A stretch of 42,384 nt of DNA from the NCBI GenBank assembly GCA_007745635.1, contig CP036272.1, positions 4,573,350-4,615,733 of the forward strand, written 5' to 3'. Shown in pieces: positions 1 to 42,384 of this stretch. A program made the translations under genes and the position numbers. The DNA is from Stieleria bergensis. Lineage in GTDB: Bacteria > Planctomycetota > Planctomycetia > Pirellulales > Pirellulaceae. The notes under the pieces are model-generated. The model searched no databases, was not told the DNA's origin, and saw only the letters and a program-made list of their open reading frames with translations. Positions within the stretch are counted from its first letter, which is position 1, and each line of letters starts with the position of its first letter.

Positions 1-110
1 ACCTGGTGGCGCGCCGATGAGTGTGCCGATTTGCAAGCCGGGGAATTGGTTGTCTCAATGGCCGGCCGGGGAGGGCTTCGCTGTGACTGCTTGCAGTTGG
101 CGTGGCCACG
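1..110 (-). repeat. Diverged inverted copy of the 9.1-9.5 kb dispersed repeat
   Basis: The first ~105 bases are the reverse complement, with scattered mismatches, of the segment found twice at 9240-9330 and 9445-9530. Shared landmarks are the block TCAATGGCCGGCCGGGGAGG, the TGGTGGCGCGC block and GATGAGTGTGCCGA. The copy runs off the left edge, so its full length is unknown. It lies just downstream of the kinase stop codon. Copies on both sides of a 9-kb stretch in opposite orientation suggest a dispersed intergenic repeat family and not a local duplication. Confidence 0.75.
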
Positions 111-176
111 TTTTTCTGGTGCGTGCAAGCACGGCAACCTACCTTGCGATCAGCGGTTTTGGCGTTCAGCTTGCAG

Positions 177-1484
177 CTACATCCGTTGGATGATCAGGAC
201 GGCGAAGATGCCGATTAAGATTCCCATGACGACGCCAAATGCAAAGGCGACGGGGAACTCCGTCCGTCGCCACATCGATGGATCCACCGCTTCGCTGGGC
301 AACGGCGGCGGGACCAGACCGCTGTTCCCATCGCTGTAGCCTCCACTGTGGCTGTCCCCGGGGACCGCCCCCGGTGTCGAAGGGTGTTGGCCAGAAGAGC
401 TGAGCTCGCGTGATTCACCCGGCCAGGGTTCGCCAGAGCTGGCGTCAATCGGCGGCGCGGTCCAGGCTTGGCGATCAATGGGGCGATCGACTTCAAAACT
501 GGTCGTGCACCAGGGTTCCAGTCGTTCGGCAACCTCAAGGGCGGTGGAGATGCGCCGACTAGGATCTTTCTCCATCATATCCGCGATGATGTCAACAAAG
601 TCCTCGCTAATGTCCGAGGCGAACTTGCGTGGATGCCAGGGAGTCTGTTCGCGGTGGCGTTTGCATTTGCTTTTGGTATCGCCACCGGGGAACGGCACTT
701 TGCCAGTCACAGCGTAATACAGGGTGCAGCCCAAGGAATAGATGTCACTGGTCGTTTCGATGCTGCCAGGGTCATTGATCTGCTCGGGAGACAGGTAATC
801 AGCGGTGCCGACCACCTTGCCCGCTCGAGGATCATCATCCAGGCCCATGCTCCATGTCGCCAAACCGATGTCTGACACCTTTGCATGCCCTTCGGGGGTA
901 ACCAGGATGTTACCCGGTTTGACGTCGCGATGGATCAAGCCAAGATCATGGGCGTACTGCAAACCACGAGCGGCTTGAGAGATCACCAAGGCGGCGTCTT
1001 GCATGCTCAGAGCGCCATGGCTGCGAATGAGTTTGCGCAGGTCGGTACCAGGCACATATTCGGTCACCAGGTAATGCACTTTGCCATCTTGTCCGGCATC
1101 GTAGGCACGAACAACATAGGGGCAGTCCAAACCGGCTTGCAATCGAATCTCGCGTTTGAATGACTTGCGCGAGACTTCGGTGGACTTTTCACGCGGCAGC
1201 ACTTTGACCGCGCACTCACGTCCCATCACATCGTGCACGCCTTTGAAAACCTGCCCCATGCCGCCTTCACCGATGAAGTCCGTGATCAGGTAGGGGCCGA
1301 GGGTCAGTTTGGTGCGTCCGGCGTGTAACTGTTTGGCTTGGTATTCGGTAATCAAGCCGCTTTTGATCAGTGTTGCCGCCACCGACGGATCGTCATCCGA
1401 CTGAAGTCTTTCAATAACGGTCCGCAGTTGTCGCTCGGTGACCAAACCGCTGGCAATTGCAGAGTCTTGAAAAACACTAGCCAT
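177..1484 (-). CDS. Membrane-anchored Ser/Thr protein kinase
   Basis: A 435-residue Hanks-type kinase. Residues 1-60 form a small N-terminal module (LVTERQL...GLITEYQAKQL) of the kind that precedes many planctomycete kinases. The kinase domain spans about 65-325: glycine loop GEGGMGQV at 72-79, ATP-binding Lys94 in AVKVL, catalytic loop HRDVKPGN from 185, metal-binding Asp205 in DIG (usually DFG), and SPEQ in place of APE. A Pro/Ser/Gly-rich linker follows, and a single membrane segment near 409-430 ends at the C-terminus, so the catalytic domain should be cytoplasmic. There is no extracellular sensor domain after the membrane segment. The gene starts 71 bases after the transporter stop and may be co-transcribed with it. 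The DIG change is conservative, so activity is likely. Substrates are unknown. Confidence 0.93.
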   Translation of the reverse strand: MASVFQDSAIASGLVTERQLRTVIERLQSDDDPSVAATLIKSGLITEYQAKQLHAGRTKLTLGPYLITDFIGEGGMGQVFKGVHDVMGRECAVKVLPREKSTEVSRKSFKREIRLQAGLDCPYVVRAYDAGQDGKVHYLVTEYVPGTDLRKLIRSHGALSMQDAALVISQAARGLQYAHDLGLIHRDVKPGNILVTPEGHAKVSDIGLATWSMGLDDDPRAGKVVGTADYLSPEQINDPGSIETTSDIYSLGCTLYYAVTGKVPFPGGDTKSKCKRHREQTPWHPRKFASDISEDFVDIIADMMEKDPSRRISTALEVAERLEPWCTTSFEVDRPIDRQAWTAPPIDASSGEPWPGESRELSSSGQHPSTPGAVPGDSHSGGYSDGNSGLVPPPLPSEAVDPSMWRRTEFPVAFAFGVVMGILIGIFAVLIIQRM

Positions 1485-1555
1485 GGATGGGAGGTTCCTT
1501 GATGATCGGGATTGGTCAGTGGTTCGTTAACGAGGCGTGCCAACAGGCCAGGCGA

Positions 1556-3739
1556 TTAGCTTTCTAAGTTCATTTCACCGGCGCTACAGACCATGGCCAC
1601 GCGAGGCAGCGAGCCGACCAGGGTTTCAATCCGCGTCAAGAATTCTGCGTCATCTTCCGGTTGAGGAATGGCAAAACCCAGGATCACAAAGGCTGCGTCG
1701 CGGCTGGTTTGGTGAATGGTCTTGATGGGGTCAGCTGAGGCTACCGCCTGAACATGACCGTTTAGACGAGCAGCGCTGAGCAACTGATTCAGGTGTTGCT
1801 GAACTTCTTCAGCGGCGGATTCGTTCTGAATCACTCTCAGTAATCGTAATTCACGGCCTCGCCAGGAGGGATGTGTCAACATTAAATGTGCCAGCAGAAC
1901 CATCAATTCGCCGTTGGCTCGCCCGCGCCACCAGACATCAATGGTGCCTTCTGGTGGCATTCCGTCAAGTTCCGGGTTATCGGTCTGTCGCAAGATGACA
2001 ATGCTGCGCTGCAATTTGGCCAGCCCTCGCAGCAGGGGGCAGAACACGGCCATCCGATCCTGTGACAGCGGACAGCCCATCAGCACGATATTGGGACGGA
2101 CTCTCCCCAGTCCCTGGCACTGGACCAAAGCCTGGACGCCGGCAGTGTAGTCATTCGCGATCAGGACGGCAGGAAACGCTTGCAACGAATGGTCTTTGAT
2201 CAGCGTATGGAGGATCTTTTCCTGATTGATCAGCCGCTCGGATTGGTCTTCCAGGTCACCCGGAACCACTTGCCCCAGCAGCAGCATGCCGGATTCCTGC
2301 GTCAGCCAGTTGCCAAAAATGACCAAATGGGGACGCGAGAAAGCGGTTCCCGAGAGCGCCAGCACAAAGGGCCTCCAGTTCTTGGGGTGGAACAAGCCGT
2401 CTTCCAGTTTCATCAAGTTGCGCCGCGTTCGTTCAAACAGCAGGCCACTATTGAGGTCTCCCCACTGCGCTTGCAGGTTTAGCTTGAGCAAATAGTAGTA
2501 CAGGCCGCTTAGCAGACAGGCTGCCAGAATCGCCCACTGCCAGTCAATCAGTAACATCACTGCAGCACAGCCGAGTGTCCCCAATGCACTGGTGTAGAGA
2601 TTGCTAAAGCGAAACGTCGGTCGGTAGCTAGGGTTCTTGGTGATTGTTTCATAGAACGTGGCCAAGTTCAGTAGGCCATACGTTAATAGAAAAGCCATGG
2701 TGATCAGCGGCGCGATGCTGTTGAGGTCCGCGGCCAACATGCCTGCTTGCGCGATCAAAGCTGTCGCGATAATCGCCCGTCTCGGCTCGCCATCTTGATC
2801 GGCAACGCCAAAGTACTTCAAGCGGTCAAACACCTCGTCGGCGGCCAGCGATTGCAGGATCCGCGGTGCGCCCATCATGCTGCCAATGGCACTCGATAAG
2901 GTTGCCGCAAAGACGCCCAAGGTGATCAATGCTTCTGAGGCTGAAATTTCGCTGACGACCAGATTGTTGCTGATCAATTGCTCGCGCGTTGCACTGGCAC
3001 CCAGCATAATCGCCATCGCGACATAGATGATCAACGTCGCCAAGACGGCCAGTAGTGTGCCGTTGGGAATCGCGACTTCCGGTTTGCGTAAATCACCGGA
3101 CATGTTGGCGCCGGCCATGATCCCTGTCACGGCGGGAAAGAAAATCGCAAAGATCAGCCAGAAGGACGACCCGGATTGGTATCCCGGCGCCCAGTTGTCG
3201 GTAAGAAGCTGCCAGGAGCTCGCTGGGATCGCGCCGGTAAAAAAGGCGACGAGCGAAAGCACCACCGACGCCAGGATCACGAACTGCACTTTGATCGCCC
3301 AGCCAGCACCGAGATAAACACAGCCGGCGACCGCCAAGTTGGTGATCGTTGCGACCAAGGCTGGCGAAGTGTCTGCGGGCAGAAACTGCAGCATCACTTC
3401 GGTAAAACCAATCACGTACATCGCCACCGACAAGGCTTGGGCAGCAAAGAACACCAAGCCAATCGCGCCACCAAACTCTGGGCCAAGGCTGCGACTGATC
3501 AAGTAATAGGCACCACCGCCTCTGACCCGTGTATTGGTTGCGATGGCTGAAAGCGACAGTGTCGTCAGTGTCGTGATCACTTTACTGATGATCACGATCA
3601 GCAAAGCGTTACGAATCCCAGCGTTGCCCACGACATAGCCGAAACGCAGGAACATGATGACGCCTAGAATCGTCAGCGCACAGGGCGTGAAGACACCGCC
3701 AAAGGTTCCAAATGCGTTTCCTTTTGGATTTTCTTTCAC
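1556..3739 (-). CDS. SLC12-like cation-chloride cotransporter / APC-superfamily permease
   Basis: A 727-residue transporter. The N-terminal half contains about 12 membrane segments and begins with a stretch typical of the Na-K-Cl/K-Cl cotransporter branch of the APC superfamily (GVFTPCALTILGVIMFLRFG), followed by RGGGAYYLISRSLGPEFGGA and GIMAGANMSGDLRKP. The C-terminal ~290 residues are soluble and cytoplasmic, again like the SLC12 layout. The likely role is coupled ion transport across the inner membrane, but an amino-acid substrate cannot be excluded from sequence. The kinase gene lies 71 bases downstream on the same strand. Eukaryotic SLC12 carriers are controlled by phosphorylation, so the pairing is suggestive, but nothing in the sequence proves a link. 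Confidence 0.88.
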   Translation of the reverse strand: MKENPKGNAFGTFGGVFTPCALTILGVIMFLRFGYVVGNAGIRNALLIVIISKVITTLTTLSLSAIATNTRVRGGGAYYLISRSLGPEFGGAIGLVFFAAQALSVAMYVIGFTEVMLQFLPADTSPALVATITNLAVAGCVYLGAGWAIKVQFVILASVVLSLVAFFTGAIPASSWQLLTDNWAPGYQSGSSFWLIFAIFFPAVTGIMAGANMSGDLRKPEVAIPNGTLLAVLATLIIYVAMAIMLGASATREQLISNNLVVSEISASEALITLGVFAATLSSAIGSMMGAPRILQSLAADEVFDRLKYFGVADQDGEPRRAIIATALIAQAGMLAADLNSIAPLITMAFLLTYGLLNLATFYETITKNPSYRPTFRFSNLYTSALGTLGCAAVMLLIDWQWAILAACLLSGLYYYLLKLNLQAQWGDLNSGLLFERTRRNLMKLEDGLFHPKNWRPFVLALSGTAFSRPHLVIFGNWLTQESGMLLLGQVVPGDLEDQSERLINQEKILHTLIKDHSLQAFPAVLIANDYTAGVQALVQCQGLGRVRPNIVLMGCPLSQDRMAVFCPLLRGLAKLQRSIVILRQTDNPELDGMPPEGTIDVWWRGRANGELMVLLAHLMLTHPSWRGRELRLLRVIQNESAAEEVQQHLNQLLSAARLNGHVQAVASADPIKTIHQTSRDAAFVILGFAIPQPEDDAEFLTRIETLVGSLPRVAMVCSAGEMNLES

Positions 3740-3877
3740 GGTTGATTCTCAGTCCAAATGACGCGGGCAGTCATCGCAACGGTCGGTCTCGCGCATGGTT
3801 CACCCATCGTGGCAGAGCCAAACACGCCGGTGACGGCACTCGCCGCTGCACGCCAGATGGTGAGGGTCGCAAGACGC

Positions 3878-4690
3878 CTAAGCTCGCCGCTGGAACGTGA
3901 ACTGCTTGCTCTTCGAGAAGAATTCGATCGGGTTGTCATAGACGACCTTGCGAATCAATGACTCCGGTAGCCCACGACGCCGCATTTCAAAGATCAGATC
4001 CGGAACCGCGGTCGGCTTGCTGGGCCCCCAGTCGCCAGCTGAGTTAGCGAGTAATCGCTCGCCGCCAGTTTGTTCGATCATGTCCACCGCCCGCTCTGGA
4101 GTGCACTTTGTCACCGGGTAAAGCGTCATGCCTGCCCAAAAGCCACGATCCAAGACTTCGCGAATCGTGTGTTCTTCAACATGGTCAACGAGCACGCGAT
4201 CCGGCGTGACCCGCGAGTCACCGCACAACATGTCCAAGATCATTCGCGTGCCTTGGTACTTGTCTTCTAGGTGAGGTGTGTGAATCAGGATCAACTGCTC
4301 GAACTTCATCGCCAAGTCCACGTGCTCTAAAAAGATCGTGGCTTCGTTGGGCGTGTTCTTGTTCAACCCGATTTCGCCGATCCCCAGCACGTTGGGACAG
4401 TCCAGGAATTCCGGAATCATCGCAATCACTTCCCGTGAAAGCGCGACGTTTTCAGCTTCTTTGGCGTTGATGCACAGCCAGGTGAAGTGCTGGATGCCGT
4501 ACTGTGCCGCTCGTTTCGGCTCGGTGTCGGTCAGCTGGCGAAAGTAGTCCCGAAAGCCATCCACACTGCCGCGGTCGTAGCCCGCCCAGAAGGCTGGCTC
4601 ACTCATCGCGACACAACCCATCCGCGCTAGCGTGGCGTAGTCATCGGTGGTTCGTGAAACCATGTGGATGTGTGGATCGATGTAGTCCAT
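3878..4690 (-). CDS. TatD-like metal-dependent hydrolase, EboC type
   Basis: The protein is 270 residues if read from the ATG at 4690; an upstream in-frame start at 4750 would add 20 residues lacking family character. The start MDYIDPHIHMVSRTTDDY carries the metal-binding HxH of the amidohydrolase/TatD fold. Later features are EPAFW, GIGEIG, the IHTPH motif, VDHVEEHT and NSAGDWGPS. This order matches EboC, the TatD-like member of the ebo cluster, which is involved in moving metabolites to the periplasm in cyanobacteria and algae-associated bacteria. No other ebo gene is in the window. The neighbours are a 94-residue protein upstream and the transporter downstream, all on the minus strand. The assignment to the EboC subgroup is from memory of the family. 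Confidence 0.85.
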   Translation of the reverse strand: MDYIDPHIHMVSRTTDDYATLARMGCVAMSEPAFWAGYDRGSVDGFRDYFRQLTDTEPKRAAQYGIQHFTWLCINAKEAENVALSREVIAMIPEFLDCPNVLGIGEIGLNKNTPNEATIFLEHVDLAMKFEQLILIHTPHLEDKYQGTRMILDMLCGDSRVTPDRVLVDHVEEHTIREVLDRGFWAGMTLYPVTKCTPERAVDMIEQTGGERLLANSAGDWGPSKPTAVPDLIFEMRRRGLPESLIRKVVYDNPIEFFSKSKQFTFQRRA

Positions 4691-4891
4691 GGGAAACGCT
4701 AAGTTGAAAGTGCTGTTGGGGTGAGATGGCAGGGACGAATCTGGCACCAATGCGGCTGGGGCGATCGGTTCGCCAGCGGATCACCGATCGCTGCCACCGA
4801 GACGACCACGGCCAGAGCTCAGTTTGGCGTTCAAAACGGTGGTGCCCCGTTGAGTCCGCGCGGCTGCGTGCCAAGCCGTTGCCTGGTGTGA

Positions 4892-5176
4892 TTACAGGCC
4901 AAAGGTCTGACGCCAATCGGATTTGTATTCGCGTGAGAACAAGTGCTGTAGCTCTGTGGCGCGTTCTGAAGAGGAAGACCGGACGATCTCAATGGCTTGC
5001 TGCAACAGCGCTCGCTGCTCATTGGCTGATTCGCTGAGCTGCGTTTCGTTGCTGGCGCGATCGATGCGATCCAGCGTCGCTGCGACTTCCAGCAGCTTGG
5101 CTCGGACTTCCAGGAACGATTCTTCGATGATCAAGTCGCCAGTGCGTTCGGTGATCGTCTTGCCCTCTGGGGTCAT
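4892..5176 (-). CDS. Small helical protein of unknown function
   Basis: A 94-residue soluble protein, MTPEGKTITERTGDLI..., with heptad-like stretches at residues 20-70 that suggest two helices in a coiled coil or helical hairpin. I do not recognise a family. It is the first gene of a minus-strand run of four, 201 bases upstream of the EboC-like gene. Long and regular amphipathic helices, absence of rare codons and its place in the run support it as real. It has no Cys, no signal peptide and no membrane segment. Confidence 0.7.
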   Translation of the reverse strand: MTPEGKTITERTGDLIIEESFLEVRAKLLEVAATLDRIDRASNETQLSESANEQRALLQQAIEIVRSSSSERATELQHLFSREYKSDWRQTFGL

Positions 5177-5634
5177 CTATGTGCCTCTCTGTGGGGTGCC
5201 TTTACGTAGGGGCAGGCCAAATGGTCGGGCCAAATGGGGTGGGCCCGATTCAATAGGCCCCTCTCAGGACGCCAGGTTGCGTCAGTGCCGGATTATAGTC
5301 CAGCATTCAGTCTGCTGGCAGTTGCTGATCATGGCACGGTCTAACCGAATCATTGAATTGCCAGCGGTGATCCCTACGGATAGACCAGTTTACCTGAGTT
5401 GCCCCTTCAGGGTGCTTAGCGGAATCGATTCCGAGCTTGCGGTGAGAAAACAGAAAAGTTTTTGCCGGGTCGCGTTTTGTTGTCCTGGCTGAAATGGTAG
5501 GCCAATCTTTACTAACCCTTAACGTGGCAACGGCTTACGTCAATTCAAGCGGCGAGCGAGGCCAGGGGGGCGATTCATGGACGCTGCCGTAAGTCGTTTG
5601 ACTTGAGGTATTTAGGTAAAATCGAGAAAACAGT

Positions 5635-5662
5635 TTGACAGTTGCCAGCCAATCTTTATGAT
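5635..5662 (+). promoter_or_regulatory. Predicted sigma-70-type promoter for nrdJ
   Basis: The -35 box TTGACA (5635-5640) is perfect. After a 16-base spacer comes TATGAT (5657-5662), five of six matches to the -10 consensus. Transcription would start near 5669 and give a leader of about 430 bases before the nrdJ ATG. Confidence 0.6.
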
Positions 5663-5703
5663 TCTGCCCATCACCCACATTTAGTATCTGCTCTCAAAAA
5701 CAT

Positions 5704-5733
5704 CACTACCGGTAGTGCTATCAAAACTGATAG
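5704..5733. promoter_or_regulatory. Two abutting palindromes downstream of the nrdJ promoter
   Basis: CACTACCGGTAGTG (5704-5717) is a perfect 14-base palindrome. It is directly followed by CTATCA-AAAC-TGATAG (5718-5733), a 6-bp inverted repeat. Both lie about 35-65 bases after the predicted start site, a position suited to a repressor or an RNA hairpin pair. They do not resemble the NrdR box. Confidence 0.5.
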
Positions 5734-5802
5734 AACTGCTGCAAGTTGAACGCCAACGTGGCGGAAAACGAGGTCAGATGCTGCCAGGGCGGCGTTGATG
5801 GA

Positions 5803-5994
5803 ATGGATTCCAGTGGGGATCTATTCTATATGCGACCGGCCCGTTTGGGGGTCATTTGGTGTCTCATTCAGTTCTATACAGACGATCAATCCACTAGCCA
5901 TTTTGTTTTCTTCGTGCGGGGTTTCGAAGAAACGTTTGTTGTAGCCAATCGAACGCATGCACAAGCGTCTCGTTTTTTAGCCGGCGGCAGTTAG
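5803..5994 (+). CDS. Possible small protein in the nrdJ leader
   Basis: A 63-codon frame (MDSSGDLFYMRPARL...RFLAGGS) with an alternative ATG at 5830. The C-terminal half (HFVFFVRGFEETFVVANRTH) has protein-like composition. There is no clear ribosome binding site. It could be an upstream reading frame or chance. I do not recognise it. Confidence 0.25.
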   Translation: MDSSGDLFYMRPARLGVIWCLIQFYTDDQSTSHFVFFVRGFEETFVVANRTHAQASRFLAGGS

Positions 5995-6097
5995 GCAGAA
6001 ACGAGCGCGGGCAATGGAACTGCGTTGTCAAGCTTGGTCCACAACTTAGGAGTGCTAGTTTGTTTGGTCACACGGACGACTTACGGAGTTTTTGTCG

Positions 6098-9000
6098 ATG
6101 GCTTCAGTTCTTCCCTCGGCCTCAGCTGCTTCCTCTGACGGCGATGCAGCATTGGAAAAGGTCAACCAGCAACATGGCGTTGAATACGCCACCGAGAAAT
6201 TTGGCACGACGCTTCGCGGCGATCGTTCGGGGCTAAAAGTCAGCCCAACCTTCTGCCCGGCCGATGGCAACACGCCTTTCTCAACCACTCAGTGGGAATT
6301 GCGTTCGGCGGCGATCAAAGACGAGAGCGGCAAAGCGTTGTTTGAACAGAACAACTGCGAAGTCCCTGTCGCTTGGAGTCAGTTGGCGACCAACGTGGTG
6401 GTCAGCAAGTATTTCTATGGCGATCCCAGCAACCACGACGAGCGTGAGCGCTCGGTGCGTCAGTTGATTCACCGAGTCACGCGTACCATCGCGGACTGGG
6501 GTTTGGCCGATGGGTACTTTGACAGCCCTGAAGACGGTGAAAACTTCTATCGCGATCTCACTTGGTTGTGCTTGCATCAACATGGCGCGTTCAACAGCCC
6601 AGTGTGGTTCAACGTTGGATTGTGTCATCAGTACGGCGTGACCGGAGCCAAGTGCAATTGGGCTTGGGATCGCACCGATGAGGAGACCTTCCAGCCCGAG
6701 AATCCCTACGAGTTTCCTCAGGGCAGCGCCTGCTTTATTCAAGCGGTCGATGACAACATGGAAGACATCATGCGTCTGGCATGTGCCGAGGCGATGTTGT
6801 TCAAGTTCGGCTCGGGAACGGGGACAGACCTGTCGACCATTCGTAGTTCACGCGAGCGTTTGTCCGGTGGTGGAACGCCATCAGGGCCGTTGTCGTTCAT
6901 GCGAGTTTACGACTCGATCGCCGGCGTGATTAAGAGCGGCGGTAAGACGCGGCGTGCTGCCAAGATGCAGTCGCTGAAGATCTGGCACCCAGATATCTTG
7001 GAATTCATTGAATGCAAATGGGCTGAAGAAAAGAAAGCCCATGCTCTGATCCGTGAGGGTTACGAGTCGAACTTCAACGGTGAAGCGTACAGCAGCGTTT
7101 GTTTCCAAAATGCGAACCTGTCTGTCCGCGTGACCGACGATTTCATGGAAACCGTCCGCGATGGCGGCCGCTGGCAAACACGCTGGGTCTCCGATCGATC
7201 GGACGGCTCGCCACCGGATTACGACGCCAAAGAGTTGCTCAACAAGATGGCCGAGTGCGCTTGGCACTGTGGTGACCCCGGCGTGCAGTATGACACAACG
7301 ATCAACCGCTGGCACACCTGCCCCAACAGCGGCGACATCAACGCTTCGAACCCTTGTTCGGAATACATGTTCCTGGACAACACGGCTTGTAACCTAGCAT
7401 CCATCAACTTGATGAAGTTCGCCACCGATGACGGTGGTTTTGACGTCAAGCGATTCCGCGCTGCGGCTCGTGTGTTCTTCATCGCCCAGGAAATCTTGGT
7501 CGACCACGCCAGCTATCCAACCGAGCCAATCGCTCGCAACAGCCATCGTTACCGTCCCTTGGGACTGGGCTATAGCAACCTGGGATCGCTGGTCATGTCA
7601 CAGGGCATAGCTTATGACTCCAACGCTGCTCGCGGCTTGTGCGGATCGTTGACCGCGTTGCTGCACGGTGAAGCAAACCGCACCAGTGCGGAAATGGCCG
7701 GCGTCGTTGGTCCCTTTGACGGTTACAGCAACAACGAAAAGGCGATGCTGAACGTCATGCAGATGCACCGCGAAGAAGCGGACAAGATCAATGATGAAGG
7801 CCCCGCGGAACTGAAGCAAGCCGCTCAAGAGTTGTGGGACAATGTCCTGGACATCGGGGCTCGATACGGGTTCCGCAATGCTCAGGCAACCGTCTTGGCT
7901 CCCACCGGCACCATCAGTTTCATGATGGATTGTGACACCACGGGCATCGAACCCGACATCGCACTTGTGAAGTACAAGCAGCTTGCCGGCGGTGGGATGC
8001 TGAAGATTGTCAACCAGACGGTCGCAGCGGCATTGAGACAACTGGGCTACGAAGAGCAGCACATCGAATCCATTCTGGCGTTCATCGACCAGAATGACAC
8101 CATCGAAGGCGCACCCGGTCTGAAGACCGAGCACCTGTCGATCTTCGACTGTGCGTTCACTCCGGCCAATGGCGTGCGTAGCATTTCCTGGAGAGCTCAC
8201 ATCTCTATGATGGCTGCCGCCCAGCCCTTCCTGTCCGGGGCGATTAGCAAAACGGTCAACATGCCTAGCGATGTGACGCCAGACGACATCGCCGACGCCT
8301 ATTACTGGGGTTGGGAACTGGGACTCAAAGCGATTGCGATCTATCGCGATGGCAGCAAACAGTCCCAACCACTGAACACCAAGTCAGAAGGCGACGAAAA
8401 AGCAGAAGCCGAAACAGTGGTGACCAAGACGGTTGAAAAGATCGTTTACAAGCCACGCCGTGAACGGTTGCCTGATACGCGAACCAGCATCACGCACAAA
8501 TTCACCATCGCTGGTCACGAAGGTTACCTGTGCGTCGGGCAATACCCCGATGGACGTCCTGGTGAAGTCTTCATCACGATGGCCAAAGAAGGTTCGACCG
8601 TCGGCGGCATCATGGATAGCTTCGGCACCGCGTTGTCGATCGCTCTGCAATACGGAGTGCCTTTGGAAGTGTTGGTCAATAAGTTCAGTCACACCCGATT
8701 TGAACCCATGGGCCACACCAGCAATAAAGACATTCGCATTGCCAAGAGTGTTGTCGATTATATCGCCCGCTGGTTGGGGCTGACCTTCATGAGTGCCGAC
8801 AACTCGGTGGCCATGGCAGCTCCAGCGAGTGACCCGGTCAACAGCGGCAACGGGCCGGAGTTGATCGCACCGGAAGCACCGATCGAAGACATTGGAATCG
8901 CTGCCGCAGAGCGAGCGGAGATCATGTCTTCGTTGACCAATGGTGCTGCCAATGGCTCGCCCGCCAAGAAGGACAGTAACCGGCAAGATCAGTTTGCTCG

Positions 9001-9106
9001 GTTCCAAACCGATGCTCCCAGTTGCGATAACTGTGGCAGCATCACGGTGAGAAACGGCAATTGCTATCTCTGCCACAACTGTGGCGCCAGCATGGGCTGC
9101 AGCTAA
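6098..9106 (+). CDS. nrdJ: Adenosylcobalamin-dependent (class II) ribonucleotide reductase
   Basis: A 1002-residue enzyme that reduces ribonucleotides to deoxyribonucleotides with adenosylcobalamin as radical source. The ATG at 6098 has GGAG nine bases upstream (6085-6088), better than the TTG two codons earlier. Recognisable parts are LFKFGSGTGTDLSTIRS and GKTRRAAKMQSL in the N-terminal third, NPCSEYMFLDNTACNLASIN carrying active-site cysteines near the middle, and PTGTISFMMDCDTTGIEPD of the barrel core. The C-terminal tail ends in a four-cysteine zinc-ribbon-like segment (CDNCGS...CYLCHNCG), typical of long NrdJ proteins and thought to take part in reduction. The gene stands alone, with repeats downstream. 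No class I subunit gene is in the window. Confidence 0.97.
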   Translation: MASVLPSASAASSDGDAALEKVNQQHGVEYATEKFGTTLRGDRSGLKVSPTFCPADGNTPFSTTQWELRSAAIKDESGKALFEQNNCEVPVAWSQLATNVVVSKYFYGDPSNHDERERSVRQLIHRVTRTIADWGLADGYFDSPEDGENFYRDLTWLCLHQHGAFNSPVWFNVGLCHQYGVTGAKCNWAWDRTDEETFQPENPYEFPQGSACFIQAVDDNMEDIMRLACAEAMLFKFGSGTGTDLSTIRSSRERLSGGGTPSGPLSFMRVYDSIAGVIKSGGKTRRAAKMQSLKIWHPDILEFIECKWAEEKKAHALIREGYESNFNGEAYSSVCFQNANLSVRVTDDFMETVRDGGRWQTRWVSDRSDGSPPDYDAKELLNKMAECAWHCGDPGVQYDTTINRWHTCPNSGDINASNPCSEYMFLDNTACNLASINLMKFATDDGGFDVKRFRAAARVFFIAQEILVDHASYPTEPIARNSHRYRPLGLGYSNLGSLVMSQGIAYDSNAARGLCGSLTALLHGEANRTSAEMAGVVGPFDGYSNNEKAMLNVMQMHREEADKINDEGPAELKQAAQELWDNVLDIGARYGFRNAQATVLAPTGTISFMMDCDTTGIEPDIALVKYKQLAGGGMLKIVNQTVAAALRQLGYEEQHIESILAFIDQNDTIEGAPGLKTEHLSIFDCAFTPANGVRSISWRAHISMMAAAQPFLSGAISKTVNMPSDVTPDDIADAYYWGWELGLKAIAIYRDGSKQSQPLNTKSEGDEKAEAETVVTKTVEKIVYKPRRERLPDTRTSITHKFTIAGHEGYLCVGQYPDGRPGEVFITMAKEGSTVGGIMDSFGTALSIALQYGVPLEVLVNKFSHTRFEPMGHTSNKDIRIAKSVVDYIARWLGLTFMSADNSVAMAAPASDPVNSGNGPELIAPEAPIEDIGIAAAERAEIMSSLTNGAANGSPAKKDSNRQDQFARFQTDAPSCDNCGSITVRNGNCYLCHNCGASMGCS

Positions 9107-9120
9107 GCAGCAAATGTCAC

Positions 9121-10730
<1,610 letters not shown>

Positions 10731-10740
10731 CATCTAACAC

Positions 10741-10850
10741 AGCCGCTCCCGCAAGCGGGAGGGTATTGCTGAAAGAACCGTTGACTTCACACTCCCGCTG
10801 GGGGGAGGGTGTTGCTGACAACACCGTGAGAGGGAACAGCGATCGGGGTG
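10741..10850 (+). repeat. Palindromic REP-like sequence downstream of the IS110 element
   Basis: CTCCCGCAAGCGGGAG (10746-10761) is a 7-bp stem with a 2-base loop. It is followed by GGTATTGCTGAAAGAACCGTTGACT and CTCCCGCTGGGGGGAGGG, which parallel the order of blocks in the 205-bp units at 9.1-9.5 kb. It is best read as the right part of a third, diverged unit, split by the insertion. Confidence 0.55.
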
Positions 10851-10852
10851 CT

Positions 10853-11233
10853 TTACCAGCGATCGGTGGGGCGGTTGAAGAGTTCTTGCATCAAGAAGGC
10901 TTGCCGAATGCCGTGCGGTGAATTGAACAGCTCACGTAAATCTTGGGCTGCAGCAGTTGAGGCCTGATCTCGATCGGCGGTCATTTCTTCATAGGTCGGC
11001 GGCACTTCTGTCGCAGTGACAACCTCCACGGCACTCTCTACGGCCGCAACGGGAATCGCTTCAACAATCTCTTCCGCATCAACAATGTCCCGGATCTGCC
11101 GCTCCGTCCGCGCACTGGTGTACTCAGGCGGGCGACGCTGTGCAGGCGGTTGCTTCCTTGGCCGCTGCTGTTTTTGACCTGCGGCTCGCTTTTGAGCGGC
11201 GCGCCGCAGGAAGTCTTGAAGATCATCTGGCAT
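10853..11233 (-). CDS. Small protein of unknown function next to floA
   Basis: A 126-residue soluble protein. The N-terminal 45 residues are basic and rich in Gln, Arg and Pro (MPDDLQDFLRRAAQKRAAGQ), the middle is acidic and Val/Glu-rich, and the C-terminus contains LRELFNSPHGIRQAFLMQEL, a probable helix. No signal peptide or membrane segment is seen and I do not recognise a domain. It lies 53 bases downstream of floA on the same strand, so it is probably the last gene of the NfeD-FloA unit and may be a partner of the membrane microdomain. Confidence 0.75.
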   Translation of the reverse strand: MPDDLQDFLRRAAQKRAAGQKQQRPRKQPPAQRRPPEYTSARTERQIRDIVDAEEIVEAIPVAAVESAVEVVTATEVPPTYEEMTADRDQASTAAAQDLRELFNSPHGIRQAFLMQELFNRPTDRW

Positions 11234-11286
11234 GCTAAACTCACATCCGTAAACGCAAACAAATCAGTGTCACCATCACCAGTCAG

Positions 11287-12387
11287 TTAACCCCCTGACT
11301 TACCGGTACTCGATCCCGACCCGGCAATCGACTTACGCATCTCGGTGTCCGCACTGACGTTTTGCAGCTTGTAGTAATCCAAGATATGTAACTTACCGGT
11401 GCGAAACGCTTCACTCATGGCTTCTGGAACAGCAGCCTGAGCCAGCACCAATTTAGCGCGACTGTCCTGGACTTTGGCATCCATCTCTTTTTCTTCGGCC
11501 GCTGCAGCAGCACGCTTACCTTCGGCTTTGGCCCGGGCAACTTGCGTGTCGGCTTCTGCCTGATCGGCCATCAAACGAGCACCGATGTTGGCTCCAACGT
11601 CAATGTCGGCGATGTCGATGGAAACAATTTCAAACGCAGTCTGCGAGTCCAAGCGTTTAGCCAACACAGCCTTACTGATCACATCGGGGTTTTCCAACAC
11701 GGCCGCGTGATTTTCTGCACTACCAATCGCACTGACGATCCCTTCACCTACTCGCGCGATAATGGTTTCTTCGGTTGCACCACCGATCAGCTGTTGCAAG
11801 TTCGCACGCACAGTGACTCGGGCACGGACTTTTAACTGAATACCATCTTTGGCGACCGCATCCAGCGATGGCTTGACGGAACCGCGAGGCGGGCAATCAA
11901 TGACCTTGGGATAAACACTGGTTGTCACCGCTTCTAAAACATCGCGACCGGCCAAGTCGATGGCAGCCGCTTCACGGAAGGTCAACGAAATGGTCTTTGC
12001 CTTTCGCGCTGCAATCACCGCGCGGACGACCTGCTGAACATGGCCCTGGGCCAAGTAATGTGCTTCGAGTGCCGAGCTGGTGATTTCGGGATCATCAAGC
12101 CCGGCCTGCATCGCCATGATCTGAGTGCGGACAATCGTCCGAGAGTTCACCTTTCGCAACGACATCCCAATCAAGTCCAGGAACCCGATGCTCGCCCCGG
12201 TCAATTTCGCCTGAATCCACAGTCCGAAGTAGTTTGCAAAGACGGCGACAAACACCAACGCCATGCCGACCAAAACCACAACGCCAATCAGAAGCCAGAT
12301 CCCGTTCTCGCCGTTCTTTGCTGCCGGCTCAAATTGAGCCAAAAGCGAATTAGCAATCACAGGCCACTGACTCAGTGAATTTCCCAT
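11287..12387 (-). CDS. floA: Flotillin-like protein FloA (SPFH family)
   Basis: A 366-residue protein of the UPF0365/FloA type. One N-terminal hydrophobic segment at about 29-52 ([20 protein letters not shown]) anchors it in the membrane. The SPFH core follows (LGLDDP-like start [20 protein letters not shown], then [20 protein letters not shown]). A helical Ala/Glu-rich part carries [20 protein letters not shown], and the end is Gly/Ser-rich. FloA oligomerises and organises functional membrane microdomains. It lies downstream of two nfeD genes, the standard partner arrangement. The intergenic gap of 496 bases to the upstream nfeD suggests that it may have its own promoter. Confidence 0.95.
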
Positions 12388-12883
12388 CGATCGTCATCCT
12401 ATTTAGGTGAATAAACCAAGTTGCTCCCAAGTCGTCGACGACTTCAGCAGCCAACGCCTTGCGGACCAAGACGTCATCTTCTGTTCAGCGCATCGCCTCC
12501 GCTGACTCCATCAGCGGGGACCACTTGGGTTCGTTTTGAATATAACGTTCTTCGCGCCGCAGGTGTGCGGCGTGCAATGAAATTCCCCAGCCATTCCGGG
12601 GATTCCGCAGCCCAACTGCAGCAGCTGATTTCAATGCCCACAAGCACATCCAAATCCAGCTGACATTCAAATCCATCTGACAATGCCTGTCAGACCATGC
12701 TTACAGACACAATCACTCAATCCTGGGACCAGATGCTGAAACCAGACGTTCACACCAGCTGAATCAAACCTAGGGCAAAGTTCAGCGGCGCTCGGACCCG
12801 TTCTTCAGTCTCAGCTGCAGATTTCGCCAAATTCCGTTGGCATTTCGGACCGTGCTCATCCAGCAGGCCCAATCGCGGGCCGT
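12388..12883. other. Intergenic region between short nfeD and floA
   Basis: A 496-base gap. It contains AAGTCGTCGACGACTT (12429-12444), a perfect 16-base palindrome 42 bases upstream of floA, and a 7-bp hairpin CGCCGCA-GGTG-TGCGGCG (12555-12572) without a following T run. I see no convincing gene here. Confidence 0.6.
12429..12444. promoter_or_regulatory. 16-bp perfect palindrome upstream of floA
   Basis: AAGTCGTCGACGACTT reads the same on both strands and ends 42 bases from the floA start, where an operator would be expected. No regulator is identified. It could equally be a chance palindrome. Confidence 0.35.
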
Positions 12884-13600
12884 TCAGGGCGCCTCTGGCT
12901 CGTCACGCAAGGAGTCAAAATCCAGCGACGCCAGCGTTTCCTCAATTCCGCCTCTGGATTTTGTCGGTTCCTGCCCAACCTCTCCGGAAGCAAGCACCTC
13001 TCCCGAAGCAGGCAATGAAGATCCGTTTGCGGGCTGGTCCTGATCGGCAACCGGGGCAATCGCAGCACTTTCCAGACCAGCCGCTGGATTGACGGCAACC
13101 TGATCGGCCTCCGTCAGCGGACGCACACTCAGTTTCCCAGCTTCGCAACGAACGACGATGACTTCCGTCCCGGCATCAATCACCATCCCAGAGGAATAAA
13201 CATCCAGTTTCAGCGAGCCAATCCTCGCTCGCCCGCTGGGCAACAGGTCCGTTAACGCCACACCGGTCTGCCCGACCAAGTCCGTTCGCTTGTTGCCATC
13301 GGGCAATGTCGTCGGCACATCTTGCTGGTCCAGAGCCAGCTCGCTGTTTAACAGACGGCGACCATAGCTGCTATGCGGCCAAAGCTTGAACACCACGACC
13401 AATGTCGCAGGCACCGCAAAGCACATCACCAGCAACAACACCGAGGCGGCAGTCAGACTAACCGAAAACGCATAGACCAATGACGAGATCGCACAGATCA
13501 ATCCGATCCCCACCAAAACACCCGCTGTCGGCAAGAAACATTCCAACGCCAAGAGCACCAGCGCCAACAGCATCAACAAGATCGCGTACAGTAAAGGCAT
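12884..13600 (-). CDS. Short NfeD-like membrane protein
   Basis: 238 residues. The N-terminus has several membrane segments within the first ~85 residues (LLYAILLMLLALVLLALECF, then LVGIGLICAISSLVYAF and VLLLVMCFAVPATLVVVFKL). A beta-barrel OB-type NfeD domain follows at about 108-165 (LVGQTGVALTDLLPSGRARI...GTEVIVVRCEAGKLSVRP). The last ~70 residues are low-complexity and probably disordered. Only 3 bases separate it from the long NfeD gene upstream, so the two are surely co-transcribed. NfeD OB domains are thought to bind or regulate SPFH proteins such as FloA, encoded next. Confidence 0.9.
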   Translation of the reverse strand: MPLLYAILLMLLALVLLALECFLPTAGVLVGIGLICAISSLVYAFSVSLTAASVLLLVMCFAVPATLVVVFKLWPHSSYGRRLLNSELALDQQDVPTTLPDGNKRTDLVGQTGVALTDLLPSGRARIGSLKLDVYSSGMVIDAGTEVIVVRCEAGKLSVRPLTEADQVAVNPAAGLESAAIAPVADQDQPANGSSLPASGEVLASGEVGQEPTKSRGGIEETLASLDFDSLRDEPEAP

Positions 13601-13603
13601 CGA

Positions 13604-15928
13604 TCAAGCTTCCACAACGACTTTAGCGCCATGGACTTCGACCACTTTGACCTGCGTCCCCTTTTCCACCATGCCGCCGTCACTGACCACTTGCACCAGT
13701 TGATCGCCAAACATCGCTTTGCCACTGGGCCGCAGCGCCGTGGTGGCGACCCCTTGTTGATGTAGCAAACTGGAATAGTCCACCAATTTCTCTGCTTCAT
13801 CCATCGCGGCCAGATCGGGAGCTTCCATCACCAAATGCCTGAACATCGGCACGTGAGGAAACAGCTTTTGCATCAACAAGAAACCACCAATTAAGCCCAC
13901 GAGCCCAATCAGCGAGCCCCACACACCGCGAGTGGCAACGCCCAATTGATAGTTGTTAGACGGCAGAATAAAGGTCTGCGTCATCAAGACAATTGCAGCA
14001 ATGACCATCAGCAACCCGCCGATGCCAAAGATCCCAAATCCGGGCAAGACAAACAGCTCCATCGCCAAGCACCCCAGGCCTAACATCAACAGGACCAGCT
14101 CCAACCATTCCGCGGTGCCGGCCAGCATGTTCATCCAAAAGAACAGCCCAAAACAAACCAGGGCCATAAACCCTGGGACGCCAATTCCCGGTGCATTGAA
14201 CTCTGCCGATAACGCCATGAACCCCATCACCAAAAGCAGGGTCATCAAGCTCCGACTGCGCCCCAGACGTTCAACAAAGCGAATCAATTTGCGTTCGCTA
14301 ACCAGCGGCGGAGTCGCCTCAAAACCAGCGTTAATCGAAGCCTGCTCCAACGAATCGCTCTCCCCGTCCACCAAGCCTAGATCCAAAGCGGTCGGCAAGT
14401 CCACTCCCTGGGAAAGATCAACACGCTGCCCTTTGGTCCAACGTTGACGTTCGAGTTCTGGATCGGCGGCTGGATCAAACAGTTCGCTCTCGGTGCTATA
14501 AACAATCTGTCCCGTTTTCTTGTTGGTGAACGAAAACACTTCCAAGCTAGGGCACAGCAAAGCCTTGACTAACCCCAGCGACCGCCCGGTCTGTCGAGCA
14601 ATGGATTCGAGCCGTTCCTTCTGCATTTCAATCTGCTCGGGCTCAATCGTTGACGCTCCCTGACCACCTAGAATGGCCTGAGGATTCATCAGCAACGGCT
14701 TACACGACAGGGCGACCAGCGCTGCATCTGCCCGCGCCTCGTTTTCCAAGTAACCGGCGACACGAAGAATCGGAGGGTTCAATTGGCTGAATGATTCCGC
14801 TAACCCCACACTGGAATCAAAACTGCCTCCATCACTGTCAATGCGAATCATCCATGCATTGGTTGTGGGCTCCGCTAGCGAGGCGTTTAAATTGCTCTGC
14901 CAACGATCGGCACGATTACTGGCAATCGATCCGGTGATTTCGCACAAAACCCCCTGGGCAGTCTCTAAGGCAGCACCGCCCTGCAGCGGGAACAGTTTGG
15001 CCAGATCCAAAAATTCAGCCAGTTCGTTCTGCGACTGCACCATGGCAGCAGCGATGCGTGCTTCGACCAGCTGATTGGCTGACATCACCAGCGGCTGGCC
15101 CGCACTGCTCCACTGGTTTTCGTTGACGGCCTGGCCTGTTTCACGCAGTTTCACAAGACTTTCGCCACTGGCAAAAACGGTCGTCCCGCCAATCGTGGTC
15201 ACCCGGACCAACTCGCGATCCGGTTCAAGCAAGCATTCGACCACCTGTGCAGGGAACAGGCCCCGTTTGGCAGCCAGCCCTGAATAGTTCACTTGGATGA
15301 TTTCGTCGCCCCGTTCGGCCTCACTTAGGAAACCTTCCAGCACTGCCCCCGGGCCGACCAACAAGGTGTCGGTGGTCAAAATTGGCAACACCGCGTGCCC
15401 TTTAACCTGGCCGTCGAGCCAAACAATCGTGCGCAGTGTCCGAGTGTCCGCCCCGGTCAGCGCCCGAGAAAGTTTCAGAGCCACCTCGAACGGAGTGGTC
15501 TCGCCGGTCGAGCGCTGTTTTTGAAAATGCAGCACGACCGGCTTGCGCCCCGCCGCGCCAGATGTCGCAGCGGCCGCTACCTTCAAGGCTGCGATCAATT
15601 CATCAACCGATTGCGAGGTGAGCGGCAGCGTGATCTCGGTCAGATAGCCACGTTTTCCGACTTCAGCGGGAACTTGCTGGACTGCGTCGGACTCGGATTC
15701 ATCGGTTTTACCGCTGCCCTGCCCTGCCGGAGAAGCAGTGGGCATTTCAGCTGGCCCGGTTTCAGCAGACTGGGGCAACATGGCAAACGCGTCTCTGCCC
15801 GCGAAATCACCGGGGAATCGATCACCGGCGATACACTGCGTCCCGGCCAAAATCGCTAGCAGGGCAGCGGCCAACGCCGCCCAAAAGCTCAGCGCGGGAG
15901 CTCTGGAGGATCGTGCAACGCATACCAT
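13604..15928 (-). CDS. Long NfeD-type membrane protein with degenerate ClpP-class protease domain
   Basis: 774 residues. There is an N-terminal signal/anchor (FWAALAAALLAILAGTQC), then two ClpP/SppA-like halves. The second shows NAWMIRIDSDGGSFDSSVGL (the usual DTPGG-like strand) and NPQAILGGQGAS. At residues equivalent to the family's ASAGA nucleophile motif this protein reads ARADA, so the catalytic Ser appears replaced by Arg. The C-terminal third has about five membrane segments from LMTLLLVMGFMALSAEF onward and an OB-type NfeD domain (LLHQQGVATTALRPSGKAMF). It is the first gene of the NfeD-NfeD-FloA group. Family members of this length are membrane proteases; this copy probably acts as a scaffold. 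Confidence 0.88.
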   Translation of the reverse strand: MVCVARSSRAPALSFWAALAAALLAILAGTQCIAGDRFPGDFAGRDAFAMLPQSAETGPAEMPTASPAGQGSGKTDESESDAVQQVPAEVGKRGYLTEITLPLTSQSVDELIAALKVAAAATSGAAGRKPVVLHFQKQRSTGETTPFEVALKLSRALTGADTRTLRTIVWLDGQVKGHAVLPILTTDTLLVGPGAVLEGFLSEAERGDEIIQVNYSGLAAKRGLFPAQVVECLLEPDRELVRVTTIGGTTVFASGESLVKLRETGQAVNENQWSSAGQPLVMSANQLVEARIAAAMVQSQNELAEFLDLAKLFPLQGGAALETAQGVLCEITGSIASNRADRWQSNLNASLAEPTTNAWMIRIDSDGGSFDSSVGLAESFSQLNPPILRVAGYLENEARADAALVALSCKPLLMNPQAILGGQGASTIEPEQIEMQKERLESIARQTGRSLGLVKALLCPSLEVFSFTNKKTGQIVYSTESELFDPAADPELERQRWTKGQRVDLSQGVDLPTALDLGLVDGESDSLEQASINAGFEATPPLVSERKLIRFVERLGRSRSLMTLLLVMGFMALSAEFNAPGIGVPGFMALVCFGLFFWMNMLAGTAEWLELVLLMLGLGCLAMELFVLPGFGIFGIGGLLMVIAAIVLMTQTFILPSNNYQLGVATRGVWGSLIGLVGLIGGFLLMQKLFPHVPMFRHLVMEAPDLAAMDEAEKLVDYSSLLHQQGVATTALRPSGKAMFGDQLVQVVSDGGMVEKGTQVKVVEVHGAKVVVEA

Positions 15929-16135
15929 CTGAAATTCCCCGACAAATGAAGTCCATACCTATTGCAGTATAGGGCACGAACACCCAGCAACGAGGCGATC
16001 GGATCGCTGGGCGGCCGTTGTTTTCCGCGAAAATCCTCGACTCAATCACCCCACCAACTGCCCAGGGCAGGCCTGGGCTGGCCGGCCGGCTTCGGTTCCG
16101 GCAAACACTGGGATTGCCGCAACAGCCTGTGGACT

Positions 16136-16167
16136 AAAAAAAAACGCCGCACCCAAGGGCACGGCGT
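16136..16167 (-). terminator. Rho-independent terminator after parB
   Basis: On the minus strand, ACGCCG pairs with CGGCGT (16144-16149 with 16162-16167). The stem is extended by a CCC/GGG core and is followed by nine T (16136-16144). It ends the parAB unit 67 bases after the parB stop and separates it from the NfeD genes. Confidence 0.85.
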
Positions 16168-16233
16168 CTGAATGGTCTCTAAGGTCGGAATGACACAGGA
16201 GGACGTGTTTTGCTAGCAAAGACAAACTACCTG

Positions 16234-17247
16234 CTAACCGGCGATCTTTAACTGAGGTGGCTGCTGAGGGTTGAGCATCGCGAGAATGCGTTCAAAGTCC
16301 TGATTGTCCGAAAAATGGATCGTCAGCTTGCCTCGGCCTCGGGTGTTGGCTTTGATCTCGACTTTCGAGCCAAAGACCATCCGCAGGTCTTGCTGCAAGG
16401 CCTCGATCTGAGGCCGATTGTCTTTTCGTTTTTGTCGCGTGCGGTTGGTGACCTTAAGGCCGGTCTCGGAGTCAGCTTCGCTCTTGAGCATGCTAGCGAC
16501 CAGGTTCTCCGTGGCTCGCACACTGATCCGTTCGGCCATGATTCTGTTGGCCGTATGGATCTGAATGTCTTCTTCTCCGATTGGCAACAGCGCTCGAGCG
16601 TGACCGGCGGTGATTCTGCCGGCCTGCAACAGATCGAGAATCGATTCAGGCAATTCCAATAGCCGCATCAAGTTAGCGATGGTGCTGCGATCGATGGAAA
16701 GTCGTTTCGCCAGATCGTCTTGGCGGCAATGGTGTTCGTCGATGTAGCGTTTGAAGGAGAGCGCTTTTTCGATTGGATTGAGATCTTTTCGCTGCAAGTT
16801 CTCGATGATCGCCAGCTCGGCGACCAGGCGGTCGTCGGCCTGACGAACCTCAGCTCGAATCTCTTTTAGGCCCGCGTGCATGGTGGCACGCAACCGTCGC
16901 TCGCCGCTGATCAGTTGATATTTGCCATCAACGATGCGGACCAGAATCGGCTGCAGTTGCTGGTGGCTCTTGATGCTTTCGGCCAGCGAGGCGATTTCGT
17001 CCGAATTGAATTCACGTCGCGGCTGGAAGGGGTTGGTCTCGACCTGATCGACTTCCAACAGAATGGTCTGTGGACCGTTCTGGGAATTCCCATCACTGCC
17101 TGAGCTCGGCTGATTTTGGCTGGTTTGATTCTCACCGAAACCTGCTGACATCCCGATAGGTGCGTCTTCGGGCATCGGTTCGCCCAACAGTGCTGCCAGC
17201 CCCTTTCCGAGGCGTCGGTCTTTGGATGCGGCCGTTGATTTAGTCAC
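16234..17247 (-). CDS. parB: Chromosome-partitioning protein ParB
   Basis: 337 residues from a GTG at 17247, which begins VTKSTAASKDRRLGKGLAAL, the normal ParB N-terminus. The frame stays open to 17400 but that part overlaps parA. The ParB/Sulfiredoxin (CTPase) domain starts at about residue 70: ETNPFQPRREFNSDEIASLA, then ISGERRLRATMHAG with the GERRxRA motif. The helix-turn-helix for parS binding follows (CRQDDLAKRLSIDRSTIANL). The C-terminal dimerisation domain ends in NPQQPPQLKIAG. The start overlaps the parA stop by 8 bases (GTGACTAA), a sign of coupled translation. ParB binds parS sites and spreads to organise origin segregation. Confidence 0.96.
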   Translation of the reverse strand: MTKSTAASKDRRLGKGLAALLGEPMPEDAPIGMSAGFGENQTSQNQPSSGSDGNSQNGPQTILLEVDQVETNPFQPRREFNSDEIASLAESIKSHQQLQPILVRIVDGKYQLISGERRLRATMHAGLKEIRAEVRQADDRLVAELAIIENLQRKDLNPIEKALSFKRYIDEHHCRQDDLAKRLSIDRSTIANLMRLLELPESILDLLQAGRITAGHARALLPIGEEDIQIHTANRIMAERISVRATENLVASMLKSEADSETGLKVTNRTRQKRKDNRPQIEALQQDLRMVFGSKVEIKANTRGRGKLTIHFSDNQDFERILAMLNPQQPPQLKIAG

Positions 17248-17986
17248 GCTGCAGTACCTCCATGCACAACTGCGTATATGCAAATGCGCCTCGTGATCGA
17301 GGGGCATATTGAAATACATTCTGGCCGTGGCTGGGTGCTTCGCTAAGTGCGACGTCCCTGGGCACGACCGAGTCAAATACGATGTCTCCGAAAAATTCAC
17401 GCACCTCTTGGTCGACTTCCTGAGTCAGTTCCAGCGACGGATCGTACATGGTCAGTAGGATTCCGCCGAAGGTCAGTCGGCCGTCGGTTGAGAGCATGAC
17501 GCTGCGTATGATCTTGATCAGCTGAGTCAGGCCTTCCATGGCAAAATACTCGCACTGAATCGGCATCAGAACCTCCGTACTGGCGGACAGAGCCGATTGA
17601 GTGAGTTCACCAACGCTGGGTGGGCAATCGATGATCACGAAATCATACTGGTCCAGCACGCTATCAAGATGCTTGCGTACGCGATGAACCTGGTCTTCGT
17701 CGCCTGAGTCGAGCCGATCCACATCCTGAAAGGTTCGGCTGCCCGGGACGATCGCCAAACCGGCTTGGCTGGTTTCCTGAATCGATTCGCTGAGCACTTG
17801 ATCGGCGACTAAGGCATGCCCATTACTGGGAGTGATGCCTAGTGAACCTGTTGCGTTGCACTGCGGATCCATGTCCACCAAAAGACAACTCTGCTGAGCC
17901 ATGGAGAGCGCCGAAGCCAGATTGACAGCAGTGGTCGTCTTGCCCACTCCGCCTTTCTGATTCACAACGCAAAGGATTCGTCCCAC
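17240..17986 (-). CDS. parA: Chromosome-partitioning ATPase ParA
   Basis: A 248-residue ParA/Soj ATPase. The deviant Walker A KGGVGKTTTAVNLA is at residues 11-24, Walker A' DMDPQCNATGSLG near 39-51, and Walker B DFVIIDCPP near 115. There is no N-terminal HTH extension, so it is the chromosomal type. It works with ParB in origin segregation. Only the dyads at 18061-18140 lie upstream. gidA, gidB and dnaA are not visible in the window, so nearness to the origin cannot be judged. Confidence 0.97.
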   Translation of the reverse strand: MGRILCVVNQKGGVGKTTTAVNLASALSMAQQSCLLVDMDPQCNATGSLGITPSNGHALVADQVLSESIQETSQAGLAIVPGSRTFQDVDRLDSGDEDQVHRVRKHLDSVLDQYDFVIIDCPPSVGELTQSALSASTEVLMPIQCEYFAMEGLTQLIKIIRSVMLSTDGRLTFGGILLTMYDPSLELTQEVDQEVREFFGDIVFDSVVPRDVALSEAPSHGQNVFQYAPRSRGAFAYTQLCMEVLQRD

Positions 17987-18060
17987 GGTTCAACTGTCTG
18001 TCTGGTGTCATCGAGATGTCGATCAAGCCACTCCCACGAGCGAGTTTTGATAAACACTGC

Positions 18061-18140
18061 GGTTCTGGAAACCTAAACCGGTTTCGCGGGAAACTAGGCG
18101 AAAACGGACTGGTGAAACAAGATCGGTTTCACAAGAAACT
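18061..18140. promoter_or_regulatory. Cluster of parS-like inverted repeats upstream of parA
   Basis: Two 16-mers, GGTTTCGCGGGAAACT (18080-18095) and GGTTTCACAAGAAACT (18125-18140), each match 12 of 16 positions of the canonical parS TGTTTCACGTGAAACA and share the same end changes. GGTTCTGGAAACC (18061-18073) is a weaker relative. GTGAAAC at 18112-18118 and GTTTCAC at 18126-18132 form a further 7-bp inverted repeat. The position is 75-155 bases upstream of the parA start. Confidence 0.55.
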
Positions 18141-18280
18141 GGGTAAGACAGAGTCCATTGGCCCTCGGAACATGATCGCCAGGCTGAGGATTCCACGCGA
18201 TTCCCGGTCGCTTGCCGCCACTCACCGGACATTGCAACCGCTGCTCGATAGCTGCAAAAAACACTTCGATTGTTTTTGCC

Positions 18281-18334
18281 CGGCACTGGGAACCTGACCC
18301 CGGCACTGGGAACCTGACCCCGGCACTGGGAACT
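18281..18334. repeat. 20-bp tandem repeat, 2.7 copies
   Basis: CGGCACTGGGAACCTGACCC occurs at 18281-18300 and again, identical, at 18301-18320. A 13-base partial third copy follows. It lies in the spacer between parA and ahcY, which otherwise holds nothing coding. The core GGGAACCTGACC recalls the tails of REP-type palindromes, which is only an impression. Confidence 0.9.
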
Positions 18335-18408
18335 TCAAGTGTCGTGTCAGCTGAATGCCAAACGCCCGCAACACGCCTTTGGCAGCCCAGAGACCAACAC
18401 AGCGCATG

Positions 18409-18442
18409 AAAAAACGGCACGCTGGAGAACCAACGTGCCGTT
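18409..18442 (-). terminator. Rho-independent terminator after ahcY
   Basis: On the minus strand, AACGGCACG (18434-18442) pairs perfectly with CGTGCCGTT (18413-18421) across a 12-base loop and runs into six T (18409-18414). It lies 34 bases after the ahcY stop. Confidence 0.9.
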
Positions 18443-18475
18443 AAGCTTTGAGTGCTGCGGCTTGGCCGCTACCGA

Positions 18476-19822
18476 TTAATAACGGTAGTGCTCAGGCTTG
18501 TAAGGACCTTCGACTGGAACGCCCAAGTAATCGGCTTGGTCCTGAGTCAAAACAGTCAGCTTGACGCCCAATTGATCCAGGTGCAGACGAGCGACCTCTT
18601 CGTCCAGCCTCTTTGGCAGCATGTACACCTGAGTCTGGTAGGTGTCGTTTTCGCGGTTGGTCCACAGTTCTAGCTGAGCCAGTGTTTGGTTGGTGAACGA
18701 GGTGCTCATCACGAAGCTAGGGTGCCCGGTGGCACAGCCCAGGTTCACCAAACGTCCCTTGGCCAAGATCAGGACGCTGCGACCAGAGTCGGCGAATGTG
18801 TAACGATCGACCGCACCGATCTCCGCAGGTTTGATTTCATCCTTGGTCGCGCGGCCAGCGTCGACTTCGGCTTCCAACCAGGCGACATCGATTTCGGTGT
18901 CGAAGTGGCCGATGTTGCAAAGGATCGCATCCTCAGGCATTTGCTTCATGTGCTCGCCCAAGATGATGTCCTTGTTACCGGTGGTGGTAACGAACAGACG
19001 CCCTTCTTTGCTGGCGGCTTCCATATTGGTGACTTCGAAACCTTCCATCGCCGCTTGCAGTGCATTGATGGGGTCGATTTCGGTGACCAACACGCGGCAG
19101 CCATAACGCTGCAAACTGTGAGCACAACCTTTGCCGACATCGCCGTAGCCACAGACGACAGCGACTTTACCAGCCAACATCACGTCGGTGGCTCGCTTGA
19201 CACCGTCAGCCAATGACTCGCGGCAGCCGTACAAGTTGTCGAACTTGCTCTTGGTCGCACTGTCATTGACATTGATCGCTGGCACTTGCAATTTGCCGCT
19301 GCGATTGAGAACTTCCAAGCGGTGGATCCCAGCGGTGGTCTCTTCGCTGATACCGTGGATGTCATCGAGCAACTCTGGGAAGCGATCGTGAACCATCGCG
19401 GTCAAGTCGCCGCCATCGTCCAAAATCATGTTCAGCTTCTGGCCCGAAGGGAACGTCAAGGTTTGCTCGATGCACCAGTCGAACTCTTCGTCGGTCATTC
19501 CCTTCCAAGCGTAAACGGGAATGCCAGCCGCGGCGATGGCCGCTGCGGCGTGATCTTGAGTGCTGAAAATGTTGCAGCTACTCCAGGTCACATCTGCGCC
19601 CAATGCAACCAGTGTTTCAATCAACACAGCGGTTTGAATGGTCATGTGCAAACAGCCAGCGATGCGAGCACCTGCCAACGGTTTGGACTCTCCATACTTG
19701 CGACGCAATGCCATCAAACCCGGCATTTCGGTTTCAGCAAGATTGATCTCTTTGCGACCATACTCGGCCAACGTAATGTCTTTGACCTTATACGGCAGTT
19801 GTTGTGTTTCTACTTGCGACAC
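18476..19822 (-). CDS. ahcY: S-adenosylhomocysteine hydrolase
   Basis: 448 residues from a GTG at 19822 with AGGAG about 8 bases upstream. An upstream extension to 20023 is open but has no family character. The enzyme splits S-adenosylhomocysteine to adenosine and homocysteine and so relieves inhibition of methyltransferases. Visible motifs are [20 protein letters not shown] and [18 protein letters not shown] at the substrate site, [13 protein letters not shown], the NAD-binding [10 protein letters not shown], and the C-terminal end KPEHYRY that closes the neighbouring subunit's NAD site. It is a complete cytosolic homotetramer type. A strong terminator follows. I saw no SAH riboswitch in the 200 bases upstream. 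Confidence 0.98.
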
Positions 19823-20452
19823 GGATAAACTCCTGATTCTAAAACGGCATCTTGGATGCCAATTGAGGGGTAACGAACCGATCGCAGGGACTCCCGCTGG
19901 CACGCGCATTCCCCGAACGCGTATTAACCAATTTTCAGTCGATGGTCCATTCGGGAGTCTGCACATCGCAGAACTCCATCTGGCCACCTCTATTCTCTCC
20001 CGCAAACGAGCGAAAGAAACCACAGGTTCGGTCTAAGCAATCGTCCAGTTTGGAAAGCCTCGTGACGGGAGAACAAAAGCATGGATGCTCTGCTCGCCTG
20101 CCTCGCGTTCCACTGTGACTTGGGCGAAGACCGCTTTTTCACCGACATCCAATCGGCCCGGTCGGGCTTCTCGGCCACCTGCCAAGAACAATTTCACCGA
20201 CGGCGGAAACCATAGTTTAGCCTGCCCGACCGATTCGGTCACCGGGGGCCAACAATCTACGGGGAAGCCTCCACCAATCCGCGCCGCGGCCCCACTGCAA
20301 TGGGGCAATCCGCACCAATGCGAAAACCCCAACACGGTTGCCAAGCCAGCACAGCACGGTTGCCAAGCGTTACTGCACCACAGAGAGCAGGTCTGTGGCG
20401 GACCGATTCGAAAAAGATTGCCAGCGCCCAAATCGCGACCGGCGTGCCGGCA
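19823..20452. other. Intergenic region between trpF and ahcY
   Basis: A 630-base gap on the minus-strand side. A 132-codon open frame on the minus strand (20033-20431) starts 22 bases after trpF, but its first half is rich in Cys and Trp with no protein-like pattern; only the end (AVFAQVTVEREAGEQSIHAF) looks plausible. The frame may be a decayed or novel gene, and I do not call it. The 200 bases before ahcY should hold its promoter. Confidence 0.4.
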
Positions 20453-21127
20453 TCACGACTGGCTCGCCCAGGCCGCCAGAGCGCTGCGACAGAATTGCTG
20501 GACCCGCTCCTCGCTTTTCACTCCCCGAGGGCATTCAACACCGCTCGCCGTGTCGATCGAGGTGGCACCGCTGGCGCGGATCGCGGCCGCGATGTTCTCC
20601 GGCTTCAGGCCACCGGCCAGCGTCCAATCACTGCACCCGTCACTCTCCTGCCAAGCCGCCAATGACTGCCAGTGCAATGTTTTGCCACTGCCACCATGTG
20701 CAGCACCAGCATCCGCGTCGAACAACAGATGACAGCCCGCATCCAGCCAGGGTGACACAAGGTCGTTGATGGCTTGGGCGCCGATCTCTCCCAGCGGCAA
20801 CTTGATCGCGCGAACCACTCGGCATCCGCTGGCGGTCAACTGCTGAGCCACATCGACGGATTCGTCACCGTGCAGCTGAATCACATCCAGCCCAACCGCC
20901 TCGGCAACTTCTTGACACTGCACGGCCGATCGATTGACGAACACGCCCACTCGCAGCAACCCGAATTCGTTGGCAAGCTGACAGAGCTCTGCCGTGCTCT
21001 CATCTTTCGGATCAACATAGCGAACGCTCTTGGGAAAGAAGTTCAGCCCGATGGCGTCGCCGCCAGCCTGGGACACCCACTGAACATCACAGTTATGCCG
21101 GACGCCACAGATTTTGACTTGAAACAC
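20453..21127 (-). CDS. trpF: Phosphoribosylanthranilate isomerase
   Basis: 224 residues, a TIM barrel catalysing the third step of tryptophan synthesis from chorismate. The start FQVKICGVRHNCDVQWVSQA carries the catalytic Cys in KICG. Next come GGDAIGLNFFPKSVRYV, DVIQLHGDES, a DADAGAAHGGSGKTLHW strand with the catalytic-region Asp, and the phosphate-binding end LAGGLKPENIAAAI ... SIDTASGVE. No other trp gene is close, so it is a scattered pathway gene. It is divergent from the membrane-protein gene at 21313, with 185 bases between. Confidence 0.95.
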   Translation of the reverse strand: MFQVKICGVRHNCDVQWVSQAGGDAIGLNFFPKSVRYVDPKDESTAELCQLANEFGLLRVGVFVNRSAVQCQEVAEAVGLDVIQLHGDESVDVAQQLTASGCRVVRAIKLPLGEIGAQAINDLVSPWLDAGCHLLFDADAGAAHGGSGKTLHWQSLAAWQESDGCSDWTLAGGLKPENIAAAIRASGATSIDTASGVECPRGVKSEERVQQFCRSALAAWASQS

Positions 21128-21312
21128 TCACCTACTCCGATAATCGCACCAATTGGCTTCACCGTCACAAACAGACTGATCGCCGACGGGGTTCCTGCCG
21201 ATCAAGCGATGATGTGGCAAAGTGCGCCGTCTGGCAAGCCTACTTTGCCAGATCCGCTGCGGCGCTGCACTCTCGCTCGCTGCAACTCGACTCACTTCAC
21301 CCGAGCTTACGA

Positions 21313-22413
21313 ATGAACAGTAAAGCCTTCCAACTGGCAACTGACCTCACTCTGGCTTTTGTGTCAACCTTCGTCATCATCATCGCTGCTTGGCCGGCGA
21401 CCGTTACTGTCCAAGAGGTGCAGTGTCGAACAGGTGATGAAGCCTGGACATCGTACTGCTTGGCGATCGATGATCCCGACCTCAAGAGGCTGCGCCAGGT
21501 CGCCCAGCAAACAGCTCGCCAGCAAGCGGCCGATCCCGAGACCACGGTGCTGGCAAGTTGGAGAAAGCAGTTGGCGGACCACTACGCTAACTTGGACCAA
21601 TCTCGTTTGGAACTGCAGCAACAGCTGACGGAAAACAAAGTTGCCCTGCTGCGTCCAGAGCCCAGCCAGCACCTGTTCACTCTTAGCGACAGCGGCATTG
21701 CACCCGGCGGCGTGACCAGCAAGTCGGTCGCTGCCGATCGTGCAGCCGCATTCAGTAAAGCGGCCTTCCGATTACCCACCGCGGACCAACTGACAATTGA
21801 CAAGCGTGCCGCGCCCGTCAATCCAGTTCATCGCAGCCCAGTTCATCACAGCGCCGCCCAAGACCAAGCAGCACCGAACCAAGTCGCGCTCGGCAACACC
21901 GCTGACACGTCACAGAACTTTGCTGTCCCCAATGTCGCTGCACCCAGTGTCACCGTTCCCAATGTTGCTGTCCCCAGTGCCGGCCTGAACTCAGACACCT
22001 CGCAAGACACGGCCTCGGGGGCCAGCGATTCATTCGTCCAACTGCCACCCGCTCCGGCACCTGTGCAAGTCGTGGAAACCCAGACGGCGTCGGCACCGCG
22101 ATCTGCGGGAGCGGCTTACTGGCAGAGCGTTGCCAAAGCGGCTAGCAATCCACTGGCAATCGGTGGTGTCTCTGGCCGGCTGGACGTCCGCTTCTTAAAG
22201 CCACGCAAACAGTCCTGGTCACCGCTGGCATTTCAAGTTGCCCTGCTGTTGGGACTTGTGGTGGCGGTTGGGTTTAAAGCATGGAGCATCAAGTCTCCGC
22301 GCATCGCCGGCCAGCCCTTCTTTGCACAACCACAACAAGTCATCGGGCGTTGGGCCACGCTGACCGTGCTGGCTGCGATCGGCTTCGTGGTATCCACCAC
22401 ACTCTTGGGTTAA
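21313..22413 (+). CDS. Membrane protein of unknown function
   Basis: 366 residues from the ATG at 21313; a longer frame from 21214 would put 33 uncharacteristic residues before a clear signal anchor. There is an N-terminal membrane segment at about 9-30 (LTLAFVSTFVIIIAAWPATV), then ~250 residues predicted outside or disordered: a short Gln/Leu-rich coiled-coil stretch (LDQSRLELQQQLTENK) and a Pro/Ala/Val-rich spacer with repeated VPNVA/VAPS phrases. Two C-terminal membrane segments follow (FQVALLLGLVVAVGF; LTVLAAIGFVVSTTLLG). I do not recognise a family. The ATPase gene starts 111 bases downstream, so a joint role in envelope function or export is possible. Confidence 0.75.
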   Translation: MNSKAFQLATDLTLAFVSTFVIIIAAWPATVTVQEVQCRTGDEAWTSYCLAIDDPDLKRLRQVAQQTARQQAADPETTVLASWRKQLADHYANLDQSRLELQQQLTENKVALLRPEPSQHLFTLSDSGIAPGGVTSKSVAADRAAAFSKAAFRLPTADQLTIDKRAAPVNPVHRSPVHHSAAQDQAAPNQVALGNTADTSQNFAVPNVAAPSVTVPNVAVPSAGLNSDTSQDTASGASDSFVQLPPAPAPVQVVETQTASAPRSAGAAYWQSVAKAASNPLAIGGVSGRLDVRFLKPRKQSWSPLAFQVALLLGLVVAVGFKAWSIKSPRIAGQPFFAQPQQVIGRWATLTVLAAIGFVVSTTLLG

Positions 22414-22524
22414 GTCCGAAATCCGATTCAGGTTACTGGCAGGTTATGCCGATTATTCGGATTGTGGGACCAGATGCCGTTGGGGTCGCCACCCTTGCCA
22501 CCACCTTTACTCGGGCAGAAACCG

Positions 22525-24162
22525 ATGAATTCTTGCGATCAAGACTTTTCGCTCCCTCCATTTCCCTGTTTCCCAACCGCCAGTCGATTTGTTGCCGTTG
22601 GCTCCGTTGCCGATGCCTTCGCCCGCGTTCAGCGCAGCATTCAAGCCTTTGAACCTTTCTCAACCGTGATTGGCCCTCCGGGAACTGGCAAGTCACTGCT
22701 CTGCGAACTGGTGGCTGAACACTTCACCCCGCAAATGAATGTGATCTCGCTGGGCGACACCTCGCTGGCGACCACCGACGCATTCTTGCAGCGCATCCTG
22801 CACGCGTTCAACGCTCACCAGTCGATCGACGAAACGATGCACTTGGAACTCCAAGTCCACGATGCCCTGGTCGGTCGCAACGCCAATGGAAAACCCAACC
22901 TGCTGATCATCGATGAGGCAGACGACCTAAGCGTCCAGACTCTTGAAGCGATTCGCCGCCTGTCCAACCTACGACGTGCTGGACACCCCATGTTGTCCGC
23001 CTTACTGGCCGGCGGACATCGGCTAGAAGAAACGTTGATCGAACCTGCCCTCGAAGGCTTCGTCCAACGGATCGGCGCACGATGCTACTTGCATCCTTTA
23101 GAAGCCCAGGAAGTTCGACAGTACATCTACCAGTCGATCAGCAACTGCCATGCATCGCCCGAAGAGACGATCAGCGAAAAAGCAGTTCATGCCGTCACGC
23201 ATGCGACCGGCGGCATCGCTCGCTTGATCAATCAACTGATGACCGAGGCGATCGACTGTGCCGCGGAAGAGGAACTGACAAAGATCTCCCATCAGGTCGT
23301 AGAAAAAGCTTGGTCACGCCTGCAGCAATTGCCTGGCCCCATTATTGACGAACCCGAAATGTCCTCACCGGTGACCAACATCGAGTTTGGCACCGACCTG
23401 GACAATTTGGAACACTCGGCCTCCGACGAAACCGACATGGCCCCAGTCTTTGACAACCCCGAATCCACTTGGATGCCACCGGCGCCGATCGAGGAAACAG
23501 AGACTCAGGAATCGGCTGTTCTGGAAACACCGCCAGTAAAAGCCATTGACCCTGCCGAACTGTTCGGCCGCTTTGAAATCGAAGAAGCGATCGAAGTCAG
23601 CCACGTCGCGACCAGCCAGACCAAACTCACACCTGAGACCGCCCCTCAACAATCCGAACCCGAGCAATCGGAACCCGAGCAATACGTTGAAGAAGCGGAA
23701 GAATGGGAAACTGAGTTTGGCACGCTGGCTTCGGCAGAGACCACGGAAACATCCGCCGGCTCAATCGACACCCTAACCAACGAACCGATGCTGGCGATGG
23801 CCCACGACATCGAAGCGTCCCCCGTCCAGGAAGACGCTGTCGCTCAGGAAACCGTGCCAGCGCGGGAAACAGCAACCCGCCAGGACACAGTGGTTTGGAT
23901 GGACGAATCCCATCCCATCAGTGCTCCGGCGTTTCCGACCAGCAAGCCCAACCTAGAAACGGAGTCCTCAGAAGCCAGCAGCCCCAAGTTGGAGGTCGTT
24001 CGGGCCGACGACACGGACCTGCTGTGGGTGACAGAAAGTGTTGAAGTTGAACAGCGCACTCCGGCTGGATCGGTCCAGGACAGCACGCCGGACGACCAAC
24101 AAAACGCGATCGAGAAACTGCAATTCGACCATCGTGAAATCCTGCAGCGAATGCGTGGCTAA
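22525..24162 (+). CDS. ExeA-like AAA ATPase with acidic C-terminal tail
   Basis: 545 residues from the ATG at 22525. Residues 10-270 form an AAA domain of the ExeA/GspA type: Walker A GPPGTGKS at 50-57, Walker B LLIIDEADDL at 126-135, sensor-like SALLAGGHRLEETL, and a RIGARCYLHPLEAQEVRQYI stretch close to the ExeA second domain. The rest (275-545) is strongly acidic, Glu/Thr/Pro-rich and probably unstructured, with the end NAIEKLQFDHREILQRMRG likely helical. ExeA family ATPases help secretin assembly or peptidoglycan passage in type II secretion. No secretin gene is in the window, so the partner is unknown, and a role with the preceding membrane protein is inferred only from position. Confidence 0.85.
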   Translation: MNSCDQDFSLPPFPCFPTASRFVAVGSVADAFARVQRSIQAFEPFSTVIGPPGTGKSLLCELVAEHFTPQMNVISLGDTSLATTDAFLQRILHAFNAHQSIDETMHLELQVHDALVGRNANGKPNLLIIDEADDLSVQTLEAIRRLSNLRRAGHPMLSALLAGGHRLEETLIEPALEGFVQRIGARCYLHPLEAQEVRQYIYQSISNCHASPEETISEKAVHAVTHATGGIARLINQLMTEAIDCAAEEELTKISHQVVEKAWSRLQQLPGPIIDEPEMSSPVTNIEFGTDLDNLEHSASDETDMAPVFDNPESTWMPPAPIEETETQESAVLETPPVKAIDPAELFGRFEIEEAIEVSHVATSQTKLTPETAPQQSEPEQSEPEQYVEEAEEWETEFGTLASAETTETSAGSIDTLTNEPMLAMAHDIEASPVQEDAVAQETVPARETATRQDTVVWMDESHPISAPAFPTSKPNLETESSEASSPKLEVVRADDTDLLWVTESVEVEQRTPAGSVQDSTPDDQQNAIEKLQFDHREILQRMRG

Positions 24163-24278
24163 GCCGCGAGTCGGCAACAAAATTCCGACCGGCGAACCTG
24201 CCGGTCAGCCGCCAGACATTGCGTCCACCGGTCAGCTGACTTACCCTTGAGGTCTCGAACCTTAACGATCAGCTGACA

Positions 24279-25100
24279 ATGGCTTCATCTTCGCAAAGCA
24301 AATCCCATCCCGCGGCAGCCTCTGATCCGGAACCGTTGTCCCAAACGTCCGGAAATTCTCTGCCCGCCTCACCACGTGTCCTGGTGGCGATTTGCACCTA
24401 CCAAGAAGCAGAGAATATCGAAGCCATCTTGGCAGCTCTCCGCGACGCACTGCCGCATGCAGATCTCTTGGTGGTAGACGACTCCTCCCCCGACGGCACC
24501 TCCGATTTGGTCCGTCAGCGACAAGCGGAAGATTCGAAACTGCTACTAAATCAGCGCACCGATGAACGGGGCTTGGGTTCTGCCATCGTCTCTGCCATGC
24601 AGCACGCCACCGAACAGGGCTACGAATTTTTTATCAACCTGGACGCTGACTTCAGCCACGATCCACAGGCACTGCCGGCGATGTTAACCTTGGCGGTCGA
24701 AGACCCACAGATCGATGTGGCCATCGGATCACGCTATGTCAAAGGCGGCAACATTATTGGCTGGCCGTTGCGACGGCGCGTGATCAGCAAGTTGCTCAAC
24801 ACCTTTGCCACCACTTGCCTGGGCCTTCCCGTTTCCGACTGCAGCGGTTCAATGCGTTGCTACCGCGTCAGTCGCTTGCAGCAGATTTCTCTTGCGACCC
24901 TTCAGTGCACCGGATACGCGGTTCTGGAAGAATTACTCGTCCGCATCCAGCGCAGCGGCGGAAAAATGGCAGAACTGCCAATCACCTTCACCGAGCGAGA
25001 ACTGGGACAGAGCAAGCTGTCCCTGGGCGAAGCGATTCGATCGGTCAAGTTTCTCTTGAAGCTCGCCTGGCAACTTCGGATTCGCCGCCAGGAAGTGTAA
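24279..25100 (+). CDS. DPM1-like family 2 glycosyltransferase
   Basis: 273 residues, GT-A fold. After a 30-residue disordered start come VLVAICTYQEAENIEAILAA and LLVVDDSSPDGTSD (nucleotide-sugar binding), NLDADFSHDPQAL with the metal-binding DAD, IGSRYVKGG, and RCTGYAVLEELLVR-like sequence before the end. There is no C-terminal membrane pair, so it corresponds to the short polyprenol-phosphate mannosyl/glucosyltransferase type (dolichol-phosphate mannosyltransferase). It probably charges a lipid carrier with a sugar at the cytoplasmic face for glycan or protein modification. It lies 116 bases after the ATPase gene and converges with the S41 protease. Confidence 0.92.
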   Translation: MASSSQSKSHPAAASDPEPLSQTSGNSLPASPRVLVAICTYQEAENIEAILAALRDALPHADLLVVDDSSPDGTSDLVRQRQAEDSKLLLNQRTDERGLGSAIVSAMQHATEQGYEFFINLDADFSHDPQALPAMLTLAVEDPQIDVAIGSRYVKGGNIIGWPLRRRVISKLLNTFATTCLGLPVSDCSGSMRCYRVSRLQQISLATLQCTGYAVLEELLVRIQRSGGKMAELPITFTERELGQSKLSLGEAIRSVKFLLKLAWQLRIRRQEV

Positions 25101-25180
25101 TCGTCCGGCAAAGCGCTGCGTCTCTCGCAGGCTCAGGCGGCCGACCGCAAACTGGCGACACTCCAGCGGCCAAGCATGAC

Positions 25181-26941
25181 TTAGCGTGGTTGGCCGGCCA
25201 CTCGATGCTGTTGCAATTGAGCCAATGCCGATTGCAGCACCTCATCGCGTTGATCACTGACGATCTGCCCCTCAGCATCTGGCCGAGCGGCGATGTACTT
25301 GGATTCGACGGTCACGTGTGGGTTGACGCCGTTGTAACTGATGGCCGTTCCATTGGGTGAATAGAACTTGGCGGTCGTCACGCACAGACCAAACTTTGCA
25401 GACTGCATGCGAAAGATCCCCTGCACACTGCCCTTGCCGTAACTGCGTTTTCCGACCAGCACACCGCGTTGACTATCGTGAATCGCACCGGCAAAAATTT
25501 CGCTGGCACTCGCGCTGTTATCATCAATCAGTACCGCCAAGGGACCATTCCAGGTGTTGGTGCGGTGAGCGACGTAATCGAAGTTTTCGCGAACGTTGCG
25601 ACCAAGTGTCGTGACAATCTTACCCTGTCCCAGAAACCGATCTGCAACATCTACCGCGGCCGTTAATAGACCACCGGGATTGCCGCGAACGTCCAAAATC
25701 AGACTCTGCATGCCCTTCTGATGCAAGGCCCATAAAGCCTGTTCAATCTCTCGTTTGGTCGTCTTTTGAAAGTTGGTCAGTCGCAGATAACCCACACCAT
25801 GTTCCTGATCAACGATGTGAACATTTTCAACACATGGCACGTCAACTCGGCGACGCTGAATGGTCATGTCCCGTTTACTGCCGTCCACCGAAAGCAAGCA
25901 AATCGAGACATTGGAGTGCTCGGGACCTCGCAGCAGGTCGGCGGCAACCGACGGGTCAGTCGTTCCGGTTTCAGCGTGATCCACTCGGACAATCCGTTCA
26001 CCTGCCTTCAACCCCGCTTGGTCAGCGGGACCACCGGGGATCACTGACAGAATCTTCAAGGAATCCGTGTCGGCTTCGAGTTCAACGCCCAAACCGACAA
26101 AGTTCCCTTCGATGTTGGAAAACATGTCATCCAACTGATCGCCGGACAACAGACGTGTGTATTGATCCAATGTGCACATTGCTCCACCCACGTACTCCAG
26201 CACGACAGCGGTTGGATTGAGCGACAATTCTTGCTGGGCAAGGGAAGCGACCATGGAAACCGTTTGCCGCAGTTCAGCGCGAGACGTAGTGGGCCGGTTC
26301 ACAATGCGTTGATGAATGGTCTGCTGGAACTGTTGAATGCGTTCACGCGACTGCTCAGCCAAATTCTGGTTGACGAAACCGGCTTCTTCTAAAGCGATTT
26401 CCAGCGAAGCTGTTCCGTGCAGTAAGACTCGAGCGAGATCCAATCGGTCAACGTAGTGCGTTTCCAGATTGACCAAAACCTCTGAATACAAGTCCAGTGC
26501 TTCGGAGGCGTTGTTGGTGCGAATTGATTGAACAAAGCTGCTGTCTTTGTAACGACGAATGATGTCACCGTGCAGCTTGCAGATGATCAAACGCTGGGCC
26601 ACCTGCTGCGACTCGGGAAACTCACGACTGGCTTTTTCATACCAGCGAGCCGCCTGCCCCCAATTCGACTGAGTCTCAAGTTCGGCTCCACGCTGCAAGA
26701 CGCTTTGCAGCGTCCGCTGACCCTCGACACCATTGGCGCCACCGTTGGCGACAGCTGTTTGCGGAGAGGTTGTGGGAGTGGTATGCGACGGAGCGGCCGG
26801 TTGATCAGCGTGCACCCACTGGGCAGCTGCCAAGCTGATGCAAACCAAACTCAGCTGCAACAGCACGCTGACCGCTGCCTTACGAATGCCCCGGTGATGA
26901 CCAACTGCGCACAATCTAGATCGACGTATCGGATTTGCCAT
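25181..26941 (-). CDS. S41-family C-terminal processing protease, secreted
   Basis: 586 residues from the ATG at 26941; a longer frame to 27067 lacks a signal sequence at its start. A signal peptide or anchor occupies ~20-45 (AAVSVLLQLSLVCISLAAAQ). A TPR-like helical region follows (WYEKASREFPESQQVAQRL). The PDZ domain lies near 310-400 (GLGVELEADTDSLKILSVIP). The protease core has the substrate strand GVGYLRLTNFQKTT, LILDVRGNPGGLL, and the Ser/Lys pair in DDNSASASEIFAGA and GKRSYGKGSVQG. It cleaves C-termini of periplasmic proteins. Being complete, it is expected to be active. Confidence 0.94.
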   Translation of the reverse strand: MANPIRRSRLCAVGHHRGIRKAAVSVLLQLSLVCISLAAAQWVHADQPAAPSHTTPTTSPQTAVANGGANGVEGQRTLQSVLQRGAELETQSNWGQAARWYEKASREFPESQQVAQRLIICKLHGDIIRRYKDSSFVQSIRTNNASEALDLYSEVLVNLETHYVDRLDLARVLLHGTASLEIALEEAGFVNQNLAEQSRERIQQFQQTIHQRIVNRPTTSRAELRQTVSMVASLAQQELSLNPTAVVLEYVGGAMCTLDQYTRLLSGDQLDDMFSNIEGNFVGLGVELEADTDSLKILSVIPGGPADQAGLKAGERIVRVDHAETGTTDPSVAADLLRGPEHSNVSICLLSVDGSKRDMTIQRRRVDVPCVENVHIVDQEHGVGYLRLTNFQKTTKREIEQALWALHQKGMQSLILDVRGNPGGLLTAAVDVADRFLGQGKIVTTLGRNVRENFDYVAHRTNTWNGPLAVLIDDNSASASEIFAGAIHDSQRGVLVGKRSYGKGSVQGIFRMQSAKFGLCVTTAKFYSPNGTAISYNGVNPHVTVESKYIAARPDAEGQIVSDQRDEVLQSALAQLQQHRVAGQPR

Positions 26942-28261
26942 GCTGTGTGGATCTCTTTTGGGTGTCGTTGGAGGGAGGGTTGGCAGGTCAGGCGAGATTT
27001 CAGAACTGCAAAGTCGCTGTGAAGATGACTTCACCAATGACGCTGACGTACGGCCGCGAAGGGACACCCAAAATCCGAGGCCTCGCGAGTATAGATCACA
27101 GAAAAAGCCCGGTCAAAAATCGTTTGTTTGAGCATTCCGCGTCAGCCTTTTGATCGCTACCAATTAACACCTTGTCATCTGTTTACAGCGATTGCTCGGA
27201 TTGGACACGCAAAAAGTCACAACGTTTTTTTGGCGCCAAAGCCCGCTTTCCGATTGGCTGAAAGCAGACACGTTCGGCCAATGCAATCTGGATGCGCCAT
27301 CCCTGGGCAAGACACGACGTCTTTGTCGTGGTTGTAAGAATCATTCTCGTAACCGCTCGATCACGGTCTGATCACGGCCTGCCTGCCGCTCAGAGACTCC
27401 GTTGCCAAACAGCCAACGCGATGCCGTGGCATTAACGATGACTGCCAGACACCCCGACGCGAAGAACCAACGCAACTGACCAAGTTGATGCTGATGGTCC
27501 AGCGTGATGGAGCTGACAAACAGGACGCATCAGCCAACGGTTCGTCAGGAGCATCAAATGTTGTTGCCAACAAACATCATCAGGTGCAGCAATGGAGTCT
27601 CCATCACAATAACTGTGTCAGACGCCACTGGCCAATCCGAATGTCCCTTCCAAGCGACTCCCGCAAAGCGTTGATTGACAATAGAACCCAATAAAACCGC
27701 AATTTCCCTGCGATTCAAAGAGTTTCATCGCTGCCACTCAACCTCGCTCTAATCGTTGGACACCAAGGCAATCGCGTTTGCCAAAGAACCCTTCAGCACA
27801 CCGCGATGTGCATAACAAGACTGATAGGGGTGGCCGCTACAACCGGACTGCTTTGGGCAATTCCCAAGGTTTTGTCCACCGCTTTTGAAAACGTAAACAA
27901 TAGAAAGTCCGATAGCTGCTTATGTCACGCAACCGACCCAATTTAACGGACTGGGAATTGCGAGACCTTGGTCGCAGGACTCGACCATGACAGAAGGGTT
28001 CAATGCTGAGCCCTACCCGCCCATATCACCCCGCTTCAATTGCGAATGGATTCCAGCGGACGACACAGCCAACTGAGTCTCTCGGCACACAGAGATTCTT
28101 CACACGCTATCGTCTGACAATGCACCTGCTAAGGAACCGGTTTTGCAACTCGGTCTGTTATCAGACGGCTTGCAAATCCAACGCCCGAACCAGTGAAGAC
28201 ATTGTGATCAGGAAGATCCCTCCCAGCGATGAAGCATTCTATTGCAAGGAGTTTTGTCACG
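26942..28261. other. 1.3-kb intergenic region
   Basis: This spacer separates the divergent protease and acidic-protein genes. It has lower GC than its neighbours and short open frames without protein-like composition. Visible small features are a hairpin CACGAC-GTCTTT-GTCGTG (27313-27330) and a direct repeat GATCACGG near 27363-27381. I see no RNA gene, insertion sequence or convincing promoter. Confidence 0.5.
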
Positions 28262-31114
28262 ATGACAATCCCCAGCTCACTCAGGAAACGCGCTAAACGC
28301 ATTGCACTGTATTTGCTGATCGCAGCTTCTGGCACATCACTGACATCCCCTCTTAATGCCAGCGAGCCACACATTGAACTAGCCAGCCATGACAGTGTTC
28401 ATTGGTGCGGCTGGACGGTCGAAGAGCAACTCAATGCTGCTTCGAACACCCCCCCTCCCCAAATCACATCGACCGACGAAAAGCCGAACGCTCTGACAGC
28501 AAAGCAATCGGACGCCAACAACAAGACCGCCCCCTCGGTCATGGTTGTAAAGCAAGCCGAACTATTCGGTACGGTCAGCATGCCTCTGGTCTCGATCACC
28601 AAGAACGACGAACTACGCATCACCACCTGCAACTACGACAATTGGCTCAAGAACGTCTTGGCTTCTGTCCCCGGAGTCAACACGACCACCGAAGCGACAG
28701 ACCAAGACAAGACTGCCGGAGTCCTTCAAGCGGACGACGCCGAACTCGGCTCAGCAGTCGCCGACGAAAGCACCGCTGTTGCCGCCGTCGAAGACTCAGC
28801 CATGGACACCGAAGTGGCCGACGCGGAAGCCGCCGAGGAATTTGCTCCCAACGAAGCCGTCGCCAGCACCGACCAAGCTGAACGGGTCGATGACCTGGCA
28901 ATTGACGCCGTCGATGACCAATACTACAGAGACGCGTACGACGACGATGAGTACTACGACAATCAGTACTACGATGAAGATCGCTACTATCAAGAAGACC
29001 TCGTCGCCGAACCGTGGAACCCGGAATCACCAATCGCCGAACCGGAGATCACCGTTGCAAACGCTCCGACGGTTTGCACACCGGTTGATGACGTCCAACT
29101 GAGCGTCAATGGCGAACTGGCCGTCAACGGGCAAACCAACAACAGCCCCATGATTAGCGACACTCCAAGTGTTGACATGGCAACCCAACGTGCCGCCGAA
29201 GCCAGCCTGGACGCGGAAACCAACGTCACTGAAGTCGCTCTAGACGAAGCTCCCATCGACGCTGTCGCCGTTGAAACTGAAACCGTCGAAACCGAAGTCG
29301 CTGACGTTGAAATCGCTCAAGCCGAGACGACTGAAGCGGAAATCGACGTGGTGTTCGAAGAGCCCACTCTGTCCGACGCCGATCTTGATGCTGACCCAGC
29401 GATGGCAAATCTTGACGAAGCCGGACACTCTGTCCTGGCCGAATCGGCTGACGCAACGGAAGCAGCCCCAAGCATCACCGCAGAAGACGTCACTGCTGAA
29501 CAAGAGATCACGGCCACCGATGACGACTCCTTTGACCAAGTCGACGACGTCGTGATCACCCCGCCTGCAATGCAAGCGTCGGATGCCGAACAAGCGGAAC
29601 TCGCGGACAACAGCGACCTAATCCAACAGGTGGTGCAAGGTCCAGTTACCGCTGAGGGAACGCTTCCGATTCTGCTAGACGAAGTCGTCGTCAGCGATGA
29701 ACGAGCCGACAGCGAAACCGCGACCGATCACTCGGTGATTGACGAAACTCCTGCCGTCGTCAGCAGAACTTCGGACGAGTTCAACGAATGGCTCGCTTCA
29801 CTGGCCGTGGCCTCGACTCCCGGCACCATGTCCTGGATCGAACTGAGCGAGCCTCTGGCAGCGATCTACCAAGATGCCGTCGCTGAGGCCGATCCGGTCA
29901 GCCCAGCCGAATCAAGCGATGCCCTGGCCACCGTCGAACAGCCTGCTAAATCTCAGCCGGAACAAGACGCTCCCACCGCAGCGGACCTAGTGGGCAGCTC
30001 TGCTGTGATCGCAACCATCGAAGAAGAGTACCAACCTTACGATGTTGCCAGTGCTTCCGAACCAGAGGCCACCATCGCCCAGCTGGACACCACGCAACCA
30101 GCTGACTCGGATGTTCAAGCGATGCCGGAACAGACTAGCACGCCAGCAGACACCGAGCCCGAAGCTACCGAGCCCGAAGCTACCGAGCCCGAAGCAATCG
30201 AGCCTGAAGCAATCGAGCCTGAAGCAATCGAGCCCGAAGCAATCGAGCCTGAAGCAATCGAGCCTGAAGCAATCGAGCCTGAAGCAATCGAGCCTGAAGC
30301 AATCGAGCCTGAAGCAATCGAGCCTGAAGCAATCGAGCCCGAAAGCACCGAGACCGCGGCACCCATCACTGCGATCGACCGCCTCATCAATCCCGATCGC
30401 CCTTGGACCATTGACTCCTGCTGGGTCATTCGCCAACCGGGCTGGAGCGTTTTCCACCAAGAACCTCAGCCGCGGGCACTGACGGTGCTGAAAGCTGAGC
30501 ACAACGACGCGATCGCTGCGACCGAAAGCGGGGCGACCGAAGAGCAACCCGTCACAGCAGAGCCTGCCGCTGTCTTGCAAATCGCTGACGCCGCGGACAC
30601 TCCCCCGCTGCCTCAGTCTTTGGTGGGATCGGCTGACTGCCTGCTGGACCACTGGCTCTGGCAAGCTGACTTGTTGGCCCAAGACAACCCTTGGGTTCAA
30701 GAACTCTCCGACGCCGAGAATTTGGGTGCTGCCATCGTTCAGTTGTCAGATCGTTACACCACCGTCACCCAGGACGTGCTGACGGAGATCGCGACCAAGC
30801 TGCCTGCACCCGCTGCCAAGCCTGCTCCCCAGCCCGTGATGGTGCAAGAGTTAGCTGATGACGAGCAACGCATCGCAACCGCCGATGTGGAGCCAGCGAC
30901 TGAAGTGACGTCTACTGCCCCCGCAGCAGACGCGATCGTCACCGCACAAGAGCCTGTCGTCAGCACAGAAAATCAATTGCAACCCTATCAGGAGTTGCTG
31001 GACAACGTGATTGACGCCTCGAAGTTCTTGGTCGACGACATCCAGCGGCAAGCACAAGCGGCTGCCAAAGTTGCTGACTCGAGCGAAAACAGCGACAGCC
31101 AAACGCTGCGATAG
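28262..31114 (+). CDS. Large, very acidic exported protein with pentapeptide repeats
   Basis: 950 residues from the ATG at 28262, which has AGGAG ten bases upstream; an ATG at 28229 is an alternative. A signal peptide is clear ([20 protein letters not shown]). The mature part is dominated by Glu, Asp, Ala, Thr and Val and should be largely disordered with very low pI. A Tyr/Asp block follows near residues 220-245 ([20 protein letters not shown]). A 13-unit EPEA[T/I] repeat is at 30155-30349. Short Trp-containing motifs recur: [25 protein letters not shown], and two WxxxxxQPGW-like stretches. I do not recognise a family. It may bind cations or act in the cell envelope. The repeat could vary in length by slippage. 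Confidence 0.85.
30155..30349 (+). repeat. 15-bp minisatellite coding for 13 EPEAx units
   Basis: Thirteen in-frame units of 15 bases, each starting GAG: two EPEAT, ten EPEAI and a final EPEST. Most EPEAI units are identical (GAGCCTGAAGCAATC), the rest differing only at one synonymous C/T. Such near-identity over 195 bases points to recent expansion. Confidence 0.98.
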
Positions 31115-31532
31115 CCCAGCAGGCCAGTCCCATTTGGCCAATCCCATTTGGCCAGTGGACTGGGGATGCGTCCCAGAAAGTGTGCCTGGGGAAGATTGAA
31201 CGTGAAGGATTCGTTCCTGGGAATCCTTCACATGGCCTGGCTTGACTTACTGCGTTTGTCAAACCCTGCCAGCTCAATGCTCTTTTCAAAATCGATTCGC
31301 TGATCGCTCTGGGTGTGCATGCGACAGCCGGAACAGCGTCACGACCACCGCCTCTCTCTCTCCCTTTTCAGGGCGGCGGTGGTCCGGCGTTGAAACATCG
31401 ATTCTGTTGCCAATCCGAGACCCAGACGACGTGCTGTGATTGAACGACACGTCTGTGAGTTGCAAACACTGGCCATCAGACAAGGCCAATGAAACCGGCC
31501 TTGCACAACAGTGGGGCTAGAACGGGATCGGT
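31115..31532. other. Convergent intergenic region with two strong hairpins
   Basis: A 418-base gap between convergent genes. It contains a direct repeat TCCCATTTGGCCA (twice, about 31127-31154), an 11-bp perfect hairpin GTGAAGGATTC / GAATCCTTCAC (31202-31212 with 31221-31231), and a 10-bp hairpin GACCACCGCC / GGCGGTGGTC (31343-31352 with 31375-31384). Neither hairpin is followed by a T run, so they are only possible transcription stops. No coding frame is convincing. Confidence 0.6.
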
Positions 31533-31790
31533 TTACTCCCAGTTAATGCCTTCAAAGCGTCCACCGGAATTCTCAACGGGCTGACTGCCCGCGTCGACGG
31601 TGCGTTCGCCTTCTTTGCGATGCTTTTCAATCAGCTTGCGTCCCTTTTCAGCGGCCTTCGAAAGATCACTGCGAATCTGTTGGCGATCAATCTGAATCGT
31701 CGTGGTCTCTTCATCTCGATTGATGGTGAACCAATTTGCCATGAAAGCCAAACCAGCGAGAACCACAAGGATCATTACAAACCGAAACAT
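31533..31790 (-). CDS. Small single-span membrane protein
   Basis: 85 residues from the ATG at 31790 (MFRFVMILVVLAGLAFMANW). One N-terminal membrane segment is followed by a charged, helical part (IDRQQIRSDLSKAAEKGRKL) and a disordered end. I do not recognise a family. It is encoded 147 bases downstream of the response regulator on the same strand and may belong to that unit. An upstream frame to 31856 is open but starts poorly. Confidence 0.65.
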   Translation of the reverse strand: MFRFVMILVVLAGLAFMANWFTINRDEETTTIQIDRQQIRSDLSKAAEKGRKLIEKHRKEGERTVDAGSQPVENSGGRFEGINWE

Positions 31791-31937
31791 TACTACCAAA
31801 TCCAATTTGAGTAAAAAGCTATACTTGCGAATCCAATGATAGGCCGTGACGGTCAATCATCCCTTGTCCGTCAGCCCCAATCAGCGTGAGGTTATCCCGC
31901 CACATTCATTCACTTAAACGTCCAGATTCAACAGCCA

Positions 31938-33314
31938 TCAGGCGGCCTTACTGGCTTCTGCATTCAGTTTGTTGTAGAGCGTCTTGCTGCTAACGCCCAG
32001 CTCTTCTGCGGCCGCCTTCTTATCACCACTGTGTCTTTCCAACGCACGATGAATGGCCTGCATCTCCATTTCCTTCAGCGTCATCGGAGCTTCATCGCGG
32101 ACTTGGCTACGCAATTGTCGAAGCGAAAAGTGTCGCGGCAAATGCTCAGCATCAATGGGAAACTGGTCACACAGAATCGAAGCATGCTCAACCACGTTGG
32201 CGAGTTCACGCACATTGCCAGGCCAGCGATGCGCCTTCAGTTCCGCCTCCGCTCGCTCGGTAAAGCATGCTTGTCCGGCCGCTTCGGGGCGAACTTTGAC
32301 CAGCAAGTGCTGAGCCAAAGGCATGATATCGTCTGTCCGATCACGCAGAGGGGGCACATGAATTTCAAAAGTATTGATGCGGAACATCAAGTCTTCGCGA
32401 AACGCTTCGTCATGGACCATTTGTTCCAGATCGCGGTGCGTCGCACAGACAACGCGGACGTCAACTCGCTTGCTCTGGTTGCTTCCCAGTCGCCGAATGT
32501 CACCGGTTTCCAACACGCGCAGCAACTTGGCTTGCATCGCGAGTGGCAACTCACCGATCTCATCCAGAAAGATCGTGCCACCGTCAGCGACTTCAAACAG
32601 TCCCACTCTGGCTGAGTCGGCGCCCGTGAAGGCTCCCTTGACGTGACCAAAGAGCTCACTTTCGATCAGGTTCTCTGGCAGGGCTCCACAGTTGATCGAG
32701 ACCATCGGCTTGTCGGCTCGCAAGCTGCTTTCATGCACTGCCTTGGCGACCAATTCCTTTCCGCATCCGGTTTCGCCGCGAATCATCACCGTGCTGCTGG
32801 TCGGGCCAACTTTGCTGATCGCCTGCCTTACCTGCTCAAAAGCTCCATTCTGGCCAATCAACTCATTGGAACCCTCAACCTGTTCCAAGCGATGTTCCAT
32901 GGCGGCCATCTTCCGCCAGCGATCAAGCTGATGATAGGCGCCGCTAAGCAGTGCCTTGACTTCCTTGAACCGAACGGGTTTGTCGATAAACGCGAACGCT
33001 TGGTTTTCGATCGCGATCATGGCACTGGGCAGATCGGGCTTGCCGGTCAACACAATGACTTGAATCTCAGGCTGAATCGCCCGAGCGCGTTTCATGACTT
33101 CGGACCCATGCATGCCGGGCATGTCCAGATCGACGATCAAGCAATCAAACGGTTCGTGCTCCAACGCTTCAACGGCCAACTCGCCATTGGGGCACACGAC
33201 CACGCTATGTCCAGCGCGATCCAACTGCTGCCGCATCAGTTCCTGCAGTTTGGGCTCATCGTCCGCAAACAGGATGTGCATGGATTCAGATCTAGGCTGC
33301 TTTTCTGACATCAT
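31938..33314 (-). CDS. NtrC-family sigma-54-dependent response regulator
   Basis: 458 residues. The receiver domain (12-125) has the phospho-acceptor Asp62 in LIVDLDMPG and Lys112 in IDKPV. The AAA+ sigma-54 interaction domain has Walker A GETGCGKE at 180-187, the sigma-54 contact loop GAFTGA at 227-232, and Walker B GGTIFLDEIG at 245-254. A Fis-type helix-turn-helix closes the protein (KKAAAEELGVSSKTLYNKLN). Start codons ATG ATG at 33314/33311 lie inside the end of the histidine kinase gene, a 23-base overlap; ATG 33281 would avoid it. The pair forms a two-component system. Target promoters would carry a -24/-12 element, and I found none clearly in the window. Confidence 0.96.
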   Translation of the reverse strand: MMSEKQPRSESMHILFADDEPKLQELMRQQLDRAGHSVVVCPNGELAVEALEHEPFDCLIVDLDMPGMHGSEVMKRARAIQPEIQVIVLTGKPDLPSAMIAIENQAFAFIDKPVRFKEVKALLSGAYHQLDRWRKMAAMEHRLEQVEGSNELIGQNGAFEQVRQAISKVGPTSSTVMIRGETGCGKELVAKAVHESSLRADKPMVSINCGALPENLIESELFGHVKGAFTGADSARVGLFEVADGGTIFLDEIGELPLAMQAKLLRVLETGDIRRLGSNQSKRVDVRVVCATHRDLEQMVHDEAFREDLMFRINTFEIHVPPLRDRTDDIMPLAQHLLVKVRPEAAGQACFTERAEAELKAHRWPGNVRELANVVEHASILCDQFPIDAEHLPRHFSLRQLRSQVRDEAPMTLKEMEMQAIHRALERHSGDKKAAAEELGVSSKTLYNKLNAEASKAA

Positions 33315-35034
33315 TCCATTCCAAGGATTTCGAATCGGCCTTGTTGCCGATGGTAAGAACCGGTTGTTGCTGATCAGCCGCCGCAGGCAATCGGAGGATC
33401 ATTTTGGAACCTTTGCCTTCACCTTCGCTAAACGGGGTCAATGATCCATGGTGCATGGAGACGATTCGGTAACTGATACTCAACCCCAAGCCGGTGCCGC
33501 TGTTGTCTCGTTTGCGCGTAAAGAAGGGCTCGAAGAGATGATTGATGACTTCGGCGTCCATCCCGCAACCATCATCATCCACCGAGACCATGGCGCTGCG
33601 AACACCCGTCAACGGATCGCGGTCGTAACGCGCAGTCACGTCGACTTTCCCCTCGTTGTCCACCGATTCCAAGGCGTTGGAAATCAGGTTCAACAACACC
33701 TGCTGGATTTCCTGTGAATTGCAGTGCGCCAGCACGGGCTGATCGGCGTGAACGGTGATTGTTTTGCATCGGTACTGGCCCACTTTGGTGACCATCGAAA
33801 CGACGTTGGAGACCAGTTCCTTCAAGTCCACATCGCTCCGCGAGGAATCGCCCAGTTGAGCAAAGTTCAACAGCCGCTTGGTAATGCCTTTGACCCGAAA
33901 CGCCTCCGATTGAATGGTCTCCAGGGTCTCTGAAAGCTCGCCCAGGAAGGCTGGATCGAACTGTTTCAACTGTTCTTCGGGCAGGTCTTCAAGATGCGTT
34001 TCCATGATTTCGGCACTAAACGCGATGATGCCCATCGGGTTGTTGACTTCATGAGCCACCCCGGCGGCAAGAAATCCAACGCTGGCCAGCCGTTCGTTTT
34101 GAATCAATTCACGTGATCGCAGCCGCACCTCTTCCTCGGCCTGCTCTTTTGCCAGCTGCAGATCCTTCAGTGCTTGACGAAACCGACCTGTGATGTCGTT
34201 CACGGTATTGGCCAAACGACCGATTTCGTCGTCGTGTTCCAAAATGATCTGGTTACTCCACTGACCGTCGGCAATCGTTTGGGCGCCCACAGACAGCGTG
34301 TTGAACGGCGATGCAATATTGTTCCAATAGTACCAAGCAATGCCGACAAAGAGCACCAATGCGACACCACCGATGAATGCCATCGACGAACGCATGTTCC
34401 GCTGTTGCTGAGTCATCCCTGCCAGGAACTGATTCACGCCATGCGTCAGCAAACGAATTTCCTTACCCGCCTGTTGTTCAAGTTCCAATGCGATGGCCAA
34501 TAAGATCGCATGCTCATCAGCGGCGATGAAAGACGCCTCGTCACCATCTGATTTTCCCAAGAAGACATCCGCCGTCCTCTCAAAGTCCTCATAGGCGGGC
34601 CGATACCGCTCCAGCTCTCGGCCGAAGCGCGTGAGCGATTGCGTTTGCTCGACGCGTAGAACCGCCGTGTTTGGCAACTCCGATAATTCACGACTTCCCT
34701 GGACCGTCCGCTGCAACTGAACATGGACCAGTTCAAGGTTGTGCAATGAATTTTCGATTTCATCGCGCATCCCAAAGACTTGTTCATAGGTGTCGTTGGA
34801 CTTTCTGATCCGCTCACTGGTAGAAAGCCTGACCGTGGCCGACCGGAGCCGCAGCGCCCAACTATACAAGTCGCTGGTGTGTTTGATCTCTGCACTTAGC
34901 AGCTCAAACTCTTTGGTCAAAATGCGGTCGCGGCGAACCTGGTACAAGCTGCAACCAACCAAGACGAAGAACACCACTGCCAGAACGATCAGTCCTGCAA
35001 TGATCTTGGTCCGAATTTTCCAGCTTCCCATCAT
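33292..35034 (-). CDS. Membrane sensor histidine kinase
   Basis: 580 residues if read from the ATG at 35034. Other starts, ATG 35118 and GTG 35127, are possible, and the true start is uncertain. Membrane segments lie at about 10-30 and 217-236, with a ~185-residue helical periplasmic sensor between them and no recognised ligand domain. HAMP-like sequence follows (ASPFNTLSVGAQTIADGQWS). The phospho-acceptor is His328 in AAGVAHEVNNPMG. The ATPase domain has ISNALES (N box), VDDDGCGMD (G1), FEPFFTRK (F) and SGTGLGLSI (G2). It is the cognate partner of the overlapping NtrC-type regulator and resembles NtrB-like membrane kinases. Confidence 0.95.
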   Translation of the reverse strand: MMGSWKIRTKIIAGLIVLAVVFFVLVGCSLYQVRRDRILTKEFELLSAEIKHTSDLYSWALRLRSATVRLSTSERIRKSNDTYEQVFGMRDEIENSLHNLELVHVQLQRTVQGSRELSELPNTAVLRVEQTQSLTRFGRELERYRPAYEDFERTADVFLGKSDGDEASFIAADEHAILLAIALELEQQAGKEIRLLTHGVNQFLAGMTQQQRNMRSSMAFIGGVALVLFVGIAWYYWNNIASPFNTLSVGAQTIADGQWSNQIILEHDDEIGRLANTVNDITGRFRQALKDLQLAKEQAEEEVRLRSRELIQNERLASVGFLAAGVAHEVNNPMGIIAFSAEIMETHLEDLPEEQLKQFDPAFLGELSETLETIQSEAFRVKGITKRLLNFAQLGDSSRSDVDLKELVSNVVSMVTKVGQYRCKTITVHADQPVLAHCNSQEIQQVLLNLISNALESVDNEGKVDVTARYDRDPLTGVRSAMVSVDDDGCGMDAEVINHLFEPFFTRKRDNSGTGLGLSISYRIVSMHHGSLTPFSEGEGKGSKMILRLPAAADQQQPVLTIGNKADSKSLEWNDVRKAA

Positions 35035-35275
35035 CAGACTACAGTCCGTTGTCAATCTGTTGTTAGCACGTGCTTGCGCGGCACCGTCCAAAACGGCCGC
35101 ATTGACGACGATAGACATTGCCCCCACGGAATCGCAAGGTCAGATCAAAGCGCCGCCGCGAGCGTGTTGAGCCCCTTGTCGAGCGAAAATGCGAGTGTTT
35201 CCGCAGCCCATCGGCCGCTTGCAATGCCGGTTACGTGATTGAATCGCCCAGCTGGCAACCAATGGCCCACTGGCA

Positions 35276-35312
35276 GTTCATGGCTGGAAGTTCATGGCTG
35301 GAAGTTCATGGC
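35276..35312. repeat. 14-bp tandem repeat, 2.6 copies
   Basis: GTTCATGGCTGGAA occurs at 35276-35289 and 35290-35303, followed by a 9-base partial copy. It lies in the spacer upstream of the histidine kinase. The rest of 35035-35607 holds nothing I can call. Confidence 0.9.
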
Positions 35313-35607
35313 CGATTGCTCTCACGATCGGCGTCCCAAGCGTGGTCGCGGTGCTGCAGGCAGATTCCAGCGCGCGAACCTGCGGCGGCCCCAAGTGTCT
35401 ATCCGGCCAGCGAATCACGCTGGCCAAACGCTGGCGAGAGCACGGCAATTGCTCACCGACATCGACCGAAAACAGTAACCCTGGCGGGAAAGTTTGGACC
35501 CCACGCTTGGGAACGGAAATTCCCCCAAAACCGGCCTTTCCACCCCTTCTGACCGCCTTACGCAGACCTGGAATTCCGCGGAGTCACCCCAGTCTGCCAA
35601 AATTTAC

Positions 35608-35636
35608 TTGCTTTTTTCGGGCAATGTTTCGATAAT
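35608..35636 (+). promoter_or_regulatory. Predicted promoter of the candidate structured RNA
   Basis: TTGCTT (35608-35613) is followed after 17 bases by GATAAT (35631-35636), five of six matches to the -10 consensus. Transcription would begin near 35643. Confidence 0.5.
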
Positions 35637-35740
35637 TGCCACGTCGTTTCGCACTGACGCGGTGCGTTGGACTACTTCCGAACGTCCCCGGTTTCACTCT
35701 TGTTGGCGCAAGAGATCGGCGGCGTCAAACCAAGTTTAAA

Positions 35741-35752
35741 AAGGAGGTGATC
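35741..35752 (+). promoter_or_regulatory. Unusually long Shine-Dalgarno sequence
   Basis: AAGGAGGTGATC is a 12-base match to the complement of the 16S rRNA tail. The GGAGG core is 7 bases upstream of GTG 35755. Natural ribosome binding sites rarely exceed 6-8 bases, and no other gene here has one of this strength. Confidence 0.75.
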
Positions 35753-35754
35753 AA

Positions 35755-35796
35755 GTGGATTATTGCTGTACTAGCCAACGGGGGAGCAACCCGTAG
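35755..35796 (+). CDS. Possible 13-residue leader peptide
   Basis: GTG start at ideal distance from the long Shine-Dalgarno, then 12 codons and TAG, giving MDYCCTSQRGSNP. The ACGGG/CCCGT hairpin lies over its last codons and stop. If translated, ribosome position would control folding of the downstream hairpins. It may instead be a by-product of the RNA. Confidence 0.35.
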   Translation: MDYCCTSQRGSNP

Positions 35797-35868
35797 ACGT
35801 GGTCGGCGGGCTGACACTATGGGTCAGCTTCCCCACTCGAGATCATCTTTTTGATCGCGAGATATATT

Positions 35869-35912
35869 CCGCTTGTCGTGATTCTACCTTGGTCACGGCA
35901 AGCGGTTTTTTT
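35869..35912 (+). terminator. Rho-independent terminator of the candidate RNA
   Basis: CCGCTTG-T-CGTGA pairs with TCACG-G-CAAGCGG (35869-35881 with 35893-35905), 12 pairs plus one T/G, and is followed by seven T (35906-35912). It clearly ends transcription before the tRNA gene at 35959. Confidence 0.92.
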
Positions 35913-35958
35913 GTGATTGCATTCCCCCGTCAATCCTTTATCCTTGGCCCCCCCAAAC

Positions 35959-36032
35959 GCCCTTGTAGCTCAGCTGGATAGAGCATTCGACTTCTAATCG
36001 AACGGTCGCAGGTTCGAATCCTGCCAAGGGTG
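35959..36032 (+). tRNA. tRNA-Arg (anticodon UCU)
   Basis: A full cloverleaf: acceptor GCCCTTG pairs with CAAGGGT (last pair G-U), D arm GCTC/GAGC, anticodon stem TTCGA/TCGAA around loop CTTCTAA with anticodon TCT, and T arm GCAGG/CCTGC with loop TTCGAAT. No CCA is encoded. It reads AGA codons. tRNA genes are common insertion sites, and the accessory region with the DGR begins right after it. Confidence 0.96.
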
Positions 36033-36960
36033 CTTCCTCCGGTCACCGCTTGACTATGCACCACAAGTTGACTCTCAACTGTGGTCACAAAGCCTGTTGA
36101 TAAGCCGCGTTATAACGTACTTTCTGGCAATGACTTACGTCGATGAATGATTGAGTGAGACTCTCTGAGTTGATCGCCACTCTTGATCACGGGCCGCTGA
36201 CTACCGCCAAAGTTCGAACTCCGGCACTCCCGCTCTCAGACTCTCTCCTGTTTTAGGCCGCATAAGTTAGCGATGTCGCGTTTGAGTGGTGCGGGTGAGA
36301 TTCGAACCCACGTCCGTGATGGAGTGACTCTGAACGAAATCCGAGCCTTAGTGTCGAACACTTAATCGCAAAAAATGGTGCAGCGGTGAAAGGACCGAAG
36401 CGACTTGGATGCAAGCCAAAATCTGGTAGGCCGATGCAACTTCCGCGCGTTCGCGGATGAAGAAGCATCGAAGATGCAGCCGATGTTCAAGCTGCCAATG
36501 GCTGCCGTCGCGCCCTTGTGCCTCTGTGAAAGCACCGGCCTGCCGCCGTTCTAACCATGTCAAGCTGAGGCGTGCCAACGATTTGTGTCAAAGTCGTGCG
36601 TTCAACCCTGAAAAAACAGAACGCTGTTTGGACTTTGCGTGATCACGGGCAATGCTACGATTCCAAGCAACAAGCCCACCGCCGAAAACGACGATGGGTT
36701 TGTTTGAAAAAAAGTCGGGGCGACTGGCGGTTGTTTGAACGAGTGGTGGTTGAATATGCGATGGTGTGCCTTGGCAATTTGCAAGACATCCTGCGAGTGT
36801 CAAGCCTCGGTCAGCGTGACAGTTGTCACGAGCTCTCGATAGCGCTTACGAGGTAGCCGCGTCTATGCGTATGAATCTGGCGGTGGAACCGGTCTGATGC
36901 TCCTCTGCCGCGAGACAAAAGGGCGCAAAGGCGGCCGCAAACAGGGCGAGATGAAGGTCG
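36033..36960. other. Non-coding region between tRNA-Arg and the DGR terminator
   Basis: About 930 bases without a convincing gene. It contains the orphan tRNA-like 3' end at 36287-36315 and the dyad CGTGACA-GT-TGTCACG (36815-36830). The open frames between 36250 and 36860 are short and have no protein-like pattern. Confidence 0.5.
36287..36315 (-). other. Orphan tRNA/tmRNA-like 3' end
   Basis: On the minus strand, GGAC precedes a T arm GTGGG-TTCGAAT-CTCAC, which is directly followed by a 7-base acceptor strand CCGCACC and discriminator A. This geometry is exactly that of a tRNA 3' half, and GGAC before the T arm is typical of tmRNA. No matching 5' strand GGTGCGG is found upstream, nor downstream as a permuted gene would need. 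It may be a remnant left by integration at the 3' end of ssrA or a tRNA gene, or the end of an unusual tmRNA. Confidence 0.4.
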
Positions 36961-37002
36961 AAAAAAAGCGGGCCAACCTTCGAGCAACGACGGTTGGCCC
37001 GC
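36961..37002 (-). terminator. Rho-independent terminator of the DGR operon/TR RNA
   Basis: On the minus strand, GCGGGCCAACC (36992-37002) pairs perfectly over 11 bp with GGTTGGCCCGC (36968-36978) around a 13-base loop, then seven T (36961-36967). It lies about 195 bases after the template repeat and defines the likely 3' end of the TR-containing RNA. Confidence 0.92.
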
Positions 37003-37197
37003 CCGTATTCCGTGCGGCCGCGCCTTTCATCGAAACGACTCGCCACCGCCGCACACCACCTTATTCGCCCACCGGCAAATTCGCCGGTGCGCTGGAGAAT
37101 CGGGTAGTCCCTGTGTGGGCACGGCCGCTGGAGCCGTTTTGACGACCCCAACGATTCTGGCCCAAACAGTCTGCTTCCACCGCACACCGTACCGGGG

Positions 37198-37316
37198 CTT
37201 GCGACGCGAAAACCGTTGTTGTTGTTCTCGTTCGCCGGGTTGTTGTCGTTCCGGTTCGACGACGACAAGTTGTTGGAGTTGTTGTTCCAGTTGCCGCCGC
37301 GGATCCCGCGATTCGA
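37198..37316 (-). repeat. DGR template repeat (TR)
   Basis: A 119-base sequence matched to the VR at 38953-39071. In the coding direction it reads as SSNRGIRGGNWNNNSNNLSS and continues with many AAC codons, the classic adenine-rich TR. It differs from the VR at about 26 positions, 25 of them adenines in this strand. It begins 32 bases after the reverse transcriptase stop. The frame across it is open for ~200 codons, but this reflects the repeat, and no gene is called. The shared 3' end GGTTTTCGCGTCGCAAG is the likely IMH* region. Confidence 0.96.
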
Positions 37317-37348
37317 CGAACCCTTGATCCCGATTCCCCTCCCTATCG

Positions 37349-38389
37349 TCAGCGGCTCAACACCGCTCGACGTAGACCCACACTTTGCGCATGTTTTGTA
37401 TGTGCCACCCACGCCCGCACGCTCGTGGTCAAAGTTGATGCGGGCAATCGCCCCTGTCCCACCTCCCAACGCATGGCTCGGAATTTCGCCTGATACCGAC
37501 GAGCCGTTGCGGCTCGAACCCGGATACGACCGTCCCTGCGGACTACGAATCCGACGAAGTCGACACCGCTACGAGTGTGCAGCAAACGATACTTGTCGGG
37601 ATGCATGCACAAGTGCAGCGATGCGAGCTTGTCCTTGACACGCTGACCCTGCTCTTTCAATCGCCGACGATCATCACCGAAAAGCAGGAAATCGTCCAGG
37701 TAGCGGAGGTAGCCTTTCACTCGCAGTTCGTGCTTCACGAAGTGGTCGAGCGCGTCTAAATAAACATTCGCCAGGAATTGGCTCGTCAGATTTCCAATCG
37801 GCAATCCACACTTGTGGAGCCGCACATCGAACAAGTCGCCGCCGCTGGACCATTCCTGCCGCACACGGTCGTGATGCGTCTCCAACACCTTCGTGATCAG
37901 CACCAACAGACGATCGTCGCCGATCACCCGACTGACCAAGGACATCAGGACGCCATGATCGATGCTGGGGAAGTACTTCTGTACATCGCACTTGAGGGCG
38001 TAATCAAATCGCCGGGTGAATTGCGAGGCCCGACGCATTGCCGCATGCGTTCCCTTACCGGGACGACTGGCGTACGAATCTTCAATGAATCGCCGCTCGA
38101 AAATGGGCTGGATGACTCGCACAATCGCATGATGCACCACTCGGTCCCGAAACGGTGCGGCCGCCACCAATCGCTCTTTTGGTTCGTGGATCCGGAAATA
38201 GTGGTACTCGCCGGGACGATAAACCTCGCCCGATAGTTCCGCTTGCAGATCGACCACCTGCCGCTCCAAATCTGCGTAGAACGATGCGCCGGGCTCACGC
38301 CAACGTTTTCCTCGCAAGGCTTCACGGGCGGCAGCCAGCACATTCTCAAACGAAACAACTTGCTCAAACAGATGTTTGTGGCGGTGCAT
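37349..38389 (-). CDS. DGR reverse transcriptase
   Basis: 346 residues from the ATG at 38389; a GTG at 38398 would add three. It copies TR RNA into cDNA with adenine-specific errors. Motifs, numbered from the GTG: RFIEDSYASRPGKGTHAAM (motif 2 region), catalytic Asp138 in LKCDVQKYFPSIDH, IGNLTSQ at 201-207 (the DGR signature in motif 4, where retrons and group II introns have QGxxxSP), catalytic YLDD at 233-236, and GVDFVGFVVRRDG near motif 7. The C-terminal thumb ends with SVRAWVAHTKHAQSVGLRRA, as in other DGR enzymes. Length and motifs are complete, so activity is likely. It overlaps avd by 26 bases. Confidence 0.96.
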   Translation of the reverse strand: MHRHKHLFEQVVSFENVLAAAREALRGKRWREPGASFYADLERQVVDLQAELSGEVYRPGEYHYFRIHEPKERLVAAAPFRDRVVHHAIVRVIQPIFERRFIEDSYASRPGKGTHAAMRRASQFTRRFDYALKCDVQKYFPSIDHGVLMSLVSRVIGDDRLLVLITKVLETHHDRVRQEWSSGGDLFDVRLHKCGLPIGNLTSQFLANVYLDALDHFVKHELRVKGYLRYLDDFLLFGDDRRRLKEQGQRVKDKLASLHLCMHPDKYRLLHTRSGVDFVGFVVRRDGRIRVRAATARRYQAKFRAMRWEVGQGRLPASTLTTSVRAWVAHTKHAQSVGLRRAVLSR

Positions 38390-38750
38390 CTCCGACACTT
38401 TCCTTGCTGGATGATTGCTTCCACCAGCCGCCGACCATTCGACCGCATTCGGTCACGCCCCGGCAACTGAACTCATATTGCTTGCCGCTGAGCAGGTTTC
38501 GCTCTTGGGCCAGCCGTAACAGCCAGCGGAGCATTTCGATCTTTCGGTTGGCGGTCGCTAACAAGTCCGACTTGCGGCGACTGTAGGCCGCCTCCACCAA
38601 CAATTCCAGAATGTCCAAAGCGTGATCCGTTAGTCGCTGCCCGAAAATGAATCGCTGATTCTTCGGGAAACCATCAACGCGATCCAGCAACCACTTCGTG
38701 AAATCGTACCACTTGATCAGAACCACCGGTGGGTCGGTCGGCTTCGCCAC
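38364..38750 (-). CDS. avd: DGR accessory variability protein Avd
   Basis: 128 residues from a GTG. It is a small, helical, positively charged protein of the Avd/four-helix-bundle family: VVLIKWYDFTKWLLDRVDGF, PKNQRFIFGQRLTDHALDIL, LVEAAYSRRKSDLLATANRK and CGRMVGGWWKQ follow the order of the four helices. In Bordetella phage BPP-1, Avd forms a pentamer that binds the reverse transcriptase and TR RNA and is essential for retrohoming. It lies between the target gene and the reverse transcriptase and overlaps the latter, the standard order. The C-terminal ~20 residues are disordered. Confidence 0.92.
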   Translation of the reverse strand: MAKPTDPPVVLIKWYDFTKWLLDRVDGFPKNQRFIFGQRLTDHALDILELLVEAAYSRRKSDLLATANRKIEMLRWLLRLAQERNLLSGKQYEFSCRGVTECGRMVGGWWKQSSSKESVGDAPPQTSV

Positions 38751-38798
38751 GTCACACAGTTCCCGCGTCCAACGACCATTTCAATTTTCAAAATCGCG

Positions 38799-38815
38799 CG
38801 CCGCCTGCGGCGGCG
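38799..38815. promoter_or_regulatory. GC-rich hairpin between target gene and avd
   Basis: CGCCGCC-TGC-GGCGGCG is a perfect 7-bp stem with a 3-base loop, 35 bases after the target stop codon. DGR retrohoming in BPP-1 is helped by a GC-rich hairpin just after the VR. Here the distance to the VR end is about 137 bases, longer than in BPP-1, so it could instead slow transcription between genes. Confidence 0.5.
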
Positions 38816-38849
38816 AAGAAAAAGGATAAAAGGAAAAAAGAGAAAAGGG

Positions 38850-39821
38850 TTATTTCCTCGCCCGCCTTCTTCGGTAACACAAACCGCCTACACAAATCGC
38901 GCTCCACACGACCAGCGAACCGGGCTCTGGCACGGTGGCGGGAGAGGAAAGACTTGCGACGCGAAAACCGACGCTGATGAACCCGCCCGCCGGGTCGGAG
39001 TCGGCCCAGAACGACGACGACAAGAAGACGGAGTTGCCGTCCCAGAAGCCGCCGCGGATCCCGCGATTCGAGGAACCTGTACTGTTGCTCAGGTCAACGC
39101 TCGTTTCTTCCCATTCAGACACATTGCCCCCCAAACCCATGATCCCAAACGGACTCAGCCCGCCTGCCTGAGTGATGTCCGCCGGGCCTTGCGCCAAGGT
39201 GAACACCGCCGTGTTGTCAGCCGTGCCACTGGACACGGCGGCCGGCACACTGCCAGTCAAGCTGGGATAGTCCCCATACACTCCTGTATTCGGATTGTAG
39301 TACGCCGCCTTGTACCACTCGTCCAAGCTCGGCAGCCAATAGTGGGCGTCCTTGTGACGGTAAAGATTCTGACCGCCCAGTTGCCAAGCCTCGCCGGAAC
39401 TCCACACGTCAATATTGTTGTTCACGACGCTGGTGGTGAAGTTATAGGCCGCCTGAAATCCCTGGCTGGTGTTCAGCCAGTTCACAAATCGAGCCGCTTC
39501 ATTCCACGACACATACGTCACTGGCTTGTTCGGCCCGCGCGTGTCCGTCGTGATTGTCAACGATTGTGAGTCATTGAACTTTGTGAACATGTCTTCGCTG
39601 ACTTCATACTTCCCCATCTGGTAGGTGTACTCGACCTTGCCAGCGGGACTCGGATAGCCCGTCAAATCGTCCGCGTTGCCGGGACTGCCGATCTCGACGA
39701 ACGTCATTTCGAACTTGTTGGCACCACTGCCAAAGGTGATCACACCGGCATCGGCTTGCGGAGTGACGAGAAGCGTCAAGAAGCCGGCAGAGGCCAGTAG
39801 TCCAATGGAGATGCGTCGCAT
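38850..39821 (-). CDS. DGR target: secreted FGE-fold protein with VR and PEP-CTERM tail
   Basis: 323 residues from the ATG at 39821; an upstream open extension lacks a signal peptide. A signal peptide occupies ~1-25 (SIGLLASAGFLTLLVTPQAD). Residues 27-290 are of the formylglycine-generating-enzyme/SUMF1 family, a C-type-lectin-like fold: YQMGKYEVSEDMFTKF, PVTYVSWNEAARFVNWLN, YWLPSLDEWYKAAYY, GIMGLGGNVSEWEE, RGIRGGFW and GFRVAS. The variable region covers about 250-290. A PEP-CTERM sorting signal ends it: VPEPGS at 297-302, a hydrophobic stretch and RRRRARK. Thus the variable lectin-like face is exported and processed by an exosortase, which must be encoded elsewhere. No catalytic Cys pair of true FGE is visible, so the role is binding, not sulfatase maturation. 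Confidence 0.94.
   Translation of the reverse strand: MRRISIGLLASAGFLTLLVTPQADAGVITFGSGANKFEMTFVEIGSPGNADDLTGYPSPAGKVEYTYQMGKYEVSEDMFTKFNDSQSLTITTDTRGPNKPVTYVSWNEAARFVNWLNTSQGFQAAYNFTTSVVNNNIDVWSSGEAWQLGGQNLYRHKDAHYWLPSLDEWYKAAYYNPNTGVYGDYPSLTGSVPAAVSSGTADNTAVFTLAQGPADITQAGGLSPFGIMGLGGNVSEWEETSVDLSNSTGSSNRGIRGGFWDGNSVFLSSSFWADSDPAGGFISVGFRVASLSSPATVPEPGSLVVWSAICVGGLCYRRRRARK
38953..39071 (-). repeat. DGR variable repeat (VR)
   Basis: A 119-base match to the TR at 37198-37316, inside the target gene. TR-encoded Asn codons are replaced here by Phe, Asp, Gly, Val, Ala, Ser and Ile; flanking and G/C-only codons are unchanged. The 3' end (coding strand) GGTTTTCGCGTCGCAAG is identical to the TR and is the likely IMH. 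The only difference at a non-adenine within the core is at 39008 (Arg codon in TR, Trp here). Confidence 0.96.
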
Positions 39822-40580
39822 GATGGAGACTCTTTGGTTGATCAAGAGAAACTTTGATTTCCACCCCGGAAGGTCGTAACAGGCTAATTGCCGCACGCAA
39901 GCGATAAAATCCTTCGAAACAGTTTTTCTTTGTCGCACAAGTTAACCCTCGTATTGTTTGAACTTGGAACTCTTTTGCCGCGAAGTAAATTCCTATACAC
40001 ATCAAAAAGCGCATCGGGATAACCCAGAACAAATGCCTTCGCATCGTTCGCTGAATATGCTTGACTGTGGGCCTATCAAAAAACAGGAAATCGTCGCTTA
40101 CGATTATTTCAGCTTTAGACACGTCCTAACGCGAAGTTGTGTTGTAGGTCCGTATTATCCGTATTATCCGTAGATTCCGCTCAGTTGCTACATCCAACTC
40201 ACGAAAACAGACTAATGCCCGAAGCAGTGGAAAATGTCTTGGCCCGCCGCGACAAAGTCGCTCAGTTTCGATCAAAAGACACCGCGAAGCAAAACCATAC
40301 AATTCAGTGCCCGATTATGAGTCCTGCGACATTTACACTTGAAGCGTAAAGCTGTTGCTCAATGGGTCAGCGATTCTTCGCGGCAGCTAATCGGGAGCCG
40401 GCTCAACAACACATGATGAAATGCAGATTTCGAGTTGGTTCGCGCACAGATCGAGACGCCTTGGGAATCCTATCCTCTCCCCAAAGAAACAAGCGTTCGC
40501 ACACTATTATTCGCTCCACGATCCGCCGTGGGTCAGTAGACCACTAGCAAGCTCAGATGACTTGCAGTTCAGAGTCGACT
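39822..40580. other. Intergenic region upstream of the DGR operon
   Basis: A 759-base gap between the target gene start and the IS4-type remnant. It should contain the DGR promoter on the minus strand, but no strong -35/-10 pair stands out. A 9-base tandem repeat CCGTATTAT (2.5 copies) is at 40150-40172. A 44-codon frame at 40215-40349 (MPEAVENVLARRDKVAQFRS) has some protein-like character but no support. Confidence 0.5.
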
Positions 40581-41378
40581 TCAGGAAAATCCCACATCGA
40601 GAACCGTCTCAAAGCCAATGAAACCAGCGACGTAGGGTGCAGACGCAGGGTGCCGTGTTTGCACCACTGCTTTGAACATCTTTGGATAGTCTGTTTTCGC
40701 GTTCAGAATCTTGTGCACGGATTTTGGACGCTTTTTGGTTTTCCGCTTCTGCGGCTTACGTTTCTTGGAATTCGTCGATTTGATCCAGAAGTCGTTCCAC
40801 CGTATTCGTAGCAACTCATGCAGATGCTGCTGAGAAGCCCCTGCGTTTCGTATCGGAACGAGTGTCTCGATATCAAACGTTGACAACAGAACTTGCCAGG
40901 TGACTAGTTCGCGCTGGACATCTTTGAACAGTTTCTCAATCGAAACCATCTCCGTTTCTCGGTCTTGATGCCCAGCAATGTAGCTGCGTAGAAGTTGCAG
41001 TTGATTGTAAAGCAAAAGGCAAATTGCAAACTGAAACAAACCTGCCTGAGGTGTACTTCCGATCAAGTTCTTGAGACTAAACACCTCGGTGACCTTTTGG
41101 AAGACACGCTCAATCTCCCAACGCTCTCCATAGAGATACAAAAGATCGGCAGCTGGATATTTGCGAACGCCAAAAAGCTCCGTTACGATCGATAACTCCG
41201 CACCATCATCAAGCTCGAGCGTGATTCGTCTGACGTAGCATTGATTCTTGTTGGAGTCAGCTCCCAGCCACCCACACTCATCAGCGTCTAGCAAGGGTGC
41301 GTCCCCGTCTAGCAAGGGTGCGTCCCTATTGGGGGAGGACGCTGCTAGCGGCCTGGGCAAGTTGGGTGGGGCTGGCAA
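40581..41378 (-). pseudogene. 5'-truncated IS4-family transposase
   Basis: The last ~230 residues of an IS4-type DDE transposase: DDGAELSIVTELFGVRKYPA, the Y-(2)-R-(3)-E-(6)-K signature in YGERWEIERVFQKVTEVFSL, and GLFQFAICLLLYNQLQLLRS. The N-terminal part with the first two catalytic Asp residues is missing. The open frame continues upstream only through a short direct repeat (41286-41326) and Pro-rich non-homologous sequence to 41378. The frame is otherwise undamaged to its stop, so truncation is by deletion or insertion at about 41285. It cannot be active. Confidence 0.85.
41286..41326. repeat. 21-bp direct repeat at the broken end of the IS4-type gene
   Basis: GTCTAGCAAGGGTGCGTCCC occurs at 41286-41305 and 41307-41326, identical and one base apart. 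It marks the place where transposase homology stops. A partly inverted block (GGACGCTGCTAGCGGCC) follows at about 41336. Confidence 0.9.
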
Positions 41379-41421
41379 GAGACCGCCTGCCGACGGATGA
41401 GTTTCATGGGGCGAAAGGAGA

Positions 41422-41447
41422 AAAACCGTTCAAATTCGAACGGTTTT
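41422..41447. terminator. Bidirectional Rho-independent terminator
   Basis: AAAACCGTTC-AAATTC-GAACGGTTTT is a perfect 10-bp inverted repeat with T-rich ends on both strands. On the minus strand it lies about 95 bases after the RAYT-like stop and separates it from the IS4-type remnant. Confidence 0.8.
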
Positions 41448-41533
41448 GGCGACGCTCAGCGCACAACCCCAGCCTACAAGCTCTCAGATCGCTTGAAAAA
41501 GATGGCAAATAATAGGTGTGGATTTCTGGCTAA

Positions 41534-41553
41534 CTGCAGATTCAAATCTGCAG
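41534..41553. repeat. 20-bp palindrome across the stop codon of the RAYT-like gene
   Basis: In the coding direction CTGCAGATTTGAATCTGCAG forms a 9-bp inverted repeat around a 2-base centre, and the TGA stop is inside it. REP-type palindromes flank RAYT genes in other genomes, so this could be a remnant of one. Confidence 0.85.
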
Positions 41554-42384
41554 CACCACACGAGCCTGCTTGCGGATGAAATATCCATCACCGCTCACAT
41601 GCTTGCGCTCCTCTTTCATCGAATCCAACGATCCAGCAATGCTCCCAAACAACTCGCCGAATCGATTCGCCATCGATAGCCATGCCTTCGCCGGCAACTT
41701 GGAAAACCTGAGCGCCGCAGGAAGCTCAATCTCGCCGTCCTCTTGCATCCCCAGCGTCCATTTCAATAACTCCATGTAACGCTCAAAGCTGATCGGCAAG
41801 AACCCCTTGTCGCTACAACGCTTTCCCGATCGACTCGGCGCCGAACCCACCGCATCACGCGCCTCGTCTATCTCCAACTTCGATAACACCCGGCAACGAT
41901 CCGCACCTTTCTCGCGCAAATCAAACCGGTGTCGACGAGCCAATGCCTCCGCCTGAGCCTGATCCGCTTCGTACTGCGCTCGCAAGACCTCTGTGATCCG
42001 GTGCCCCAACGCCCCACTATTGTGCTGGTCAAATGGCTTATCAAGACCCGCCCGAATCCGATTCAAGTCAATGTAGACCGTGCATGCCAATAAAGCCTCA
42101 TCATCGACCAGCCGAGTCGATCCATAACGCCCACCCCAAAAACTCCCGCGGCGACCGTCTTCGTAGTTCGCCCGCTGAGCAAGGTACTGATTGAGTTGCT
42201 TCATCAAGTGCGAGCAATCACTCAACTGCGTTCGACACTTCTCCAGCTTCTCCTTGTTGGCCATCAACATCTCGATAGCCTGCTCAGAGGGCTGCTTGAA
42301 ATTCCCGTCCTTGTCCGGCTGACCTGACAACGCACTCAGCCAACGCTCGGCCACCTGGCGATCGGTCAAAGACGCAGCAATGTC
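41542..42384 (-). CDS. REP-associated (RAYT/IS200-like) transposase, C-terminal part
   Basis: 280 residues are present; the frame runs open off the right edge, so the N-terminal HUH part is outside the window. The visible part holds the Y1 region (SHLMKQLNQYLAQRANYEDG, with the probable catalytic Tyr) followed by RRGSFWGGRYGSTRLV and YIDLNRIRAGLDKPF, the classic RAYT order (fN.r.gr.G.lW..Ry.S ... YI.lNpvRAG). A ~150-residue C-terminal extension ends in the helical IAGSLDSMKEERKHVSGDGY. Such single-strand transposases move or maintain REP palindromes. It may be domesticated, since no IS ends are visible. Confidence 0.85.
   Translation of the reverse strand, partial: DIAASLTDRQVAERWLSALSGQPDKDGNFKQPSEQAIEMLMANKEKLEKCRTQLSDCSHLMKQLNQYLAQRANYEDGRRGSFWGGRYGSTRLVDDEALLACTVYIDLNRIRAGLDKPFDQHNSGALGHRITEVLRAQYEADQAQAEALARRHRFDLREKGADRCRVLSKLEIDEARDAVGSAPSRSGKRCSDKGFLPISFERYMELLKWTLGMQEDGEIELPAALRFSKLPAKAWLSMANRFGELFGSIAGSLDSMKEERKHVSGDGYFIRKQARVVLQI

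Follow-up and report, generated by a model that had tools for sequence, protein, structure and literature searches.

The window analysed here is a 42,384-nt stretch of Stieleria bergensis DNA (CP036272.1, 4,573,350-4,615,733; family Pirellulaceae), and all coordinates are positions within it. Between 36961 and 39821 it carries, in a single minus-strand unit, a target gene with a VR, avd, a reverse transcriptase (RT) gene, a TR and a terminator (Table 1). All parts of the complete diversity-generating retroelement (DGR) proposed in a sequence-only reading, including an RT with IGNLTSQ and YLDD motifs, were thereby located. The target gene runs from an ATG at 39821 to a stop codon at 38850-38852; the ORF list gives a longer frame beginning at an upstream GTG. 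The terminator, read by eye, consists of an 11-bp stem, a 13-nt loop and then seven T, and is absent from the list of a scan tool that accepts loops of up to 8.

Table 1. Features of the Stieleria bergensis DGR, in window coordinates
Feature	Position	Strand	Evidence
Target gene, 323-aa FGE/C-type-lectin protein	38850..39821	-	PF03781; best profile and fold match TvpA 2y3c
Apparent signal peptide, ~25 residues	39747..39821	-	Read by eye from translation
VR	38953..39077	-	Repeat comparison with TR, adenine count
GGTTTTCGCGTCGCAAG, 3' end common to TR and VR; candidate initiation site (IMH), coding	38953..38969	-	
DNA of PEP-CTERM-like tail after VR	38853..38952	-	TIGR02595 (window score below cut-off), locus comparison
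Hairpin CGCCGCC(GCA)GGCGGCG between target stop and avd; candidate retrohoming cruciform	38799..38815	-	Counterparts in 6 other tailed clade loci
avd, 128-aa ORF, GTG start, overlaps RT start	38364..38750	-	NF033474, PF22296, PHROG 3206
DGR RT, 349 aa, GTG start, IGNLTSQ and YLDD	37349..38398	-	Family matches, trees
TR	37198..37322	-	Repeat comparison with VR
Intrinsic terminator, stem GCGGGCCAACC/GGTTGGCCCGC	36961..37002	-	Read by eye

The RT matches PHROG 1423 ('Reverse transcriptase', E 1.2e-112), and its best PDB sequence match is 8ub7_A (E 3.4e-44), an entry that also includes Avd. Its IGNLTSQ motif, encoded at 37778-37798, conforms to the DGR pattern (I/V/L)GxxxSQ (PMC3521204), and the I, G, S and Q fall among the invariant columns of a seven-RT alignment (A1); YLDD is encoded at 37691-37702. 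The Avd protein exceeds the cut-offs of NF033474 (101.7 bits against 80) and PF22296 (62.3 against 40) and also matches PHROG 3206. A score of 139 bits against TIGR04416, a model of group II intron RTs/maturases, could suggest that the RT belongs to a group II intron or to some other class and that the repeats pair by chance. That score lies far under the model's cut-off of 300, and trees of 96 and 47 RTs place the window RT within DGR RTs and apart from the group II outgroup (support 100 and 100/100). With Avd, the SQ motif and an adenine bias also present, such an origin is hardly credible, and the group II reading of the RT is refuted by the tree, the cut-off and the bias. Another DGR of the same genus (L042, in genome G011) proved not to be close kin: it forms a separate lineage, whose three VRs lie on other proteins.

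TR and VR are each 125 nt long, with a spacing of 1755, and differ at 27 positions, 25 of them TR adenines. Counted in frame, the VR departs from the template at 25/36 adenines and at 2/87 other bases (p 2e-15). The sequence-only reading had named an RT outside the DGR clade and a VR/TR pair lacking adenine bias as grounds for rejecting a DGR; neither holds, because the RT groups with DGR RTs and the bias is strong. The 7.1-Mb genome contains no second VR, the next DNA match having E 0.24, and a paralogue of similar architecture (G000:C1:2534047) was rejected as a recent VR, its best ungapped TR match reaching just 63/125. An 18-nt motif at the VR 3' end occurs in 47/241 family genomes; as the domain's conserved GFRVA is encoded by it too, the figure was not read as a VR tally.

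A related DGR lies in another genus (L045, in the Rhodopirellula MAG MED661). Inside the repeat, two non-A positions separate the TR of L045 from that of the window, and both differences also stand in the L045 VR, whose mismatches to its own TR all lie at A (16/16). Such sharing of two markers between TR and VR, seen in L045 only, indicates by sequence comparison that TR-to-VR copying has occurred since the window and L045 lineages parted.

The target protein matches the FGE-sulfatase family PF03781 (E 1e-15). TvpA (2y3c) is its best match both by profile (E 6e-15) and by fold, and FGE proteins are also matched by profile and fold, which places the VR domain in the C-type-lectin fold, with the fold searches drawing on a weak model (mean pLDDT 63). 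TvpA is a DGR-diversified FGE-type C-type lectin of Treponema denticola. For the window target, export and retention at the cell surface are likely; the earlier suggestion of a surface-type target accords with the apparent signal peptide, the FGE/C-type-lectin domain and the PEP-CTERM-like tail, the location itself being read from sequence signals.

This tail sets the element apart. The sequence-only reading overlooked that the VR is not C-terminal and that tail-coding DNA follows it. Between the VR and the target stop lie 100 coding nucleotides, specifying 34 residues whose first codon straddles the VR end, so the DNA just 3' of the VR is coding. According to a survey (PMC8144416), a C-terminal VR is near-universal without being defining for DGRs and is explained by the need for downstream non-coding cis elements; the window target departs from this arrangement. 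Its tail scores 9.7 bits against the PEP-CTERM model TIGR02595, below the cut-off of 16, and is therefore named PEP-CTERM-like; searched by itself, the tail sequence matched no model. Tails occur in nine members of the 15-member RT clade, or 9/11 where the target end is visible (L046 and L048 lack one), and in none of 82 other VRs tallied. A PEP motif, a hydrophobic stretch and a basic end are found in 9/9 tails. The genome itself encodes two exosortase matches above the TIGR02602 cut-off, a level reached in 0/14 control genomes. Literature searches found no paper pairing a DGR with PEP-CTERM, exosortase or sortase, nor one on a DGR in Rhodopirellula.

Two wider propositions about the tail were rejected. 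It is not the sole kind of internal VR, since other Planctomycetota DGRs (e.g. L042, L197, L378 and L387) have non-terminal VRs of other kinds, far from the stop, and PEP tails are not a property of DGR targets alone, since FGE homologues without a recent VR signature carry them too. The element might be an ordinary cellular DGR whose tail is a plain C-terminal membrane anchor or a chance extension, unrelated to exosortase sorting or retrohoming. The window tail's score and those other non-terminal VRs are compatible with this account, but the TIGR02595 cut-off is passed at 5/9 tailed loci (L047, L054, L061, L168 and L209), and the shared tail features and the two exosortases speak against it; we regard it as unlikely.

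Beyond the target stop codon, 137 nt past the VR, stands a GC-rich hairpin with a GCA loop. Hairpins of phage DGRs lie 4-34 bp past the VR and have a 4-nt GRNA loop, features that are not defining (PMC3240598); the window hairpin differs in both its distance and its 3-nt loop. Longer VR-hairpin spacers reduced BPP-1 function. Hairpins at +109 to +146 are found in 7/9 tailed loci, with a G..A loop in 6/9, and shuffles of those seven loci yielded G..A-loop hairpins in 0-1/200. L061 and L209 lack a hairpin at the common place. Nearer the VR, no perfect stem of at least 7 was seen in the tailed loci except in L209, at +50 and with a non-consensus loop. Folding of the first 80 nt past the VR gave z -1.97 for the window, -0.27 for L307, 1.67 for L054 and -0.07 for L168. 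G..A-loop hairpins within 260 nt were also counted in 65 other DGR loci: 21 have one, of which 14 lie at up to 70 nt, two at 71-100 and five beyond 100; a hairpin more than 100 nt away is hence not specific to the clade, a point that again favours an ordinary cellular DGR. In the tailed clade, retrohoming probably initiates within DNA that doubles as coding sequence for the first part of the tail, the hairpin lying past the target stop.

Compared with L045 in steps of 100 nt, the window is 90-100% identical from the tail to the TR, whereas the target N-terminal part and the flanks are less similar. Protein identities to MED661 are 97% for RT, 99% for Avd and 75% for the target, with 64% for the best NtrC match; third-position differences number 3/128 in Avd, 37/348 in RT and 78/247 in the target N-terminal part. 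A DGR core is thus common to two genera at near identity. RTs of the same clade occur on three viral contigs, where phage portal, head-protease or major-head genes lie beside the DGR, and two of these contigs carry tailed targets. The RT lineage is therefore not purely cellular, and near-identical machinery in another genus together with relatives beside phage head genes suggests that the machinery moved between hosts. Horizontal movement of the tail-to-TR block between genera is likely, and phages are a plausible carrier.

The sequence-only reading claimed a cellular DGR with no phage genes near. That claim stands for the immediate neighbourhood: a PHROG scan of 19 flanking ORFs (12 among those in the window and seven in the next 19 kb) found no head, tail, connector or lysis family; it needs tempering in view of the RT kin on viral contigs. 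Two window ORFs matched transposition families (PHROGs). A prophage remnant, in which the DGR once served a phage, would fit those viral contigs and the tailed targets on two of them, but the 0/19 scan result and the neighbours (two-component genes and an IS4 fragment, then esterase, radical SAM, PSD1 and DUF1501 genes beyond the window) make it very unlikely. At the tRNA-Arg/tmRNA site, a possible island boundary, a genus search showed no empty site, because besides the own locus the matches spanned just the tRNA part, the first 90/671 bases.

Pirellulaceae genomes also contain orphan VR-tail genes, some adjoining avd pieces, which could record past diversification. Such avd remnants beside orphan targets raise the prospect that the window DGR was itself recently silenced, its VR and TR reflecting past activity only. 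The two non-A mismatches in its VR and the lack of a sigma-70-like promoter in a simple scan, one confined to that promoter type, would agree. Every reading frame is intact, however, RT and Avd differ from MED661 at only 9/348 and 1/128 residues, and the adenine-rich TR is retained, so that silencing appears rather improbable.

Taken together, the locus very probably encodes a complete DGR that is predicted to rewrite, by means of RT and Avd, the VR of a lectin-like target likely exported and surface-sorted by its PEP-CTERM-like tail. RT and Avd would turn the TR RNA into a copy bearing errors at adenines, and this copy would be written over the VR. The target protein would be exported and then sorted to the surface via the tail encoded after the VR, where it may meet a ligand. 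The distant hairpin may serve in retrohoming, and the unit may be transcribed and presently active in this strain. A broader possibility, held tentatively and rather less probable than not in our judgement, is that the segment from the VR 3' end through tail, hairpin, avd and RT to the TR is a phage-carried mobile cassette of planctomycetes and their kin. It would recombine inside the VR onto resident secreted lectin genes, conferring hypervariability and a surface-sorting tail; retrohoming would start inside a coding region, over 100 bp away from the hairpin, and decay would leave frozen lectin variants. The tailed clade departs repeatedly from the C-terminal VR rule and therefore offers a natural test of initiation-site and hairpin requirements, and it joins DGR hypervariation with a sorting tail of the exosortase type.

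With the DGR of Bordetella phage BPP-1 (Mtd, Avd, Brt), the window DGR shares an RT, Avd, TR, VR, adenine-specific differences and a GC-rich hairpin beyond the VR. The BPP-1 element has its TR between avd and brt, its target gene finishes with the VR, and its hairpin follows 4 bp later, whereas here the TR comes after the RT and the VR is followed first by the coding tail and then, at 137 nt, by the hairpin. TvpA, the closest match of the target, shares 17% identity with it in the fold alignment. According to PMC10907252, DGRs of multicellular bacteria likewise place the VR in an FGE-type CLec domain, which there forms the C-terminal part of conflict-type proteins of the NACHT, STAND, kinase or vWA kind; the window target is small, likely secreted and tailed after its VR. 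The substrates of the PEP-CTERM/exosortase system (PMC1569441) resemble it in the apparent signal peptide, C-terminal PEP, hydrophobic helix, arginines and exosortase in the genome, and differ in that the window tail follows a DGR variable region and scores below the model cut-off.

A sequence-only reading had described a complete DGR in this stretch, and that account is upheld, with the target gene, avd, reverse transcriptase (RT), template repeat (TR), variable repeat (VR) and terminator stem-loop all found on the minus strand. The VR and TR differ at 27 positions, 25 of them TR adenines; in frame, the differences fall at 25 of 36 adenines versus 2 of 87 other bases. The closest solved RT structure is 8ub7_A, an entry that also contains Avd. 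The genome comprises 7,107,266 bases in one contig. This DGR is real, complete and probably functional. The target, an FGE/C-type-lectin protein, has its best PDB fold match and best profile match in Treponema denticola TvpA; its weak model (pLDDT 63, pTM 0.67) places a helix at residues 301-321, within the PEP-CTERM-like C-terminal segment encoded after the VR (the tail).

Components of the DGR, in window coordinates
Feature	Position	Strand	Basis
Target gene	ATG 39821, end 38850	-	ORF listing
avd	38364-38750	-	curated family cut-offs passed
RT	37349-38398	-	PHROG 1423, E 1.2e-112
TR	37198-37322	-	125-nt repeat copy
VR	38953-39077	-	125-nt repeat copy, 1755 nt from TR
Stem-loop, then seven T	36961-37002	-	read by eye; absent from terminator scan listing

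RTs of group II introns from related genomes split off with support of 100 in a rapid 96-RT tree and 100/100 in a more careful 47-RT one, which omits some rows of the former; the RTs in both were chosen from search matches and form no census. In the 47-RT tree, the window RT lies within a 15-row clade (support 100/100) spanning the window's family (the window, L045 of the Rhodopirellula MAG MED661, L307, L328, L331, L377), other Planctomycetota (L047, L049, L168, L209), Verrucomicrobiales (L046, L048) and viral contigs (L054, L060, L061). RT matches at E 1e-60 or better occur in 36 of 392 phylum genomes, and matches at 1e-40 in 40 of 241 family genomes, group II-like RTs among them by length and score. 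One of 13 same-genus relatives (G011) has a match at E 1e-40 or better, from a different DGR lineage. In that DGR (L042, 1314-7438), one 1155-aa protein contains two VRs, and past the TR a separate FGE protein has the third; the ORF preceding this DGR (234-1313) looks AAA-ATPase-like by eye. A same-family DGR in G483 (L375, 3074-3830), with a VR of 158 nt, has its TR immediately before the RT, an order unlike the window's, and one single-contig genome (G356) carries two DGRs with near-identical RTs (L177, L180). The window's genome also holds ten group II intron-type RTs with nearly equal scores and open frames of 543 aa.

MED661 is labelled Pirellulaceae; genome G599, taken to be this MAG, shares the window's family code and differs in genus code (g345 vs g1). 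Identity to MED661 is 97% for the RT, 99% for Avd and 75% for the target; the sole control gene compared, NtrC, has a best match there of 64%. Along the DNA in 100-nt steps, identity is 90-100% from 38900 to 37101 and 63-92% from 39700 to 39101 (the target N-terminal part), and similarity drops past the TR. Third-position differences number 3 of 128 in Avd, 37 of 348 in the RT and 78 of 247 in the target N-terminal part. The best explanation of these comparisons is that the core was transferred recently, with a breakpoint near the VR. On the clade's three viral contigs, portal, head-protease or major-head genes follow shortly past the DGR, and two of the three encode a tailed target; the 19 ORFs scanned around the window DGR include no head, tail, connector or lysis families. 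Elsewhere in the window, an IS4-family transposase fragment under the model cut-off lies upstream of the DGR (40581-41378, minus strand), and plus-strand ORFs at 9549-10730 and 22462-24162 match PHROG transposase and DNA transposition protein families. A 961-aa plus-strand ORF (28229-31111) has no Pfam or PHROG match. A weak minus-strand tmRNA match (36284-36347; 14.8 bits vs gathering 47) has no ARAGORN call, and part of the stretch from tRNA-Arg to this match resembles a second place in L045 (6115-6391).

At L045, all 16 VR/TR mismatches are at adenines. Over 146 aligned nucleotides, two non-adenine sites within the repeat (offsets 46 and 124) distinguish its TR from that of the window, and at both each VR carries the letters of its own TR; the TRs also differ at offset 137, a site outside the common repeat, and this difference is absent from the VR. 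TR-to-VR copying after the lineage split would predict this two-site pattern, and VR-TR recombination would look the same at these markers.

By pattern search, 241 family genomes together with 38 fetched stretches yielded four clade RTs (L306, the contig of L045; L307; L328; L331) and many orphan VR genes, tailed targets on stretches without an RT. Only avd pieces adjoin L317, L323, L325 and L335, the avd of L324 runs off the contig, and the genomes of orphans L308 and L329 also carry a clade DGR. When 22 VRs (3 next to their own TR, 19 orphans) were compared with the best of five TRs, adenine sites differed oftener than other bases in all 22 (p 2e-15 to 0.023), with non-adenine rates of 0 to 37%; the weaker cases prove little because lectin loop codons vary anyway. 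Two VRs have the look of recent templating: that of L312 (G017) differs from the MED661 TR at 24/37 A and 1/86 other bases, and that of L322 (G525) from the L328 TR at 18/35 A and 1/88 other bases. A search of G017 found no clade RT; a DGR may have been overlooked there, since several of its VRs sit at contig ends. The sole DGR RT of G525 scores outside the clade range.

In the window, 100 coding nucleotides past the VR yield 34 residues including the straddling codon, SLSSPATVPEPGSL...RRRRARK. Such a tail is present in 9 of 11 clade loci with a visible target end (window, L045, L047, L054, L061, L168, L209, L307 and L328, the last with only the tail in view and its VR off the contig), a count excluding L049, L060, L331 and L377, whose target ends are not visible. 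The L046 and L048 targets end two residues past the VR, untailed. Five of the nine tails pass the 16-bit cut-off of the PEP-CTERM model TIGR02595 (L047 21.8, L054 19.1, L168 18.2, L209 25.8, L061 27.4); L328 (13.6 bits) and the window (9.7 bits) score below it, and the search returned no row for L045 or L307, the latter having weak rows from other PEP-CTERM families. Because of its sub-cut-off score, the window tail is considered PEP-CTERM-like by descent and pattern only. Two exosortases above cut-off are encoded in the genome. Among 90 VRs of A-biased pairs at 74 loci, 8 are tailed by the literal PEP pattern, and the stop lies within 30 nt of 55 others, at 31-90 nt in 12 and beyond 90 nt in 15, the last including some tandem VRs and perhaps some frame errors. 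Internal VRs are therefore not unique to the clade; a tail of the present kind was seen only within it.

Roux et al. (PMC8144416) give the need for non-coding cis elements as the reason for C-terminal VRs. In the window, GGTTTTCGCGTCGCAAG, the 3' end common to TR and VR, belongs to the coding sequence, as do the bases following it. DNA-level conservation exceeds that of the rest of the gene over the final five codons of the VR and the first 12 of the tail, with a contrast that varies by pair: between the window and L314, identical codons among identical residues number 40/80 in the N-terminal part and 15/16 in this segment, and other pairs show it less or not at all (window vs L251, 69/153 then 3/7). 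Recent transfer of the segment could be an alternative cause of this conservation. Past the stop lies a hairpin, at +137 from the VR in the window and L045 (loop GCA in both), +138 in L307 (GTA), +114 in L047 (GTA), +109 in L168 (GAA), +122 in L054 (GTTA) and +146 in L328 (CTTG); shuffles of these seven loci gave G..A-loop hairpins in 0-1 of 200. The tailed L209 has its hairpin at +50 instead, and the scan past the L061 VR found none; of the untailed loci, L048 has one at +41 and L046 none. Three of 15 orphans tested have a hairpin at the common place, with other loops, and L335 also has one there.

In Guo et al. (PMC3240598), the hairpins lie 4-34 bp from the VR, their stems measure 7-10 bp and their loops are GRNA; longer spacers are reported there to reduce BPP-1 function. 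G..A-loop hairpins occur in 21 of 65 non-clade DGR loci (14 of them no farther than 70 nt, 2 at 71-100, 5 beyond 100), and hairpin distance is thus variable outside the clade too. Either the displaced hairpin still serves these DGRs or it has a different task. For the clade's arrangement, in which a variable lectin carries a sorting-type tail beyond its VR and a hairpin follows the stop codon, the papers searched contain no report.
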